Shown piece by piece: positions 1-64,000 of a DNA stretch of 64,000 nucleotides (position 1 is its first letter; each line of letters opens with the position of its first letter). A model generated the notes under the pieces. The model saw only the letters and a list, made by a program, of their open reading frames with translations. It had not been told where the DNA came from and did not search any database. The stretch is from Haloferax marisrubri (GTDB lineage Archaea; Halobacteriota; Halobacteria; Halobacteriales; Haloferacaceae), in assembly GCF_001469875.2 (NCBI RefSeq), contig NZ_LOPW02000001.1:124001-188000 (forward strand), given 5' to 3'. Made by a program: the position numbers and the translations under genes.

Positions 1-1
1 G

Positions 2-1492
2 ACGGTCTCGAACGTCCGCAACTTCCTGAAGCAGGAACGCGAGGACCGCCGCCGCATTCTCGAACGGACCGGTCGGCAGATTCACCGCGAACAGCTCTCG
101 GACGACGAGTGGGTCCGCATCACGACCCTCGGCTGCTGCCGCGAGGTCGGCCGCGCGTCTTTCATCGTCTCGACGCCCGAGACCCGAATCCTCGTCGACT
201 GCGGCGACAAGCCCGGCTCCGACGACGTGCCGTATCTGCAGGTCCCCGAGGCGCTCGGGTCGGGCGCGAACTCGCTCGACGCCGTCGTCCTCACCCACGC
301 TCACCTCGACCACTCGGCGCTCATCCCGCTTCTGTTCAAGTACGGCTACGACGGACCCATCTACACGACTGAGCCGACCCGCGACCTCATGGGTCTGCTC
401 ACGCTCGACTACCTCGACGTCGCCTCGAAGGAAGGCCGCACCCCGCCGTACGAGTCCGAGATGGTCCGCGAGGCCATCAAGCACACCATCCCGCTGGAGT
501 ACGGCGACGTGACCGACATCGCGCCCGACGTGAAGCTCACCTTCCACAACGCGGGCCACATCCTCGGCTCCGCCGTCTCGCACTTCCACATCGGCGACGG
601 CCTCTACAACGTCGCGTTCTCCGGCGACATCCACTACGAGGACACCCGCCTGTTCAACGGCGCAGTCAACGACTTCCCGCGCGTCGAGACGCTCGTCCTC
701 GAATCGACCTACGGCGGTCGCAACGACTACCAGACCGACCAGCAGGACTCCGAAAAGCGCCTCATCGAGGTCATCAACGAGACGTACGACCGCGGCGGCA
801 AGGTCGTCATCCCGGCGTTCGCCGTCGGTCGCTCCCAGGAGATTATGCTCGTCCTCGAAGAGGCGATGCGCTCGGGCAAGATTCCGAGGATGCCCGTCCA
901 CCTCGACGGGATGATCTGGGAGGCGACGGCCATCCACACGACCTACCCCGAGTACCTCCGCGACGACCTCCGCGACCGCATCTTCCACGAGGACGAAAAC
1001 CCGTTCCTCGCCGAGGAGTTCAACCACATCGACGGCGGCGAAGAGGAGCGCCAGGACGTCGCCGACGGCGACCAAGCCATCATTCTCTCGACCTCCGGGA
1101 TGGTCACCGGCGGCCCCATCATGTCGTGGCTCCGCCACGTCGGCCCCGACCCGAAGTCCCGACTGGTCTTCGTCGGTTACCAGGCGCAGGGGACGCTCGG
1201 TCGCCGCATCCAGAACGGCTGGGACGAGATTCCGGTCAACGGCCGCGACGGCATGGGCCGGTCGGACACGCTGAAGCTCAAGATGGACGTCGAGACGGTC
1301 GACGGCTTCTCCGGTCACGCCGACCGGCAGGGCCTCGAGAACTTCGTCAAGACGATGAACCCGCGCCCGGAGAAGGTGCTGTGCGTCCACGGTGACGAGC
1401 GCTCCGTGCAGGACCTCTCGTCGGCGCTCTACCACGACTACAACATGCGGACGTTCGCGCCGAAGAACCTCGAGACGTTCCGCTTCAAGTAA
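2..1492 (+). CDS. fttA: aCPSF1/FttA beta-CASP ribonuclease, 5' end cut by window
   Basis: Reading is open from base 2, so only the C-terminal 496 residues are present; family members are about 640 residues with N-terminal KH domains, which lie outside the window. The metallo-beta-lactamase signature [12 protein letters not shown] is visible, followed by [17 protein letters not shown] and the beta-CASP STYGGRN and SGMVTGG motifs, and a late GFSGHADRQ histidine. These are the Zn ligands of the CPSF73 nuclease family. In archaea aCPSF1 cleaves nascent RNA and terminates transcription by RNA polymerase. An ATG at 227 is internal, inside the nuclease domain, and is not the start. RNase J (aCPSF2-like) is the alternative, but the sequence preceding the nuclease fold favours aCPSF1. 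Confidence 0.9.
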
Positions 1493-1604
1493 CGACTCGC
1501 AGTCACGGCGACCCTCACCGGCGCGCCAACCGCCGCCGCGCGACGATTTCTCACGGACGGCGTCCGGGCGAAGATTAATCACGACGCTCGAACGAGTGTT
1601 TGCC

Positions 1605-1988
1605 ATGCGTCTCGCACTTATTGCGCACGACGAGAAGAAGCCGGACCTCATCTCGTTCGCCGAGGAGCGGCAGGCCGACCTCGAACGCTTCGAACTCATG
1701 GCGACGGGGACGACGGGTCAGCGACTCATCGACGCCACGGGCCTCGACATCGAGCGCAAGCAGTCCGGGCCGCTCGGCGGCGACATGCAGATCGGCGCGG
1801 AGATCGCCAGCGAGACCTGCGACGGCGTCATCTTCCTCCGCGACCCGCTGACCGCCCAGCCCCACGAACCGGACATCACCGCCCTGCTCCGCATCTGTGA
1901 CGTTCACCAGACGCCGCTGGCGACAAACCTCGCCAGCGCGGACGCCGTCCTCGACGAACTCATCCGACAGCTCGACGGCGAGGAGTAA
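1605..1988 (+). CDS. mgsA: Methylglyoxal synthase
   Basis: A 127-residue protein starting [16 protein letters not shown], the usual length of the family. The motifs ATGTTGQRL (phosphate binding), [14 protein letters not shown] and the catalytic-site segment [15 protein letters not shown] are all intact. The enzyme converts dihydroxyacetone phosphate to methylglyoxal and phosphate in the cytoplasm, a bypass of lower glycolysis. The ATG lies about 30 nt below an AT-rich AAGATTAATC element, so the message is probably leaderless. It stands alone, 112 bp after the nuclease gene. A two-domain glyoxalase at 37505-38284 could take up the product. Confidence 0.93.
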
Positions 1989-2124
1989 CCGCTGGGACCA
2001 GACCGCGTTGGGACCGAACCGTGCCGGGACCCGCGCGCTCACTCCCTCGTGTCGCTTCGAGATACGGTATCACCCCTGAGAATCGCGGCGTATCCTTAAT
2101 TAGCAGCGCGCCGGAGGCGACGGT

Positions 2125-2556
2125 ATGAACGCCGCGACCCGCGCGTCCCTGACGCTCGCCGTGATTCTCACCGTCGCGACCGCCCCGGTCGCCGCCGCGA
2201 CCGGCCCGACATCGCCGTGTTTCCCCGGCGAGGGCCACCAGTTCGACATCGGCGGCGAGGGCGCGGCCATCGACCTCGTCGTCTTCCTCTCGATGTTCGA
2301 GAACCTCGGCGGCGAGGGCGGCTTCGGGATGGAAGCCGGCGGCTCCGTCGGCAACGACTCCATCGTCCAACTCCGGGCGGGGGTCGCCTTCGACGGCGTC
2401 GGCCCCGCATCGGCGTTCCTCTCGAACCCCTTCTCGCGGTTCAGCGTCGTCTACGACTACTCGATGAACCTCCCGATGTTCGCCGACTCGGGCGTCGAAT
2501 CGAACTACGAGGACGACGGCTCGCCGGTGAGCGGGCTCGAAACGAAGTCCTGTTAG
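2125..2556 (+). CDS. Small secreted haloarchaeal protein, function unknown
   Basis: A 143-residue protein with a Sec-type signal peptide (residues 1-24, hydrophobic core LTLAVILTVA and an AxA-like end) and a glycine-rich mature part (GGEGGFGMEAGGSVG). Two cysteines, one after the signal peptide (SPCFPG) and one as the last residue, could pair. No lipobox, Tat motif or C-terminal anchor is present. An AT-rich box (CCTTAATTAGC, about 2090) sits 30 nt upstream of the ATG. The stop codon abuts the stop of the convergent endonuclease III gene. I recognise only a conserved haloarchaeal hypothetical; no function is inferred. Confidence 0.7.
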   Translation: MNAATRASLTLAVILTVATAPVAAATGPTSPCFPGEGHQFDIGGEGAAIDLVVFLSMFENLGGEGGFGMEAGGSVGNDSIVQLRAGVAFDGVGPASAFLSNPFSRFSVVYDYSMNLPMFADSGVESNYEDDGSPVSGLETKSC

Positions 2557-3363
2557 TCAGTCGTCCGCGGCCGCGGGGTCGGTGACCGACTGCGCCGCCG
2601 CGTCGACGCCGACCATGTCGCACACGTCGGCCATCGGGCACGCCTCGGGGCCGTCGAGACACGCGGGCTTTCGCGCCTTGCAGAACTCGCGGCCGAACTG
2701 AATCATCGCGGTGTGGCCGAAGCCGCATTTCTCGTCGGGGATGTCGCGTTCGAGCGCCGCCCGAACGCCTTCGTGGTCGGCGTCTGCGGGCGCGAGACCG
2801 ATTCGCCGAGCGATGCGGTGGACGTGCGTATCGACGGGGAAGACGCCGCCGCGCCCGCCCGCGAAAAGGAGGACGCAGTCGGCGGTCTTCGGGCCGACGC
2901 CCTTCATCTCCAAGAGGCGGTCGCGGACCGTCGCGGGCGCTTCCTCGCGGACGTAGCGGTCGAAGTCGGCCTCGCTCCCGAAGTCGGCCAGCACGTCCTC
3001 CGCGACGCCTTGGATGAGCTTCGACTTCTGGTTGTAGAGCCCGCCGGAGCGGATGGCGTCGACGATGCCCTCGCGGTCGGCCGCCGCCAGCGACTCGGCG
3101 AGGTCGCCGCCGCCGTACTGCGCCATGAGTTCGTCGTGGGCCGGCTGGCTCGCCTTGTCGCTCGTGTTCTGGCTCAGGATGGTTCGGACGAGACACTCGA
3201 AGCCGCCCTGCCCGCCGTAGGCCTTCCGCCAGTAGCGCTCGCCGAGGCGGTCCACGACGACCTCGGCGCGCGTCGCGGTCTCGGGGTCGGCGGGGTCGAA
3301 CGCCGACTCTCGGCCGCCGCCGCTCGCGCCGCCGCTGATGTTCTCGGAGGGTTCTTCGGCCAT
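2557..3363 (-). CDS. nth: Endonuclease III (HhH-GPD DNA glycosylase/AP lyase)
   Basis: A 268-residue protein. Residues from about 65 show the ILSQNTSD start of the HhH-GPD fold; MKGVGPKTADCVLL is the helix-hairpin-helix with the catalytic lysine, and PVDTHVHRIARR carries the catalytic aspartate. A C-x6-C-x6-C-x5-C cluster near the C terminus (FCKARKPACLDGPEACPMADVC) binds a [4Fe-4S] cluster. The enzyme removes oxidised pyrimidines and nicks the strand in base excision repair. About 45 residues of N-terminal extension are acidic and low in complexity, so the exact start is less certain than the family. It is convergent with the preceding gene with no gap. Confidence 0.93.
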   Translation of the reverse strand: MAEEPSENISGGASGGGRESAFDPADPETATRAEVVVDRLGERYWRKAYGGQGGFECLVRTILSQNTSDKASQPAHDELMAQYGGGDLAESLAAADREGIVDAIRSGGLYNQKSKLIQGVAEDVLADFGSEADFDRYVREEAPATVRDRLLEMKGVGPKTADCVLLFAGGRGGVFPVDTHVHRIARRIGLAPADADHEGVRAALERDIPDEKCGFGHTAMIQFGREFCKARKPACLDGPEACPMADVCDMVGVDAAAQSVTDPAAADD

Positions 3364-3432
3364 GGCCGGAGGTTACGACCGCGCGGTAAAAAGCGCATTC
3401 CGTCGGTCGACCGGCTCGCCGCCCGCGCGGGA

Positions 3433-3858
3433 CTACTCGACTTCGATGGTGACCGTCAGTTCCGCGCCGTCGGCGAGCGCCGAGACGAGGTCGCGGTCGA
3501 AGCCCGCAGCGGCGTGGGCCGCGCCGACCGCGCCCGTCCGGTCGTCCACGTAGTCGCTCGTGCGGAAGACGACGCTGCGGTCGCCCTCGAAGGTGAGGTC
3601 CGGGTGTCCGCGTGCGCGAACGGTCTGCTCGTGGGCGTCGTCGCCCGCGTCCACGCGGACGTGCACGTCGATAGTCGCGTCGTGGGACTGGCAGGCCTCG
3701 ACGAACGCCGGGTCGAAGTCGGCGGGCGTGCGGTCGGCCTCGACGCCGATGATACAGTCGCCCGCGGGGGTGAGCCAGTCGTCTGTCGTCACCTCGAACG
3801 TGCTCGCGTGTTCGGCGCGCACGTGTTCGTGGCCGCGTGCGCGGATGACCTCTCTCAT
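3433..3858 (-). CDS. DUF371 family protein
   Basis: A 141-residue protein, MREVIRARGHEHVRAEH onward, matching the archaeal DUF371 family, whose biochemical role is not established. Characteristic pieces are the GHEHV opening, the CIIGVEAD strand and the RGHPDLTFEG segment. In-frame starts exist upstream (3903, 3927), but the TATA-like GTATATAAAT at 3907-3916 places the transcript start near 3885, which excludes both and favours 3858. The gene is separated from endonuclease III by 69 bp and may be transcribed with it. Confidence 0.8.
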   Translation of the reverse strand: MREVIRARGHEHVRAEHASTFEVTTDDWLTPAGDCIIGVEADRTPADFDPAFVEACQSHDATIDVHVRVDAGDDAHEQTVRARGHPDLTFEGDRSVVFRTSDYVDDRTGAVGAAHAAAGFDRDLVSALADGAELTVTIEVE

Positions 3859-3906
3859 GACGTGGCATCCGACCCGACTCGGTTTAGCCCCCTCGATTCG
3901 CATCCC

Positions 3907-3916
3907 ATTTATATAC
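3907..3916 (-). promoter_or_regulatory. TATA box for the DUF371 gene
   Basis: GTATATAAAT on the minus strand. A transcript start about 25 nt downstream (near 3885) gives a roughly 27-nt leader to the ATG at 3858 and rules out the longer in-frame starts. Position is inferred from archaeal spacing rules only. Confidence 0.5.
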
Positions 3917-4157
3917 GACCATGGCAACGACTAACATAGCGAATACGGTCGATACGAGCGGTGTGGTAACTGTTTTCACCCGAATTTCCACCGAAGTATT
4001 TATTAACTGGTCGCCTGTATGTGTATGTACCTGAGCGCCTCCGGCGTTCCGGCGGCATCGCACGCAGAATGATCGGGAATTCTTATCCACGGTCGGTCGC
4101 ACTCCCACGAGCAGCCGCCACGCACGGAGTGGTGATGGTATCGAGGATTGATTACGC

Positions 4158-5081
4158 ATGGTAACGAAGCAGGAAGTACTTAGCGAGTTCGACGTGCAGG
4201 AACTCGACGAGGCACGAAACATCGATCTCCCAGACGAAAAGCTCGAGAGCGGCTCGAAAGGCGAACTCATCAAACTCGCCGGTCAACTCCGTGACCGCCG
4301 CAATGAACTAAACCAGATGGCTTCTGAGCGCGCATCCAAGCGCGACGACCTCAACGCGATGACTCGCGAGAAGGTCGACGAAGCCCAGAAGCACCGCGAG
4401 AAGCGCGACGAAATGAACTCGCAGGTGCAGGAACACAAGCAGAGCCGCAACGAGCTCAACGCGAAGGCCAACGAGCTCTTCGACGAGGTCGACGAGATGA
4501 AAAGCGACCTCGAGCTCGACGACGGCAAGGACATCGACGAGCTCAAAGAGGAGATCGAGCAACTCGAGTTCCGCCAGCAGACCGAAGTCCTCTCGACAGA
4601 AGACGAGCGCGAGCTCATCGAGAAGATCGAGAACAAGCGCGAAGAACTTCGCCAAAAAAAGGACAAGGTCGAAGAGAGCGGTGACCTCGAAGAACTCATC
4701 GAAGAGGCAGAAGAGGTCCGCTCCGAGGCGTCCCAGCACCACCAGAAGGTGACCGAGCTGGCCGACGACGCCCAGGAACACCACAACCAGATGATCGAGG
4801 CCTACCGCGAGGCCGACGACATCCGCGACAAGGCCGACGAGATGCACGAGCTCTTCGTCGAAGCCCAGGAAGCGGCCGACCGTCACCACGAGGACTTCGT
4901 CCGCGTCCAGAAGCGCCTCCGCGAGCTGGACAAGAAGGAAGAGCGCCAGCGCAAGGACTCCCGCGCCGAGGAGCGCGAAGCCGCCAAGGCCGAGGCCGAG
5001 GAAATCTACCAGAAGTTCAAGGAAGGCGAGACCCTCGAGACCGAGGACCTGATGAAGCTCCAGAAGTCCGGTCTGCTCTAA
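4158..5081 (+). CDS. Long coiled-coil protein (COG1340-like)
   Basis: A 307-residue, highly charged protein that is almost entirely heptad-rich helix from about residue 40 to 290 (for example RDRRNELNQMASERASKRDDL, ELIEKIENKREELRQKKDK). No membrane segment, signal or nucleotide-binding motif is visible. It resembles the uncharacterised archaeal coiled-coil family COG1340; a structural or scaffolding role is possible but not shown. The 299-bp space upstream holds two TATA-like elements (GTATTTATTAAC near 3997 and ATTCTTATCC near 4080), so the message may carry a leader of 50-130 nt, long for this organism. It is followed after 90 bp by sppA, which has its own promoter. Confidence 0.75.
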   Translation: MVTKQEVLSEFDVQELDEARNIDLPDEKLESGSKGELIKLAGQLRDRRNELNQMASERASKRDDLNAMTREKVDEAQKHREKRDEMNSQVQEHKQSRNELNAKANELFDEVDEMKSDLELDDGKDIDELKEEIEQLEFRQQTEVLSTEDERELIEKIENKREELRQKKDKVEESGDLEELIEEAEEVRSEASQHHQKVTELADDAQEHHNQMIEAYREADDIRDKADEMHELFVEAQEAADRHHEDFVRVQKRLRELDKKEERQRKDSRAEEREAAKAEAEEIYQKFKEGETLETEDLMKLQKSGLL

Positions 5082-5123
5082 ACTTCGGTCACTTTCTCTC
5101 TCTTCGTCGCGCTTGCGACGTAT

Positions 5124-5131
5124 CATTTTTA
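5124..5131 (+). promoter_or_regulatory. TATA box for sppA
   Basis: CATTTTTA centred about 26 nt before 5154, giving a leader of roughly 18 nt before the GTG start of sppA and placing the out-of-frame ATG at 5158 almost at the transcript end. Confidence 0.45.
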
Positions 5132-5171
5132 TCCCGTTCGAAGCCCCAGCGACAGCCATGAGTGATTCACC

Positions 5172-6173
5172 GTGACCGACAGCTTCACGCGCGTCTCCCG
5201 GTTGGCTATCGTGGTCGTCTTCGCCGTCGTCGCGGCGGCGGTCGGCTGGATTCTGTTCTACCGCGTCCCCGACACCCTCGCGGACCTCGCGGGACTCCTC
5301 TTGGTCATCGGGACCGTCGTCGCCGCGCTCCGCGTCGGCGGCAGGCTCGCCGCCTCGGCGTTCCCCGACTACGACGTGGCCGAAGTCGCCGTCGAGGGGC
5401 CGATTTCCCGCAACGGCGGCGGTGGCCCGGTTCCGGGTCGTGGTAGTGGGACGCCCGCCGACGACATCGTCGAACAGATCGACGCCGCGGCCGACGACGA
5501 GAACGTCGACGCGCTCCTCGTCAAACTGAACACGCCCGGCGGCGAGGTCCTGCCGAGCGACGACATCCGCCGGGCCGCCGCCGACTTCGACGGGCCGACG
5601 GTCGCCTACGCCACGGACACCTGCGCGTCGGGCGGCTACTGGATCGCCAGCGGCTGTGACGAACTGTGGTCCCACGACGTGAGCGTCGTCGGCTCCATCG
5701 GCGTCATCGGCTCGTCGGTCAACGCCTCGGAGCTGGCCGACAAGGTCGGCCTCTCCTACGAGCGGTTCGCCGCGGGGAAGTACAAGGACGCGGGGATGGC
5801 CCTCAAAGAGCCGACCGAGGACGAACGCGAGTACCTCCAGGGCCTCATCGACGACTACTACGACGACTTCGTCGAGCGCGTCGCCGAGGGCCGCGACATG
5901 GACCCGCAGGTCGTCCGCGACACGGAAGCCCGCGTCTATCTCGGCGAGGAGGCCCACGAACTCGGGCTGGTCGACTCGCTGGGCACCCGCGACGACGTGG
6001 AAGCCCGGCTCGCCGAACTCCTCGGCCGCGACGAGGTCTCGGTGCGAGAGTTCACCCCCGAGGTCGGTCTCACCGACCGGCTCCGCGGCGGCGTCGAGGG
6101 GGCGGCGTACGCCTTCGGCGCGGGGGTCGCCTCGTCGGTCGAACCGGACGACGGCTTCTCGTTTCGGTTCTGA
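5172..6173 (+). CDS. sppA: Signal peptide peptidase SppA-like S49 protease
   Basis: A 333-residue membrane protein with two N-terminal transmembrane segments (about residues 8-30 and 36-55), then a ClpP-like fold: VKLNTPGGEV, and the nucleophile region CASGGYWIASGCDE with Ser in the SGGY motif. SVVGSIGVIG and RFAAGKYKDAGM carry the downstream catalytic lysine region. S49 peptidases degrade membrane-embedded remnant signal peptides. GTG at 5172 is the start; an ATG 14 nt upstream is in another frame and stops after five codons (MSDSP). The promoter box CATTTTTA lies at 5124-5131. Confidence 0.87.
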   Translation: MTDSFTRVSRLAIVVVFAVVAAAVGWILFYRVPDTLADLAGLLLVIGTVVAALRVGGRLAASAFPDYDVAEVAVEGPISRNGGGGPVPGRGSGTPADDIVEQIDAAADDENVDALLVKLNTPGGEVLPSDDIRRAAADFDGPTVAYATDTCASGGYWIASGCDELWSHDVSVVGSIGVIGSSVNASELADKVGLSYERFAAGKYKDAGMALKEPTEDEREYLQGLIDDYYDDFVERVAEGRDMDPQVVRDTEARVYLGEEAHELGLVDSLGTRDDVEARLAELLGRDEVSVREFTPEVGLTDRLRGGVEGAAYAFGAGVASSVEPDDGFSFRF

Positions 6174-6216
6174 CGACTGGGAGGCTTTTTAGCCCGCGCC
6201 CCCGTTCGTCTTCCAC

Positions 6217-7353
6217 GTGACAACGCTCGTCCTCTGTGTCGACCGGGCGAACGACATCGGCCGCAAGACCGGGCTCTCGACGCCCGTCGTCGGCTGGGAA
6301 GCGGTCCGGTCGCTCGTCACCGACGTGGGGCTCGCCGACCCCGAGGATTCGAGCGTCAACTGCCTTCTCGCGGCGTTGCAGACGACGCGCGAACTCAGAG
6401 ACGAGCGCGAGGATGCCGAAATCGCGGTCGTCTCGGGCACGAGCGACAGCGCCGTCGGGGCAGACCGCGCCGTCGCGCGACAGCTCGACGACCTCGTCGA
6501 GCGGTACGACGTCGAGTCCGCGGTGGTCGTCATCGACAGCGCGGAAGACGAGCGACTCGTCCCCGTCGTCGAGAGCAGGCTCCGGGTCGACGCGGTCGAC
6601 CGCGTGGTCGTCCGGCAGGCCCACGACATCGAGTCCACGTACTACCTGCTCAAGCAGTTCCTCGGGGACGAGGAGCTTCGCTCGACGATACTCGTCCCGC
6701 TCGGCGTCGGCCTGCTTCTCGTCCCGCTGCTTCTCGTCCAGTTCACGCCCGCAGTCGCGATGGCGGGTCTCGCCGCCCTGATGGGTGCGGTGCTCCTCTA
6801 CAAGGGGCTGGCCATCGACGAGTTCCTCTCGGACGCCCCGGACCAGATTCGCGACGCGCTCTACTCCGGGCAGGTGTCGGTCGTCACCTACGCGGTCGCC
6901 GCGGGGCTGGCAATCGTCGGGCTGTTCCTCGGCGCGCTCGCTATCCGGTCGCCCGGCGTCGGCGGGGGCGAGGAGGTGCTCGTCCCGTCGCTCCTGTTCG
7001 CCTACCACAGCGTCCCGTGGCTGGCGCTCGCCGCGCTGACCGCCAGCGCGGGGCGTCTCTTAGACGAACTCATCGGGAGCGAGCGCGTCTCCACGTCGTA
7101 CATGAATCTCCCGTTCGGCGTCGTCGCCATCGGGCTCGTCGTCCGCGGCTTCGCCGGCTTCCTCCTCGAACGACAGGGCGAGTTGGCGAACCTCGAACTG
7201 CTCGGGCGGCTCGTGCTCACGCCGGTCCAGCGGCTGGCGATGTTCATCGTCGCCGGCATCGTCGTCAGCGTCGTGGGCGTCCGCATCTCGGCGAGCGTCT
7301 CGGACGAGACGCTGGAGGACGTGGTGGACAAGCCGCGAGAAAACGAGGGCTGA
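6217..7353 (+). CDS. DUF373 family membrane protein
   Basis: A 378-residue protein. The N-terminal 140 residues are a soluble alpha/beta domain (TLVLCVDRANDIGRKTG, AVVSGTSDSAVGADRAVARQLD, RVVVRQAHDIESTYYLLKQFL) typical of archaeal DUF373; the C-terminal half has six or so hydrophobic segments. The function is unknown. Start GTG at 6217 lies about 28 nt below a CTTTTTA box (6185-6191), consistent with leaderless expression. It begins 43 bp after sppA on the same strand; DUF373 next to SppA suggests a shared membrane role, which is only inference. Confidence 0.83.
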   Translation: MTTLVLCVDRANDIGRKTGLSTPVVGWEAVRSLVTDVGLADPEDSSVNCLLAALQTTRELRDEREDAEIAVVSGTSDSAVGADRAVARQLDDLVERYDVESAVVVIDSAEDERLVPVVESRLRVDAVDRVVVRQAHDIESTYYLLKQFLGDEELRSTILVPLGVGLLLVPLLLVQFTPAVAMAGLAALMGAVLLYKGLAIDEFLSDAPDQIRDALYSGQVSVVTYAVAAGLAIVGLFLGALAIRSPGVGGGEEVLVPSLLFAYHSVPWLALAALTASAGRLLDELIGSERVSTSYMNLPFGVVAIGLVVRGFAGFLLERQGELANLELLGRLVLTPVQRLAMFIVAGIVVSVVGVRISASVSDETLEDVVDKPRENEG

Positions 7354-7390
7354 GGCCTTCCGTTCCGCTTTTTCGCTTCGTTCTACGCCG

Positions 7391-7582
7391 TCAGTTCGAC
7401 GCTCGGTACTCGCCGTGTTTGACGCCGATGGCGAGGCAGACGGCCCCGAAGACGAGCATGGCCGGCGTCACCATCATCAGGACCGTACTCGTGGCCATCA
7501 CGCCCATCCCGACGAGGGCCGCGGTTCCGACGACGACGAGCGCGACGAGCAACGCGACTGTCTTGGGGAGGTCGAACTCCAT
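7391..7582 (-). CDS. Small two-helix membrane protein
   Basis: A 63-residue protein (MEFDLPKTVALLVALVVVG...) with two hydrophobic segments at about residues 8-27 and 33-53 and a short basic and polar tail (KHGEYRASN). An in-frame ATG nine codons upstream (7609) would add a polar stretch; 7582 is preferred because the first helix then follows directly. Conserved small proteins of this type occur in haloarchaea; no function is known to me. It lies tail to tail with DUF373, 37 bp away. Confidence 0.6.
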   Translation of the reverse strand: MEFDLPKTVALLVALVVVGTAALVGMGVMATSTVLMMVTPAMLVFGAVCLAIGVKHGEYRASN

Positions 7583-7671
7583 GAGATTCTGTCGGGACTC
7601 GTTCGACAAATCCGTTGCGGCTCCGCCCCGCGAATCGAGAGGCGAACCGGAAAAAACGCGGGTTCAGTCGC

Positions 7672-8502
7672 TTACCAGGGCGCGAAGCCGGGGTCGACGC
7701 GGCGGTCTTCGACGTCGATGGCGTCGATGGCGGCCACGTCCTCGTCGTCGAGTTCGACCGCGAGCGACTCCCAGTTGTCGCGGATGTGGCCCTCGCTCGT
7801 CGCCTTCGGAATCGCGGTGACGCCCTTCTCGCGGAGCCACGCCAGAGACACCTGCGCCTCGCTCGCGTCGTGTTTCTCTGCGATGTCGGACAGCACGTCG
7901 ACCTCGAAGACCTTCCCGCGGGCGAGCGGCGAGTACGCGACGACTTCGATGTCCTCCTCGGCGCAGACCTCGCGGAGTTCCTCCTGCTGGAGGAGCGGGT
8001 GCATCTCGATTTGGTTGGCGAAGACGCCGGAGTCGGACAGTTCGACGGCCTCGCGGACCTGTTCGGGCTCGAAGTTGGAGATGCCGACGCGCTCGGTCAG
8101 CCCCCGGTCGACGAGTTCGTCGAAGGCCGCGAGCGTCTCTTCGGCGTCGTACTCGCGGGACGGCCAGTGGACGTACAGGAGATCGACGTAGTCAACGCCG
8201 AGCTTTTCGAGGCTCTCTTCGGTGCTCTCGATGACGTCGTCGTAAGAGAGCTCGTCGATCCACACCTTCGTCGCGAGGAACACCTCGTCGCGGTCGACGT
8301 CGGCGGCGGCGATTCCCGCGCCGACCTCCGCCTCGTTCCCGTACGCTTGGGCGGTGTCGATGTGGCGGTAGCCCATCTCCAGCGCCGTCTGCACCGCGTT
8401 GCGACACTCGTCGGCGTTCGTGTTCTGCCACGTCCCGAGTCCGAGCATCGGCATCCCGTTCGCTCGTGGTGCGTCGTCTGCTGAAGTGGGGTTCTCCGTC
8501 AT
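7672..8502 (-). CDS. Aldo/keto reductase
   Basis: A 276-residue TIM-barrel reductase. Signature motifs: GYRHIDTAQAYGNEAEVG (catalytic Asp and Tyr), TKVWIDELSYD (catalytic Lys), VDLLYVHWPSREYD (His), VGISNFEPEQV, and the NADPH-binding C-terminal segment AIPKATSEGHIRDN. The family reduces aldehydes and ketones with NADPH; the physiological substrate cannot be read from sequence. A methylglyoxal or sugar aldehyde would be plausible given mgsA nearby, but that is inference. The start at 8502 gives the family's usual N terminus; longer in-frame extension upstream looks non-coding. Confidence 0.9.
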   Translation of the reverse strand: MTENPTSADDAPRANGMPMLGLGTWQNTNADECRNAVQTALEMGYRHIDTAQAYGNEAEVGAGIAAADVDRDEVFLATKVWIDELSYDDVIESTEESLEKLGVDYVDLLYVHWPSREYDAEETLAAFDELVDRGLTERVGISNFEPEQVREAVELSDSGVFANQIEMHPLLQQEELREVCAEEDIEVVAYSPLARGKVFEVDVLSDIAEKHDASEAQVSLAWLREKGVTAIPKATSEGHIRDNWESLAVELDDEDVAAIDAIDVEDRRVDPGFAPW

Positions 8503-8690
8503 GGGTGAGTGGTGGGCCGCGAGTTGAAAAGACGTTCCGGAAGGGCGGGCGAATTTCCGGCTTTCGAGGCCTGAGAAAGTGTCACACGGTGTCTCAGGTG
8601 TTCGCTCTCTGCTGTCGCCCGACGCCGCTCGACGTTTGGCGGCGGATAGTTTATGTGCTATGTGGTAGCATATCTGACTGGTGGTCAGGA

Positions 8691-8888
8691 ATGTCGTCCG
8701 CATCAGAGCCGTTGACAGAAGAGAACACGAACGCGTTCGCGCACCGCATCGCGGGTGACTCCCTCGTCTACGAGTGCCCGAACTGCGAGTTCGGCGAGGT
8801 GTTGGTGACGGAACTCATCGAGTCCGACGACGCGCGGTGTCTCGATTGCGGGACGCGCTACCGGCTCAACATCGAGACGGTGGCGTAG
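8691..8888 (+). CDS. Small zinc-ribbon protein
   Basis: A 65-residue protein with two CxxC knuckles, YECPNCEFGE and ARCLDCGTRY, 24 residues apart, forming one probable zinc ribbon. The rest is acidic. Such one-domain zinc ribbons are frequent in haloarchaea and may bind nucleic acid or protein partners, but no function is established. A TATA-like TAGTTTATG lies near 8647, giving a short leader. It is divergent from the aldo/keto reductase with a 188-bp space. Confidence 0.7.
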   Translation: MSSASEPLTEENTNAFAHRIAGDSLVYECPNCEFGEVLVTELIESDDARCLDCGTRYRLNIETVA

Positions 8889-8990
8889 CGAGCGCGTCGG
8901 CGGGACCCGGCGACGGTCCGACTCGGTCGGTCACTCAGCGCTTTTTCGCGGCGGCGAGACTGTCATGGTCTCTGCGCGCCTCTAGAGTGC

Positions 8991-9701
8991 ATGCCTCAAC
9001 TACGCACAGCCCTCGCGCTCGCGCTCGTCGTCGCCCTCGCCGGTTGCCTCGGCGGGCTCGGCGGTTCGACCACGTTCGCGGCCCAGCCCGCGACGATTCC
9101 CGCGTCGGCCTACGAGGCACACGGCTACGTCCACGGCAACAGCACCGTCGTCCCGCTTTCGTACGACGTGGGCGTCGGGCCCGCCTCTCGCTCCGTCGGC
9201 GCGGAGGTCTGGGTGTCCGGGTACTCGAAGACGACCGACGACGACGATATCACGGCCCTCGTGGTCGTTTCGTCGCCGAACGCCGAGGTCGCCGGGCAGT
9301 CGGTCAACCCGCTTTCGAACCTCGGCAACCGCGAACTCGTCGCGGCCGGTCTCGACGTGCTGGCCGACGCGCAGGCGCTCGGCAACGTCCCCGAGGTCAA
9401 CGGCGTCCGCGAGGTCGGCACGCGGAACGTGACGATGCTCGGCTCGGAGACGGAACTCGTCACCTACGCGGGCACGGTCGAGGTCGAAGCCGGCGAGACC
9501 GCCGTCGACGGCGAGACGGTCGCCTACGAGGGCGGGACGGTCGAGGTGAGACTCCACCTCGCGACGGTCGAACACGACGGGGACGTGGTGGTCGTCCTCG
9601 CGGTCCACGGGGCCGACGTGGACGAGACCGAGGCGGTCGCGGCGCTCGCGGGCGCTGTCGAGCATCCGGGGACGGTCGAAAGAACGGTCGAAGTTCGGTG
9701 A
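8991..9701 (+). CDS. Lipoprotein, DUF6517-like
   Basis: A 236-residue protein with a Sec-type signal ending in the lipobox LAGC (Cys about residue 19), so it is probably lipid-anchored on the outer face of the membrane. The mature part is beta-rich with repeated acidic turns (ETAVDGETVAYEGGTVEVRL) and resembles the haloarchaeal DUF6517 family, whose function is unknown. The start ATG is 102 bp after the zinc-ribbon gene. Its stop is 36 bp from the stop of korB, with which it converges. Confidence 0.7.
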   Translation: MPQLRTALALALVVALAGCLGGLGGSTTFAAQPATIPASAYEAHGYVHGNSTVVPLSYDVGVGPASRSVGAEVWVSGYSKTTDDDDITALVVVSSPNAEVAGQSVNPLSNLGNRELVAAGLDVLADAQALGNVPEVNGVREVGTRNVTMLGSETELVTYAGTVEVEAGETAVDGETVAYEGGTVEVRLHLATVEHDGDVVVVLAVHGADVDETEAVAALAGAVEHPGTVERTVEVR

Positions 9702-9737
9702 GCGGTCGGCGCGGCGTCGAACGCGAGTTCGGCGGTG

Positions 9738-10601
9738 TTAGTAGAACTCGCGGACGAGGTCCATCGCGTCGTCGGGCGCGCCCGACGGGATGTCAGACAT
9801 GTCCTGGTCGACGCCGAACTTCTCCTCGTAGGAGACGGAGCTTTCGTCTTTGTAGATGACGCCCTCGTACTCCTTCGACGAGTCGAGAATCTTCTCTTTG
9901 GCCGCGTCGTAGTCGGTCGGGTCGTGGTCGGTGTCGGCGAGGTCCACGAGGTTGTCGCGGAAGTAGTCGTAGGTGTCCACGTCGTTGAACGTGACACAGG
10001 GACTGAACACGTTCACGAAGCCGAAGCCGTCGTGTTCGATGGCTTCCTGAACGATTTCCGCGTGGCGCTTGTGGTCCGTCGCGAACGACTGCGCGATGAA
10101 CGTGCCGCCGGCCGCGAGCGACAGCGCGAGCGGGTTGACCGGGGGCTGCTGCGGACCCTCGGGGGTCGTCGAGGTCTCGAAGTCCTCTCGCGAGGTCGGC
10201 GAGGCCTGCCCCTTCGTGAGACCGTAGATGCGGTTGTCCATGACGGTGTACGCCATGTCCACGTTGCGGCGGACGGCGTGGATGAAGTGGCCCGCACCGA
10301 TGGAGTAGCCGTCACCGTCGCCGCCGGCGGCGACGACGGTCAGGTCGGGGTTCGCCAGCTTGACGCCGGCGGCGACCGGGAGCGAGCGCCCGTGGACGCC
10401 GTGGATGGCGTACGAGTGCATGTACGTCCCGATTTTGCCGGAACAGCCGATACCGGCGACCATGAACGTGTTGTCGGGGTCGGTGCCGGAGTTGGCGAGG
10501 GCTTTCATGATGCCGTTCATCGTCCCGAAGTCCCCACAGCCGGGACACCAGGTCGGTTGTTTGTCTGACTTGAAGTCGGTGAAACGGACGTTTGAGCTCA
10601 T
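9738..10601 (-). CDS. korB: 2-oxoacid:ferredoxin oxidoreductase, beta subunit
   Basis: A 287-residue protein with the beta-subunit hallmarks: WCPGCGDFG near the N terminus, GCSGKIG, and the thiamine diphosphate/Mg motif GGDGDGYSIGAGH followed by MDNRIYGLTKGQASPTS. With KorA it oxidises 2-oxoacids (2-oxoglutarate or pyruvate) to acyl-CoA, passing electrons to ferredoxin. Haloarchaeal enzymes of this type are two-subunit complexes with no separate ferredoxin-like subunit, and none is seen here. It overlaps korA by four bases (ATGA), so the pair is one translational unit. Specificity between pyruvate and 2-oxoglutarate cannot be settled from sequence alone. Confidence 0.92.
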   Translation of the reverse strand: MSSNVRFTDFKSDKQPTWCPGCGDFGTMNGIMKALANSGTDPDNTFMVAGIGCSGKIGTYMHSYAIHGVHGRSLPVAAGVKLANPDLTVVAAGGDGDGYSIGAGHFIHAVRRNVDMAYTVMDNRIYGLTKGQASPTSREDFETSTTPEGPQQPPVNPLALSLAAGGTFIAQSFATDHKRHAEIVQEAIEHDGFGFVNVFSPCVTFNDVDTYDYFRDNLVDLADTDHDPTDYDAAKEKILDSSKEYEGVIYKDESSVSYEEKFGVDQDMSDIPSGAPDDAMDLVREFY

Positions 10602-12358
10602 GCTGAGACCTCCTCTGCGTCGAGGGTGGCTTTGATTTCGTCTGCGAGTTCGTCCGCCTTGAAGCGGACGCCGTCGTATTTGTTAATGCGCTTGACACGG
10701 GTCAATGTGTCGTGCTCGACGACGTTGGCGAACTGCCCCGTCGCGTTACACTCGACGACGATGACCTCGTCGGCCGCCTCGATTTCCTCGGTGAGGTCCG
10801 GACGCGGGAACATGTACGGGACCGACAGGAAGCGCACGTCGATGCCGTCCTCTTCGAGGAAGTCGAGCGCCTCGACGAGCGCGCCCTCGTTGGAGCCCCA
10901 CGAGAGGATGAGCGTGTCCGAGTCGGCGTCACCGAACTCGCGCGGCGAGAAGTCCTCGGTCTCCTTTGCGGTCTCGACCTTCCGGTCGCGCTTGTCGACC
11001 TGCTCGACGCGCATCGACCGGTCTTCGGTCCGCCGACCGAGTTCGTCGTGTTCGAGACCCGTCGACATGTGCGCGCCCTGTTCCGTACCGGGGAACGCGC
11101 GCGGGCTGACGCCGTCGTCGGTGAGCGCGTGCGGCTGGAAGCGACCTTCCTCGTCGAGCCACTCGTCGATGGAGTCGTCGTCGACGACCTTGCCGCGGTC
11201 GATTTCGACTTCGTCCATGTCGAACGTCTCGGGGGAGAACGTCTGTTCCGTGACCGCCATCGCGAGGTCGGCCGCGACGTACACCGGAACCTGGTACTTC
11301 TCGGCGAAGTTGAACGCTTCGACGGTCTTCCAGAAGCACTCGTCGATGCTCGTCGGCGCGACGACGAAGCGCGGAATCTCGCCGTGGCCGCCGTACAGCA
11401 TCATGTTGAGGTCGCCCTGTTCCTGCTTGGTCGGCATCCCAGTCGAGGGACCCGAGCGCATCACGTCGACGATGACGAGCGGCGTCTCGGAGGTCGCGAC
11501 GAGACCGAACGTCTCGGTCATCAGGTCGATACCCGGCCCGGACGTCGCGGTCATCGACCGCGCGCCGGCGCGTGCCGCACCGAGCGCGAGGTTGATGGCT
11601 GCGAGTTCGTCTTCCGCTTGCACGACGTGACCGCCGTAGCGTTCGATGCGGCCGGTGAGGTACTCCATCACGTCAGTCGCGGGCGTGATGGGGTAGCCGG
11701 CGTAGAAGCGACAGCCGGCGGCGATGGCGCCCATGCCGATGGCCTGGTCGCCGTTGATGAGCACGTAGTCCTCGTCGGTCGTCTCGAGGTCGTAGTCGAA
11801 CTCGTGGTCGTACTCGTCGTGGACGTATTCGAGGCCCGCGCGAGCCGCCTTCTTGTTGTTCTCGACGATGGCCTCGCCCTTCCCGCCGAAGCGCTTCTGC
11901 AGCGCGCTGTCGAGGTTCTCGATGGGGAAGTCGGCGACGGCGCACGCCGCGCCGAGCGCGACGACGTTGCGCATGATAGCGCCGCCCGCCTCCTCGGCGA
12001 GCGCCTTGAGGGGGATGTCCAGCCCGACCATTCCCTCGGGGATTTCGACGTCCGCCATGGTGGAGCGGTCGCCGTCGTAGATGATGACGGAGCCCTCGTG
12101 CAGTTCGTCGAGGTTCTCGTCGATTGTTCGTTGTGTGAGCGCGATGAGCACGTCGAGTCGGTCGACGACGCTCTGCACGGGGTCGATGGCAGTCCGAACC
12201 TTGTACGCGGTGTATCCGCCCCGGATTCGCGAAGCGAAATCCTTAGAGGTGAACACGTGGCGTCCAGCCCGGGAGAGTGCCTGAGCGAAAATCTTCCCCG
12301 TGGAGTCTATGCCATCGCCAGCCTCGCCGCCGATGGCCCAGTTGAAGTCCGCAGGCAT
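10598..12358 (-). CDS. korA: 2-oxoacid:ferredoxin oxidoreductase, alpha subunit
   Basis: A 586-residue fused gamma-alpha subunit. Residues 1-190 form the gamma domain (GGEAGDGIDSTGKIFA, SRIRGGYTAYKVR). The pyrimidine-binding alpha domain follows (AIAAGCRFYAGYPITPATDVMEYL, EDELAAINLALGAARAG, TSGPGIDLMTE), then a C-terminal transketolase-like domain (DTLILSWGSNEGALVEAL). It pairs with korB in acyl-CoA generation for the citric acid cycle. Length and domain order match the haloarchaeal enzyme. It faces a 306-bp AT-rich upstream region. Confidence 0.93.
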   Translation of the reverse strand: MPADFNWAIGGEAGDGIDSTGKIFAQALSRAGRHVFTSKDFASRIRGGYTAYKVRTAIDPVQSVVDRLDVLIALTQRTIDENLDELHEGSVIIYDGDRSTMADVEIPEGMVGLDIPLKALAEEAGGAIMRNVVALGAACAVADFPIENLDSALQKRFGGKGEAIVENNKKAARAGLEYVHDEYDHEFDYDLETTDEDYVLINGDQAIGMGAIAAGCRFYAGYPITPATDVMEYLTGRIERYGGHVVQAEDELAAINLALGAARAGARSMTATSGPGIDLMTETFGLVATSETPLVIVDVMRSGPSTGMPTKQEQGDLNMMLYGGHGEIPRFVVAPTSIDECFWKTVEAFNFAEKYQVPVYVAADLAMAVTEQTFSPETFDMDEVEIDRGKVVDDDSIDEWLDEEGRFQPHALTDDGVSPRAFPGTEQGAHMSTGLEHDELGRRTEDRSMRVEQVDKRDRKVETAKETEDFSPREFGDADSDTLILSWGSNEGALVEALDFLEEDGIDVRFLSVPYMFPRPDLTEEIEAADEVIVVECNATGQFANVVEHDTLTRVKRINKYDGVRFKADELADEIKATLDAEEVSA

Positions 12359-12664
12359 GCTGGGTGAAATCTACCCATAGCCGGGTCAAAAGCCTTCTGA
12401 AAATTGGTGTTAAACGATGGTACTGATAATAAATGAGAATTTGATAGATATGTTCTATAGCTCCCTAAAACGAACGAAGTACCCAACCAATATGCGAATT
12501 GAGGGGTTAGAATAGTTCAAACGTTCAGTTGTGGTGTGTTTTGCCCTCTCGTGGCAATTATCTCCGGTTCACACTATGTGCACACTCGGCACGGTTCACC
12601 CCGGTCTCCGGCGCGCGCGACCGGGAAGGCAAGGCCCTTGTGAGCCTGCGACCAACCCGGTCGC
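12359..12664. other. AT-rich divergent intergenic region
   Basis: This stretch separates korA (leftward) from the flavin reductase-like gene (rightward). The half next to korA (about 12395-12530) is much more AT-rich than its surroundings, with several TATA-like runs (GATAATAAATGAG, TTCTATAGC), so the korA promoter is probably here. No ORF with haloarchaeal codon usage or RNA structure is evident. Confidence 0.5.
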
Positions 12665-13309
12665 ATGGACGCAATCGTCACTGTCGCCGCGGCCCGCGAC
12701 GTCGGCCCCGGAACGGTCGCCATCGAGTTCGAGACGCCCGACGGCTTCGAAGCGGAGCCGGGCCAGTTCGTCAAGCTCTCCGCCGAGGTCGACGGCGAGT
12801 CGTACGCGCGGTTCTACACGCTCTCGTCGCCCGGCGTCGGCGACACCTTCGAGGTGACCGTCGGCATCGACCCCGAGGAAGCAGGGCCGTTCAGCCAGCA
12901 CCTCGACTCGCTCGCGGCCGGCGACGACGTCGAGATTTCCGGGCCGTTCGGACAGAGCTACTACGACGGCGAGTCGCGCGTGGTCGTCCTCGCGGGCGGC
13001 CCCGGCGTCGGCCCCGCGGTCGGCATCGCCGAGGCCGCGGTCGCCGACGGCAACGAGGCCGCCGTGGTCTATCTCGACGACGCGCCCGCGCACGAAGACC
13101 GGCTCTCCGCGCTCCGCGACGACGGCGCGAGCGTCGTCGTCACCGGCGACGAATCCGACCTCGCAGACGCCGTCTCCGACGCCCTCACCGGCGACGAGGG
13201 CGAACAGGTCTTCGTCTACGGCTTCGCCGACTTCGTCGCCAGCGCGACTGACGCCGTCGAGGCCGCCGGCGGCGACGCCGACGCTGCGAAGGTCGAGAAC
13301 TTCGGGTAA
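12665..13309 (+). CDS. Ferredoxin reductase-type FAD/NAD-binding protein
   Basis: A 214-residue protein with a flavodoxin-reductase fold. The FAD-binding motif RFYTLSSPG lies near residue 58 and the nucleotide-binding GGPGVGPAVGIAEA near residue 117, and the C terminus has the family's FVYGFADFV strand. It should transfer electrons between NAD(P)H and a carrier, but no iron-sulfur domain is attached, so the partner is unknown. It lies divergent from korAB, whose ferredoxin could be a partner (inference). It converges on the nos-like operon. Confidence 0.8.
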   Translation: MDAIVTVAAARDVGPGTVAIEFETPDGFEAEPGQFVKLSAEVDGESYARFYTLSSPGVGDTFEVTVGIDPEEAGPFSQHLDSLAAGDDVEISGPFGQSYYDGESRVVVLAGGPGVGPAVGIAEAAVADGNEAAVVYLDDAPAHEDRLSALRDDGASVVVTGDESDLADAVSDALTGDEGEQVFVYGFADFVASATDAVEAAGGDADAAKVENFG

Positions 13310-13320
13310 CCGCTTCGAGC

Positions 13321-13347
13321 GCCCCGTTCGCCCCGTTCGCCCCGTTC
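13321..13347. repeat. Three tandem copies of a 9-bp unit
   Basis: GCCCCGTTC is repeated three times without interruption between two convergent stop codons. The tract is short and lies outside coding sequence; slippage is the likely origin. Confidence 0.8.
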
Positions 13348-13369
13348 GCCCGCCTAACACCGGACACCA

Positions 13370-14191
13370 CTATTCTACCGGTCGCCACGCCGTCAGCACC
13401 GCGACCGCGAGCGCGACGACGACCCAGCCGACGAGCCCCGCGAGCGCCGCGGTCGGCGACCCTCCCCCGCCGGTCTCGACGGCGACGCCGAGGACGAGCG
13501 ACCGAAACGCGCCGTTCGGACTCACCGCGAGCGCGAGCGGGACCGCGTCGATACCAAGGGTCTCCGAGGCCAGTCCGGCGACGGCGGCGGCGTCGACGCC
13601 GACGACGAAGGCGACGAGCAGGCCGACGGCGAGCGCGATTGCCTGTCGGGCGGTCCGCGCGGCGGCCGAGACGGCGAGCGCGACGGCCGCGACCGCGAGG
13701 GCGAACAGGACCGCGAGGACCGAAAAGCGGAGGAACGCGACCGGCGAGTCGGCGGCCTCGTTCAGCGCGAGGAACGTCGGGTCCGGCGGCGAGAGCACCG
13801 GGACGGTCGCCCCCGCGGCGAGGAGCGACCCGAAGACGACGAACACGAGCGCGAGTCCCCGGCCGAGGTAGACGCCGCCGACGTAGGCCGGTCGGGACAC
13901 GTCGAAGGTGCGGAGCACGTCGAGTTCGCCCGATTTGCGGTCCGAGAGCACCGCCCGATAACAGAGCGCGACGGCGAGAAGCGGGACGAGCGCCTCCACG
14001 AACGGGACTAAATCCAGCACCAGCGGGACGTAGCCACCGCGCGCGCCGGAGCCCGCGGCCGCGACCGCGACGACCGTCAGCCCGAAGACGACCGAGAGCG
14101 CGACGACCGCGGGGGTCCTGACGACCGTCCGAAGTTCGCGCGCCGCGATGGCGAACACGTCGCCGAAGCCGTCGAGGTCGCTGCCGCTCAT
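13370..14191 (-). CDS. nosY: NosY-type ABC transporter permease
   Basis: A 273-residue integral membrane protein with six hydrophobic segments and the ABC-2 permease opening FAIAARELRTVVRTP plus the loop YRAVLSDRKSGELDVLRTFDVSRPAYVGG. This resembles NosY, the permease of the NosDFY complex that supports copper cluster assembly in nitrous oxide reductase. It overlaps the ATPase gene by four bases. Third and last gene of the NosLD-NosF-NosY operon. General ABC-2 permeases share the fold; the NosY call rests on its neighbours. Confidence 0.8.
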   Translation of the reverse strand: MSGSDLDGFGDVFAIAARELRTVVRTPAVVALSVVFGLTVVAVAAAGSGARGGYVPLVLDLVPFVEALVPLLAVALCYRAVLSDRKSGELDVLRTFDVSRPAYVGGVYLGRGLALVFVVFGSLLAAGATVPVLSPPDPTFLALNEAADSPVAFLRFSVLAVLFALAVAAVALAVSAAARTARQAIALAVGLLVAFVVGVDAAAVAGLASETLGIDAVPLALAVSPNGAFRSLVLGVAVETGGGGSPTAALAGLVGWVVVALAVAVLTAWRPVE

Positions 14192-14994
14192 CTGCCCGTC
14201 ACCTCCTCGGTCGCCACGAGGTCGCCGAAGGCGGTCTGGAGGTCGGTCGCGCCGACCGACTCGACCACCGCCCGCGGGTCGCCGTCGGCGACGAACCGCC
14301 CGCCGTCGAGGACGACTACCCGGTCGGCGGTCCGCTCCACGGGGCCGAGGTTGTGCGACGAGAGGACGACCGCGACGCCCGCGTCGGCGAGGGCGGAGAC
14401 GATGCCGAACAGCCGTTCGACCATGCCGGGGTCGAGGCCGCTGGCAGGCTCGTCGAGGACGACCACGGCCGGGTCGCCGACGAGCGCCCGCCCGAGGCCG
14501 AGTAGGCGCGTCATCCCGCCGGAGAGCGCGTCAACCCGGCGGTCAGCGGCGTCGGCGAGGCCGACGCGCTCCAGCACGCCGGCCACGTCCACGTCCTCGT
14601 CCACGAACTGCGCGTAGAATTCGAGCGTGTCGGCCGCGGTGAACCCGGCGCGGAAGCCGGGTTGCTGGGGGAGATAGCCCACGCGGGCGCGCCCGCTCTC
14701 GGAGCCGACGGCGACGGTCCCCTCGTCGGGCGCGCGGACCCGCGCGAGAAACCGTAAGAGCGTGGACTTCCCCGAGCCGTTGGGGCCGACGAGCGCGACG
14801 ATTTCGCCGGGCGCGACCGACAGCGAGACGCCGTCGAGGACGCGTACGTCGCCGAAGGCGTGGCTGAGGTCGGTCGCGGCGATAGCTGGTCCGTTCGAGG
14901 CGGGAACGGCGGCTTCGCCCGTCGATTCGTCGGAATCCGTCTCGGCGGTCGTCGCGGGTTCGGGGTTCGGCATCGTGGTGGGTTCGTCAGTCAT
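14188..14994 (-). CDS. nosF: NosF-type ABC transporter ATP-binding protein
   Basis: A 268-residue ABC ATPase: Walker A GPNGSGKSTLL, Q-loop LPQQPGF, signature LSGGMTRLLGLGRAL, Walker B VVVLDEPASGLDP and H-loop SSHNLGP. An acidic, alanine-rich N-terminal extension of about 30 residues precedes the domain. It powers the NosY permease. It overlaps the NosD-type gene by eight bases and nosY by four, giving one tightly coupled operon. Confidence 0.87.
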   Translation of the reverse strand: MTDEPTTMPNPEPATTAETDSDESTGEAAVPASNGPAIAATDLSHAFGDVRVLDGVSLSVAPGEIVALVGPNGSGKSTLLRFLARVRAPDEGTVAVGSESGRARVGYLPQQPGFRAGFTAADTLEFYAQFVDEDVDVAGVLERVGLADAADRRVDALSGGMTRLLGLGRALVGDPAVVVLDEPASGLDPGMVERLFGIVSALADAGVAVVLSSHNLGPVERTADRVVVLDGGRFVADGDPRAVVESVGATDLQTAFGDLVATEEVTGR

Positions 14995-16912
14995 CAGTCT
15001 CCTCCGTCGCGTTCAGGGCGGCGAGCGTCTCCGGTCGAACTGGCTCGGTCCGGGGCGCGGCGTCGACCACGCCGGACCCGCGGAGGCCGGACACCGCGTC
15101 GCGGGCGCGACGGAGCGCGCGCACCGCGGGCGACTCCGAGAGCGCGAGCGCGCCGGGTTCGCGGCCGAGTTCGGCGTCGACCACCCCGGAGGGCTGGTAC
15201 GCCCGGTCGTAGACGCCGTCGCGATTCGCGTCTTCGAGCGGCAGGTCGCCCCAGTAGTTGCCCTCGCCGCCGACGGTCCACGTTCGCATCGGGCCGAGCG
15301 ACGACTCGACGCGCACGTCGTTGCCGACGATGTCGTTTCGGACGACGACGTTCGTCGGGAACGTCGAACTCCCGCGGACGCCGACGCCGTTTCCGGCGAC
15401 GACGTTTCCGACGTACACCTGCCGGTCGCCGCTCACGTCCATCCCGTAGTCGTTGCCGGCGAAGACGTTGTCAGCGACGTAGGTGTCGCTCCCGGCGGGC
15501 ATGAACCCGAAGTCGGACTCGCGCACGTCGTTTCCGACCACGAGATTGCCGACGGGCCGCGTCATGAGGACGACGCCGATGCGGTCCCCGCGGACGACGT
15601 TGTCGGCGACGAGCGCGTCCGAGGTGTACATCTGGTGGACGCCGTAGCGGCCGTCTTCCATGTGGTTGTCGCGGATGACGCTCCCGTCGGCGCGGTGGGT
15701 GTAGACGCCGTCGCGGCCGCCGAGGAACGTCGAGTCCTGTACGACCGACCGCTCGCCGATGAGGACGACCCCCATGAAGCCGTCGGAGGGCTCGTCGGCC
15801 CCGCGGACCGTCACGCCGTCGATGACGCCGTCGGCGCTCTCGCGGGCGATGATACCGCTCGCGGGCGTATCGATTTCGACGCCGCGGACCGCCGACTCGT
15901 TCGCGCCGTCGAGGACGATACCGGCGTCGCCGCGGCCGTAGGCGAGTTCGACGCGGGTGTCCCAGTCGACGGACTCGTTGCTGGCGCGGACCCGGCGAGT
16001 CCCCACCTCGCCGACGCCGGAGACGGAGAGGTTCCCGACCGCGCTCTGGTCGGCGCGGAGGTGGACGACGCTCCCGTTTCCGTCGCCGACGAGTCGCGTG
16101 TCGCTTCCCGCACCGAGGAGCGTCACCGAGCGGTTCAGTTCGACAGCGTCGACCGAGTAGGTGCCCGCGGGGACGTAGACGGTCGTGTTCGCGGGGGCCG
16201 ACGCGACGGCGGCTTCGACGGTCGGCGCGTCCTCGCCGACGACGGTCGAGACGGGCCTGTCGAACAGCGCATCACTCGCAACGGTGGTCTGGTTCGCCCA
16301 CTCGTGGTGGGCGGCGACCGACGACTCGAAGGCGGCGAGGCGGGACGAAAGCGGGTCGCCGGCGCGGTCGCGGAGCGTCGCCCAATCGACGACCTCGCCG
16401 CCGTGGGCGTCCGCGAACGAGCGGGCCGCGTCGGCGTCGGAAAACGGGACGGCAATCGGGCCGGAGGGGACTCGCGCGCCGGAGTCCACGACGAACGACG
16501 CCTCGGACGCCTTCGTCCAGCCGGGGTTGCGGTTGTGTTCGGTTCGGAGGTAGCCGTCGTCGTCGAGGGTAGGCGAGACGGTCGCGTAGTCGGTGACGAA
16601 CACCGCGAGCGGGTCGCCGAACTGGCGGGCGCTCTCGGCGGTGGACACGTCCGCAGCGGCCGTGGTCACGCCGTAGTAGCCGATGATGTAGCGGTACCGA
16701 GAGAAGTGGACCTGCGCGAGCGGGACCTCGAACCCCTCGACTTCGGCCGTGCGAACGTCGACGGAGGTCCCGCCGGTCTTGACCGTGTCGTCGAAGGGAA
16801 CCGGCGAGACGGACCCGGAGGCGGGGACGACGAAGGAGACGCTGGCGAGGACGAAGACGAGCGCCGTCGCGGCGGCGACCCAGCGGGTCGTCTCGGGCGT
16901 GACGAGCGCCAT
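14987..16912 (-). CDS. nosD: NosL-like domain fused to NosD periplasmic copper-processing protein
   Basis: A 641-residue exported protein with an N-terminal hydrophobic segment (about residues 11-30). Residues 45-190 resemble NosL (VHFSRYRYIIGYYGV, AVFVTDYATV, VPFSDADAARSFADAHGGEVVDW), though no cysteine is evident in this part, so the NosL metal-binding cysteine is missing. Residues 210-560 are a right-handed beta helix of NosD/CASH repeats (GNVVAGNGVGVRG, DNVFAGNDYGMDV). NosD works with NosF/NosY to supply the nitrous oxide reductase copper-sulfur centre. No nosZ lies in the window, so the target may be another cuproprotein or a nosZ elsewhere. Confidence 0.8.
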   Translation of the reverse strand: MALVTPETTRWVAAATALVFVLASVSFVVPASGSVSPVPFDDTVKTGGTSVDVRTAEVEGFEVPLAQVHFSRYRYIIGYYGVTTAAADVSTAESARQFGDPLAVFVTDYATVSPTLDDDGYLRTEHNRNPGWTKASEASFVVDSGARVPSGPIAVPFSDADAARSFADAHGGEVVDWATLRDRAGDPLSSRLAAFESSVAAHHEWANQTTVASDALFDRPVSTVVGEDAPTVEAAVASAPANTTVYVPAGTYSVDAVELNRSVTLLGAGSDTRLVGDGNGSVVHLRADQSAVGNLSVSGVGEVGTRRVRASNESVDWDTRVELAYGRGDAGIVLDGANESAVRGVEIDTPASGIIARESADGVIDGVTVRGADEPSDGFMGVVLIGERSVVQDSTFLGGRDGVYTHRADGSVIRDNHMEDGRYGVHQMYTSDALVADNVVRGDRIGVVLMTRPVGNLVVGNDVRESDFGFMPAGSDTYVADNVFAGNDYGMDVSGDRQVYVGNVVAGNGVGVRGSSTFPTNVVVRNDIVGNDVRVESSLGPMRTWTVGGEGNYWGDLPLEDANRDGVYDRAYQPSGVVDAELGREPGALALSESPAVRALRRARDAVSGLRGSGVVDAAPRTEPVRPETLAALNATEETDD

Positions 16913-17103
16913 CGGTCAGCGCCCGACTCCGACGGATGCGGGGACGACGGCGGACTGAGCCGCCGCGTCGGGATGCCCCGTGTCTGTCGCGCGGTCGTGC
17001 ATGGCGAGGGCTAGGTGGGCCGGGGATGATATGCGCGATGGTCTGTGCGTCGAAGCCTCGCGGCCGGGGTCGAACCGACCGAGTGGCCGACTTCGACCCG
17101 AAT

Positions 17104-17111
17104 CCTTAATC
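17104..17111 (+). promoter_or_regulatory. TATA box for methylmalonyl-CoA mutase
   Basis: CCTTAATC about 28 nt before the ATG at 17135. The spacing predicts a transcript beginning at or next to the start codon, which supports that start. Confidence 0.5.
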
Positions 17112-17134
17112 ATCGTCCATACTGATTCACGTGC

Positions 17135-18835
<1,701 letters not shown>

Positions 18836-19021
18836 GTGGTCGCCGACGCGGTGACTCCGCCCGAAACGTCGGGGCTGACATGAAGTTTCGCTGACTGGTG
18901 TGTGCGACGGTGACACGCGTAACCGACCGACGTCACCGCGACTACCCGCGACGAGAGTCCCCGATCGGACTGCTTGACTACATAGATTTATCATGGAGGA
19001 TTGGTGTAGTTAGCACGTACT

Positions 19022-21010
<1,989 letters not shown>

Positions 21011-21045
21011 CTCCCGCTTCCGCCGCCGTCGGCCCGCTTCCGCTT

Positions 21046-21291
21046 TTATCGCGGATTCTCTTCCATCCACGCCGACAGCGACTGCTCGTCGCGGAAGTAG
21101 CGTCGCTCGCGGACGCCGTCTCGTTCGACCACGGCGAGGAGGTGCTTCTCGGAGAGCCGAATCTGCTCGCCGCTGTAGGTACACGGTTCGATTCGCTCGT
21201 CGCCCGGCCGCCACAGCCGATGGGGGACGACGCGGACGATGGTCTCGTCCCGCCCCGTCGGCGAGCGTCCGGTGTAGTCTGAAAGCGCCAT
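21046..21291 (-). CDS. Small basic/acidic haloarchaeal protein
   Basis: An 81-residue protein (MALSDYTGRSPTGRDETIVRV...) ending in an amphipathic helix (DEQSLSAWMEENPR). One cysteine; no membrane segment. Composition and codon use fit a real haloarchaeal gene, and the start is followed by a normal N terminus. It converges on acs with 35 bp between stops. No function is recognised. Confidence 0.6.
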   Translation of the reverse strand: MALSDYTGRSPTGRDETIVRVVPHRLWRPGDERIEPCTYSGEQIRLSEKHLLAVVERDGVRERRYFRDEQSLSAWMEENPR

Positions 21292-21467
21292 ACGCGCGGT
21301 ACGAACTCCACGAATATGGTATTTTCCTGCATAGTTTGTGTAGTAATATAGTCTCTCGCGGCCCGAGTCGTGGGATATTGTCTCTCGGTGTGCGAATTGT
21401 TCTCAACGATGCGCGCCGCGGTATCAGCCCGCACATTTATTTTGAACGTTAGTGAAGGATACGGCGT

Positions 21468-23090
21468 ATGAAGAAACCACTCCTGGTGACGGAGTTCCTC
21501 GACCGCGCGCGGCGGTACTACGGGGACGAGGAGGCGGTCGTGGCGACGACGGGTGAGCGCTTTACCTACGACGAACTCGGCGAGCGCGCCGACGGTTTCT
21601 CGGCGGCGCTCCAGTCCCGGGGCGTCGAGAAGGGCGACCGGGTCGCGGTGCTCGACCCCAACACGCACTACCACCTCGAAGCCGCCTACGGGTCGATGCA
21701 GTTGGGGGCCGTCCACATGCCGCTGAACTACCGGCTCGTCCCGGCCGACTTCGAGTACATGCTGAACGACGCGGACGTGACCGCCATCTACGCCGACTAC
21801 GCCTTCGCCGAGAAGATAGACGAGGTCCGCGACGAGATTCCGACGGAGATTTTCGTCACGAACGACCCCGAGAGGGCCGCCGAATCGACCGACGGGGAGT
21901 GGCTCGACTTCGACGAACTGGTCGCGGAATCGACCGACTACGAGCGCCCCGAGATGGACGAAGACGACATCATCACTATCAACTACACGTCGGGGACGAC
22001 CGGCGACCCGAAGGGCGTCTGCCGCACCCATCGCGCCGAGACGATTCACGCCTATCTCATCTCGATGCACCAGGACATCGCGGACGACGACGTGTATCTC
22101 TGGACGCTTCCGATGTTCCACGTCAACGGCTGGGGTCACATCTACGCGATTACCGGCCACGGCGCGAAACACGTCTGCACCCGCGGGGTGGAGGCGAAAG
22201 CCGTGTTGGACGCCATCCGCGACGAGGACGTGTCGTATCTCTGCGCCGCGCCGACGGTGCTGAACATCCTGATGAAACACTACCGCGAGGAGGGCGGCGT
22301 CGAGACGACAGGTGCGAGCCCCGTCCGGGCGGCGACCGCCGGTGCGGCCCCGCCGGAGGCGACGATTCGGACCGTCGAAGACAAGTTCGGCTGGCGGCTC
22401 ATGCACGTCTACGGGGCCACCGAGACCGGCCCGCTCATCACGACCTCGGAGGCCGGACGCTACCTGAGTGACGGCGACGACCGCTTCGGCGTGAAGAAGA
22501 AACAGGGCATCGGCTACCTCGGCACCGACGTTCGCGTCGTCGACGAGGACGGAACCGACGTGCCGAGAGACGACCAAACCATCGGCGAAATCGTCGTCGC
22601 GGGCAACCAGGTGATGGAGAAGTACTGGAACAAACCCGAGGAGACTGAGGAGGCTTTCTCGGCGCGGTTGGAGGGCTACTACCACATGGGCGACCTCGCG
22701 GTCGTCGACGAGAACGGCTTCATCAGCATCCAGGACCGCAAGAAGGACATCATCATCTCCGGCGGCGAGAACATCTCCAGCATCGAACTGGAAGACACGC
22801 TGTTCGACCACGGCGAGGTCGCCGACGTGGCGGTCATCCCCGTTCCGTCCGATGAATGGGGCGAGTCGCCGAAGGCGTTCGTCGTGCCGACGAGCGGCGA
22901 CCCCGACGCGCCGGGGGTCACCGCCGAGGCGCTCATCGAGTTCTGTCGGGAGCGCATCGCGACGTACAAGGTGCCGAAGGAAATCGAGTTCGTCGCCGAA
23001 CTCCCGAAGACGGCGACCGGGAAGATTCAGAAGTACGAACTGCGCGAGCGGGAGTGGGAAGACGAAGGGCGGATGGTCGGGGAAGGATAG
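21468..23090 (+). CDS. Acyl-CoA synthetase (AMP-binding, fatty-acid ligase type)
   Basis: A 540-residue ANL-superfamily ligase. Motifs: INYTSGTTGDPKGVCRTHR (P-loop), PMFHVNGWG (aromatic gate region), VYGATETGPLIT, GYYHMGDLAVVDENGF, DIIISGGENISSIELE and the catalytic lysine in LPKTATGKIQKYEL. It activates a carboxylic acid to its CoA thioester. The HVNGW motif is shared by medium- and short-chain or aryl acid ligases, so the substrate is open. A TATA-like CATTTATTTT at about 21434 lies 34 nt upstream of the ATG. It follows acs and the mutase, consistent with an acyl-CoA metabolism district. Confidence 0.88.
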   Translation: MKKPLLVTEFLDRARRYYGDEEAVVATTGERFTYDELGERADGFSAALQSRGVEKGDRVAVLDPNTHYHLEAAYGSMQLGAVHMPLNYRLVPADFEYMLNDADVTAIYADYAFAEKIDEVRDEIPTEIFVTNDPERAAESTDGEWLDFDELVAESTDYERPEMDEDDIITINYTSGTTGDPKGVCRTHRAETIHAYLISMHQDIADDDVYLWTLPMFHVNGWGHIYAITGHGAKHVCTRGVEAKAVLDAIRDEDVSYLCAAPTVLNILMKHYREEGGVETTGASPVRAATAGAAPPEATIRTVEDKFGWRLMHVYGATETGPLITTSEAGRYLSDGDDRFGVKKKQGIGYLGTDVRVVDEDGTDVPRDDQTIGEIVVAGNQVMEKYWNKPEETEEAFSARLEGYYHMGDLAVVDENGFISIQDRKKDIIISGGENISSIELEDTLFDHGEVADVAVIPVPSDEWGESPKAFVVPTSGDPDAPGVTAEALIEFCRERIATYKVPKEIEFVAELPKTATGKIQKYELREREWEDEGRMVGEG

Positions 23091-23096
23091 GAACGA

Positions 23097-23142
23097 CCGC
23101 GTTAAGCCCGCGTTTCTGCGGGTAGCAGGGACTTAACCGCGG
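23097..23142. terminator. Nested inverted repeat between convergent genes
   Basis: Outer arms CCGCGTTAAG (23097-23106) and CTTAACCGCGG (23132-23142) enclose a second hairpin, CCCGC with GCGGG around GTTTCT. It lies just past the acyl-CoA ligase stop and before the stop of the opposing Tat-protein gene. A bidirectional terminator is the simplest reading, but there is no clear T-run. Confidence 0.45.
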
Positions 23143-23174
23143 CTGAGGGGTCTCGTTTGGAGGGCGTGCGCGGT

Positions 23175-23738
23175 TCAGCGGTCGTCGCAGCCGCAGTCGA
23201 GGCCGAGTGAGGCCGGGTTGTTGTTGAACGCGTCGAGGGTGTCTTTGAGCTTCTCGCCGTCGACCATCTCGCGGTCGACTTTGACGTACCATCTCGTCTG
23301 CTTTCTACCGTTCTGCCATGATGAAGTGTGTCTGAGCCACTTACCGGCCATATTCTTGACTTGCTCGATGGTGTAGCCCTCGTAGTAGCCATACTTGATT
23401 TCCGCGCTGGTGCACCCCGATTCGAGCGTCCGAAGGTTGAGGACGGTGGCAATGTAGTGCTTCAGCATTATCTTCGCCTTGTCTCCCTTCGGCGGGTCGA
23501 GTAGAATCCCCCGCCAGTATTCGTTCGATCTCTCTTTACCCGCGATTGTCAGGTTTTCGTCGGGCCATGTTTCTGGGTGGTTCGCCCAGTAGCCGGGCGT
23601 CTTGGGACAATCGATAGTCGCGGCCACGGAGCCGGAAACCGCGGGGATACCGATACCGATGCCGAGCGCCGACATCGCACCGAGTCGGAGTACGGAGCGC
23701 CTTGTCGGTTTGAATCCGTCGTTCGTGTCGTCTGTCAT
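23175..23738 (-). CDS. Tat-exported protein with PGYWANHPETW motif
   Basis: A 187-residue protein with a twin-arginine signal (PTRRSVLRLGAMSALG) ending near SVAATID, and no lipobox, so a freely secreted or surface-held protein. The mature protein begins with CPKTPGYWANHPETWP, a motif also seen at the start of many secreted bacterial and archaeal proteins of unknown function (TQGYWKNHP-type). It has four or so cysteines, including CGCDD at the end. GTG at 23750 is an alternative start, but ATG at 23738 is preferred. A TATA-like box on the minus strand (CCGATTTATAACTAA, about 23786-23800) supports this start. Function is unknown. Confidence 0.7.
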   Translation of the reverse strand: MTDDTNDGFKPTRRSVLRLGAMSALGIGIGIPAVSGSVAATIDCPKTPGYWANHPETWPDENLTIAGKERSNEYWRGILLDPPKGDKAKIMLKHYIATVLNLRTLESGCTSAEIKYGYYEGYTIEQVKNMAGKWLRHTSSWQNGRKQTRWYVKVDREMVDGEKLKDTLDAFNNNPASLGLDCGCDDR

Positions 23739-24232
23739 AGTGGCTGCCACGTGTGTGGCTGAATCGTTATTTGCGCTTTGTCTGGTTAGTTATAAATCGG
23801 ACATTCAGAAAGCGGGGAACTTAACGATGATTGTCGCCCGGTGGAATCCGCGTTGAAACTGCCGAATCCGGGGATATATATCTAGTATTCTGATAGTTGT
23901 GAACCGACTGTTCGACCCGCTCACGCGGCCGCCGACGTGGGGGAGAGCGGGGCGTCACGCTTCGCGACGAGACGAAGCGCGCGGCCGGCTCGTCGGCGGC
24001 GACGTCCGAACAGGTCGAACGGACGCGGCGGGCCAGTCCGACCCCGGCGTGTATTTTGTGTCGGTGACACGTCCCGCCACGCGGGGGACTCGTTTCGAGC
24101 GTCGGTTGGAACTCGTTCCCGACGAGAACCTTATATTATGGTGTAGACAGCGTATTTACATAATGATTGATAATACAGATAATAGGGAATCTATACATAA
24201 CTATTATTAACGATGTATCCACCGATTTGTCT
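23739..24232. other. 494-bp intergenic region with divergent promoters
   Basis: The left end carries the TATA-like promoter of the Tat protein; the right end (about 24130-24232) is very AT-rich and carries the promoter of the binding-protein gene. The GC-rich middle contains the hairpin CGCTTCG-CGACGAGA-CGAAGCG (about 23959-23981). A weak reading frame in the middle has poor composition and is not called. Confidence 0.5.
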
Positions 24233-25603
24233 ATGGCACGGGATAACAAGTCTCTAAATCGACGAGACGTGCTGAAGGCGACTGGTGCTGTTGGGACCGC
24301 TGGCTTGGCAGGGCTGGCGGGGTGCACCGGCGGCGGCGACGACAGCGGCGGCGGAGGTGGTGGCGGCGGAGACGACGAGTATCCGGCGCTGGGCAACTAT
24401 CCCATCGAGGGCGACACGGCCACGTTCGGATTCAACGTCCCGCAGTCGGGGCCGTACGCCTCGGAGGGTGAAGACGAGCTTCGTGCCTACGAACTCGCGG
24501 TGAAGCACCTCAACGAGGGCGGCGGCTGGGTCGACTCGCAGTTCGACGACCTCTCCGGGGACGGCGTCCTCGGCTATACCATCGACCACGTGGACGGCGA
24601 CACGGCCACGGACGCGGACCAAGCGCGGCAGTCCGCGTCGGGGATGATTCAGCGGGACGACGCCATCATGATTTCGGGCGGGTCGTCCTCGGCGGTCGCC
24701 ATCGCGGTGCAGGGGCTGTGTCAAAACGAGAAGGTCATGTTCATGTGCTGTCTGACGCACTCGAACGACACCACCGGGACCGACTGCGTCCGCTATTCCT
24801 TCCGAGAGATGTTCAACGCGTACATGACCGGACAGGCGCTCGCACCGGTCGTCCGCGACGCCTACGGCGAGGACCTGCAGTTCTACCAGCTCTACGCCGA
24901 CTACAGTTGGGGCCAGACCCAGCAGGCGTCGATGGAGCAGTTCATGACCGACGTCGCCGGCTGGGAACAGGTGGAGTCCGTCGCGACCCCGCTCGGGACC
25001 TCCGACTACTCGACGTACCTCTCGGGGGCGCAGAGTTCGGGCGCGGACGTGCTCATCTTGAACCACTACGGCCTCGACGGCGCGAACTCCATGCAGCAGG
25101 CCATCGACGCCGGCATCGACGAGGAGATGGAAATCATCGTTCCGCTGTACAACCGCCCGATGGCGGAGGCGGCCGGCGGCGCGATAGAGGGCATCTACGG
25201 CACCGTCGCGTGGGACTCCCAGATAGACAACACGCCGTCGCAGGAGTTCACGCAGGCGTTCCGAGACGAGTACGACCGGACGCCCTCGGGCCCCGCTCAG
25301 TTGGCGTACGCCCAGACGCTCCAGTACGCCGCCGCCGTCGAGCGCGCGGGGACGTTCTACCCGCCGGAGGTCATCAGACAGCTCGAAGACTACGAGTACG
25401 ACAACATCGGCATGGGCGCGGAGACGATGCGCGGGTGCGACCACCAGGCACAGCGCGACGTGCCGGTCGTGCAGGGCCTTCCCGCCTCCGAGCAGAGCGA
25501 GGGGACGTACTTCAACATCGTCAACATCACCAGCCGCGACGACCTCGGCTACGCGTGCGACGCCGGGCCAGCGGCCGAGTGTGAACTCGGGTCCTACGAG
25601 TAG
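24233..25603 (+). CDS. livJ: HAAT-family ABC transporter substrate-binding lipoprotein
   Basis: A 456-residue protein with a Tat signal and lipobox (SLNRRDVLKATG then LAGLAGC), a Gly/Ser/Asp linker (GGGDDSGGGGG) and a periplasmic-binding fold type I of the branched-chain amino acid class (FGFNVPQSGPYASEGEDELRAYELAVKHLNEGGG, SGGSSSAVAIAVQGL, LILNHYGLDGANSMQQAI). It should capture a small solute outside the membrane for the LivHMGF importer that follows. Branched-chain amino acids, amides or urea are possible; the sequence does not decide. The start ATG lies about 28 nt after the AT-rich ACTATTATTAACG element. Confidence 0.85.
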   Translation: MARDNKSLNRRDVLKATGAVGTAGLAGLAGCTGGGDDSGGGGGGGGDDEYPALGNYPIEGDTATFGFNVPQSGPYASEGEDELRAYELAVKHLNEGGGWVDSQFDDLSGDGVLGYTIDHVDGDTATDADQARQSASGMIQRDDAIMISGGSSSAVAIAVQGLCQNEKVMFMCCLTHSNDTTGTDCVRYSFREMFNAYMTGQALAPVVRDAYGEDLQFYQLYADYSWGQTQQASMEQFMTDVAGWEQVESVATPLGTSDYSTYLSGAQSSGADVLILNHYGLDGANSMQQAIDAGIDEEMEIIVPLYNRPMAEAAGGAIEGIYGTVAWDSQIDNTPSQEFTQAFRDEYDRTPSGPAQLAYAQTLQYAAAVERAGTFYPPEVIRQLEDYEYDNIGMGAETMRGCDHQAQRDVPVVQGLPASEQSEGTYFNIVNITSRDDLGYACDAGPAAECELGSYE

Positions 25604-25726
25604 ACACTCGTCCCACCGTTATCTTAATGAAAGTTAATCGCAGACAACCACGCACACGTAAATGAGTAAGATTAGCATACCCATGGTAGTTCACGCGCCG
25701 AACGCCCGGCCCAGAGGTGACGAGCG

Positions 25727-26695
25727 ATGAGCCTCCTGTCGGACGTACTCGTCATCCTGCTCAACGGCCTCCAGCAGGGGGCAATCTACGTCCTCTTGGC
25801 GGTCGGTCTCTCCATCATCCTCGGCACGCTCAAGTTCGTCAACTTCGCGCACGGTGCGCTGTATCTCATCGGCACGTACGCGGGGCTGTTCGTCGCGCTG
25901 AACGTCCCGCTCTCGAACGGGAAGCTCGCCGAGTGGGGCTTTTCGAGTTTCGGGCTCGACATCGGCTTCTTCGCCGCCCTGATTTTCGTCCCGCTTTTCG
26001 TCTTCGGGGTCGGCCTGTTGATGGAGCGGTACCTCGCGCGGGCGTTCTACGACCGCCCCGACACCGACCAGATTCTCGTCACGTTCGGCCTCGCAATCGT
26101 CGTTCAGGAACTGTTCCGCGTCCTGTTCGGCAGCAACAGCCTGCCGTTCGAACAGCCCGAGCGAATCCTCTCGTTCGGCTCGTTCGCCGGCCTGCCCGTC
26201 TCCGGCCCGGTCGCCCTTCCCATCGTCGGCAACTTCCCGCAGTGGCGGCTCTGGGTCATCGGCATCACGGCCGTCCTCGTGGCGCTGGTGTACCTGCTCG
26301 TCGAGTACACCGACTTCGGCCTCGTCGTCCGCGCCGGCACCCGTGACGCCGAGATGGTCCGACTCCTCGGCATCAAAATCACCCGCCCGTACATCGTCGT
26401 CTTCGGCATCGGCGCGGCGCTCGCCGGGGTGGCGGGCGTCGTCGGCGGCCCCCTGAACGTCGTCAACCCGACCATCGGGACGAACATCCTCGTCCCGGCG
26501 TTCCTGACGGTCGTCATCGGCGGGGTCGGCAGCATCGCCGGCGCTGTCGTCGGCGGCATCGTCTTCGGTCTCACGACCGCCGCGCTCGTCGCCTTCGCGC
26601 CCGCGTGGTCGCAGGTCGGGCTGTACGCCATCGCGGCCATCGTCCTCCTGACGCGGCCGCAGGGCCTGCTCGGTGACGAGGAGGTGACGCCATGA
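25727..26695 (+). CDS. livH: ABC transporter permease LivH type
   Basis: A 322-residue membrane protein with about eight hydrophobic segments. It begins LLNGLQQGAIYVLLAVGLSIILGTLKFVN, the standard LivH opening, and has the EAA-like loop GTRDAEMVRLLGIKITRPY. With LivM it forms the transmembrane pore of a HAAT importer. It starts 123 bp after the binding-protein gene, a gap containing TTATCTTAATG that may be a second promoter. Its stop overlaps the livM start by four bases. Confidence 0.88.
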   Translation: MSLLSDVLVILLNGLQQGAIYVLLAVGLSIILGTLKFVNFAHGALYLIGTYAGLFVALNVPLSNGKLAEWGFSSFGLDIGFFAALIFVPLFVFGVGLLMERYLARAFYDRPDTDQILVTFGLAIVVQELFRVLFGSNSLPFEQPERILSFGSFAGLPVSGPVALPIVGNFPQWRLWVIGITAVLVALVYLLVEYTDFGLVVRAGTRDAEMVRLLGIKITRPYIVVFGIGAALAGVAGVVGGPLNVVNPTIGTNILVPAFLTVVIGGVGSIAGAVVGGIVFGLTTAALVAFAPAWSQVGLYAIAAIVLLTRPQGLLGDEEVTP

Positions 26696-27867
26696 GCGAG
26701 AAGGACGCCAACCCGAGCGCGAAGGACGCGCTCGTCGGCGGTAGTCTGTTCGGTCGCTGGGAGAAACTCCGCGGCCGCGAGGGGACGGTCGTCGGTATCA
26801 CGGCCATCCTCGTCGCGGTGTTCCCGTACCTCTTCGCCCGCGCGCCGGTCGTCTCGGGAATCCTCCAGGGGTACCAGAGCCTCGCGACGCTCATCCTCAT
26901 CTGGGGCATCTTCGCTATCGGCTTCGACCTGCTGCTCGGCTACACCGGACTGCTCTCGTTCGGCCACGCGGCCTTCTGGGGCGGTGCGGCGTACGCCGCG
27001 GGCATCGTCGCCAAGAACGTCAGCGGCGACCCCATCGTGATGGTCGTCTCGGGGACGCTGTTCGCCGTGCTCCTCGCGTGGGTGCTCGGCTTCCTGTCGC
27101 TTCGCCGCGGCGGCATCTACTTCTCCATCCTGACGCTGGCGTTCGCTCAGATGTTCTACTACATGGCCGCGTCGCCGCTGGCGTTCCTGACCAACGGCGA
27201 AAACGGCCTGACCGGCGTCGAGGTCGGCAGTTTCCTCGGCGTCATCCACCTCGAATCCGACATCCCGTCCGTCGGCGGGATGCTCCTCGGAACCTGGCTG
27301 TACGCCTTCGTCGGCGTCTTCTTCGTCGGCGCGGTCGCGGTCGCCTACCGCATCCTCAACTCCCCGTACGGGATGGTGTTCCGCGCCATCCGCGAGAACG
27401 AACAGCGCGCCGAGTTCGTCGGCCTCAACGTCTGGCGCTACAAGCTCATGGCGTTCATCATCTCGGGCGCGTTCGCCGGCATCGCCGGGAGCCTCTTTAC
27501 CATCCACGGGGCGTACGTCCCCCTCCAGTCGCTGTTCTGGACGGAGTCGGGCGACATCGTCGTCATGACCGTCCTCGGCGGCGCGGGCTCGATGTTCGGG
27601 CCGGTCCTCGGCGTGGGGCTCTACCTCTACATCGAGAACATCGTCAGCACCATCCAGGCGCTGACGATTCCCTTCACGGACATCGTGCTCATCAGGGACT
27701 TCGGGTTCTACTGGCACCTGCTGTTGGGGCTCGTCTTCGTCGTGGTCGTCTGGGTCGTCCCCGACGGCCTGTGGGGTATCCTGAACCGACTCCGCGAACT
27801 CGCGGTCGAATTCGGCTCGAAGGCCGCGGAGCGACTCCGTTCGCGCTCCAAGGGAGGTGGTCGCTGA
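26692..27867 (+). CDS. livM: ABC transporter permease LivM type
   Basis: A 391-residue membrane protein. After a polar N-terminal 40 residues, the LivM core appears: GFDLLLGYTGLLSFGHAAFWGGAAYAAGI, then the loop IRENEQRAEFVGLNVWRYKLMAFIISGAFAGIAGSLF. It pairs with LivH. The C terminus is basic (AAERLRSRSKGGGR). Its TGA overlaps the livG ATG by one base, so translation is coupled. Confidence 0.9.
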   Translation: MSEKDANPSAKDALVGGSLFGRWEKLRGREGTVVGITAILVAVFPYLFARAPVVSGILQGYQSLATLILIWGIFAIGFDLLLGYTGLLSFGHAAFWGGAAYAAGIVAKNVSGDPIVMVVSGTLFAVLLAWVLGFLSLRRGGIYFSILTLAFAQMFYYMAASPLAFLTNGENGLTGVEVGSFLGVIHLESDIPSVGGMLLGTWLYAFVGVFFVGAVAVAYRILNSPYGMVFRAIRENEQRAEFVGLNVWRYKLMAFIISGAFAGIAGSLFTIHGAYVPLQSLFWTESGDIVVMTVLGGAGSMFGPVLGVGLYLYIENIVSTIQALTIPFTDIVLIRDFGFYWHLLLGLVFVVVVWVVPDGLWGILNRLRELAVEFGSKAAERLRSRSKGGGR

Positions 27868-28625
27868 TGACGCTCCTCGAAACGGAGAACCTCGTCAAGG
27901 AGTTCGGCGGCCTCGTCGCGACCGACGACGTGAACCTCACCGTCGAGGAGGACGAACGCGTCTCCATCATCGGACCGAACGGCGCGGGGAAGTCCACGCT
28001 CATCAACCTCATCACGCGGCGACTCGACCCGACGAGCGGCGACATCCGCTTCAAAGGCGAGTCCATCGTCGGCCTCGAACCGCATCAGGTGGTCCAACGC
28101 GGCGTCTCGAAGTCGTTCCAGACCGCCTCCATCTTCCCCGACCTCACCGTCCGGGAGAACGCCGAAATCGCGGCGCTGGCGTCTGAACGCGGCGCGTTCG
28201 GGTTCGAGTTCCTGAAACACCGCGACAGTCTCAGCGACGTCCACGGCGTCGCCCGCGACACGCTCGACTCGGTCGGCCTGTTGGACCGCGCGGACACCGT
28301 CGCCACCGACCTGCCCTACGGCGACAAGCGCCGCCTCGAAATCGGTATCGCACTCGCGAGCGACCCCGACCTGCTCCTCATGGACGAACCGACCGCCGGC
28401 ATGTCTCCGGAAGAGACGAAGTCGACGGTCGAACTCATCGAGCAGGTCAAACGCGACCACGGCCTCACGTTCGTCCTCGTCGAACACGACATGGAAATCG
28501 TCTTCAGCATCTCAGACCGCATCGTCGTCCTCAGCCGCGGCGGCATCATCGCCGAGGGGACCCCCGACGAGATTCGGGGCAACGAAGCCGTCCAAGAGGC
28601 GTACCTCGGAGGTGTCGAGCTATGA
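27867..28625 (+). CDS. livG: ABC transporter ATP-binding protein LivG type
   Basis: A 252-residue ATPase: Walker A GPNGAGKSTLI, Q-loop KSFQTASIF, LPYGDKRRLEIGIALAS in the signature position (LivG proteins use a degenerate signature), Walker B LLLMDEPTAGMSP, and the H-loop LVEHDMEIVFSISDRI. This last stretch is a LivG hallmark. It forms the nucleotide-binding pair with LivF. It overlaps livF by four bases. Confidence 0.92.
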   Translation: MTLLETENLVKEFGGLVATDDVNLTVEEDERVSIIGPNGAGKSTLINLITRRLDPTSGDIRFKGESIVGLEPHQVVQRGVSKSFQTASIFPDLTVRENAEIAALASERGAFGFEFLKHRDSLSDVHGVARDTLDSVGLLDRADTVATDLPYGDKRRLEIGIALASDPDLLLMDEPTAGMSPEETKSTVELIEQVKRDHGLTFVLVEHDMEIVFSISDRIVVLSRGGIIAEGTPDEIRGNEAVQEAYLGGVEL

Positions 28626-29365
28626 GCCTCCTCGAAATCGACGCCATCGACGCCTACTACGGCGAGAGCCACATCATCCGCAACCTCTCGATGAGCGTCG
28701 AGGAGGGCGAGATATGCGCGCTCCTCGGCCGCAACGGCGCGGGCAAGACCACCACGCTTCGCTGTATCGCCGGCGCGACGCCGCCGGACGTGCGGGAGGG
28801 CAACATCCGGTTCAAGGACGACGACATCACCGGCGTCCCCGCCGAAGACGTCTCGGTCCGGGGCATCTCGCTGGTGCCCGAGGAGCGACGCATCTTCCCG
28901 AACCTCTCGGTCGCCGAGAACCTCCACCTCGCGGAGGTCGTCAACAACAAGTCGAACACGTGGGGCCGGTCGCTGTCGTTCGGCCACAAGGGGATGTCGA
29001 CCGAGGAGGTCTACGACCAGTTCCCCCGACTGGACGAGCGGCGAGACCAGCGCGCGGGGACGCTTTCGGGCGGCGAACAGCAGATGCTCGCCATCGCGCG
29101 CGCCCTGAAGCAGAACACGGACCTGTTGCTCCTCGACGAGCCCTACGAGGGGCTCGCGCCGAAGATTATCGAGGACGTGGAGGACGCGGTCGAACGCATC
29201 AGCGAGGCGGGCACGACCATCCTCCTCGTCGAGCAGAACGCCGCGGCGGCCATCAAACTCGCCGACCGCGCGTACGTCATCGACCAAGGGGGCATCGTCT
29301 TCGACGGGACCGCGGAGGAACTCCGCGATGACGCCGAGACCCGCGAGCGGTATCTGGGGGTCTGA
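28622..29365 (+). CDS. livF: ABC transporter ATP-binding protein LivF type
   Basis: A 247-residue ATPase: YYGESHIIRNLS start, Walker A GRNGAGKTTTL, VPEERRIFPNLSVAENL, signature LSGGEQQMLAIARAL, Walker B LLLLDEPYEGLAP and the LivF-specific EQNAAAAIKLADRAYVI end. An insertion (NNKSNTWGRSLSFGHKGMS) appears after the Q-loop and is longer than in bacterial LivF. The next gene starts two bases after its stop. Confidence 0.92.
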   Translation: MSLLEIDAIDAYYGESHIIRNLSMSVEEGEICALLGRNGAGKTTTLRCIAGATPPDVREGNIRFKDDDITGVPAEDVSVRGISLVPEERRIFPNLSVAENLHLAEVVNNKSNTWGRSLSFGHKGMSTEEVYDQFPRLDERRDQRAGTLSGGEQQMLAIARALKQNTDLLLLDEPYEGLAPKIIEDVEDAVERISEAGTTILLVEQNAAAAIKLADRAYVIDQGGIVFDGTAEELRDDAETRERYLGV

Positions 29366-29367
29366 CG

Positions 29368-30048
29368 ATGGCCGCGACCGATATCGACGCCGACCCCGAG
29401 ACGGCGCTCGAAACGCTCATCGAAGCCGGCGCGGTCGACGAAGCGCCGGACGGGACGCTTTCGACCACGGAGGAGTTCGAGAAGACGCTTGCCGTCTACC
29501 ACGACATCTACGGCGCGGTCTCGACCGAGGAGTTCCACCAGACCGTCTCGGACCTCTTCGGCGTCGCACCCGAAAACGTCGAGGCGCGACTCGACGAGTT
29601 CGGCGTCACCAGAGCCGACGTGGTCGCGTATCTTGCGGCCAAGTCGTTCCTCGACGTGCCGGTCGAACAGGACTCGCTGTTGGTCATGGCGGGCCTGCTC
29701 GTCGAGATGACCTCGTCGTCGCCGGTGCCGAGCGCGCTCGACGAACTCGACGACGACTCCTTCGAATCGTACCTCGACGCGCATCCGGACGCCGTCGTCC
29801 TCGTGTGGCGACGCTTCTGTGACCCCTGCGACGCGATGAAAGACGACCTCGACGCCATCCTCGACCGCGTCCCAGACGGGGTCGCGGCCGCGGGCGTCGA
29901 CGGCGAGGCGGCCGACGAGTTCTGTCGGCGCTTCGAGGTCGACGCGGCGCCGACGCTCCTGTGTGTCCGCGATGGAGAACTGCGAGAACGAGCGTCCGGC
30001 CGCCAGACCCCAGATGAGGTCGCGGCCGTCCTCGACCGAGTCTACTAG
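29368..30048 (+). CDS. Two-part protein with C-terminal thioredoxin fold
   Basis: A 226-residue cytoplasmic protein. The first 115 or so residues are acidic and helical (EEFEKTLAVYHDIYGAVSTEEFH, PENVEARLDEFGVTRADVVAYLAAKSFL) with no recognised family. Residues 120-226 look like a thioredoxin fold: VVLVWRRFCDPCDAMKDDL has a CxxC active site (CDPC), followed by VDAAPTLLCVRDGELRERASG with the cis-proline position (AAPT). It starts two bases after livF and is the last gene of the importer operon. A disulfide reductase role for the transporter or its substrate is inference. Its stop overlaps the opposing usp stop. Confidence 0.7.
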   Translation: MAATDIDADPETALETLIEAGAVDEAPDGTLSTTEEFEKTLAVYHDIYGAVSTEEFHQTVSDLFGVAPENVEARLDEFGVTRADVVAYLAAKSFLDVPVEQDSLLVMAGLLVEMTSSSPVPSALDELDDDSFESYLDAHPDAVVLVWRRFCDPCDAMKDDLDAILDRVPDGVAAAGVDGEAADEFCRRFEVDAAPTLLCVRDGELRERASGRQTPDEVAAVLDRVY

Positions 30049-30449
30049 CTTTTCCGCTTCGTCGACCCCGTCACCATGACGGGGCGGTCGGAGTTCAGAA
30101 TCACCGTCTGCGTGACGCTTCCGAACAGCGCCTTGCCCGCGGGCGAGCGCTTCCGCCCGGCGGTGACGATGAGGTCCGCGTCCTCCTCGTCGGCGAACTC
30201 GATGATGACCTCCGCGGGGTCGCCCGACGACTCGTTGACGTCGTAGTCGATACCGCGGTCTTCGAGGAACTCGCCGGCCTCCCGGACCGAGTGAATCTGC
30301 GTCGCCGACGCCCCGCTGGGGTTGTCGGTGAAACTGTGGACGAGCGTGACCTCCTTCTCGTCGGGTTCGCCGGGGAGTTTCGCGACCTCTTCGACGCACG
30401 CGAGCGCGTGTTCCGCGTCGTCATCGACACCGATTACCACGTGATACAT
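30045..30449 (-). CDS. Universal stress protein, UspA family
   Basis: A 134-residue protein with the Usp fold: YHVVIGVDDDAEHAL at the N terminus, ADLIVTAGRKRSPAGKALFGSVTQTVILNSDRPVMV at the C terminus, the nucleotide-binding G-2x-G-9x-G/S region being GRKRSPAGKALFGSVT. The Usp family binds ATP in some members and responds to stress. It shares four bases with the stop of the thioredoxin-fold gene, tail to tail. One of five Usp genes in the window. Confidence 0.85.
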   Translation of the reverse strand: MYHVVIGVDDDAEHALACVEEVAKLPGEPDEKEVTLVHSFTDNPSGASATQIHSVREAGEFLEDRGIDYDVNESSGDPAEVIIEFADEEDADLIVTAGRKRSPAGKALFGSVTQTVILNSDRPVMVTGSTKRKS

Positions 30450-30503
30450 ACTACCACGTCCCAGTCGCCGGTCTTAGTATTTGTGCTGAACGTTCGTGCT
30501 AAA

Positions 30504-30758
30504 TTAGGTCGCGTCGTCGAGTCCGGCCGAGACGTAGACGACGAGCGCGAGCGGGACGCCGAGGACGAGCGCGATGGTCAGCGCGCCGTAGGCCGCGAAG
30601 CCGACGGGCGTGGGTGGAAACGGCACCAGAAAGAGGAACCGAGGCGCGCTGAGGCCCGAGACGAACGTGCCCGTGAGGTAGCCCGCGACCCCGGCGACGG
30701 CGACGAGGGCGGCGTACAATCCGAGGACGAAGCGGTGACCGCCGACGTTCGAACTCAC
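30504..30758 (-). CDS. Small membrane protein near terminal oxidase
   Basis: An 84-residue protein with two or three hydrophobic segments (FVLGLYAALVAVAGVAGYLTG, FLFLVPF, AAYGALTIALVLGVPLALVVYV) and an acidic last turn (GLDDAT). Membrane proteins of this size are recurrent around haloarchaeal oxidase genes; the family looks conserved but without assigned function. It lies between a usp gene and the 27-residue membrane protein. Confidence 0.6.
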   Translation of the reverse strand: MSSNVGGHRFVLGLYAALVAVAGVAGYLTGTFVSGLSAPRFLFLVPFPPTPVGFAAYGALTIALVLGVPLALVVYVSAGLDDAT

Positions 30759-30865
30759 GGCTCACGTTGGGGGGCGGACGCTGTTAGGGGTTTCCGTTCG
30801 CCGCGTCGGCGTCGCCCGCGTCCGCGTACCGATGCACCTTTTGCCGCACGCGCTAAGGGTGAGCT

Positions 30866-30949
30866 ATGTCGGATACCGATATCCTCGGACTCGTGCTCGG
30901 GGCCATCGCGATACTGATGTTCGCGACGGGCGTCCTCCTCGTCGTCTGA
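30866..30949 (+). CDS. 27-residue single-helix membrane microprotein
   Basis: Codons run from the ATG at 30866 to TGA at 30947-30949 and encode MSDTDILGLVLGAIAILMF then ATGVLLVV: an acidic cap and one transmembrane helix filling nearly the whole chain. Codon choice is typical for the organism. It is preceded by GGTGAGCT at 30858-30865, which may act as a weak ribosome-binding site. It lies in the space between the small membrane protein and coxA, so a terminal-oxidase accessory subunit is plausible. No confirmation is possible from sequence alone. Confidence 0.5.
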   Translation: MSDTDILGLVLGAIAILMFATGVLLVV

Positions 30950-31175
30950 GGTCCCGCCGCTTTTCCGCGTCGCCGCCGCCGAGAGCGACCGCTTCTCTCA
31001 AGTCGTGACCACCGTCGCCCGCGAGCGGCGGCGCTGACGGGTTCGTGAACGTCGCGAGCGAGCGGAACCGGCAGTTACGGCGAGCGCGGACGCACGGACA
31101 GTCGGCGTCGGGCGCGTTCGCTCTCGAAAAACAGCGTCCGAAAAATGAAGCCGAGACGCCGGCGAGCGGCGTCGA

Positions 31176-32975
31176 TTACGCGTCGTCAGCGGATTCCGCG
31201 TCCGCGTCTGTGTCGTCGACCGTCTGCCCGCCGTCGGTGGCGAGTTCGGTCTCGTCTTCGCCGCCGTCGGTGACGGCCGTCTCCAGTTTGCGCTCGAACC
31301 AAGTCCACTCGGCGGTGACCAGGTCGTCGTCGGCGAGGTCCCACGGGTCGCCGTCCTGGACTTCGCGGCCTTCGAGCCACGACTGGACGAAGTTCCAGAC
31401 GAAGATGATCTGGCCGACGAGCAGGATGAGCGCGCCGACCGTGGCGACCTGGTGGAGCGTCGCGAACTGCGGTAGGTAGGTCGCGTAGCGACGCGGCATG
31501 CCACCGTAGCCGAGCAGAATCATCGCGAAGAACGTCAGGTTCGTCCCGACCATCGAGAGCCAGAAGTGCCACTTACCGAGCGTGACCTGGTACATCCGGC
31601 CGGTGTAGATGGGGAACCAGTAGTAGAGCCCGGCGAAGCCGGCGAAGGCGATGGCACCCATGACGATGTAGTGGAAGTGTCCGACGACGTAGTAGGTGTC
31701 GTGGAGCACGAGGTCCACCGGAATCGACGCGAGGAAGACACCCGTCACGCCGCCGATGATGAAGTTCGAGACGAAGCCGATACAGAACAGCATCGGCGTC
31801 GTGAGGCGAATCTTCCCGTTCCACATCGTCGTGATCCAGTTGAACGTCTTGACCGCGCTCGGTATCGCGATGGCCAGCGAGACGGCCATGAACGAGGCGC
31901 GAAGCCGGGGGTCGATACCCGTCGCGAACATGTGGTGCGCCCAGACGCCGAACGAGAGGACGCCGATGGCGAGCGTGGAGTAGACGACGAACTTGAACCC
32001 GAAGAGCCGACGGCCCGCGAAGCGCGGGAGCACGAGGCTCACGATGCCCATCGGGGGCAACACGAGGATGTACACTTCGGGGTGGCCGAAGAACCAAAAC
32101 AGGTGCTGCCAGAGAATCGCGCCGCCGTCGACCGAGAAGAACATCGTGCCGAAGTTCCGGTCGAGAAGCAGCATCACGATGGCGCTGCCGAGAAGCGGGA
32201 ACGCGAAGAGGATGAGACCCGACTGGGTCAGAATCGTCCACGAGAAGATGTCGAGGTTCGCCCACGAGACCTTCTCGTTACGCTCCGTGAAGATGGTCGC
32301 GATGAAGTTGATCGCACCCATCGTGGCCGAGACACCCGAGAGGTGCAGGCCGAGGAGCATCAGGTCGACGCCGGCGTTCATCTGGTTGCCGGAGCCGACA
32401 CCGGCGGAAAGCGGCGTGTACATCGTCCAGGCCGTCTGCGCCGGGATGACGTCCGGGATGGGGAAGAACCCGGCCCAGATGAGCAGCGCCGCCGGCGGCA
32501 GGAGCCAGAACGCGATGGCGTTGATACGCGGGAACGCCATGTCGTCCGCGCCGATGAGAAGCGGGATAAAGTAGTTCGAGAACGCGGCGATGATGGGCGT
32601 CCCGAACAGGAACAGCATCGTAATCCCGTGGCTTGTGAGCAACGAGTTGTAGAACGTGTTCGAGATAAGCGTCATCGACGGGTCCGCCAGTTCAATCCGC
32701 ATCAGGACGACCATGAGACCCCCCACGGCGAACGCGACGAGCGCGTATGCGCCGTAGAGCATCCCGATGTCCTTGTGGTCGACCGTCGTCAACCAACGGA
32801 TGACCCCGGATGGTTTCTCCTCCGAGACGTACTGCTCTGCGGTACCACCGACCGTGCCTCCGCCCGCGAGCGGAGTGTACGACCGCCAGTCTTCGACCCG
32901 CGCGAGCCACGCGGCGACGGCGATGAGGAAGACCCCCATAAGCACCGTCAGTGCTAACTGTCCGTTAACCTCCAT
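31176..32975 (-). CDS. coxA: Heme-copper terminal oxidase subunit I (A-type)
   Basis: A 599-residue protein with at least twelve membrane segments. Heme a ligand region SHGITMLFLFGTP, the CuB/Tyr-Glu helix FWFFGHPEVYILVLPPMG, the HHMFATGI pair of CuB histidines, and VGHFHYIVMGAI with the two heme histidines are all present; the E in GHPEVY marks the A-type D-channel. It reduces oxygen to water and pumps protons. An N-terminal extra membrane segment (residues 5-25) precedes the core. The C terminus is acidic. No subunit II gene is adjacent. Small membrane genes upstream (33038, 33501) are probably co-transcribed. Confidence 0.93.
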   Translation of the reverse strand: MEVNGQLALTVLMGVFLIAVAAWLARVEDWRSYTPLAGGGTVGGTAEQYVSEEKPSGVIRWLTTVDHKDIGMLYGAYALVAFAVGGLMVVLMRIELADPSMTLISNTFYNSLLTSHGITMLFLFGTPIIAAFSNYFIPLLIGADDMAFPRINAIAFWLLPPAALLIWAGFFPIPDVIPAQTAWTMYTPLSAGVGSGNQMNAGVDLMLLGLHLSGVSATMGAINFIATIFTERNEKVSWANLDIFSWTILTQSGLILFAFPLLGSAIVMLLLDRNFGTMFFSVDGGAILWQHLFWFFGHPEVYILVLPPMGIVSLVLPRFAGRRLFGFKFVVYSTLAIGVLSFGVWAHHMFATGIDPRLRASFMAVSLAIAIPSAVKTFNWITTMWNGKIRLTTPMLFCIGFVSNFIIGGVTGVFLASIPVDLVLHDTYYVVGHFHYIVMGAIAFAGFAGLYYWFPIYTGRMYQVTLGKWHFWLSMVGTNLTFFAMILLGYGGMPRRYATYLPQFATLHQVATVGALILLVGQIIFVWNFVQSWLEGREVQDGDPWDLADDDLVTAEWTWFERKLETAVTDGGEDETELATDGGQTVDDTDADAESADDA

Positions 32976-33037
32976 GGAAGTGCCTGAGTAGTGCAGGGTA
33001 ATGAAAGATTCGGGACTGCCCTGCGATTCGAGGTGCT

Positions 33038-33397
33038 TTAAGCCGTCTCGTCCGCGGCTTCGACGGCGTCGTCATCCGGCGATTCTTCGAGTTCGGCCGC
33101 TTCCTCGCTCTCTTCTTCGTGAATCGGCTTCGCACCGGGAACCGTCGCCTGCCCCGGCGCGTAGACGGTGCCTTCCTTCTCGGAGCCGGCGATGGCCTTC
33201 CCCGAGAGGTAGGTGAGGGCAGCGAGGAGCACGAACGGCGCGATGAGGAGCGTGTACTGGAGCCCCGAGGTGAGCGATTCGAACCCAAACGGATTGACGA
33301 AGGTGAAGGCCACCACGAAAAACAGGATGATGGCCAGCGGAACCATGTTGACCGTGAGGTCGAGGATGGTGTCCTTGTCGAACGTCTTGGTTGCCAT
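33038..33397 (-). CDS. DUF6684-like small membrane protein, oxidase-linked
   Basis: A 119-residue protein starting MATKTFDKDTILDLTVNMVP, with two transmembrane segments (IILFFVVAFTFVNPF and LLIAPFVLLAALTYLSG) and a long acidic tail (EEESEEAAELEESPDDDAVEAADETA). This architecture matches the DUF6684-type proteins beside haloarchaeal coxA. ATG at 33397 is chosen over 33424 since the longer form adds an unlike polar stretch. It lies 62 bp upstream of coxA on the same strand. Confidence 0.65.
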   Translation of the reverse strand: MATKTFDKDTILDLTVNMVPLAIILFFVVAFTFVNPFGFESLTSGLQYTLLIAPFVLLAALTYLSGKAIAGSEKEGTVYAPGQATVPGAKPIHEEESEEAAELEESPDDDAVEAADETA

Positions 33398-33500
33398 ATC
33401 GAGACACTCGGGGACGCCGTTCAAATAGATTGTTGGTTTCTCGTTCGGTCGGAGGGGGTGGAGACGGCCGCGGGGTCTCCCGTGGGGTCGCCCGCGGCGG

Positions 33501-33866
33501 TCAGAAGGTCTGTCGCTGTTCGCGGACGAACAGTTCGAAGACGACGCCGCCGACCACCAGTAGAATCGCGGCGGCGATGACCGCGTAGCCCCGGGTCACG
33601 AGGGCGATGTCGGTGAACGCGAGTCCCGCGCCGAACGCGAAGAAGATGACCGCGAGCGCGGTGACCGCGCGAATCGTCGAGGCGACGTAGCCGGACTCCT
33701 TGAGGATGCCGACGACGCTCCCGCCGAACAGGAGCAGCCCGCCGACGGCGAGTGGAAACAGGCCGAACAACAGGCCCAACTCGGAGATGGGTATCCCGAG
33801 CGCGATGAACACGGGCCACGGACTGGCCGTGCGGTACTGGTCGGAGAGTCCCGGCGCTTCGTCCAT
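33501..33866 (-). CDS. DUF7541-like four-helix membrane protein, oxidase-linked
   Basis: A 121-residue protein with a polar N terminus (MDEAPGLSDQYRTASPWPVF) and four hydrophobic segments arranged in two pairs. It lies upstream of the DUF6684-like gene and coxA on the same strand (103 bp gap), and similar proteins sit at this place in other haloarchaeal cox loci as far as I recall. It may be a small oxidase subunit or assembly factor; this is inference from position. Confidence 0.6.
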   Translation of the reverse strand: MDEAPGLSDQYRTASPWPVFIALGIPISELGLLFGLFPLAVGGLLLFGGSVVGILKESGYVASTIRAVTALAVIFFAFGAGLAFTDIALVTRGYAVIAAAILLVVGGVVFELFVREQRQTF

Positions 33867-33911
33867 ACCCGCCCGTTGGACTGTGTGGTAACAAGCCCTT
33901 CGGAACCGAGA

Positions 33912-34115
33912 CTAGCGGAGAGAGATACCCTGTCGCGCGAGGAAGTCGCTGACCGCACGAATCTCGACGGGGCTCCCGATGATTCGGCACGTGTCTCCGG
34001 CCTTTCGGTGGACGGAGACGACGAACTCCGCTTCGATGTCGTCGCGCACGCTCTCCAGCAGGTCGCACGGGAGCACGATTTGCGTGCTGTCGCGAAGCGT
34101 CCGGGGGTCGGGCAT
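33912..34115 (-). CDS. VNG_1110C-like small soluble protein
   Basis: A 67-residue protein (MPDPRTLRDSTQIVLPCDLL...RAVSDFLARQGISLR) resembling the haloarchaeal VNG_1110C family, of unknown role. It has a beta-alpha-beta-like pattern (FVVSVHRKAGDTCRIIGSPVEIRAV). It precedes the oxidase accessory genes on the same strand with a 45-bp gap. Confidence 0.65.
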   Translation of the reverse strand: MPDPRTLRDSTQIVLPCDLLESVRDDIEAEFVVSVHRKAGDTCRIIGSPVEIRAVSDFLARQGISLR

Positions 34116-34272
34116 CGGTGTTCATCGGGCGGTCGAAGGGGTCGTGTATAATCGTGCCGATACTTGTCTCTCCGCGTACGCGCGACCACCACGATAGCCG
34201 ACGCGTCGGCGCGGCGGAATCTGCCGCGCGGAAGGAAAGGGTTTTTCGACGGACGCGGCGGAACTGTTGACG

Positions 34273-35382
34273 ATGGGACTGGAGGAGGAGATCGAAGATA
34301 TCCGCGAGGAGATATCTAACACGCCGTACAACAAGTCGACCGAGGCGCACATCGGTCGGCTGAAGGCGAAGCTCGCGGAGCTGAAAGAGAAACTCGAAAA
34401 CCAGAGTTCGGCCGGTGGCGGCCAAGGGTACGCCGTCGAGAAGACGGGCGACGCGACGGTCGCGCTCGTCGGCTTCCCCAGCGTCGGCAAATCGACGCTC
34501 ATCAACGCGCTCACCAACGCCGACAGCGAGACGGGCGAGTACGAGTTCACGACGCTCAACGTGAACCCGGGGATGCTGAAATACAAGGGCGCGAACATCC
34601 AGATACTCGACGTGCCGGGCCTCATCGAAGGGGCCGCTGGCGGCCGCGGCGGCGGTAAGGAGGTCCTCTCGGTCGTCCGCACCGCCGACCTCGTCGTGTT
34701 CATGCTCTCGGTGTTCGAGATAGAGCGCTACGAGCGGCTCCAACAGGAACTCTACAACAACAAGATTCGGCTCGACACGTCGCCGCCGAACCTCTCTATC
34801 AACAAGAAGGGCAAAGGCGGCATCAACGTGACCAAAAGCGACAGCGTCGACCTCGAAGAGGAGACCATCAAGGGCATCCTCCGCGAGCACGGCTTCGTCA
34901 ACGCCGAGGTGACGCTCCGCGGCGAGACGACCATCGACGAACTCGTCGACGGCATCATGAAAAACCGCGTCTACCTGCCGTCTATCGTCGCCGTCAACAA
35001 GGCCGACCTCATCGACAAGGACTACCTCCCGACGGTCGAGGAAAACCTCCGCGAGGTCGGCCTCGACCCCGACGAGGTCACGTTCATCAGCGCCGAGGCC
35101 GAGAAGGGCCTCGACGCGCTCAAAGAGGAAATCTGGGACGCTCTCGGGCTCATCCGCATCTACATGGACAAACCCGGCCGCGGCGTCGACTACGACGAAC
35201 CGCTCGTCCTCCGCGAGGGCGACACCATCGACGACGCCATCCACGAACTCGGTGCCAAACTCGACGAGCGGTTCCGGTTCGCCCGCGTCTCCGGCCCGAG
35301 CGCCAAACACGACGACCAGCAGGTCGGCCGCGACCACGTTCTCGCCGACGAGGACGTGCTCCGCATCATCGCCCAGCGGTGA
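34273..35382 (+). CDS. drg: Drg-family (OBG-like) GTP-binding protein
   Basis: A 369-residue GTPase. After a helical N-terminal region (EIEDIREEISNTPYNKSTEAHIGRLKAKLAELK, a Drg hallmark) come G1 GFPSVGKSTLI, G2/G3 TTLNVNPGMLKYKGANIQILDVPGLIEGAA, and G4 NKAD. A TGS domain closes the protein (RIYMDKPGRGVDYDEPLVLREGDTIDDAIHELG). Drg proteins associate with ribosomes. ATG at 34273 fits the family start; TTG at 34267 would add two residues. It overlaps the next gene by four bases (GTGA). Confidence 0.92.
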   Translation: MGLEEEIEDIREEISNTPYNKSTEAHIGRLKAKLAELKEKLENQSSAGGGQGYAVEKTGDATVALVGFPSVGKSTLINALTNADSETGEYEFTTLNVNPGMLKYKGANIQILDVPGLIEGAAGGRGGGKEVLSVVRTADLVVFMLSVFEIERYERLQQELYNNKIRLDTSPPNLSINKKGKGGINVTKSDSVDLEEETIKGILREHGFVNAEVTLRGETTIDELVDGIMKNRVYLPSIVAVNKADLIDKDYLPTVEENLREVGLDPDEVTFISAEAEKGLDALKEEIWDALGLIRIYMDKPGRGVDYDEPLVLREGDTIDDAIHELGAKLDERFRFARVSGPSAKHDDQQVGRDHVLADEDVLRIIAQR

Positions 35383-35867
35383 CGACCGACCCGGCGGCCC
35401 GGTCGGCTTCGCGGTCGCCCGCGCGCCGCCTCCACCTACTCCTCGTCTTCGTCCTCGGTCTCGTTCCGTGGTCCGTCCAGACGTTCACGACCGGGAGCGC
35501 CACGTTCCTGTTTCCGTGGGGACTCGTCGGCCCTTCGACCGGGAGCGTGACGACCATCACCGACTTCTTCCTGCGCTTTACGATGGGCCTCCCGGACTAC
35601 ATCCTCGTGTGGCCGGTCGGCGTCGCCTGTTACCTCGTCGCGCTCGGAAGCGCGCTCTCGGGCGCGTTGTTCGGCCGCGAGGACGTTCGACTCACCGCGG
35701 CCGGTCTCCTCCTCGCCGGCGTGACCCAGTTGGAGGTCGCCCGCGGCTTTTCTGTCCAACCCGGTCGAACCGCGTGGCCGGTCGGGACGGTCCTGCTGTG
35801 GGCCGTGGCGGGGTTCTTGTATTGGTCACGCGCGAGCGGGCGCGACGCCGACGGCTCCTCGCGCTGA
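35379..35867 (+). CDS. TIGR04206-like membrane protein
   Basis: A 162-residue membrane protein with four hydrophobic segments (LHLLLVFVLGLVPWSVQ, YILVWPVGVACYLVALGSALSGALF, LTAAGLLLAGVTQLEVA and VGTVLLWAVAGFLYW). It resembles the haloarchaeal TIGR04206 family of unknown function. Translation starts at a GTG overlapping the drg stop, so the two genes are coupled. An alanine- and arginine-rich N terminus precedes the first helix. Confidence 0.65.
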   Translation: MTTDPAARSASRSPARRLHLLLVFVLGLVPWSVQTFTTGSATFLFPWGLVGPSTGSVTTITDFFLRFTMGLPDYILVWPVGVACYLVALGSALSGALFGREDVRLTAAGLLLAGVTQLEVARGFSVQPGRTAWPVGTVLLWAVAGFLYWSRASGRDADGSSR

Positions 35868-35926
35868 GAGTAATCAGGATTCCCGCCGCCGCCGACGAAC
35901 CAGCCCGAACCGATGCGTTCCTCTTC

Positions 35927-37369
35927 TCAGTCGTCCGCGGCCGTCTTCGGACGGTAGTTCCGACTGACCGCCTTCCACGTCCCGGTCTTGAACCGGTAGT
36001 AGTTCAGCGCCGCCGGAATCGTCGTCTCGGCGAGGAACGCCAGGTAGAGCCCGGTGAGGCCGAGCGAGGTGACAGAGCCGATGTAGGTGAGCGGAATCGA
36101 CCCGAGGAACATCCCGACGAACTGGCTGCCGAACGTCCAGCGGGTGTCGCCGCTGGCGTCGAGCGGGCCCGCGGAGCCGCCGGAGACGCCCTGTAAGACG
36201 ACGGCGAGACAGGCGACGTAGACGAGGTCGACGGCGATGGGGACCGCCGGGTCCGCCGGGTTATCCACGAACCCGAGGACGATCGGGCGGGCGAATATCG
36301 CCACGAGCGCCGCCGAGACGAGGTACGTGGCGACGGCGAACCGAATGACTTCGTTGCCGTAGGCCTCGGCGGTCTGTTCGTCGTCCTTGCCGAGCGCCTG
36401 CCCGACGAGGCTCGACGACGCCAGCCCGAAGCCCCAGCCGGGGGTGTTCATCAGGCCCCAGATGCGGCGGGCGATGACGAACGCCGCGACCACGTCCGGA
36501 CCGAAACTGTCGAGGATGGCCAGCATCGGGAACTCGGCGACGGTCCAGACGAGCCCGCGACCCATCACGGGCAGTCCGATTTTCACGAGGTCGACGAGCG
36601 TCCCGGGGTCGACGAACGAGCCGAAGGGGTCGATGGTGACGGGGAACGCGCCGACGCCGGGGAGCGACCCCCGCGACAGGCCGACCGCGAACGCGCCGGC
36701 GACGACGACGTTCGAGAGGACGGTCCCGAGCGCCGCGCCCTCGACGCCGAGGTCGAGGCCGAAGATGAGCACCGCGTTGAGGACGATGTTGATGACCGCA
36801 CCGCTCGCACGGAGTGTCATCGCGGTGTAGGCGTCGTCGCTGCCGACGAGGACGCGGCTCCCGATGAGGTTCAGGCCGGCGAAGGGGACGCCGAGCCCGA
36901 CGATTCGGAGGTATGCCGCTCCGAGTTCGATGGCATCTTGGTTGCTGCTCAGCACGGAGATGAGTTCGGTGGGGAACAGCCAGAAGACGGCCGTGACCGG
37001 GAGCGTGGCGATGACGGTCAAGAGCGCGCTCGAACGGACCGCGAGCCCCAATTCGTCTATCGCGTCCGCGCCGAAGCGCTGGGAGACGAGCGCGATGGTC
37101 CCGCCTGCGATACCGCCGCCGAGCGCGAAGGCGAGTCCCCAGTACGGCCCGGCGAACCCGACGCCGGTGATGGCGACGGTCCCCGAGGCGATACCCACCA
37201 TCGCCACGTCGACGGCGTTCTTGGACATCCGGGCGATGCCGGTGACGACGCGGGGCCACGAGAGGTCGGCGATGCGGACGGCGCGCTCGCGGTCGAGGAG
37301 ACCGATTCGAGCGAGCGCCAGCCCGATGCCGAGGATGAGGAGGCGAACGGGGTTGGGGACCGGGGACAC
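35927..37369 (-). CDS. MATE family multidrug/sodium antiporter
   Basis: A 480-residue protein with about twelve membrane segments in two repeats, with the MATE pattern VDVAMVGIASGTVAITGVGFAGPYWGLAFALGGGIAGGTIALVSQRFGA. MATE proteins exchange Na+ or H+ for organic cations. The frame stays open far upstream, but the first codons there are antisense to the glyoxalase. The GTG at 37369 (SPVPNPVRLLI follows) is the natural start: the TATA-like GTACATAAGT at 37392-37401 lies 28 nt above it, predicting a leaderless message. Confidence 0.85.
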   Translation of the reverse strand: MSPVPNPVRLLILGIGLALARIGLLDRERAVRIADLSWPRVVTGIARMSKNAVDVAMVGIASGTVAITGVGFAGPYWGLAFALGGGIAGGTIALVSQRFGADAIDELGLAVRSSALLTVIATLPVTAVFWLFPTELISVLSSNQDAIELGAAYLRIVGLGVPFAGLNLIGSRVLVGSDDAYTAMTLRASGAVINIVLNAVLIFGLDLGVEGAALGTVLSNVVVAGAFAVGLSRGSLPGVGAFPVTIDPFGSFVDPGTLVDLVKIGLPVMGRGLVWTVAEFPMLAILDSFGPDVVAAFVIARRIWGLMNTPGWGFGLASSSLVGQALGKDDEQTAEAYGNEVIRFAVATYLVSAALVAIFARPIVLGFVDNPADPAVPIAVDLVYVACLAVVLQGVSGGSAGPLDASGDTRWTFGSQFVGMFLGSIPLTYIGSVTSLGLTGLYLAFLAETTIPAALNYYRFKTGTWKAVSRNYRPKTAADD

Positions 37370-37391
37370 TGCTGAATCGTAACTTCGGGGG

Positions 37392-37401
37392 GTACTTATG
37401 T
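37392..37401 (-). promoter_or_regulatory. TATA box deciding the GTG start of the MATE gene
   Basis: GTACATAAGT on the minus strand, centred 27-28 nt above GTG 37369. The spacing predicts transcription starting at the GTG itself. Confidence 0.5.
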
Positions 37402-37504
37402 ACCACGTAACGGGCCGAAAACTCCCGTAGACGGCGTGTGACAACCATCCACGGTGGGTTCCGCGTTCGGTACGTTTTTCGCCAGCGCGACACATCACTG
37501 GGGT

Positions 37505-38284
37505 ATGTCCGGAACCCTCGACCACGTGATGATTCGCGTCGAAGACCTCGAGGAGTCGCTCGACTGGTACACGACCCATCTCGGCTACGAAGAGAAGGGT
37601 CGCTGGGAGGCCGACACGTTCACCAACGTCTACCTCGGCCCCGAGGACCTCCACGAGGAGGGCGCGGTCCTCGAACTCACCTACAACCACGGCGACAACA
37701 CCTACGAGATGGGCGACGCGTGGGGCCACATCGCGGTCCGCGTCCCCGAGGACGAACTCGAATCGTCCTACCAGCAGCTCATGGACGAGGGCGTCGAGGA
37801 CTACCGCGACCCCGAGTCCTGCGGCGGCCGCTACGCGTTCGTCAAGGACCCCGACGGCCACGAGGTCGAAATCGTCAAGCGCGACCACGGCGCGAAGTGG
37901 AGCCTCGACCACACGATGATTCGCGTCGAGGACGCCGACGAGGCGCTCGGCTTCTGGACCCGGAAGTTCGGCTACGAACACACCGGTCGCTGGGAGTCCG
38001 ACACCTTCGCGAACTACTTCATGAAGCCCGAGGGCGCAGCCGAAGAGGCGATGGCCGTCGAACTCACCTACAACTACGACGGTCGGAGCTACGAGATGGG
38101 CGACGCGTGGGGCCATCTCGCGGTCAGCGCCGACGACCTCCACGAGTACTGGGAGACGCTCATGGAGCGCGAGGCCGAAGACTACCGCGACCCCGAGTCC
38201 TGCGACGACATGTTCGCGTTCACGAAGGACCCCGACGGCCACGAAATCGAGGTCATCCCGGCCGACTTCGAGTCACCCGAATAA
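37505..38284 (+). CDS. gloA: Tandem glyoxalase I-like VOC protein
   Basis: A 259-residue protein made of two similar VOC domains (residues 1-128 and 130-259). Each half keeps the four metal ligands in GloA-like context: LDHVMIRV / LDHTMIRV (His), VLELTYN / AVELTYN (Glu), WGHIAVRV / WGHLAVS (His) and HEVEIV / HEIEVI (Glu). Both active sites therefore look intact, as in fused eukaryotic glyoxalases. It should isomerise the thiol adduct of methylglyoxal; haloarchaea use gamma-glutamylcysteine rather than glutathione. mgsA at 1605 makes the substrate. A lone single-domain protein would be about half this length. Confidence 0.88.
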   Translation: MSGTLDHVMIRVEDLEESLDWYTTHLGYEEKGRWEADTFTNVYLGPEDLHEEGAVLELTYNHGDNTYEMGDAWGHIAVRVPEDELESSYQQLMDEGVEDYRDPESCGGRYAFVKDPDGHEVEIVKRDHGAKWSLDHTMIRVEDADEALGFWTRKFGYEHTGRWESDTFANYFMKPEGAAEEAMAVELTYNYDGRSYEMGDAWGHLAVSADDLHEYWETLMEREAEDYRDPESCDDMFAFTKDPDGHEIEVIPADFESPE

Positions 38285-38352
38285 CACGTATTCGTTCTAA
38301 CACGTCCTCGTTCCTGTTTATTTACTGAACAATACGCGCGTTGCGACGCTCT

Positions 38353-38397
38353 CTTCGGAGAGATATTCCACAAAGTATTTATCCAATCTCCGGAGAG
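38353..38397 (+). promoter_or_regulatory. S-layer gene promoter: TATA box flanked by repeated CTYCGGAGAG
   Basis: TATTTATCC at 38376-38384 is a good archaeal TATA box and predicts transcription near 38406, leaving a leader of about 105 nt, unusual in a genome of leaderless genes. It is bracketed by CTTCGGAGAG (38353-38362) and CTCCGGAGAG (38388-38397), which match at nine of ten bases. The second contains the palindrome CTCCGGAG. Operator function is inference. Confidence 0.5.
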
Positions 38398-38510
38398 TCG
38401 CTTTCGTACCCCTACCCAAGGTGAAAACCAGCGAGTAATCCCTCGCCCGACCTACCCACGGGCGTACGGGGCAGAAAGCTGTTTCGCCACTTATAGACCC
38501 ATCTATAACA

Positions 38511-41075
38511 ATGACAGCAAACAAACAAGTTCGCGCGGTTCTGCTCGCTGCGCTGATGGTTTTCTCGGTCTTCGCCGGGTCCATCGCGTTCACGGGCACT
38601 GCTGCTGCGGCGGCTACGTCGGCTACGGTATCTTCTGATACTGTCGACAAAGGCCCGTCTGCATCCGTCGATGTTACCGTTAACTCTGGCGGAGCGAACG
38701 ATGTTCACGTATGGCTCGACCTGAACGACGACGGCTATTACAACGCCTCGGAACCGAACACCACGGAAACCGCAGGCTCCCCGGCAACCCTCTCGCTCTC
38801 GATTCCGGAGAGCGTCTCCACCGGTGAGTACAACGTCTCTGCCGCCGAGAGCGCTAGCCTGACCGCCGGTACCACCCAGCAGGAGGCTTACGACACGCTC
38901 GATGTCGTTGCCGCTGACCCCGCTGGCTTCAACTCGGCGACCCACTACGATGACGGCACGCCGAAGGTCGAAGTCGCCTTCGACGAGGACGTCACCGTCA
39001 ACGAGATGAACGTCACGGACGGCGAGACGAACCTCTCGCAGTCCCTCTCCGTCTCCAACGGTCAGGTCATCGTCACGCTCAGCCAGGTCTACACGGACGA
39101 CCTCGAAGTCACGTACAACGTGTCTGACTCGTCCGGTAACACGGCCTCGGCGACCGAGGACGTGACCTTCGCGCCCGTCTACGTCGCGAACAACTCCAAC
39201 AACACGGCCTACAAGGGCTCGAACGTTGCAGTTGTCGCCGGCACGACCGACACCTCCGTCGAGGTCGAGGGCGTTGACGACGACAACAACTACCAGTTCT
39301 CTGGTTCCACCGGTGACAACAGTCAGGTCTTCATCTTCGACACCGAAGATCAGGCCCTCGACACCTACGAGTTCACCATCGGCGGTGTGCAGCAGGCTCA
39401 GGTCGACGTTCGCGACCTCGGCTTCGAGCTCACCGTTGACGACCTCAACGTCACGACCAAGGACGGTCTCGAAGGCTCCGTCTCGGCCAACGCGGGCGAC
39501 CGCACCGTCGACGTCGTCGCACTTGACGACGACGGCGACGAGGTCGAGGACACCGAGACCACCGTCACGCTCGACGGCCAGGGTGAAGCAGACTTCAACC
39601 TGAGCTCGGTCGACGCTGGCGAGTACACGATTGAGGCGACCGACGCCTTCACGGGCGTCACGCTCGAGTCCGACACGGTCACCGTCTCGAAGGCCAAGGA
39701 CTCCTCGGGTGACTTCGCGTCGTCCGTCATCAACGAACAGGTCGGCGACATCGCCGAAATCACCGTCACGCTCGACGGTACTGACGAAGCAGAGATTCAG
39801 GTCGGCGCTAACGACCTCGGTTACAGCGCGAACGTCTCCGTCGAAGACGGTAACGACGACGGTGAGGTCACGCTGCTGTTCAACACGTACGCACCGAACA
39901 AGACGTCCTCGTTCGACGTTGACGACAGCGACGACGACCTCGTCGTCGACGACATCACCACGGAAATCGACGGTGAGCCCCTCGACGCCGGCGACTACGA
40001 CCTCGAAATCGCCACCGGTGGCGAAGCCGACAACGTCGCGACGCTCGTCATCGAAGAGCGCAGCACCGAAAGTGTCTCCACCTGGACGGCACCGACGAGC
40101 GCTGACCTCACCGAGACCGAAGACGTCTACGACGCGATCGAGAACGAGAATCTGACGCAGAGCGACTCGCTGGCTAACGGCGACGTCGTCGTCACGCAGA
40201 TCTCCGCGACGGGCCTCGAAGGCGCGTTCGACGCGTCGAACTTCGACGCCCTCTCGGGTACGCAGTTCAACCTCACGATCGAGCAGACGAACCCCGGCCC
40301 GAACCGCGAGGCGAAGGTCCTGGGCATCAACAGCTCGAGCGCCACGATCATCGCTGACGGTGACAACGACACGTACTTCATCGTCTACGACCTCGACGAC
40401 GTCTCTGCCTCGCGCACGGACTCCTACGACAACACCTCGACGCTCTACACCGTTGAGGACGACGACGCGTTCAACGCGACGTTCACCGTCCTCGAAGACG
40501 GTGACCTCGCCGAGGACGATGAGGAGACCTCCGACGAGTTCGAAGTCGTCGAACCCGAACTCAGCCTCGACGAGGACGAGTTCGCGGTCTCCAACGCCGC
40601 CGAGCAGTCCATCTCGGGCACGGCCAGCGTCGCCCCCGGTACGGAGCTCACCATCCGCGTGACCTCCGACGGCGACACCCAGCCGCGCTTCCTGAAGACT
40701 GCCTCCGCGTACGTGCAGGCTGACGGCACGTTCGCCGCGGCGTTCGACTTCTCGGAGCAGAACATCAACGACACGTTCGAAGTAGAGGCCTCCGTCGACT
40801 CCGGCACGGCCGAAGACGCGACCGCTGACGGTATCGTCGGCGAAGCCACGGAGACGACCACGGCCGCGGAAACGACCACGACCGAGGAATCCACGGAAAC
40901 GGCAACCGAGACCGAAGAGCCGACCGAGGAGCCCACGGAAACGGCAACCGCGACCGAAGAGCCGACTGAGGAGCCGACCGAGGAGACCACCGAGTCCAGC
41001 ACGCCTGGCTTCGGTGTCGTTGTCGCCCTCGTCGCCCTCGTCGCCGCGGCACTCCTCGCCGTCCGCCGCGACTAA
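38511..41075 (+). CDS. csg: S-layer glycoprotein precursor with PGF-CTERM tail
   Basis: An 854-residue surface protein. Residues 1-34 or so are the characteristic haloarchaeal surface-glycoprotein signal (MTANKQVRAVLLAALMVFSV...). The mature part is very acidic and beta-rich, with about 19 N-glycosylation sequons (N-x-S/T). Near the C terminus is a Thr/Glu/Pro-rich stalk (TEEPTEEPTE repeats), likely O-glycosylated, then the tripartite sorting tail TPGFGVVVALVALVAAALLAVRRD: PGF motif, hydrophobic helix, basic end. Archaeosortase A, encoded next, should remove this tail and attach lipid. The sequence differs from the S-layer protein I recall from H. volcanii beyond the signal and tail, so this is a divergent type or paralogue. 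Confidence 0.92.
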   Translation: MTANKQVRAVLLAALMVFSVFAGSIAFTGTAAAAATSATVSSDTVDKGPSASVDVTVNSGGANDVHVWLDLNDDGYYNASEPNTTETAGSPATLSLSIPESVSTGEYNVSAAESASLTAGTTQQEAYDTLDVVAADPAGFNSATHYDDGTPKVEVAFDEDVTVNEMNVTDGETNLSQSLSVSNGQVIVTLSQVYTDDLEVTYNVSDSSGNTASATEDVTFAPVYVANNSNNTAYKGSNVAVVAGTTDTSVEVEGVDDDNNYQFSGSTGDNSQVFIFDTEDQALDTYEFTIGGVQQAQVDVRDLGFELTVDDLNVTTKDGLEGSVSANAGDRTVDVVALDDDGDEVEDTETTVTLDGQGEADFNLSSVDAGEYTIEATDAFTGVTLESDTVTVSKAKDSSGDFASSVINEQVGDIAEITVTLDGTDEAEIQVGANDLGYSANVSVEDGNDDGEVTLLFNTYAPNKTSSFDVDDSDDDLVVDDITTEIDGEPLDAGDYDLEIATGGEADNVATLVIEERSTESVSTWTAPTSADLTETEDVYDAIENENLTQSDSLANGDVVVTQISATGLEGAFDASNFDALSGTQFNLTIEQTNPGPNREAKVLGINSSSATIIADGDNDTYFIVYDLDDVSASRTDSYDNTSTLYTVEDDDAFNATFTVLEDGDLAEDDEETSDEFEVVEPELSLDEDEFAVSNAAEQSISGTASVAPGTELTIRVTSDGDTQPRFLKTASAYVQADGTFAAAFDFSEQNINDTFEVEASVDSGTAEDATADGIVGEATETTTAAETTTTEESTETATETEEPTEEPTETATATEEPTEEPTEETTESSTPGFGVVVALVALVAAALLAVRRD

Positions 41076-41089
41076 CTTCGACTGATACC

Positions 41090-41125
41090 ACCGGGCTTCG
41101 TCCCGGTCCCCTCAACACTTCTTTA
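41090..41125 (+). terminator. Probable terminator of the S-layer gene
   Basis: ACCGGG-CTTCGT-CCCGGT forms a six-base-pair hairpin (41090-41107), followed by the pyrimidine-rich tract CCCTCAACACTTCTTTATT. It starts 15 bp after the stop codon. Confidence 0.55.
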
Positions 41126-41211
41126 TTGATCGACTCCACAGCGGCGGCGCTGTGCTGTGCGTTCGGGCCGCCGGACCGGTCGGACGAGCTCGATACCCGG
41201 AACGACAAGGG

Positions 41212-41219
41212 ATTTATTC
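41212..41219 (+). promoter_or_regulatory. TATA box for archaeosortase A
   Basis: ATTTATTC lies about 26 nt above the ATG at 41241, predicting a leaderless artA transcript independent of the S-layer gene. Confidence 0.5.
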
Positions 41220-41240
41220 GGTCCTCCGCATCCATTACGT

Positions 41241-42161
41241 ATGCCCGGTCTCCTCTCCGACATCCTCGCGTGGGTGGTCATCGGAACCTTCGTCGCCGGC
41301 GCGGTCGTCAACGGGCGGAACCGCGACCTCGGGCGGCGGGTGATGTCCGCAGCGTGGGTGTTGTTCGCGCTCTTCTGGCTCCAACTCATCCCTCACTTCA
41401 CGCTCGTCCACAGGAGCTACATCGAGGGGATTTTGACTATCGTGGCCGTCCCGGCGTCGCTGTACGCCGGCTGGCTCCTCTACAACGGCCGCGACACGCT
41501 GTTCGTCCTCTCGCGCGCCGTCGCCGCCATGGGCGTCGTCTACCTTCCGTTCGAGACGATTCCCGCGTTCACGCTCTTCGGGGCGACCGTCCCCGCACCC
41601 CGCGGCATTCTCATGGAGTCCGTCGCGGCGCAGACGCGCTTCCTCATCGAATCGCTCGGCTACACGCCGCAGATGATTGTCGGCGACGAGGGCTACCTGA
41701 ACACGTTCCTGTGGATGCAGGGCTCTCACCGAATCGAGATCTCGGTCGTTCTCGCCTGCACCGGCCTCGGGAGCATCGCCATCTTCGCCGGCCTCATCGC
41801 CGCCGTCGACGCGCCGATGCGCCGGAAGCTCCGCGGACTCGCCATCGCCGTCCCCATCATCTACGCGCTGAACCTGCTTCGGACGACGTTCATCACCATC
41901 TCGGTCGGCAAGCAGTACTTCCACCTGTTCGTCGACGAGATTCTGTTCCTCTTCGGGTCGTCCGACCCGTATATGGTGTCGTTTTTCATCTCCGACCGCA
42001 TCATCAGCCAGGGGCTCGCGGTCGTCGCGCTCGTGGGAATCACCTATCTCGTCGTCCACGAAGTGCCGGAACTCCTCACGGTCATCGAGGACGTGCTCTA
42101 CATGGTGACCGGCGAAGAGTACGACCTCAGAAGCGAGTTAGGGCTCGACGGGCGAGCGTAG
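41241..42161 (+). CDS. artA: Archaeosortase A
   Basis: A 306-residue protein with seven to eight membrane segments. Counting from the ATG, the catalytic cysteine in VLACTGLGS is residue 173, the arginine in NLLRTTFI is 214, and the arginine in FISDRIIS is 253; all three match the positions shown to be essential in Haloferax volcanii ArtA. The enzyme cleaves PGF-CTERM proteins and enables their lipid anchoring on the cell surface. It starts 165 bp after the S-layer glycoprotein, one of its expected substrates, and has its own promoter. Confidence 0.96.
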   Translation: MPGLLSDILAWVVIGTFVAGAVVNGRNRDLGRRVMSAAWVLFALFWLQLIPHFTLVHRSYIEGILTIVAVPASLYAGWLLYNGRDTLFVLSRAVAAMGVVYLPFETIPAFTLFGATVPAPRGILMESVAAQTRFLIESLGYTPQMIVGDEGYLNTFLWMQGSHRIEISVVLACTGLGSIAIFAGLIAAVDAPMRRKLRGLAIAVPIIYALNLLRTTFITISVGKQYFHLFVDEILFLFGSSDPYMVSFFISDRIISQGLAVVALVGITYLVVHEVPELLTVIEDVLYMVTGEEYDLRSELGLDGRA

Positions 42162-42198
42162 TCGGCTCCTGTTCTCTCTGTTTCCCGTCTCGCGTCGC

Positions 42199-42234
42199 GT
42201 TAGTGTTCGTCGAACAGTTAGTGTTCGTCGAACA
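42199..42234. repeat. Tandem duplication of 18 bp over the dph5 stop codon
   Basis: GTTAGTGTTCGTCGAACA occurs twice back to back. Each copy, read on the minus strand, encodes the end of Dph5 (LFDEH) and a stop, so the second copy lies beyond the stop and does not alter the protein. Confidence 0.9.
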
Positions 42235-43024
42235 GTTCCTCAGGCGCGCCGCCGAGCGCCGAGAGCGCGTCGGCTTCGACGTGGTGGACCTCGCCGGGAA
42301 TGATGAGCATGTGGAGCGGGTCGCCGAAGTCGCGCTCTGCGAGCGCCGACAGGCGGTCCGCGGCGACGACCGGGTCCGGACTGCCCGCCCGGCAGACTGC
42401 CACGCCGAGGGCGTCGCCGTCCCAGTGTTCGGCGAAGAGTTCCGCGGCGTAGTCGGCGGTCATGTACTGGTCGCCGTCGACCTCGACGCCGCGGCGACCC
42501 TCCCAGTCGACCTTGATGTCGAGGTAGACGAGCGTATGCAAGCCGAGTTCGCGGTTCGCTTCGAGGGAGTCCACGACGCTTTTCGGCACCGGGTCGCCGC
42601 CATGGACGTACGGAAACGGGAGCGTGACGGCCTTCCCGAAGCGGTAGTTCTGGAGTCCGGTCAGGCCGCTGGCCGCGGACTGAGCGGTCACGCCGTGGAT
42701 GAGTCGCGTCTCGATACCGCGGTCTTCGGCGCGGAGACGAAGGTCGACGTGCGTGGTCGAAATCATCGTGTCGCCGGCGGTGAGGAACGCGACGTGTTCG
42801 TCTTCCGCGGCGTCGAGTATCGCCCCGGGGTCCTGTTCGACGCCGGCCCGGTCCCGGACCTCGATGTCGATGTCGTGGTAGGCTTCGAGCTCCTCGACGG
42901 TCGCGCCGACGAGGTGGCTCGTGTAGAACTCCGCGAAGGCACGGTCGGCGTCAGCGAGCGCCTCCCGGCCTTCGACGGTGACGGAGCGCTCGTCGTACAG
43001 ACCGAGTCCGATGAAAGTGAGCAT
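42218..43024 (-). CDS. dph5: Diphthine synthase
   Basis: A 268-residue SAM-dependent methyltransferase, MLTFIGLGLYDERSVTVEG onward, with EHVAFLTAGDTMISTTHVDLRL, IHGVTAQSAASGLTGLQNYRFGKAVTLPFP, and the VYLDIKVD strand, all family signatures. It trimethylates the modified histidine of elongation factor 2 in diphthamide synthesis. ATG at 43024 matches the family start. It converges on artA. The stop codon sits in a perfect 18-bp tandem repeat. Confidence 0.94.
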   Translation of the reverse strand: MLTFIGLGLYDERSVTVEGREALADADRAFAEFYTSHLVGATVEELEAYHDIDIEVRDRAGVEQDPGAILDAAEDEHVAFLTAGDTMISTTHVDLRLRAEDRGIETRLIHGVTAQSAASGLTGLQNYRFGKAVTLPFPYVHGGDPVPKSVVDSLEANRELGLHTLVYLDIKVDWEGRRGVEVDGDQYMTADYAAELFAEHWDGDALGVAVCRAGSPDPVVAADRLSALAERDFGDPLHMLIIPGEVHHVEADALSALGGAPEELFDEH

Positions 43025-43141
43025 GTCCGTGTTCTGTCGCGGGCGGTGATAAGCGGTGTGACCTCCGGTGAGACGGCCGATACCCATTGTGTGGGATTAC
43101 CCAGCACACTTTATTGTAGTGGAGGAAAATATTACCTCCGT

Positions 43142-43717
43142 ATGTCAACCGATAGTCGTACGCTGGAGACGGAGATGTTCGGACGCGCGGTGCGGTTCGA
43201 CTACTCAGAGCGGTGGGTCGGCTACTCGCTGTTCCTCCTCAGAGTGGTGATGGGATGGACGCTGTTCCAAGGCGGTATCACGAAGCTCGTAACCTATCTG
43301 GATTCGGACCCCTCCAACAACTGGACTGCGGCGGGCTACCTCGCTAACGCGATTCCCGAGGGCAACCCCCTCATGGGGCTGTGGAGTTCGATGGCGGGGA
43401 GCCCCCTCATCGACATGTTGAACATGTGGGGGTTGACGCTGGCCGGACTGGCGCTCATCCTCGGCGCGTTCGTTCGCTTCAGCGCCTTCTGGGGGGCGGT
43501 CATGATGCTGTTCTACTGGGCGGCGGCACTTGAGGGCGGCATCCTCGCGGGGCTTCCGCTGGCTCACGGCTGGGTCGTTGACGACCACATCGTCTACGCG
43601 GTGTTGCTGTTCGGCCTCGGCGCGTTCGGCGCGGGCCGCATCCTCGGCGTCGACGCCTACCTCGAAAACATGGAGTTCGTGCGGCGTAACCGGTGGATGA
43701 GCCTCGTTATGGGCTGA
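43142..43717 (+). CDS. DoxX family membrane protein
   Basis: A 191-residue protein with four membrane segments and the DoxX pattern (GYSLFLLRVVMGWTLFQGGITKLVTYL, WGLTLAGLALILGAFVRFSAFWGAVMMLFYW, IVYAVLLFGLGAFGAGRILGVDAYLE). Some relatives are thiosulfate:quinone oxidoreductase subunits, others are uncharacterised; there is no partner subunit nearby, so no activity is assigned. Upstream ACTTTATTG at about 43109 is a likely TATA box. Divergent from dph5. Confidence 0.82.
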   Translation: MSTDSRTLETEMFGRAVRFDYSERWVGYSLFLLRVVMGWTLFQGGITKLVTYLDSDPSNNWTAAGYLANAIPEGNPLMGLWSSMAGSPLIDMLNMWGLTLAGLALILGAFVRFSAFWGAVMMLFYWAAALEGGILAGLPLAHGWVVDDHIVYAVLLFGLGAFGAGRILGVDAYLENMEFVRRNRWMSLVMG

Positions 43718-43803
43718 CTTCCACACGGCGGCGACCGCTTTTTTGAACGTCTCTCGCGGCGGACCCGACGGAACTATCTCGACTGCCGTGTTCCCTTCGA
43801 GTG

Positions 43804-44013
43804 ATGTCGACTCCTCGTGCGACGGTTTCCTGTCCGACGTGCGGACTCGAAGAGCGCTTCTCGAAGCTCGCTGACGCGCGTCTCCGAATCGAAGAACACC
43901 GCGCGGAGACCGGACACGACCCCACGTGGGAGTTGGGTCGGTTCGCGCCCGGCGTGGAGAAGATGGGTGACGAGGCGGGCGTCTGCGGCGTGAACCTCGA
44001 CGAGAACCGCTGA
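43804..44013 (+). CDS. Small zinc-binding protein
   Basis: A 69-residue protein with one CxxC knuckle (VSCPTCGLE), two histidines (EEHRAETGHDP) and a later cysteine (GVCGVN). The pattern suggests a zinc-finger-like fold of the CxxC...H type. ATG at 43804; a GTG one codon earlier is possible. Conserved in haloarchaea, without known function. Confidence 0.6.
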   Translation: MSTPRATVSCPTCGLEERFSKLADARLRIEEHRAETGHDPTWELGRFAPGVEKMGDEAGVCGVNLDENR

Positions 44014-44115
44014 TCCGGCGGCCCGCCGACTCGAATTCCGTCTCCGAACCCGCCGAGCGTCGAGTCAGCGCCTATGAGCTTCATAACAATACGATATTCT
44101 CCCCAACGAGTGGGT

Positions 44116-44232
44116 ATGTGGTGTGAACGATGCGGGCGAGATACGACGGTTCGGAGACACGCGGTAGACGAGTTCACGGGATTCCTCTGTAGCGACTGTC
44201 ACGCGGTGTGGGACCGGCTCACCTCGGCGTGA
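44116..44232 (+). CDS. 38-residue zinc-finger microprotein
   Basis: ATG at 44116 to TGA at 44230-44232 encodes MWCERCGRDTTVRRHAVDEF then TGFLCSDCHAVWDRLTSA. Two CxxC knuckles (CERC and CSDC), 24 residues apart, form a complete zinc ribbon, typical of haloarchaeal zinc-finger microproteins, several of which are reported to affect growth or biofilm formation. An AT-rich element (ACAATACGATATTC, about 44086-44099) lies 25 nt upstream. The TGA overlaps no neighbour. Confidence 0.65.
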   Translation: MWCERCGRDTTVRRHAVDEFTGFLCSDCHAVWDRLTSA

Positions 44233-44322
44233 CCGGCAAGACTCGGTTCGGGCCTCTCCGCCCCATTCGAGGGCGTGGTGTCGCCGGTAGCTACTTTTCC
44301 GCTCGGTCGGTAGCTCTGTCCG

Positions 44323-44760
44323 ATGGTCGACGGAACACGAGTCGCGGCCGTGGACGACGTCCCCGAAAACGGGTCGTACCTGTTCACCGCGGCGGACGCG
44401 TATTCGCGGACGAAAGAGCTCATCCTCGTTCGATGCGACGACGAGCCGGGTATCGAAGCCTGGCCGAACACCTGTACGCACGAGAACCAGCGGTTCGACC
44501 GGGGGTCCGGTGCGGCGATGCGCGACGGCGAGCTTATCTGCCCGAAGCACGGGTCGATGTTCGACGCCTGTTCCGGCGCGTGCGAAAACGGCGAGGCGGC
44601 GGGCACCACTCTCCCGGACGTGGATATCGCGGTCGCTGACGGCGGCGTCTTCCTGACCGACGACGAGTACACCTATCTCTACGAGGGCGCGGCGCGCGAC
44701 GACGAGGACGACGACGAAGACGACGATATCCCGAGTTCGACGTCGCACATCGGATTTTGA
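44323..44760 (+). CDS. Rieske-type [2Fe-2S] protein
   Basis: A 145-residue soluble protein with the Rieske ligands CTHENQRF (Cys-x-His) and ICPKHGSMFDACSGAC (Cys-x2-His), about residues 50 and 73. There is no membrane anchor or Tat signal, so it is a cytoplasmic ferredoxin-like Rieske protein, similar to those serving oxygenases or nitrite reductases, not a bc1 subunit. The acidic tail DDEDDDEDDD ends in SSTSHIGF. No oxygenase is adjacent; the partner is unknown. Confidence 0.85.
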   Translation: MVDGTRVAAVDDVPENGSYLFTAADAYSRTKELILVRCDDEPGIEAWPNTCTHENQRFDRGSGAAMRDGELICPKHGSMFDACSGACENGEAAGTTLPDVDIAVADGGVFLTDDEYTYLYEGAARDDEDDDEDDDIPSSTSHIGF

Positions 44761-45221
44761 GCCGCTCCCGGGACGGTCTGGTCGCCGCCGCACCGTCGCG
44801 AACGGCGGTATACTGGTCGCCTACTGGTCACCGTGATACGAGCAAACGAACTCGTCGCGGATGAGCTGTGTGTCGACGCGTGGAGACACAAGAGCGGTTG
44901 GTGAGGACGAAGAACGGGGTTTCGGCGGAAGCGTGGTACTCCAGACGTCAATGAGCATCCCGTCGAACACGCTGCAAAAGGGGTGACAAAGGGAACCTCT
45001 GCGACGGTGGCTCATCCATGGGAACCCCACCAATCGACGGTCACGCGAGACCACCCCCGAACCGGAGACCTTCGTCTCCGGGGTTGAGTTGTTGGATGGT
45101 GAAGGAATCAGTAGAAGCCGGTGGAGGGGATTGTGAACCTCACTCGCAACGCTTCGCGTTGCTCGCTGGCTCAAATCCCTCCACGCAGGGCTCTTCAATC
45201 GTACTGTGTTCGGTAGAAAGA
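44761..45221. repeat. Non-coding stretch with tRNA-Thr fragments and hairpins
   Basis: A 461-bp stretch between the Rieske gene and tRNA-Thr. It contains the perfect hairpin CCGGAGAC-CTTC-GTCTCCGG (45062-45081). It also has a partial direct copy of the tRNA-Thr 3' part (45117-45140, first 12 bases identical), the perfect hairpin GCAACGC-TTC-GCGTTGC (45146-45162), and a 14-nt perfect inverted copy of the same tRNA part (45171-45184). Codon use of reading frames here is unlike neighbouring genes. An integration footprint is possible. Confidence 0.5.
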
Positions 45222-45293
45222 GCCGGTGGAGGGATTTGAACCCTCGGCCTATTCCTTACGAAGGAATCGCTCTGCCAGCTGAGCTACACCGGC
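45222..45293 (-). tRNA. tRNA-Thr (CGT)
   Basis: Read on the minus strand the 72 bases fold as a full cloverleaf: acceptor GCCGGTG/CACCGGC, D-arm GCTC-AGCTGGCA-GAGC, anticodon stem ATTCC/GGAAT with loop TTCGTAA, so the anticodon is CGT (reads ACG), and T-arm GAGGG-TTCAAAT-CCCTC. CCA is not encoded. No intron is present. A TATA-like CTTAATTACG lies about 45 bp upstream on the minus strand. Confidence 0.96.
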
Positions 45294-45385
45294 GCGGTGG
45301 GCTTTCGAACGCATTCTTCCGTACCCCGGTTACGTAATTAAGACTTGCGAATCAACCCGGTGTCTGCCGTTCGGCACCAGCCCCC

Positions 45386-46372
45386 TCACGCCCGCTTCGT
45401 CAGGCGAACGTCGAGACAGACGTTGTACTCGTGAGGGGCGTACGACCGGACGACGTGCTCGTTCACGACGTCGACCTCGTAGGTCGGTTCGGCGGCGGCA
45501 CGGACGGCGGCGAGTCCCGGCCCGAACGGGTCGTCCTCGTGTTGGATGTCGTAGAGGTGAACCACGCACTCGTCGCTCGCGAGGCGGACCGCCGTGTCGA
45601 GGAAGTCGCCCGCGCTGTGCGGGAGGTTCATGATGAGTCGGTCGGCCCAGCCTTTGTAGTCGGCGGCGACCTCGCGCACGTCGCCGTGAATCGCGGTGAT
45701 TCGGTCGGCCAGGTCGTTCCGCTCGGCGTTCTCGCGGAGATACGAAACGGCAACCTCGTTGAGGTCGCAGGCGACGACCTCCGCGCCCGCGGCGGCGGCC
45801 GGGACGGCGAAGGGGCCCACGCCGGCGAACATGTCGAACACGCGCTCGCCCTCGCGAACCGCCTCGACGACGCGGTGGCGCTCGGTCGCGAGGCGAGGGG
45901 AGAAGTAGACCGCGTCGATGTCGAGGCGGAACTCGTGGCCGTACTCGCGGTGGACCGTCTCGGTCGAGTCGCCGACGAGCACGTCCCAGTCGCGGACGCG
46001 GAGTTCGCCTTTGACCTTCGAGGCGCGGTTGACAACCGTCTCGGCCTTGAGGTCCGAGGCGACGATGGCGTCGGCGATTTCGCGGGCGCGGTCGGGGTCG
46101 TCCTCGTCGAGGATGACGATGTCGCCGAGGCGCTCGTAGGAGGGTTCGAAGCCGAGGAGGTCGGCGGGCGTGGTCTGCGTCTCGCGGGTCGGGGGTTCGA
46201 AGTCGACGACAGCCAAGTCGTCGGGGACGGCGTCGGCGTCGACGACGGGAATGTAGAGAGTCCCCTCGGCGACGGTAATCTCGTGGTCGTGGTCGAGCAG
46301 GCCGGCGTCGGCGAGGCGTCGGCGCGCCGCTTCGCCCGACTCGCGGGGCACGCGGACGCAGGGGACGTTCAT
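45386..46372 (-). CDS. trm5: tRNA (guanine37-N1)-methyltransferase, Trm5 type
   Basis: A 328-residue protein. The N-terminal part (NVPCVRVPRESGEAARRRL) and middle RNA-binding domain (GELRVRDWDVLVGDSTETVHREYGHEF) precede the class I methyltransferase core: FDMFAGVGPFAVPAA (SAM site), ACDLNEVAVSYLRENAERN, and the Trm5 motif MNLPHSAGDFLD. It makes m1G37 in tRNA. ATG at 46372 is chosen; longer in-frame sequence upstream is not like the family. It follows tRNA-Thr on the same strand, upstream of it. Confidence 0.9.
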   Translation of the reverse strand: MNVPCVRVPRESGEAARRRLADAGLLDHDHEITVAEGTLYIPVVDADAVPDDLAVVDFEPPTRETQTTPADLLGFEPSYERLGDIVILDEDDPDRAREIADAIVASDLKAETVVNRASKVKGELRVRDWDVLVGDSTETVHREYGHEFRLDIDAVYFSPRLATERHRVVEAVREGERVFDMFAGVGPFAVPAAAAGAEVVACDLNEVAVSYLRENAERNDLADRITAIHGDVREVAADYKGWADRLIMNLPHSAGDFLDTAVRLASDECVVHLYDIQHEDDPFGPGLAAVRAAAEPTYEVDVVNEHVVRSYAPHEYNVCLDVRLTKRA

Positions 46373-46430
46373 ATCCCCACCACTACACGGTCCCGAGTAA
46401 GCGTGACGCTTCGCGGCGGGTATATAATCC

Positions 46431-46568
46431 CCTGATGTGTCAGGGACCACGTATAGGTGGGTGGCGAGGAAACGATGATTCGCCCACACTCTCGACGACA
46501 ATCGTCGTTCGAGTGGGCGTGCCTCTGACACATTGGGCCTTGCCCGGGCCCACTTTCGGTCCCCTGAT
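46431..46568. repeat. Nested inverted repeats upstream of an HTH gene
   Basis: Outer arms CCTGATGTGTCAG (46431-46443) and CTGACACATTGGG (46525-46537) pair over 13 positions with two wobbles. Inside them, CGCCCAC (46481-46487) pairs with GTGGGCG (46513-46519), and CGACGA (46493-46498) pairs with TCGTCG (46502-46507) across a three-base loop. TCAGGGACC (46440-46448) also nearly pairs with GGTCCCCTGA (46559-46568). The element fills the 248-bp space between trm5 and the HTH gene. Confidence 0.6.
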
Positions 46569-46620
46569 TCGCGGGCTAATTAACGGGGTTTTACGACGCC
46601 GAAGCCGTAGCCGTCGGTGG

Positions 46621-47283
46621 ATGAGTTGTATCGCTGAGTTCGTCGTTCGGAGTCCCGCCCTCCCGCTCACCCCGGCCATCGAACGCGTGCCTGCAATGCG
46701 ACTCGACGTCGAACAGTCCGTGGCGACCGACCCCGACCGCCCGGTGTTCTTTCTGTGGGCCAGCGGCGGCGACTTCGACGCGTTCGAAGCCGCGATGCGA
46801 GACGACGACACCGTCGGCGACCCGACGCTGATGGAGGCGCTTTCGGACCGGCGGCTCTACAGAGTGCAGGTCTCGGCGGCTCCCGAAGTCGTCGTCGCCC
46901 CGAGCGGCGGCGAAGTCGGCGCGTCCCGGCTCGACGCCCGGTTCACCGTCGCCGGCCTCCACGCGCGGATGCGCTTTTCCGGTCGGGAGGGACTCCTCCG
47001 ATACCGAGAGCTGTGTCGCCAGTCGGGGCTCGAAGTCACTGTCAGGCGACTCTCCCGCGGCGACGACCCGTCGGCGGAGCGCTACGGACTCAGCGAAAAA
47101 CAGCGTCGCGCCCTCGAACTCGCCGCGGCCCGCGGCTACTTCGAGGTCCCCCGCGGGGTGGCCCTGTCGGACCTCGCCGACGAACTCGGAATCTCACCGC
47201 AATCGACCTCGGAGCGGCTTCGCCGGGGGCTCGGCCAACTCGTCTCGGCGACCGTGACCTCGGAGGAACCGAGCGGTCGCTGA
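46621..47283 (+). CDS. Bat-type HTH transcriptional regulator
   Basis: A 220-residue protein: an N-terminal alpha/beta sensor-like part (CIAEFVVRSPALPL, FFLWASGGDFDAFEAAMRDD) and a C-terminal HTH_10 domain (YGLSEKQRRALELAAARGYFEVPRGVALSDLADELGISPQSTSERLRRGL), as in the bacterio-opsin activator family. It is a DNA-binding regulator whose target is unknown. The ATG opens the reading at MSCIAEF; the in-frame region upstream is the inverted-repeat element. Confidence 0.85.
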   Translation: MSCIAEFVVRSPALPLTPAIERVPAMRLDVEQSVATDPDRPVFFLWASGGDFDAFEAAMRDDDTVGDPTLMEALSDRRLYRVQVSAAPEVVVAPSGGEVGASRLDARFTVAGLHARMRFSGREGLLRYRELCRQSGLEVTVRRLSRGDDPSAERYGLSEKQRRALELAAARGYFEVPRGVALSDLADELGISPQSTSERLRRGLGQLVSATVTSEEPSGR

Positions 47284-47326
47284 GAGGCGGCGGGCGGCCG
47301 AAGGGCGGCGACCCCGACGCTCCGAC

Positions 47327-47797
47327 TCACACTTCGACGTGCTCGTGGTCGATGCCGAGGAACGACTCCGCGGTCTCGACCCAGTCGGCGAGCGTTCGGC
47401 GCCCCTCGGTTCGCTCGTGGGGATAGACGGCCTCGATTTCGTCGTCGCGGAAGACGATTCCCAGCGTCGGCGGAAGGACGACCGCGTCGTGTTCGGGACC
47501 CATCCGGCCCGACCCGACGGTCGCCCGCTCGTCGAGCGTCGGGAGCGCGACCCCCTCGTTTCGCGCCCACAGCCGACACTCGGCCAGTCGCTCGCGGACG
47601 ACCGCGTCGCGCTTCGTCGGCGCGGTGTCGGACTCAACGTCCACGTCGCGGTCCCACGTTCGGACGCACACGTCGTCGACGAGCCCCTCGTCAGCGAGCC
47701 GCTCCAGTCGGACGACAAGCGCCTGGTGTTCCTCGCCGAAGCCGTCCCGAATCGGACGAATCCACAGTTCTACCCGCCGTTCACTATCGGTCTGCAT
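47327..47797 (-). CDS. Conserved haloarchaeal hypothetical protein
   Basis: A 156-residue soluble protein (MQTDSERRVELWIRPIRDG...). It has a beta-alpha start, an internal helix (EEHQALVVRLERLADEGLVDDVCVRTW) and a C-terminal region (GSGRMGPEHDAVVLPPTLGIVF). ATG at 47809 would add MVRS; either start is possible. It converges on the HTH gene (43-bp gap). The family looks conserved in haloarchaea but I cannot assign a function. Confidence 0.6.
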   Translation of the reverse strand: MQTDSERRVELWIRPIRDGFGEEHQALVVRLERLADEGLVDDVCVRTWDRDVDVESDTAPTKRDAVVRERLAECRLWARNEGVALPTLDERATVGSGRMGPEHDAVVLPPTLGIVFRDDEIEAVYPHERTEGRRTLADWVETAESFLGIDHEHVEV

Positions 47798-47919
47798 GCT
47801 CCTCACCACCAGTAACAGATACGCTCGGGGGGTGAATAAGCCGAACTCATCCTTCCCGCCGACCGGGAATCGGAAACGCGCGGGCGACGCGTGACGCGGT
47901 CGAATCCGAGGGCGTGGGT

Positions 47920-47988
47920 GTCCGGACGGTGCGGTTGGGGTCGTCCGGACGGTGTGGTCGGGGGCGTCCGGACGGCGCGGCCGGGTTC
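47920..47988 (+). promoter_or_regulatory. Three 23-bp direct repeats with GTCCGGAC palindromes above a usp promoter
   Basis: GTCCGGACGG is repeated at 47920, 47943 and 47966, each beginning a 23-bp unit that is otherwise similar (TGCGGTTGGGGTC, TGTGGTCGGGGGC, CGCGGCCGGGTTC). Each unit starts with the perfect palindrome GTCCGGAC. The array ends immediately before GGTTTTATTCG (47989-47999), the TATA region of the universal stress gene at 48022. A 23-bp period is close to two helical turns, so three protein dimers could bind one face of the DNA. Confidence 0.6.
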
Positions 47989-48021
47989 GGTTTTATTCGC
48001 TCGGCGCGCGTCTGTGAGGGC

Positions 48022-48447
48022 ATGTTCGACCACATTCTCGTCCCCACCGATGGCAGCGACCACGCGGTCCGCGCCGCCGAGTACGCGGTCGACCTCGCGG
48101 CGACCTACGGGGCCGCCCTGCACGTCCTCTACGTCGTCGACGTCCGAACCGGCCACGCGGACGCGCCCGTCGACGACGATTCCCAGACGCGCGGAGAGGC
48201 GGCGGTCGGCGTCGTCGCCGACCGCGCGGCCGACCGCGACGTGCCCGTCGAGACGGAGATTCGGGTCGGCCTGCCGCACGAAACCATCATCGACTACGGC
48301 GAGGAACGCGACATCGACCTCGTGGTGATGGGCACCCACGGGACGAGCGGGCTGGAGCGATATCTGCTCGGAAGCGTCGCTGAGCGGGTCGTCAGGCTCT
48401 CTGACGTTCCGGTGCTGTGCGTGCCGCCGGCTGACGACGACGAGTGA
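48022..48447 (+). CDS. Universal stress protein, UspA family
   Basis: A 141-residue protein, MFDHILVPTDGSDHAVRAAEYA onward, with the ATP-binding signature DLVVMGTHGTSGLERYLLGSVAERVVRLSDVPVLCV (G-2x-G-9x-G/S). Cytoplasmic; members sense ATP and stress. A TATA-like TTTTATTC lies 25-30 nt above the ATG, so the transcript is probably leaderless, and the triple GTCCGGAC array lies just above that. Confidence 0.92.
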   Translation: MFDHILVPTDGSDHAVRAAEYAVDLAATYGAALHVLYVVDVRTGHADAPVDDDSQTRGEAAVGVVADRAADRDVPVETEIRVGLPHETIIDYGEERDIDLVVMGTHGTSGLERYLLGSVAERVVRLSDVPVLCVPPADDDE

Positions 48448-48502
48448 GGTGCGTCGCTCGGGACCGACAGACGAGCCGTGAGACGAGCGCGAGTGGCGAC
48501 CC

Positions 48503-48943
48503 TCAGCGGACGACCATCACGCTCATCGGCGCACGGCCGGAGACCAACTCGGCGACGCTGCCGAACAGCAGGTCCGTCTCGCCGGCGCGGCCGTGGCCGC
48601 CGAGGTAGACGGCGTCGACGCCCTCCCGGCGCGCGAAGTCGACGATAGTCCGTGCGGGGTCGCCGCGGAGGGTCTCGGTCCGGAGTTCCACGCCGCTCCC
48701 GTCGGCCAGCGCCGCGAGTTCGTCGAAGATATCCTCTGCGAGTTCGTCTGCGCGCTCGTACCACTCCTCGGAGCCGTGGAGCGGTTCCGTGCTGATATCT
48801 ACGTCGAGCGGTGCGCTGTAGCCGGGGTCGGTCGGGTCGATGACGTGCAGGGCGACGACCGTCGATTCGGCGTGCGCGAGGGCCTGTTCGAACGCTCGCT
48901 TCGACAGCGGCGAGCCGTCGACGGCGACGAGAATCGTATCCAT
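48503..48943 (-). CDS. Universal stress protein, UspA family
   Basis: A 146-residue protein, MDTILVAVDGSPLSKRAFEQALAHAE onward, with DAVYLGGHGRAGETDLLFGSVAELVSGRAPMSVMVV carrying the nucleotide-binding pattern. Two adjacent ATG codons (48943 and 48946) could both serve; the minus-strand CTTTTGTGTCG near 48970 lies about 26 nt above, placing the transcript start at them. It converges on the 48022 usp gene with 55 bp between stops. Confidence 0.88.
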   Translation of the reverse strand: MDTILVAVDGSPLSKRAFEQALAHAESTVVALHVIDPTDPGYSAPLDVDISTEPLHGSEEWYERADELAEDIFDELAALADGSGVELRTETLRGDPARTIVDFARREGVDAVYLGGHGRAGETDLLFGSVAELVSGRAPMSVMVVR

Positions 48944-49021
48944 CATGATTATTACTACGTCGTCTCGACACAAAAGCGCTCCCGCGCCGGGTTTTTCTCC
49001 GCGGCGTGTGAGTAGCCACCC

Positions 49022-49738
49022 GTGTTATCCGTCCCCGAACTGTTCGAATCGCCGCGCGACCGGTGGCGGACGCTCGCGCTCGCAGTCGTCGTCGTCGCCG
49101 TCGTCGCCGTCGTCGGGACGACGCTCGTCGACCGCTTCCCGTTTCTCGCCAACCCGACGGCGTTGCGGGCGTGGCTCCTCGGGTTCGGCGCGCTCGCGCC
49201 TCTCGCGTTCGTCGGCGTGCAAGTCGCGCAGGTCCTCGTCGCACCCATCCCCGGACAGGCGCTCGGGTTCGCCAGCGGCTACCTGTTCGGCGCGCTCTGG
49301 GGAACGGTCTACAGCATGGTCGGCATCGTCCTCGGCACGGCGCTCGCGGTGGGTCTCGCGCGGGCGCTCGGCCGTCCATACGTCGAGCGTGTCGTCACCG
49401 CCGACGCACTCTCGGTGTTCGACGACGCGATGGAGACCCACGGTTTGGCCGTCCTCTTTCTCGTCTTCCTCGTACCGGGGCTCCCGGACGACGCCATCTG
49501 CTTCGCCGCCGGCCTCACCGACATCCCGGTTCGCAGGGTCGTCCTCGTCGCGGCGGTGGGTCGGCTCCCCGGCTTCCTGCTCGTGAACCTCGCGGGCGCG
49601 GCCGCCGCCGACGGCAACGCCGAACTCACCGCGGTCTTCGTCGGCGCGTTGCTCGCGGCGTCGGTCCTCGGCTACCTCTACCGCGACCGACTCATGGGCG
49701 CGCTCGGCTCGCTCACGAGTCGAACAGCCGGTCGTTGA
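49022..49738 (+). CDS. TVP38/TMEM64 (VTT domain) membrane protein
   Basis: A 238-residue protein with six hydrophobic segments. The VTT core is visible: VLVAPIPGQALGFASGYLFGALWGTVYSMVGIVLGTALAVGLARALGRPYVERVV, then FLVFLVPGLPDDAICFAAGLTDIPVRRVVLVAAVGRLPGFLLVN, which carries the conserved polar residues of DedA-like proteins. Proposed roles in lipid or ion transport are not settled. GTG start at 49022. Its end overlaps the opposing P-type ATPase gene by 26 bases. Confidence 0.85.
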   Translation: MLSVPELFESPRDRWRTLALAVVVVAVVAVVGTTLVDRFPFLANPTALRAWLLGFGALAPLAFVGVQVAQVLVAPIPGQALGFASGYLFGALWGTVYSMVGIVLGTALAVGLARALGRPYVERVVTADALSVFDDAMETHGLAVLFLVFLVPGLPDDAICFAAGLTDIPVRRVVLVAAVGRLPGFLLVNLAGAAAADGNAELTAVFVGALLAASVLGYLYRDRLMGALGSLTSRTAGR

Positions 49739-52526
49739 GCCACACCAGACACAGGTTCGCGGCGAGGAACGGGACGAACGCGCCCGCGACCCAGCCCCAC
49801 TCAGTAAGCCCCAGCGGGACGACGCCGAAGAGGTCCGCGGCCGGCGTGTAGAGCAACACGAGGTGGAGCGCGAGCGACAGGCCGACCGCGCCGAGGAGCC
49901 ACGGGTTCGAAAGCGGCGACAGCCGGTAGCGGAGCCGAACCGACTGCGTGCGGACCAACTCGGCGGTGACGAGGAAGGTAAACAGCACCGTCTGGGCGAC
50001 GACGAGGTCGCCGGAGCGAGACAGCGCGTAGAAGAACACGCCGAGTCCGGCCCCGGTGAGCGCGACGCCGATACCGAGAATCGAGGCGACGGTCCGGCGG
50101 TCGAGGACGCCCTCGTCGCGGGGACGCGGCGGCCTGCGCATCACGTCGTTCGACTTGGGGTCCGCGCCGAGCGCGAGCGCGGGGAAGCCGTCGGTGACGA
50201 GGTTGAGCCACAGGAGCGCGACGGGCGTGATGACGAGCGCCGACTCGGACGCGAACACCGCGGGGAACAGCGCCGCGCCGAGGAGCGTCCCGAGGAAGAC
50301 GACGAACACCTCGCCGGCGTTCGCCGACAGCAGGTAGTTGACGAACTTGCGGATGTTGTCGAAGATGCCGCGGCCCTCCGCGATGGCGTCGCGGATGGTG
50401 ACGAAGTTGTCGTCGCGGAGCACCACGTCCGACGCGCCCTGTGCGACCTGCGTCCCGCGGTCGCCCATGGCGATGCCCACGTCGGCATTACCGAGCGCCG
50501 GCGCGTCGTTGACGCCGTCGCCGGTCATCGCCACCGTGTAGCCCGCGTCCTGGAGCGCCCGGAGGATGCGGACCTTGTGTTCGGGCGCGACGCGGGCGAA
50601 CACGTTGGTCTCCTCGACGACCTGGCCGAGTTCCTCGTCGTCCATGGCGGCCACCTCGGTGCCCGTGACGACCGAGTCGGCGTCGATGCCGACCTCGCGG
50701 GCGATGGCGCGGGCCGTCCGCGGGGTGTCGCCGGTCGCCATCGTCACCTGCACCCCGGCGTCGCGGCAGTCGGCGACCGCCTCGGCGACGCCCTCGCGCG
50801 CCGGGTCGGTCATGCCCTGTAATCCAAGGAAGACCAGTCCCGATTCGAGCGTCTCGTCGTCGGCGTCGGGGTCCGCCTCGGGGGCGTACGCGAATCCGAG
50901 CACGCGGAGCGCGTCGTCGGCGAAGGCGGTCACGGTCGCCTCGACGCGTTCGCGGCGCTCGTCGTCGAACGACTCGATTTCCCCGTCGACGAGGACGCGG
51001 TCGCACCGCGCGACGATTTCCTCGGGCGCGCCCTTCACGAGCGCGACGGGGCCGTCGCCGGGCGCGTCGAACGCGTCCACGACGACCGACATGCGCTTTC
51101 GCTCGGAGGTGAAGGGGACTTCGCGGAGCCTGTCGTCGGGGTCGCGCGAGCCGTCGAGGCCCGCGTCGGCGGCGGCGTTCACGAGCGCGACTTCGGTGGG
51201 GTCCCCGCGGTGGGCCCCGTCGTCGAGTTCCTTGGTGTCGTTACAGCGAGCCCCGCAGGACAGGAGCGCCGCGAGCGCCGGGTCCGGGTCCGACACGGCC
51301 CCTGCGTCGGGGGTCGCGTCGCCGTCTCCCGACGCGGCGGCAGTCGAGTCCGAACCACCGTCCAGTTCGACCGTCCGGTCGTCGGGGAGCCACGCGCGGG
51401 TGACGGTCATGCGGTTTTCGGTCAGCGTCCCCGTCTTGTCGGTGACGATGTAGTCCACCGCGCCGAGGCTCTCGACGACCGCGAGGTTGCGGACGAGCGC
51501 GTTGCGCTCCATGAGCGTCCGCGACCCGAGCGCGAGGGTGAGCGTGACGACCGCCGGAAGGCCCTCGGGGACGGCCGCGACGGCGAGCGTGACGGCGACG
51601 AGGAGCACGACCACCGGGTCGGTCGCGGTGAGGAACAGCTGGACCGCCGCGATGAGCAGGATGAGCGCGACGATGCCGACGCCGATGCGGCGGCCGAGGC
51701 GGTCGACCTCGATTTCGAACGGCGTCTCGCGCTGGCGGGCCTGTCCGAGTTGGTCGGCGATGGCCCCGAGTTCGGTGTCCATCGCGGTGGCGACGACGAC
51801 GGCCTCCGCGCGACCTCTGACGACGGTGGTCCCGGCGTGGAGGACGCTTCTCCGGTCGGCCAGCGCCGCGTCGGCCTCGACGGAGTCGGCCGCCTTGTCT
51901 ACCGGGGCGCTCTCGCCGGTCAGCGTCGACTCGTCGGCGCGGCAGTCGGCCGCCGTGAGAATACGGGCGTCGGCGGGGACGGCGTCGCCCGCTTCGAGGA
52001 CGACCACGTCGCCCGGGACGACCTCGGTCGCCGGGACCGCCCGAATCGAGCCGTCGCGTCGGACCGTCGCGTCGGGGGTCGCCATCTCCCGGAGCGCCGC
52101 GAGCGCCTGCTCGGCGCGGTAGTTCTGCACGAACCCGAACAGGCCGTTTCCGAGCAGGATGAGCAGGATGAGCGCGGCGTCGGTGTAACCCGGGTCGCGG
52201 CCGGGTAGGAGGCCGACGACGAGCGAGAGGCCGGCGGCGAAGAAAAGCAGGAGGATGAGCGGCCCGGTGAACTGCGAGACGAGGAGCGAAAGCGTCGAGA
52301 CGCCGTCTTCGTCGGCGAGTTCGTTCGGCCCCTCCTCGTCGAGTCGGCGGGCCGCGTCGTCGGCGTCGAGGCCGTCGCGGCTCGACTCGAGGCGCTCCAG
52401 CGCCGCCTCGCGTTCGAGCGCGTGCCACGGGACGTCTTCGCGTCCGCTCGCGTCCTCGGCCTCTCGATGCGCGGTTGCCTGCTCGTGCACAGTTCGACCG
52501 AACGACACGAGCGGACGTATGTCCAC
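49713..52526 (-). CDS. P2-type cation ATPase (calcium-type)
   Basis: A 937-residue P-type ATPase. Residue 363 is the phosphorylated Asp in VTDKTGTLTEN; 320-324 is PEGLP, the M4 ion-site motif of P2A calcium pumps (and some H+/Na+ pumps); TGES is at 203-206 and the hinge TGDGVNDAPAL follows. The N-terminal 30-75 region is a cation-ATPase N domain and the C terminus holds the last membrane helices. It should export a cation, calcium being the best guess. Start is uncertain: ATG at 52526 is only 10 nt from the AT-rich box, and GTG at 52508 fits a leaderless start better. Confidence 0.88.
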   Translation of the reverse strand: MDIRPLVSFGRTVHEQATAHREAEDASGREDVPWHALEREAALERLESSRDGLDADDAARRLDEEGPNELADEDGVSTLSLLVSQFTGPLILLLFFAAGLSLVVGLLPGRDPGYTDAALILLILLGNGLFGFVQNYRAEQALAALREMATPDATVRRDGSIRAVPATEVVPGDVVVLEAGDAVPADARILTAADCRADESTLTGESAPVDKAADSVEADAALADRRSVLHAGTTVVRGRAEAVVVATAMDTELGAIADQLGQARQRETPFEIEVDRLGRRIGVGIVALILLIAAVQLFLTATDPVVVLLVAVTLAVAAVPEGLPAVVTLTLALGSRTLMERNALVRNLAVVESLGAVDYIVTDKTGTLTENRMTVTRAWLPDDRTVELDGGSDSTAAASGDGDATPDAGAVSDPDPALAALLSCGARCNDTKELDDGAHRGDPTEVALVNAAADAGLDGSRDPDDRLREVPFTSERKRMSVVVDAFDAPGDGPVALVKGAPEEIVARCDRVLVDGEIESFDDERRERVEATVTAFADDALRVLGFAYAPEADPDADDETLESGLVFLGLQGMTDPAREGVAEAVADCRDAGVQVTMATGDTPRTARAIAREVGIDADSVVTGTEVAAMDDEELGQVVEETNVFARVAPEHKVRILRALQDAGYTVAMTGDGVNDAPALGNADVGIAMGDRGTQVAQGASDVVLRDDNFVTIRDAIAEGRGIFDNIRKFVNYLLSANAGEVFVVFLGTLLGAALFPAVFASESALVITPVALLWLNLVTDGFPALALGADPKSNDVMRRPPRPRDEGVLDRRTVASILGIGVALTGAGLGVFFYALSRSGDLVVAQTVLFTFLVTAELVRTQSVRLRYRLSPLSNPWLLGAVGLSLALHLVLLYTPAADLFGVVPLGLTEWGWVAGAFVPFLAANLCLVWLNDRLFDS

Positions 52527-52531
52527 CGGCG

Positions 52532-52539
52532 ATTTTTAC
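52532..52539 (+). promoter_or_regulatory. TATA box between P-type ATPase and formate dehydrogenase
   Basis: ATTTTTAC centred 26 nt before 52561. On the plus strand it puts the transcript start at the ATG of a 19-codon frame ahead of the formate dehydrogenase. Read on the minus strand (GTAAAAAT) it lies at a similar distance from GTG 52508 of the ATPase gene, so it might serve both directions. Confidence 0.4.
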
Positions 52540-52560
52540 CCCGCCGCAGCCGGCGGTACG

Positions 52561-52617
52561 ATGAATATCGTTCGGGTCACACGTTCGACTATGTGTGTGG
52601 TGTGTCAGCGTGCCTGA
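52561..52617 (+). CDS. Possible 18-residue leader peptide ahead of formate dehydrogenase
   Basis: ATG at 52561 to TGA at 52615-52617 encodes MNIVRVTRSTMCVVCQRA, in a different frame from the downstream enzyme and overlapping its GTG start at 52610. The ATG is at the predicted transcript start. It may be translated and couple initiation of the enzyme, or the ATG may be accidental. No function is claimed. Confidence 0.3.
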   Translation: MNIVRVTRSTMCVVCQRA

Positions 52618-54664
52618 GCGGGTAGCGGCATCGAGCGAGAGCGTCTGTCCGTACTGCGGCGTCGGCTGCGGCATCCGCTACGACGCCGGCCGCGGGAGCG
52701 CCGTCGGGTGGAACGGCCCGGTCAACACGCGGGGTGAACTCTGTCCCAAGGGGGCCGCGGCGTGGGACGTGGTCGAACACGACGAGCGCCTGACCACCCC
52801 GCTGGTGCGAGTGAACGGTCGGCTCGTCGAGGCGACGTGGGACGAGGCGTTCGACCGCATCGAACGCGAGTTCTCCCGAATCGTCGCCGACCACGGGCCG
52901 GACTCGGCGTTCTTCTTCTCGTCGTCGAACTGCACGAACGAGGAGAACTACCTGCTCCAGAAGACGGCGCGGGCGCTCGGGACGAACAACGTCGACAACT
53001 GCGCGCGGCTCTGTCACGCCTCGACGGTGGCGGCGATGGGCGACCGCTTCGGCGCGGGGGCGATGACGAACTCGCTTTCGGACCTCGGCGAGGCCGACGT
53101 GTTCCTCGTGACCGGCGCGAACCCCGCCGAACAGCATCCGGTCATCTTCCGGTCGTACCTGCTTCCGGCGCTCAAGTCGGGGACGACGATGATTCACGTC
53201 GACCCCCGCGAGAACCAGACGACGAAGGCGGCGGACATCCATCTCCCGGTCGAACCGGGCTTCGACATCCCGCTTCTCAACGCGATGGCCGCCGTCGTCG
53301 TCGAGGAGGGGCTGGTCGACGAGGCGTTCGTCGCCGAGCGGACCACGGGGTTCGAGGCGCTCCGCGAGCATCTCTCAGGGCTCGATATCGACGCGGAAGC
53401 CGAGCGCGCCGGCGTCGACCCCGCCGACCTCCGCGCCGCCGCGCGAGCCTACGGCGAGGCCGGCCGCGCGGCCATCTTCACCGGGATGGGAATGAGCCAG
53501 CACCACTACGGCACCGACAACGTGCAGGCGCTCATCAACCTCCCGCTCCTGACCGGCAACGTCGGGAAGGCGGGGACCGGGGTCAACCCCCTCCGCGGGC
53601 AGAACAACGTGCAGGGCGCGGGCGACGTGGGTGCGCTCCCGAACGTCCTGCCGGGATATCGACCCGTTACCGACGACGAGGCCCGCGCCGCCGTCGCCGA
53701 CGTGTGGGGGTTCGAACCGCCCGCTCTCCCGGGACTCACGGAGGTCGAAGCGACCCACCGCTTCGGCGACGAGGTGCGGGCGGCCTACGTCTTCGGCGAG
53801 AACCCCGCCGTGACGGAGCCGAACGCGAACCGCGTCCGCGAGGCGTTCGAGGCGCTCGACTTCTGTGTCGTCCACGACGTGTTCCCGACCGAGACGGCCG
53901 AATTCGCGGACGTGGTGCTTCCCGGGAGCGTCTGGGCCGAGAAGTCGGGGACGGTGACGAACACCGACCGACAGGTCATCCGCATGAACCGGAACGTCGC
54001 GCCGCCCGGCGACGCCCGCGCCGACCTCGACATCCTCCGGGAGTTCGCCGCCCGCGTGGCCGGCCTCGACGCGCCCGCGACACCCGAGGGCGTCTTCGAC
54101 GAACTCCGGCGAGTGACGCCTATCTACGCCGGCATGTCGTACGACGGCATCGGCACGGGAAGCCAGCGCTGGCCGTTCCCGGAGGGCGCGACCGAGGGGA
54201 CGGCTATCCTCCACGCCGACGCGTTCGCATCGGGGTCGAAGACCGCTCCGTTCCGGGTTGTCGAACACGTCGACCCGGCGGACCACGTCGCCGACGGCGA
54301 ACTCGTCCTCGTGACGGGGCGCGTCCTCCAGCACTTCAACAGCGGCGCGCTCACCCGCCGGTCGGGCGTGCTGATGCGGATGCGCGGCGAGGACAGCCTG
54401 CAGATTCACCCGGAGGACGCCGCCGCCCGCGGCATCGAAGACGGCGCGACCGTTCGCGTCGAAAACGACCGCGGCGAAATCACGGTCGCGGCCGAGGTGA
54501 CGCCCGCCGTCCGTCGGGGGACCGCCTTCGCCACGTTCCACTACGCGGAGCCGCTCGTGAACCGGTTGACCGGCGACGCGCTGGACCCGACCGCGAAGAT
54601 ACCGGAGTACAAACACAGCGCCGTCCGCGTGACGGTCGAGTCGGGGGTGGCGGCCGATGACTGA
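52610..54664 (+). CDS. fdhA: Formate dehydrogenase alpha subunit, Cys-type
   Basis: A 684-residue molybdopterin oxidoreductase. [4Fe-4S] ligands are C13, C16, C20 and C45 (CPYCGVGC and GELCPKG). The Mo-ligand region NNVDNCARLCHASTVA puts Cys135 where Escherichia coli FdhF has selenocysteine (VDCCARVUHG), so the enzyme is a Cys variant. Further signatures include GMGMSQHHYGTDN, PLLTGNVGKAGTGVNPLRGQNNVQGAGD and the C-terminal molybdopterin domain (TGRVLQHFNSGALTRRS). It should oxidise formate or reduce CO2; no beta subunit is adjacent. GTG at 52595 would add five residues. It overlaps yqeC by eight bases. Confidence 0.85.
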   Translation: MPERVAASSESVCPYCGVGCGIRYDAGRGSAVGWNGPVNTRGELCPKGAAAWDVVEHDERLTTPLVRVNGRLVEATWDEAFDRIEREFSRIVADHGPDSAFFFSSSNCTNEENYLLQKTARALGTNNVDNCARLCHASTVAAMGDRFGAGAMTNSLSDLGEADVFLVTGANPAEQHPVIFRSYLLPALKSGTTMIHVDPRENQTTKAADIHLPVEPGFDIPLLNAMAAVVVEEGLVDEAFVAERTTGFEALREHLSGLDIDAEAERAGVDPADLRAAARAYGEAGRAAIFTGMGMSQHHYGTDNVQALINLPLLTGNVGKAGTGVNPLRGQNNVQGAGDVGALPNVLPGYRPVTDDEARAAVADVWGFEPPALPGLTEVEATHRFGDEVRAAYVFGENPAVTEPNANRVREAFEALDFCVVHDVFPTETAEFADVVLPGSVWAEKSGTVTNTDRQVIRMNRNVAPPGDARADLDILREFAARVAGLDAPATPEGVFDELRRVTPIYAGMSYDGIGTGSQRWPFPEGATEGTAILHADAFASGSKTAPFRVVEHVDPADHVADGELVLVTGRVLQHFNSGALTRRSGVLMRMRGEDSLQIHPEDAAARGIEDGATVRVENDRGEITVAAEVTPAVRRGTAFATFHYAEPLVNRLTGDALDPTAKIPEYKHSAVRVTVESGVAADD

Positions 54665-55403
54665 GCAACCGGCGTCGCTGCCGACGCTCGCCGACGCCCT
54701 CGGCATCGGCCCGGACGACCTCGTCTGCGCCGTCGGAGCGGGCGGCAAGAAGTCGCTTCTCTACCGACTCGCCCGCGACCTCGACGGCGTGGTCACGAGC
54801 ACCGTCCGCATCCCCATCTTCGACGACGAGGTGGCCGAGGTCGTCGTCACGGACGACCCCGAGACCACGGTCGCGGAGACGCCGACCCGCCCGCTCGGCG
54901 TCGTGCCGGAGCGCGAGCGGTCCGACCGCTACCGCGGCTACGACCCGGCGACGGTCGACCGAATCGCGCGCGCCACCGACGACGTGGTGCTCGTCAAGGC
55001 CGACGGGGCTCGGTCGCGCTGGCTGAAAGCGCCCGGCGAGGACGAACCGCAACTCCCCGACACGGCCGACCTCGTCTGCCCGGTCGCCAGCGTCCGGGTC
55101 GTCGGCGAACCGCTCTCCGACGAGCGCGTCCACCGGCCGGAACTCGTCTCCGACGTGTCGGGGACGGCGGTCGGCGACGCGATATCCGAGTGGGACGTGG
55201 CCGCCGTGCTGTCGAACGACTGCGGCGGGATGAAAGGCGTGCCCGAGACGGCGCGGGTCGTCCCGGTGCTCAACATGGTGGACGACGAGCGACTGGCGGA
55301 GACGGCCGAGGAAATCGCGCGGTGGCTCAGCGAACATCCCCGCGTCGACCGCGTGGTGGCGACGTCGCTCGCCGCCGACGAGCCGGTCGTCGGGCTCTAC
55401 TGA
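54657..55403 (+). CDS. yqeC: YqeC-type putative selenium/molybdenum cofactor protein
   Basis: A 248-residue protein with a P-loop-like AVGAGGKKSLLYRLA, the YqeC segment VLVKADGARSRWLKAPGEDEPQLP, and LNMVDDERL. YqeC is an uncharacterised family whose genes accompany selenium-dependent molybdenum hydroxylases in bacteria. Here it overlaps a formate dehydrogenase whose active-site ligand is Cys, so the idea of selenium use is weakened, and a role in molybdenum cofactor handling is possible. I see no selenium pathway gene in the window. Confidence 0.75.
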   Translation: MTEQPASLPTLADALGIGPDDLVCAVGAGGKKSLLYRLARDLDGVVTSTVRIPIFDDEVAEVVVTDDPETTVAETPTRPLGVVPERERSDRYRGYDPATVDRIARATDDVVLVKADGARSRWLKAPGEDEPQLPDTADLVCPVASVRVVGEPLSDERVHRPELVSDVSGTAVGDAISEWDVAAVLSNDCGGMKGVPETARVVPVLNMVDDERLAETAEEIARWLSEHPRVDRVVATSLAADEPVVGLY

Positions 55404-55434
55404 CTCCCTGCGAGGACGACGCCCGCGAGGCGAC

Positions 55435-55875
55435 TCATCTGGCGGTTTCGCGCCCCGTCAACTCGTCGAGTTCGAGTTCGACGAGGTGGAATTCGAGGTC
55501 GTCGACCTCCTCGTCGAACACGCGGACGCCGCCGAACAGTTCGTTGATGGTCGTCGCGTTGGGGCGCTCGTCGTCCGGGAGGACGCGGATCGGCCCGCGG
55601 GCCATGATGCTCCACGAGTCCTTGCCCGCGTCCTCGTAGCAGACGAACGTCGCCTCCTCGGTCTCCTCGATGAACGCGAACTTCTCGCTTCGCCCGTCGT
55701 CGGTGAGGCGGAACAGGAGCCGGCCCTCCTCGGCGTCGTAGCTGACGTGGGCGGGAATCGCGTAGGAGCGTCCGCCGTCGGCCAACGACAGCACGCCCGA
55801 CGAGGCGTTCGACAGCCGTTCGGCGACCGTCTCCGGGTCGGTTCCGACGGTGTAGACGTACCTGATATCTCGCAT
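55435..55875 (-). CDS. Pyridoxamine 5'-phosphate oxidase-like flavin-binding protein
   Basis: A 146-residue split-barrel protein: GVLSLADGGRSYAIPAHVSYDAEEGRLLFRL, FAFIEETEEATFVCYE and SWSIMARGPIRVLP follow the PNPOx-like pattern of haloarchaeal FMN- or F420-binding oxidoreductases. Substrate unknown. ATG at 55875 gives the family N terminus (MRDIRYVYTVG); upstream in-frame codons are not similar. It converges on yqeC with 31 bp between stops. Confidence 0.8.
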   Translation of the reverse strand: MRDIRYVYTVGTDPETVAERLSNASSGVLSLADGGRSYAIPAHVSYDAEEGRLLFRLTDDGRSEKFAFIEETEEATFVCYEDAGKDSWSIMARGPIRVLPDDERPNATTINELFGGVRVFDEEVDDLEFHLVELELDELTGRETAR

Positions 55876-55944
55876 ACTTGACGTTCGCGGCCGCGACACA
55901 TGAAACGGTGGTTCGACGACGGCGGCCACCGACCCCGAGCGACC

Positions 55945-56421
55945 TCAGGGGAGATAGAAATGGGACTTCGGGAACCGCCGGTGAATCTCCGGGGGCGCGT
56001 GGCGGACGATATGTACGTCGTGGGCGTCGTCGCTCGCGACGTTCCCGCCGACGCTGACGAGCGGGACGACGACGCGACCCGCGTTCTCGCTCCCGACGAA
56101 GATGACGGTCGCGTCCGTCTCAGACGCGACCGTCCTGAGCTTCGAAACGATGTTTCCCGGCGCGGGGTTCTGACCGACCGAGACCGCCTGAAACGACGCC
56201 GGCGGCGCGATGTCGACCGCGGTCTCGTGGAGTTCTCCGACGACCGTCTCCCGGTCGAAATCCTCCCGCGACGGGACCCATCCCGCCTCGACGGCGTACG
56301 CGGAATCGTCGGGGACGACCGCGACCGTGAGCACGTCGCGGTCGGTGGCCGACGCGAACTGCGCGGCTCTGTCGAGCGCGGCTTTCGCCAGTCGAGAGCC
56401 GTCGTAGGCGACGAGGTACAT
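55945..56421 (-). CDS. Universal stress protein, UspA family
   Basis: A 158-residue Usp-like protein, MYLVAYDGSRLAKAALDRAAQFA onward, with DATVIFVGSENAGRVVVPLVSVGGNVASDDAHDVHIV, in which the usual G-2x-G-9x-G pattern is altered, so ATP binding is doubtful. A C-terminal extension (PPEIHRRFPKSHFYLP) is unusual. It lies 69 bp below the pyridoxamine oxidase-like gene and shares its strand. Confidence 0.75.
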   Translation of the reverse strand: MYLVAYDGSRLAKAALDRAAQFASATDRDVLTVAVVPDDSAYAVEAGWVPSREDFDRETVVGELHETAVDIAPPASFQAVSVGQNPAPGNIVSKLRTVASETDATVIFVGSENAGRVVVPLVSVGGNVASDDAHDVHIVRHAPPEIHRRFPKSHFYLP

Positions 56422-56451
56422 GTATTCCGGTCGTGTAGCGACCGTGATAAA

Positions 56452-56772
56452 TCAGTCGTCGGCTACCGACTCGATTCGCTCGCTGGACGACGCGAGTCGG
56501 TCGAGAGCGTCCTGCGCGGCGTCGCTCACCGCGCCCACGTCGCGGTAGGAGTCGCCGAGGCCCACCTCGCGGCGGTGCCACTCGCCGTCGGCGAAGGCGA
56601 AGATATCGACCCACCAGTAGAGCGTCAGCCCGCGCGCGAACTCGGTGATAGTGACGCGTCGGTCCGAGTCGGGCGACTCGTAGACGGTCTTAGCGCTCGC
56701 TTCGTCGGTGTCCACGTCGGTCTCGACGGTCCACCCCTCCGGAACGGCGAGCGAGAAGGGGTCGTCTGTCAT
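56452..56772 (-). CDS. Small conserved haloarchaeal protein
   Basis: A 106-residue acidic soluble protein (MTDDPFSLAVPEGWTVETD...). Two tryptophans (YWWVDIFAFADGEW) mark the core; the last 30 residues are a helix. No known motif. It lies between the usp gene at 55945 and the copper-type ATPase on the same strand, so it may be in their operon. Confidence 0.6.
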   Translation of the reverse strand: MTDDPFSLAVPEGWTVETDVDTDEASAKTVYESPDSDRRVTITEFARGLTLYWWVDIFAFADGEWHRREVGLGDSYRDVGAVSDAAQDALDRLASSSERIESVADD

Positions 56773-56838
56773 TATCGTTCCCGACGGGGCGGAGCGACTT
56801 GATTGGTCCGCTTTCGGCGACCGTCTCGGGAAGGCGAC

Positions 56839-59289
56839 TCAGTCGAGCGACCGCGCCGAGTTGGCGACGACGAGCAGGCTCGACGTACCCATGGCGACGG
56901 CGGCGAAAAGCGGGTTGAGCACGCCGAGGGCGGCCAGCGGGATGGCGACCGCGTTGTAGCCGAACGCCCATGTGAGGTTGCCGCGGATGCGACGGTTCAC
57001 CCCGGTCGAAAGCGAGAACACCTCGGGAATCGCGTCGATGTCGCGGCCGACCAGCACCGCGTCGGCGGCGTCGCCCGCGATGTCCGTCCCCGTGCCGAGC
57101 GCGATACCGATGTCGGCGGCGGCGAGCGCGGGCGCGTCGTTGCTCCCGTCGCCGACCATCGCCACGGTGCCCCGGGCGCGGAGGCGCTCGACCGTCTCGG
57201 CTTTCGCCTCCGGCGGGACGCCCGCGAACACGTCTATCACGTCCGGGTGGTCGCGGAAGCGCCGCGCGGCGCGCTCGGAGTCGCCCGTGAGGACCACGAC
57301 CTCGCGGCGACCGTCGTCGGCGACGGCGGCGACCACGTCGTCCCACGCGGCCCGCGGTTCGTCGCCGACGACGAGCACCGCCCGAGAGCGCCCGGCCCAC
57401 CCGACGACGACCGGCACCGCGCCCTCGTCGCGGGCGGCCTCGACGGCGTCCTCGTGGGCCGGCGCGAGCGTCACGCCCTCGTCGCGGAGGAGCGAGGGAT
57501 GGCCGACGACGACGTGCTCGCCGTCGACTCGGCCGGAGACGCCGCGGTCGTGGACGGTCACGTCGTCGGCCGAAACGTCGGGAATCGACGCGTTCGCGTC
57601 CGCCGCCTCGATTCGGTCTTCGGCCGCCTCCACGACGGCGGTCGCGAGCGGGTGCGCGGAGAAGCGTTCGAGCGCGGCGGCCGCGGCGAGGGCGGCGGTT
57701 CCGCTGTCGCCGACGACCCGGAGGACCGCCATGTCGCCGTCGGTGAGCGTCCCGGTCTTGTCGAAGACGACCACGTCCACGTCGGGGACGGCCTCGAAGA
57801 CGGCCTCGGAGGCGACGACGATGCCACGGCTCGCGGCCTCCTTGATACCGGAGGCGACCGCCAGCGGCGTGGCGAGGCCGAGCGCACAGGGGCACGAGAC
57901 GATGAGGACGGTGAGGCCGATGAGGAGCGCGTCGGTCGGCGTGCCGCCGCGGACGAGCGTCCAGCCGAAGGCGACGGCGGCGAGGACGAGCACCGTCGGG
58001 ACGAAGATGGTCGCCAGTTTGTCGGCGAGGCGCTGGACCCCCGAGCGGGCGCTCTGGATGTCCCAGAGCAGTTCGACCAGTCGGTCGAGCGTGCTCGTCG
58101 CGTCCTCGCCGACCGCGACGACGAGCGGGCGGTCGGTGACGACGGTCCCGCCGAGCACGTCGTCGCCGGGGCGCTTCGTCCGCGGCATCGACTCGCCGGT
58201 CACGAGCGCCTCGTCGACCGCGGCGGCCCCCTCGCGGACGGTGCCGTCGACCGGGACGCGTTCGCCCGGCCGAACCTCGACGAGGTCGCCCGGTTCGAGC
58301 GCGTCGAGCGCGACCATCTCGACTGCGGTGTCGCCGGAGCCGCCAGCGTCGTCGGCGACTCTCCGACGGGCTTCCGAGACGCGGGAGGCCGCGAGGTCCG
58401 AGAGCATCCCGGCGGCCTTCCGCTTGATGCGGTCCTCGTAGTAGTTGCCGAGCGTGACGACGAGGATGATGGCGACGGTCACGTCGAAGTAGACGTGGGT
58501 CTCGCCGACGAGGACGGCCGCCGTCGAGTAGACGTAGGCGCTGGTCGCCGCCAGCGAGACGAGCAGGTCCATGTTCGGCTGGCCGGCGCGGAGGCTGACG
58601 AGCGCCCCGCGGAGGATGGGAAAGCCGGTGTAAAACAGGACGATGGAGGTCATCACCCAGATGTTGCCGAGGATGTAGATGCCGTCGAACACGCCGAGTT
58701 CGACGACCGACTGGAAGCCGACGTAGGTCGGGTACAGAAACAGGACGTACCACAGCATCACCATCATGCCGAAGACGCCGCCGCCGATGACGAACCGGGC
58801 GACCTGATTGTCGGACCGCTCGGCAGCCTCGCGTTCCTCGGGGTCGCGCGTGCCGTAGCCGTAGCGGGCCAGCGTCCCCGACAGTCCGTCCAAGTCGGCG
58901 GCCTCCGGGTCGTAAGTGACGCGGACCATGTCGTTGGCGTAACTCGCCTCGGCGGCGTAGACGCCCTCGCAGGTCCGCGCGGTCCCCGAGACGAACGCCT
59001 CGCAGGTGGCGCAGTGCATCCCGTCGACGGCCATGTAGGTCCGCTCGGCGTCGTCGGGCACCTCGTCGGCCTCGCCCGCGAGTTCGCGCTCGACCGTCTC
59101 GGGGTCGGCGCTCGCGGCGTCGCCGAGCGCGCGGGTGATTTCGAGACAGCCGCGACAGCAGAACTCGCCGTCCACCTCGTCGCCGGTGACGGGCGGCGTC
59201 GGCGTCGGCAGGCCACAGAGGTCACAGCCCTCGGCGTCACCGCCGTCGCTTCCGCCGCCGGCAGACCCGCGGGACCGCGTCGTAGACAT
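56839..59289 (-). CDS. Copper-type P1B ATPase, CcoI/FixI-like
   Basis: An 816-residue P1B ATPase. N-terminal residues 20-50 (CDLCGLP and FCCRGCLE) are the CxxC/CCxxC metal-binding domain typical of CcoI/FixI; residues 90-100 are a heavy-metal domain (MHCATCEAFV). The CPC ion motif is in IVSCPCALGLATP, the phosphorylated Asp in VVVFDKTGTLTDGD and the hinge in MVGDGSNDAPAL. CcoI delivers copper to heme-copper oxidases. The start is two bases from the SafE gene stop, giving one operon with 59292 and 60088. Confidence 0.88.
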   Translation of the reverse strand: MSTTRSRGSAGGGSDGGDAEGCDLCGLPTPTPPVTGDEVDGEFCCRGCLEITRALGDAASADPETVERELAGEADEVPDDAERTYMAVDGMHCATCEAFVSGTARTCEGVYAAEASYANDMVRVTYDPEAADLDGLSGTLARYGYGTRDPEEREAAERSDNQVARFVIGGGVFGMMVMLWYVLFLYPTYVGFQSVVELGVFDGIYILGNIWVMTSIVLFYTGFPILRGALVSLRAGQPNMDLLVSLAATSAYVYSTAAVLVGETHVYFDVTVAIILVVTLGNYYEDRIKRKAAGMLSDLAASRVSEARRRVADDAGGSGDTAVEMVALDALEPGDLVEVRPGERVPVDGTVREGAAAVDEALVTGESMPRTKRPGDDVLGGTVVTDRPLVVAVGEDATSTLDRLVELLWDIQSARSGVQRLADKLATIFVPTVLVLAAVAFGWTLVRGGTPTDALLIGLTVLIVSCPCALGLATPLAVASGIKEAASRGIVVASEAVFEAVPDVDVVVFDKTGTLTDGDMAVLRVVGDSGTAALAAAAALERFSAHPLATAVVEAAEDRIEAADANASIPDVSADDVTVHDRGVSGRVDGEHVVVGHPSLLRDEGVTLAPAHEDAVEAARDEGAVPVVVGWAGRSRAVLVVGDEPRAAWDDVVAAVADDGRREVVVLTGDSERAARRFRDHPDVIDVFAGVPPEAKAETVERLRARGTVAMVGDGSNDAPALAAADIGIALGTGTDIAGDAADAVLVGRDIDAIPEVFSLSTGVNRRIRGNLTWAFGYNAVAIPLAALGVLNPLFAAVAMGTSSLLVVANSARSLD

Positions 59290-59291
59290 CG

Positions 59292-60086
59292 TCACAACGG
59301 TTGGTAGAAGGGCACGTGAAGGTGCGGGACAGACACGCCCAGAAGCATCAGCCCGTGGGACAGCGGGATGTAGCCGAGGACGAGGAACGCCGCCCCGAGC
59401 GCCCGGTGGAGCGTCGCCCGCCGGCGCGCCGAGACGCGGCCCAGAAGCGTCCCGTAGAGGAACAGCGTCGGTATCGTCCCGAGGCCGAGCAGGCCGAGCA
59501 GGGCGGCGGCCCGGAGCGGTTCGCCCGTCGAGAAGGCGTAGAGGTACGCCGGGTAGATGATGGGACACGGGAGCAGGCCGTGAATCGCTCCGAGGCCGAG
59601 GATTCGCGGCCCGCCGACGAGCCTATCGACGCGGGCGGTCGCCCACCCGCTGACGCGGCCGAACAGGCGCGTGACCGCGGTCGGGGTGAACCGGTCGATG
59701 GCGGCGGACTGGCCGACGAGGTAGCCGACACCCGTGAGAATGATGGCGGCCCCGACGAGCAGACCGGTCGTCGCGCGGACGCCGCTCCCGACGGCGGCTA
59801 CCGAGTCGAACGCGTCGAAAAACAGGCCGCCGACGAGGGCGAAGCCCGCGCCGATGGCCGCGTAACTCAGCGCCCGCCCGACGTTGAACAGCGCGTGTTG
59901 GCGGACCTGTCGGAGCGTGAGCGACCGGCTATCGACGCCCTCGCGGTCGGCGAGGCGGTCGGCGTAGACGCTGACGAGCGGGCCGCACATCCCGAGGCAG
60001 TGCGCCCCGCCGAAGAGGCCGACGAGGAGGAACGCGACGGCCTCGGGCGTCGCGGCCGGCAGTCCGAGCGAGATGCCGCCGTCCAT
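59292..60086 (-). CDS. Sulfite exporter TauE/SafE-type membrane protein
   Basis: A 264-residue protein with about six membrane segments. GLFGGAHCLGMCGPLVSVY and ARVDRLVGGPRILGLGAIHGLLPCPIIYPAYLYA carry the paired Cys motifs (HCLGMC and PCP) typical of the metal-linked members found next to CcoI in bacterial cbb3 oxidase assembly operons. A copper-handling or redox role is inferred from this context. It begins two bases before the preceding small gene's stop and is followed by the ATPase. Confidence 0.82.
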   Translation of the reverse strand: MDGGISLGLPAATPEAVAFLLVGLFGGAHCLGMCGPLVSVYADRLADREGVDSRSLTLRQVRQHALFNVGRALSYAAIGAGFALVGGLFFDAFDSVAAVGSGVRATTGLLVGAAIILTGVGYLVGQSAAIDRFTPTAVTRLFGRVSGWATARVDRLVGGPRILGLGAIHGLLPCPIIYPAYLYAFSTGEPLRAAALLGLLGLGTIPTLFLYGTLLGRVSARRRATLHRALGAAFLVLGYIPLSHGLMLLGVSVPHLHVPFYQPL

Positions 60087-60087
60087 C

Positions 60088-60306
60088 TCACGCGGCGTGT
60101 TCGGCGTCGTTCTCGGGGTCGGCGTCGCCGTCGTGGCCGTGTCCGCCCTCGGTCGGGCTCATGAGGAAGTAGATGACCGCGGAGATGAGAAGCACGTTGA
60201 CGGCCGTGACGACGCCCGCGAGGGGGTTTTTCGTCACGCCGAAGATGACCGCTGGCAGGAGCGCGAGCAGTGCGACGGTTCCGGCGCGTCGAGGCGTGAG
60301 TTCCAT
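60088..60306 (-). CDS. Small membrane protein opening the metal-ATPase operon
   Basis: A 72-residue protein with two membrane segments (TVALLALLPAVIFGV, VVTAVNVLLISAVIYFLM) and a His/Asp tail (GGHGHDGDADPENDAEHAA) that could bind metal. It is the first gene of the operon with the SafE-like and ATPase genes; translation of the next starts two bases after its stop. Divergent from the ba3 oxidase operon with 99 bp between. Confidence 0.6.
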   Translation of the reverse strand: MELTPRRAGTVALLALLPAVIFGVTKNPLAGVVTAVNVLLISAVIYFLMSPTEGGHGHDGDADPENDAEHAA

Positions 60307-60405
60307 ACCGGTCCATTCGCGACCACGGTGTTTCTGATTTCGCCTATTCCCACCGCGTTGGAATGGGGTGTTGCGTTAAAGTCCCGTTATTCCTCATGAC
60401 CGGGT

Positions 60406-60699
60406 ATGGCCGTTGATTCGACAGCAGAGGGAGCCGCGTCCTCTGCCGCGCGCACTTCCACCGACGGAGGCGTGCCAGCAAACGCGGATTCCCAAGGTGA
60501 TTCCGGGCAGGCAGACCCCCCGGTCGACTCCATCGTCGGGACGGCCGACGACGGCATCGTTCGCGAACTCGAACACGACGACTTCGACCCGGTCGGGACG
60601 CTCGTGCTCGTTCTCATCTACATGGCGATTCTCATCGGCATGTGGGTGTTCATGTACTTCGTCGAGTTCCTCGGACGGGGTCTCACGGTGGTGGGATAG
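60406..60699 (+). CDS. cbaD: ba3-type oxidase small subunit (subunit IIa/CbaD-like)
   Basis: A 97-residue protein: a long acidic, polar N terminus (TAEGAASSAARTSTDGG, DGIVRELEHDD) and one membrane helix (GTLVLVLIYMAILIGMWVFMYFVEF), like the small subunit that packs against subunit II in ba3 oxidases. It is directly adjacent to subunit II (stop and start touch), so it is part of the complex by context. Confidence 0.72.
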   Translation: MAVDSTAEGAASSAARTSTDGGVPANADSQGDSGQADPPVDSIVGTADDGIVRELEHDDFDPVGTLVLVLIYMAILIGMWVFMYFVEFLGRGLTVVG

Positions 60700-61239
60700 A
60701 TGGAGATACACGCCTACGAGAAACTCTGGTTGGCGCTGGCGCTCGTCCTCATCGTCGGGTTCATCGGGACGATTACCTACGGGGCCGCGGGCGCGGGTAT
60801 CGACATGATAGACGACAAGGGCGGCACGGTCGACCCGGCGACGCTCGACCAGCATCCGAAGTTCGGCGACCCGGGTATCGAACAGAACGGTGAGAACAGC
60901 TACGACGTGTACGTCGTCGCTCGCCAGTTCGTCTTCGAACCCGGCACGACCGAACCGCTCCGCGTTCCCGCCGGTAGCACGGTCACGTTCCACGTGACCG
61001 CCGCCGACGTCATCCACGGCTTCGAGGTCGTCGGGACGAACGCGAACACGATGGCCATCCCCGGGCAGGTCGCGGAGTTCACCGTCCAGTTCGAAGAGCC
61101 CGGCGAGTACGGGATGCTCTGCAACGAGTACTGTGGCTCCGGGCACCACGTGATGGAAGGGAAGATTGTGGTTATGGAACAGGAAGAATTCGACAGTTGG
61201 TACGAACAACAGCAGGCGCAAGGGGAGGCTGAGAACTGA
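60700..61239 (+). CDS. cbaB: ba3-type terminal oxidase subunit II (CuA)
   Basis: A 179-residue protein with one N-terminal membrane helix (LWLALALVLIVGFIGTITYG) and a cupredoxin domain carrying the CuA ligands: VIHGFEVVGTNAN, and CNEYCGSGHHVM (two Cys, His, Met). It receives electrons and passes them to subunit I. The length matches B-type subunit II. Its TGA overlaps the ATG of subunit I by one base. Confidence 0.92.
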   Translation: MEIHAYEKLWLALALVLIVGFIGTITYGAAGAGIDMIDDKGGTVDPATLDQHPKFGDPGIEQNGENSYDVYVVARQFVFEPGTTEPLRVPAGSTVTFHVTAADVIHGFEVVGTNANTMAIPGQVAEFTVQFEEPGEYGMLCNEYCGSGHHVMEGKIVVMEQEEFDSWYEQQQAQGEAEN

Positions 61240-63008
61240 TGGCGACCGCATCCGGCGGCAGCGAGTTCGTCGATAAGTTCCCCGACGAGGCGGCAATCGT
61301 CAAGGCGAGTTTCCTCATCGCGTTCGTCTCGCTCGGTATCGGCGCCTTCTTCGGACTCATTCAGGCGCTCCACCGGACGGACGTGCTCCGCGTCATCGAC
61401 TCCGCGGACTACTACACGGTGCTGACGGGCCACGGCGTGTTGCTCGCCATCGTCTTCACCATCTTCTTCCTCTGTGGGGTGTTCCACTGGGCAATCGCCA
61501 GGAGTCTCGACCGCCCCGCCGAGAGCGCGCTGTTCTCGTGGGCGTGGGTCGGCCTGATGACGACGGGCACGGTTCTCGCCACGGTCGCCATCCTCGGCGG
61601 CTTCGTCCCCAACCTCGGCATGAGCGCGGACGTGCTGTTCACGTTCTACGCGCCCCTGCAGGCTCACCCGATATTCTACATCGGGCTTGCGATGTTCATC
61701 GTCGGGACGTGGCTCTCCGGCGCGGACTGGTTCCTCTCCTACCGCGCGTGGCGGCAGGACCACCCCGACGAGCGCATCCCGCTGCAGACGTTCATGGTCC
61801 TCACGACCATGATTATGTGGTACATCTCCACCCTCGGCGTCGCCGTCTCGGTGGTGTTCTTCCTCATCCCGTGGTCGCTCGGCCTCATCGAGAGCGTCAA
61901 CCCGCTTCTGACGCGGACGCTCTTTTGGTACTTCGGCCACCCCATCGTCTACTTCTGGCTGATGCCGGCGTACCTGCTTTGGTACACTGTGCTCCCCAAA
62001 CTCGCGGGCGGACGGCTGTTCAGCGACCCGCTCGCACGCGTGGTGTTCCTCCTGTTCCTCCTGCTTTCGACCCCAGTCGGGATTCACCACCAGTACCTCG
62101 ACCCGGGTATCGCGGAGGGCTTCAAGTTCATCGCCATGACGAACACGATGTTCCTGCTCCTCCCGTCGCTGCTCACGGCGTTCACCGTCGTCGCCAGCGT
62201 GGAACACGGCGCGCGCCAGCGCGGCGGTAAGGGCTACCTCCGCTGGCTCGGTGCGCTCCCGTGGCGCGACCCCGCCTTCACCGGCATGGCGCTCGCGGGT
62301 GCGATGTTCGCCGCCGGCGGCTTCTCCGGCATGATCAACGCCGGGATGAACATCAACTACCTCATCCACAACACGCTGTGGGTTCCGGGCCACTTCCACC
62401 TCACCGTCGGCACGGCCGTCGCGCTGACGATGATGGCCGGGTCGTACTGGCTCGTCCCGCAGGTCACGGGCACGAAGCTCTACAGCCGCCCCATCGGCCT
62501 CCTGCAGGTCATCATGTGGTTCGTCGGCATGGTGTTCATGTCGAACGCGATGCACCGCGCCGGCCTCGCCGGCATCCCGCGGCGCACCGCCGAACCGCAG
62601 TACCAGAACTTCGAGTTCCTGACGCCCATCGGGAGCATCTTCGAGCTTCGGGTGCAGATTGCCCTCGGCGGGACGCTCCTGTTCCTGTCGGTGGTGCTGT
62701 TCCTGTTCAACATCCTCCTGACCTCGCTCGGCGAGGAGTCCGACCGGCCGGTCGACTCCTACCTCCCCGAGCCGCTTTCGGGGCCCGAAGGGAGTCCGCG
62801 CATCCTCGACAACCTCGCGATGTGGACCGGTATCGCGGCGGTGCTCGTCGTGCTCGCGTACACGCTCCCGCTGGCCGGCATCATCCAGAACGGCGGCGGA
62901 CTGTTCGGTGGCGGTCTCCCCGTCCCGGCGACCGTCTCAGCCGGCTTCGACCTCGTGATGACGACGGTCACGAGCGCGTTCAACACCCTCTGGGGGGTGG
63001 TCGCGTGA
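61239..63008 (+). CDS. cbaA: ba3-type terminal oxidase subunit I
   Basis: A 589-residue protein with 12-13 membrane segments. Heme and CuB ligands are in YTVLTGHGVLLAIVFTIFFL, LFWYFGHPIVYFWLMP (note GHPIVY, the B-type form), TPVGIHHQYLDP and VPGHFHLTVGTAVALTMM. It reduces oxygen with high affinity and pumps protons. It overlaps the last small subunit by four bases. It is distinct from the A-type coxA at 31176. Confidence 0.93.
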   Translation: MATASGGSEFVDKFPDEAAIVKASFLIAFVSLGIGAFFGLIQALHRTDVLRVIDSADYYTVLTGHGVLLAIVFTIFFLCGVFHWAIARSLDRPAESALFSWAWVGLMTTGTVLATVAILGGFVPNLGMSADVLFTFYAPLQAHPIFYIGLAMFIVGTWLSGADWFLSYRAWRQDHPDERIPLQTFMVLTTMIMWYISTLGVAVSVVFFLIPWSLGLIESVNPLLTRTLFWYFGHPIVYFWLMPAYLLWYTVLPKLAGGRLFSDPLARVVFLLFLLLSTPVGIHHQYLDPGIAEGFKFIAMTNTMFLLLPSLLTAFTVVASVEHGARQRGGKGYLRWLGALPWRDPAFTGMALAGAMFAAGGFSGMINAGMNINYLIHNTLWVPGHFHLTVGTAVALTMMAGSYWLVPQVTGTKLYSRPIGLLQVIMWFVGMVFMSNAMHRAGLAGIPRRTAEPQYQNFEFLTPIGSIFELRVQIALGGTLLFLSVVLFLFNILLTSLGEESDRPVDSYLPEPLSGPEGSPRILDNLAMWTGIAAVLVVLAYTLPLAGIIQNGGGLFGGGLPVPATVSAGFDLVMTTVTSAFNTLWGVVA

Positions 63009-63199
63009 AGCTCACGAAGGCACGGGCGCTCATCCTCATCGCGTTCAGCGTCCCCATCGCCATCGAACTGCGCACGGTGGCGGGCTTCTTCAACGTGGAG
63101 CTCCCGCTCATCGCCGTGGCGGTCATCGAGTTCCTCTTTCTCGCCCTGCTGTTCGTGCTGTACGGACTCTACGGCGAGGGGTCGGAGTCGGCGGCGTAG
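63005..63199 (+). CDS. Small ba3 oxidase-operon membrane protein (CbaE-like)
   Basis: A 64-residue protein starting at GTG 63005 (MKLTKARALILIAFSV...), with two membrane segments. It overlaps the subunit I stop by four bases, so it is the fourth gene of the oxidase operon. Such small subunits are reported with the ba3 oxidase of Natronomonas pharaonis. The call rests on position and size. Confidence 0.62.
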   Translation: MKLTKARALILIAFSVPIAIELRTVAGFFNVELPLIAVAVIEFLFLALLFVLYGLYGEGSESAA

Positions 63200-63288
63200 C
63201 CGACGACTCGGACGCCGTTTCGACGCCTGATTTTCCGCATCGTCGCCGCGAAACCCGCCACGCGACGACCCGCGTATCGGCATAAAAC

Positions 63289-63346
63289 CCCCACGATAGC
63301 GTGGGAGACGCCCGGTCAGTTTCCCGGGCGCTGGGAAGCAGTCTCC
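63289..63346. other. Pair of stable hairpins after the ba3 oxidase operon
   Basis: CCCACG-ATAG-CGTGGG (63290-63305) is a six-bp stem; CGCCCGG (63309-63315) pairs with CCGGGCG (63324-63330) over seven bp. An outer pair GGAGAC (63304-63309) / GTCTCC (63341-63346) can close the second, partly competing with the first. It lies between the operon and the TATA-like TTTATATTC (63348-63356) of the next gene. It may be a terminator or an RNA regulatory element. Confidence 0.5.
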
Positions 63347-63383
63347 GTTTATATTCGATAGTCTCGCGTAGGCTCAAGCGACC

Positions 63384-63605
63384 ATGAGCAACCTCGACTT
63401 GATGAAGGCCGGCATCGGCCTCGCGGTCGTCATCGGCATCGCCCTCACGGCGGTCGCCGGCTACGCGCTGTTCGCAACGTTCGGCGGCATCGAAGGCCTG
63501 ACCGTCGCGCCGGAACTCTTCGTGTCCGTCCTCTTCGGCGGTCTGCTCGTCGCGGCCGCCGCGGGCGTCCGGCGGGTCGTCCCCAAGCCGCGCACCCGCG
63601 TCTGA
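63384..63605 (+). CDS. Small two-helix membrane protein
   Basis: A 73-residue protein with two hydrophobic segments (residues 10-31 and 44-62) and a basic end (RRVVPKPRTRV). A TATA-like TTTATATTC is 30 nt upstream. It follows the ba3 operon and precedes a usp gene; the family is unknown to me. Confidence 0.6.
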   Translation: MSNLDLMKAGIGLAVVIGIALTAVAGYALFATFGGIEGLTVAPELFVSVLFGGLLVAAAAGVRRVVPKPRTRV

Positions 63606-63738
63606 GCGTTCGCACCGACCACACGACCGGCTCCGCTGACCTCCATTCTCCGTTTCCCGACCCGCTGAGCGACCGCACCGCCCGATTGCCCCGACGCGAA
63701 GGCGAAAAGCGATATCGACTGAACACCAATAGAATGAC

Positions 63739-64000
63739 ATGTACGACACCGTTCTCGTCCCCACCGACGGCAGCGCCCGCTCCCGTGCGGCGGCCCGTCG
63801 TGCTATCGACCTGGCGAGCGCCTACGGTGCATCGATTCACGCCCTCTCGGTCATCGACGTCGGCGACCTCGGACTGTGGACGGCCGCCGACGTACCAGTC
63901 GAGCGAGTGCGCGCGAGCCTCCGCGACGCCGCCGAGATGGCGGTCGAAGAGGTCGCGTCGCTCGCCGCGGACGCGGGCGTCCCCTGCGAGACGACGGTCC
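63739..64000 (+). CDS. Universal stress protein, UspA family, 3' end cut by window
   Basis: The first 87 residues are present: MYDTVLVPTDGSARSRAAARR, then AIDLASAYGASIHALSVIDVGDLGL, and a helix (EEVASLAADAG). This is the N-terminal half of a Usp fold; the ATP-binding C-terminal half is outside the window. AT-rich AAAAGCGATATCG lies upstream at about 63705. Similar in start to the 48022 usp gene. Confidence 0.85.
   Translation, partial: MYDTVLVPTDGSARSRAAARRAIDLASAYGASIHALSVIDVGDLGLWTAADVPVERVRASLRDAAEMAVEEVASLAADAGVPCETTV

Follow-up and report, generated by a model that had tools for sequence, protein, structure and literature searches.

The window analyzed here is a stretch of 64,000 nucleotides of Haloferax marisrubri. 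It contains an S-layer glycoprotein gene, csg1, whose stop codon lies 165 bp from the start of the archaeosortase gene artA. The genes and signals of the locus were as follows.

37454..38284, plus strand: glyoxalase-family gene, conserved upstream neighbour (TIGR00068/PF00903 matches)
38370..38382, plus strand: BRE/TATA-like promoter of csg1, ACAAAGTATTTAT (conserved ACAAAG..TTTA box)
38406..38510, plus strand: 5' leader of csg1, 105 nt, from the predicted transcript start (alignment of 10 Haloferax loci)
38406..38418, plus strand: leader box 1, GTACCCCTACCCA (13-mer counts)
38433..38437, plus strand: leader box 2, GAGTA (second conserved patch in an alignment of 95 leaders)
38511..41075, plus strand: csg1, S-layer glycoprotein precursor, 854 aa (NF041335, 1489.5 bits)
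40989..41072, plus strand: PGF-CTERM sorting signal of csg1, residues 827-854 (TIGR04126, 47 bits, cut-off 24.5)
41090..41126, plus strand: terminator-like hairpin and T-rich tail of csg1 (kept in all 10 Haloferax loci aligned)
41212..41219, plus strand: TATA-like box of artA, GGGATTTATTCGG, about 25 nt 5' of the start (conserved; leaderless transcript predicted)
41241..42161, plus strand: artA, archaeosortase A, 306 aa (TIGR04125, 340.6 bits, cut-off 75)
42218..43087, minus strand: dph5 (diphthine synthase), conserved downstream neighbour (TIGR00522, 244 bits)

The csg1 product was matched by profile search to the ArtA-dependent S-layer glycoproteins (NF041335) over residues 1-854, well above the cut-off of 1100 bits. 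Its domains were a haloarchaeal surface signal peptide (TIGR04207), a BGTF surface domain and PGF-CTERM, and its architecture was a signal peptide, tandem Ig-like domains, a T/E-rich stalk and PGF-CTERM. The initial annotation had placed a PGF-CTERM S-layer gene directly upstream of artA, which the NF041335, TIGR04126 and TIGR04125 scores confirmed, and had described the protein as strongly different from the H. volcanii S-layer protein, HVO_2072. This difference held, as csg1 scored 58 bits against TIGR04216, the HVO_2072 family, which has a cut-off of 400, and so falls outside that family. HVO_2072 (PDB 7ptp) shares PGF-CTERM and tandem Ig-like domains with csg1, and its profile match to csg1 covers the C-terminal part. 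Unlike csg1, it is encoded at another locus without an artA neighbour. The AlphaFold model of csg1 (mean pLDDT 79) gave the H. volcanii S-layer 7ptp_A as its best VIA-align match (Z 12.5 over 438 residues). When solved structures were searched by sequence, the csg1 protein alone gave no match at E up to 1, and the csg1 alignment gave 7ptp as the sole match, in the C-terminal part.

This protein type is already known, as NCBIfam NF041335 and as the S-layer glycoprotein of Hfx. gibbonsii. The latter (A0A0K1IRS6; ABY42_04395; HfgLR_04635) belongs to the same family, and its gene in Hfx. gibbonsii ATCC 33959 is 88% identical to csg1 and likewise lies beside artA; we infer that the published locus tags correspond to the csg1 type. 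The Hfx. gibbonsii S-layer was reported as a novel Haloferax type, confirmed by mass spectrometry and 24% identical to HVO_2072 (PMC5867893, PMC7921747), and the passages of these papers on it make no mention of artA, the gene neighbourhood or the leader. Judging from its family, csg1 would yield a lipid-anchored S-layer glycoprotein that is exported by its signal peptide and glycosylated, and its PGF-CTERM is probably processed by the ArtA encoded next to it.

The two genes appear to be transcribed separately. Each has its own promoter-like box, and between them a hairpin, ACCGGG(CUUCGU)CCCGGU, occupies 41090-41107 just ahead of a T-rich stretch. At the sequence level, these features count against a shared transcript and support the earlier reading of the pair as co-location rather than an operon. 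The fold of the hairpin was by itself ordinary (z -1.25), and a bacterial terminator scan reported nothing. The artA box was retained in three Haloferax genomes that do not have csg1. We predict a csg1 transcript that starts from a TATA promoter of that gene and carries a leader of about 105 nt, and a leaderless artA transcript driven by a separate promoter.

Gene content and gene order were compared in 58 genomes. The NF041335 gene was present in 12 of the 15 Haloferax genomes, and a gene over the TIGR04216 cut-off in the other three and in none of these 12. In 11 of the 15, csg1 lay beside artA, and one more was undecidable, being split by contig ends. Adjacency was scored when a PGF-CTERM ORF of at least 600 aa ended within 500 bp before artA; outside the genus, this was found in 15 of 43 genomes, representing 15 genera and 6 families. 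Other genera and families also showed the gene order glyoxalase - S-layer - artA - dph5, with the glyoxalase gene in the same position in most members of the genus and several other genera, and dph5 in most of the regions compared. Under the 500-bp rule, 32 of the 58 genomes had no adjacency, counting the undecidable one, so the pairing is not strictly required.

The initial annotation had suggested a relocated or second S-layer gene. Relocation of csg to a place beside artA in the window lineage, away from its place in H. volcanii, would fit the finding that csg lies elsewhere in 3 of the 15 genus genomes. However, most Haloferax artA neighbourhoods have the S-layer gene adjacent, an outcome that the initial annotation had itself named as refuting its reading, and so do 15 other genera; the csg1 and HVO_2072 proteins belong to different families; and no syntenic counterpart of the volcanii-clade csg region was present in the other genomes examined. 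The volcanii clade is also nested in the tree of the neighbouring genes, where the three volcanii-type genomes group together (98/96) within a clade of 8 genomes (100/100), and csg1 is present in the other members of that clade and in all deeper Haloferax branches. Relocation, which we regard as extremely improbable, could stand only if the tree of the neighbouring genes were misleading. The other half of the suggestion stood in a sense that had not been intended, as the genome search proposed for another csg found a full-length relative, csg2 (G000:C10:719189-721930), 45% (blastp) to 52% identical to csg1.

The csg2 gene adjoins pilin genes, and its upstream flank was common to all 10 other genomes with both csg1 and csg2. 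It is matched by HfgLR_11210, an S-layer gene adjoining two tandem pilin genes, which is a paralogue of csg1 and not csg1 itself; HfgLR_11210 was described as a second S-layer protein and the likely HFTV1 receptor (PMC9973310). Only in the three volcanii-type genomes of the genus were csg1 and csg2 both cleanly missing. In all three, glyoxalase and artA were 157-163 bp apart, and 102-140 bp separated the csg2 flanks, which in the window genome are about 3.95 kb apart. In these genomes the HVO_2072-type gene occupies a variable region, with pilin and sugar-nucleotide genes nearby. The gene order, the empty sites and the tree all indicate that the H. volcanii arrangement is derived and that an S-layer gene beside artA is the normal, ancestral haloarchaeal state. 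On this reading, the csg1-artA pairing is old and inherited, and the H. volcanii clade lost csg1 and csg2, with a distantly related HVO_2072-type gene taking over. Which Haloferax clade took its S-layer from outside is left unanswered in the text of PMC5867893 on this point; the polarity settles the question, with the evidence pointing to the volcanii clade as the acquirer. It also corrects a model-organism bias, as ArtA and the S-layer have been studied in H. volcanii, a branch with neither the ancestral S-layer genes nor the artA neighbour.

In a tree of 32 TIGR04216 proteins, the protein nearest to the volcanii type by path was one of family f12 (1.79), and the volcanii type was sister to one protein of the window's family, f1, at 87/92. 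This tree leaves the volcanii-type gene unplaced, and therefore no donor is claimed. A strict exclusion between an HVO_2072-type gene and an artA-adjacent S-layer gene was rejected, since 16 of 22 tested genomes of families f4 and f17 have both. Within family f1, none of 22 TIGR04216-bearing genomes had an S-layer gene directly before artA, a pattern that we claim for this family only.

The conserved csg1 leader, aligned over 10 Haloferax loci of which 9 were readable across its whole length, is predicted to begin about 30 nt past the TATA box with the 13-mer. Before the S-layer-type genes of the order, the 13-mer was exact in 43 of 83 and had up to 2 mismatches in 59 of 83, while 24 of 83 ORFs had at least 3 mismatches; the reverse-complement control gave 0 of 83. 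It was present regardless of S-layer protein type, including on the three volcanii-type genes, and was found upstream of artA in 1 of 58 cases, of dph5 in 0 of 39 and of glyoxalase in 0 of 28. Within the window, its own site was the only match with up to 1 mismatch (0.07 expected), and the whole window genome has exactly two exact copies, before csg1 and csg2. An exact search of 116 genomes gave 79 matches compared with 20 for the reversed pattern, and 52 of the 79 precede S-layer-like ORFs with a TATA box. Viral contigs contained 28 stretches with TATA and box, one of which precedes an S-layer-like ORF. The 13-mer was far better conserved than the sequence flanking it on either side, the near-100% columns of the leader segments being inflated because rows were chosen for few mismatches. 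The box was not found in the literature searched, and a search of 38280-38600 against Rfam 15 gave no matches at E up to 1. The leader box is a new finding and a nearly invariant mark of S-layer genes across much of the order, and it provides a one-line check of which gene in a haloarchaeal genome encodes the S-layer.

We propose that the box acts as a control element at the mRNA 5' end. The S-layer mRNA would begin with GUACCCCUACCCA, followed by GAGUA, kept across all S-layer protein types, and this leader may act in the mRNA by raising translation of the S-layer protein or mRNA stability. The alignment of 95 leaders gave no consensus fold for the leader start, so the case for an RNA role is made from position and sequence. 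A site acting at the DNA level over +1 to +13, as a start-site element or a regulator site, fits nearly as well and has a little less than an even chance: the TATA-like part starts 27-33 nt before the box in 88 of 90 segments (at 30 in 51 of 90), which together with the missing RNA fold favours such a site, but the box lies at or past the predicted start, GAGTA forms a second patch deeper in the leader, and leader length stays close to 116 nt (median). It is also possible, though somewhat doubtful, that inheritance alone keeps csg1 and artA together and that the leader travels with S-layer cassettes by descent and recombination. Further PGF-CTERM loci occur in the same genome, adjacency is freely lost, and volcanii-type genomes live without it; against this, the 13-mer exceeds its flanks in conservation and is common to proteins whose middles no longer align at the DNA level. 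An ancestral S-layer locus with a separately transcribed pair, loss and replacement in the volcanii clade, and an mRNA leader element is the explanation that we consider probable as a whole. In H. volcanii, 72% of protein-coding transcripts, and typically the highly expressed ones, are leaderless (PMC4983044), and the leader box gives a concrete handle on the making of the major surface protein in this genus.

The exact complement of the box, UGGGUAGGGGUAC, was also found as the apical loop of a hairpin in 12 of the 116 genomes (6 genera, 3 families). This hairpin lies in a conserved leader or small RNA with its own promoter-like box, before another ORF, which we take to be MptE-like. Its stem, compared by single folds, differs between lineages, and the hairpin was missed by an automatic alignment fold. 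The S-layer mRNA 5' end could be the target of RNA-RNA pairing, in which a kissing complex between the box GUA-CCCC-UAC and the loop GUA-GGGG-UAC controls S-layer synthesis, but we consider this unlikely. As a general reason for the box, trans-pairing was rejected: in genus g49 of family f12, the S-layer box has drifted (L170, L173, L175 and L177 have between 1 and 4 mismatches), whereas the complementary loop is kept without change. The window genome, in which the exact complement of the box does not occur (reverse count 0), likewise counts against it. Among the 116 genomes, only G071 and G140 combined an exact S-layer box with a loop that complements it exactly.

The product of the S-layer gene csg1 (38511-41075) matches the ArtA-dependent S-layer glycoprotein family NF041335 over its full length, scoring 1489.5 bits against a cut-off of 1100; its score against the HVO_2072 family (TIGR04216) was 58 bits, for a cut-off of 400. 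The archaeosortase A gene artA (41241-42161) lies 165 bp downstream, and the pair is flanked by a glyoxalase-family gene before csg1 and by dph5 after artA. The AlphaFold model of the csg1 protein (17 sequences, mean pLDDT 79.2, pTM 0.44) predicted a fold of nearly all beta strands. Its top structural match, with 978 chains aligned, was the H. volcanii S-layer protein 7ptp_A (Z 12.5, rmsd 10.6, 438 residues, 17% identity), followed closely, at 11-12, by Ig-like chains of complement and macroglobulin. In this model csg1 shows a resemblance to the H. volcanii S-layer protein in architecture, and close kinship is not implied because the Ig-like chains score nearly as high.

The family was surveyed in 59 genomes, 15 of them from Haloferax. 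NF041335 scored above its cut-off in 11 of the 59, every one from Haloferax, and the same gene was found in G011 at 966 bits, slightly below the cut-off, giving 12 of 15 for the genus. The other three genomes (G001, G003, and G014; volcanii-type) carried a TIGR04216 gene instead (991-1066 bits), and the protein of G003 was very closely related to the H. volcanii protein of known structure (7ptp, 1345 bits). The region upstream of artA was examined over up to 10 kb, where the contig permitted, in 58 genomes, one of the 59 having no artA match. The S-layer ORF ended 162-245 bp before artA in 11 Haloferax genomes; adjacency could not be judged in G010, where both genes lie at contig ends. In the three volcanii-type genomes, the glyoxalase gene directly adjoins artA. 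Named loci from the csg1 search include those of Hfx. prahovense, gibbonsii, larsenii, elongans, marinum, and strain Q22. Outside Haloferax, a PGF-CTERM ORF of at least 600 aa was present no more than 500 bp before artA in 15 of 43 genomes, and in a further six a PGF-CTERM ORF ended within 2.2 kb of artA. Among the papers listed by searches of the open literature, no title or abstract beginning described a conserved S-layer-artA pair; the archaeosortase paper of Haft or older S-layer gene papers may mention it.

Two related loci differed in arrangement. At G016:C1:1039500-1040401 an S-layer gene remnant with an internal stop stands immediately before artA, and a fuller S-layer-like gene lies elsewhere; the genus of G016 is perhaps another case of loss of the artA-adjacent copy. 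At G021:C1:805889-810806, in a related genus, no S-layer gene fills the position next to artA; an NF041335-type gene is found beyond dph5, on the other side of artA.

A second S-layer gene, csg2, is 45% identical to csg1 and is adjoined by two pilin genes. It was present in 11 of the 12 csg1-bearing genomes, the assembly of the twelfth (G006) being too fragmented to judge, and was cleanly missing from all three volcanii-type genomes. The csg1 and csg2 proteins formed separate clades (SH-aLRT 98 and 100). At G002:C47:370747-373134 and G004:C20:135608-137995 the mature N-terminal part of csg2 is replaced in comparison with other csg2 proteins, and the signal peptide and the residues from about 149 onward are retained. 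Hfx. elongans carries a third, frame-broken NF041335 copy (G010:C5:98757-101194) outside the csg2 synteny.

The direction of change was analyzed with a tree of seven neighbouring genes (1958 columns, 19 rows, any one gene missing from up to 8 rows). The volcanii-type clade was nested within csg1-bearing Haloferax. A single loss suffices to explain the absence of csg1 within the genus. The window genome fell in the same eight-genome clade as the volcanii-type genomes with its exact sister ambiguous; a smaller three-gene tree placed it as sister of the volcanii clade. At the empty csg1 site, alignment to the window stops at 38283-38285 and restarts at 41129-41137, which shows that the volcanii-type genomes lost csg1 as an entire unit. 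The volcanii-type csg of G003 lies within a stretch of about 35 kb that has no syntenic counterpart in the window genome, G007, or G008, and is adjoined by a pilin gene and, on reading by eye, by sugar-nucleotide genes. A printed precedent is Hqr. walsbyi, whose S-layer gene is described in PMC3119063 as laterally gained on a variable island. According to PMC5867893, which does not specify the clade, one of the two Haloferax clades probably received its S-layer from a more distantly related lineage. Our data point to the volcanii clade as the one concerned, and the tree of 32 TIGR04216 proteins did not place the donor.

Alignment of ten Haloferax csg1 upstream regions revealed a TATA box followed by about 105 conserved nt. 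The predicted leader begins with the 13-mer GTACCCCTACCCA (38406-38418; position 9 is A or G), which was also found upstream of csg2 and the volcanii-type genes. It stood exactly before 43 of 83 distinct S-layer-type ORFs, a set gathered independently of the motif and including near-identical orthologues, with at most two mismatches before 59, and with at most three before 65; its reverse complement gave 0 of 83 at up to two mismatches. By reading of genome tables, the 59 ORFs span 24 genera and nine families. Control upstream regions at up to two mismatches gave 1/58 for artA, 0/39 for dph5, and 0/28 for the glyoxalase gene. In 90 distinct segments, themselves selected for the motif, the spacing from the start of a TATA-like box to the 13-mer was 27-33 nt in 88 and exactly 30 nt in 51, and the start codon followed at a median distance of 116 nt. 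The Halobacterium csg mRNA leader is reportedly 111 nt long, which would place the 13-mer at the mRNA 5' end.

Across 116 genomes of the order, the 13-mer had 79 exact matches, spread over 64 genomes, and the reversed pattern had 20 (summed from the table). The surrounding sequence of all 79 was inspected: 46 lay upstream of an ORF of at least 400 aa with signal peptide and PGF-CTERM, six more, each with a TATA box, preceded ORFs of 783-1022 aa that have a signal peptide and a C-terminus outside the search pattern, and 27 had no TATA box. The window genome contained exactly two exact matches, at csg1 and csg2. Six other PGF-CTERM or surface-domain loci in this genome had none at zero or one mismatch, and one of them (L005) had a two-mismatch match somewhere within the locus. 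An Rfam search of the csg1 leader gave no match, and among the papers listed by searches of the open literature no title or abstract beginning described such an element, which older S-layer gene papers or the archaeosortase paper of Haft may have noted; a literature search with the leader letters themselves returned unrelated papers only. The leader box also occurs upstream of an S-layer-like ORF (790 aa) on a viral-classified contig (IMGVR_UViG_3300026962_000013, 2233-4732), which carries ORFs resembling TFB and integrase by eye. S-layer genes may travel together with their leader.

The 27 matches without a TATA box comprised 15 scattered sites and 12 representing one conserved hairpin on the opposite strand:

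L283, 4426-4588, strand opposite the 13-mer match, hairpin locus
L282, L284, L285, L287, L288, L290, L291, L296, L349, L351, L352, strand opposite the 13-mer match, hairpin loci

At these loci the hairpin, whose apex is UGGGUAGGGGUAC, follows a conserved promoter-like box that reads AACRAGAAAGCTTATACC in the majority. The stem varies by lineage (for example CCCCGC/GCGGGG, GGUACC/GGUACC, and GCACAUC/GGUGUGC) and pairs in all 12 loci in single folds. That the loop does not vary among the 12 follows from their retrieval by exact match. Rfam gave nothing for the seven of 12 loci searched, its sole match being an unrelated tRNA in another locus (L304), and two partial ORF readings had no Pfam match. 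Downstream of the hairpin in L283 is an ORF beginning MEFADWAPVYE, which is putatively MptE-like. Ten of the 12 loci came from one family, and these ten may represent one event.
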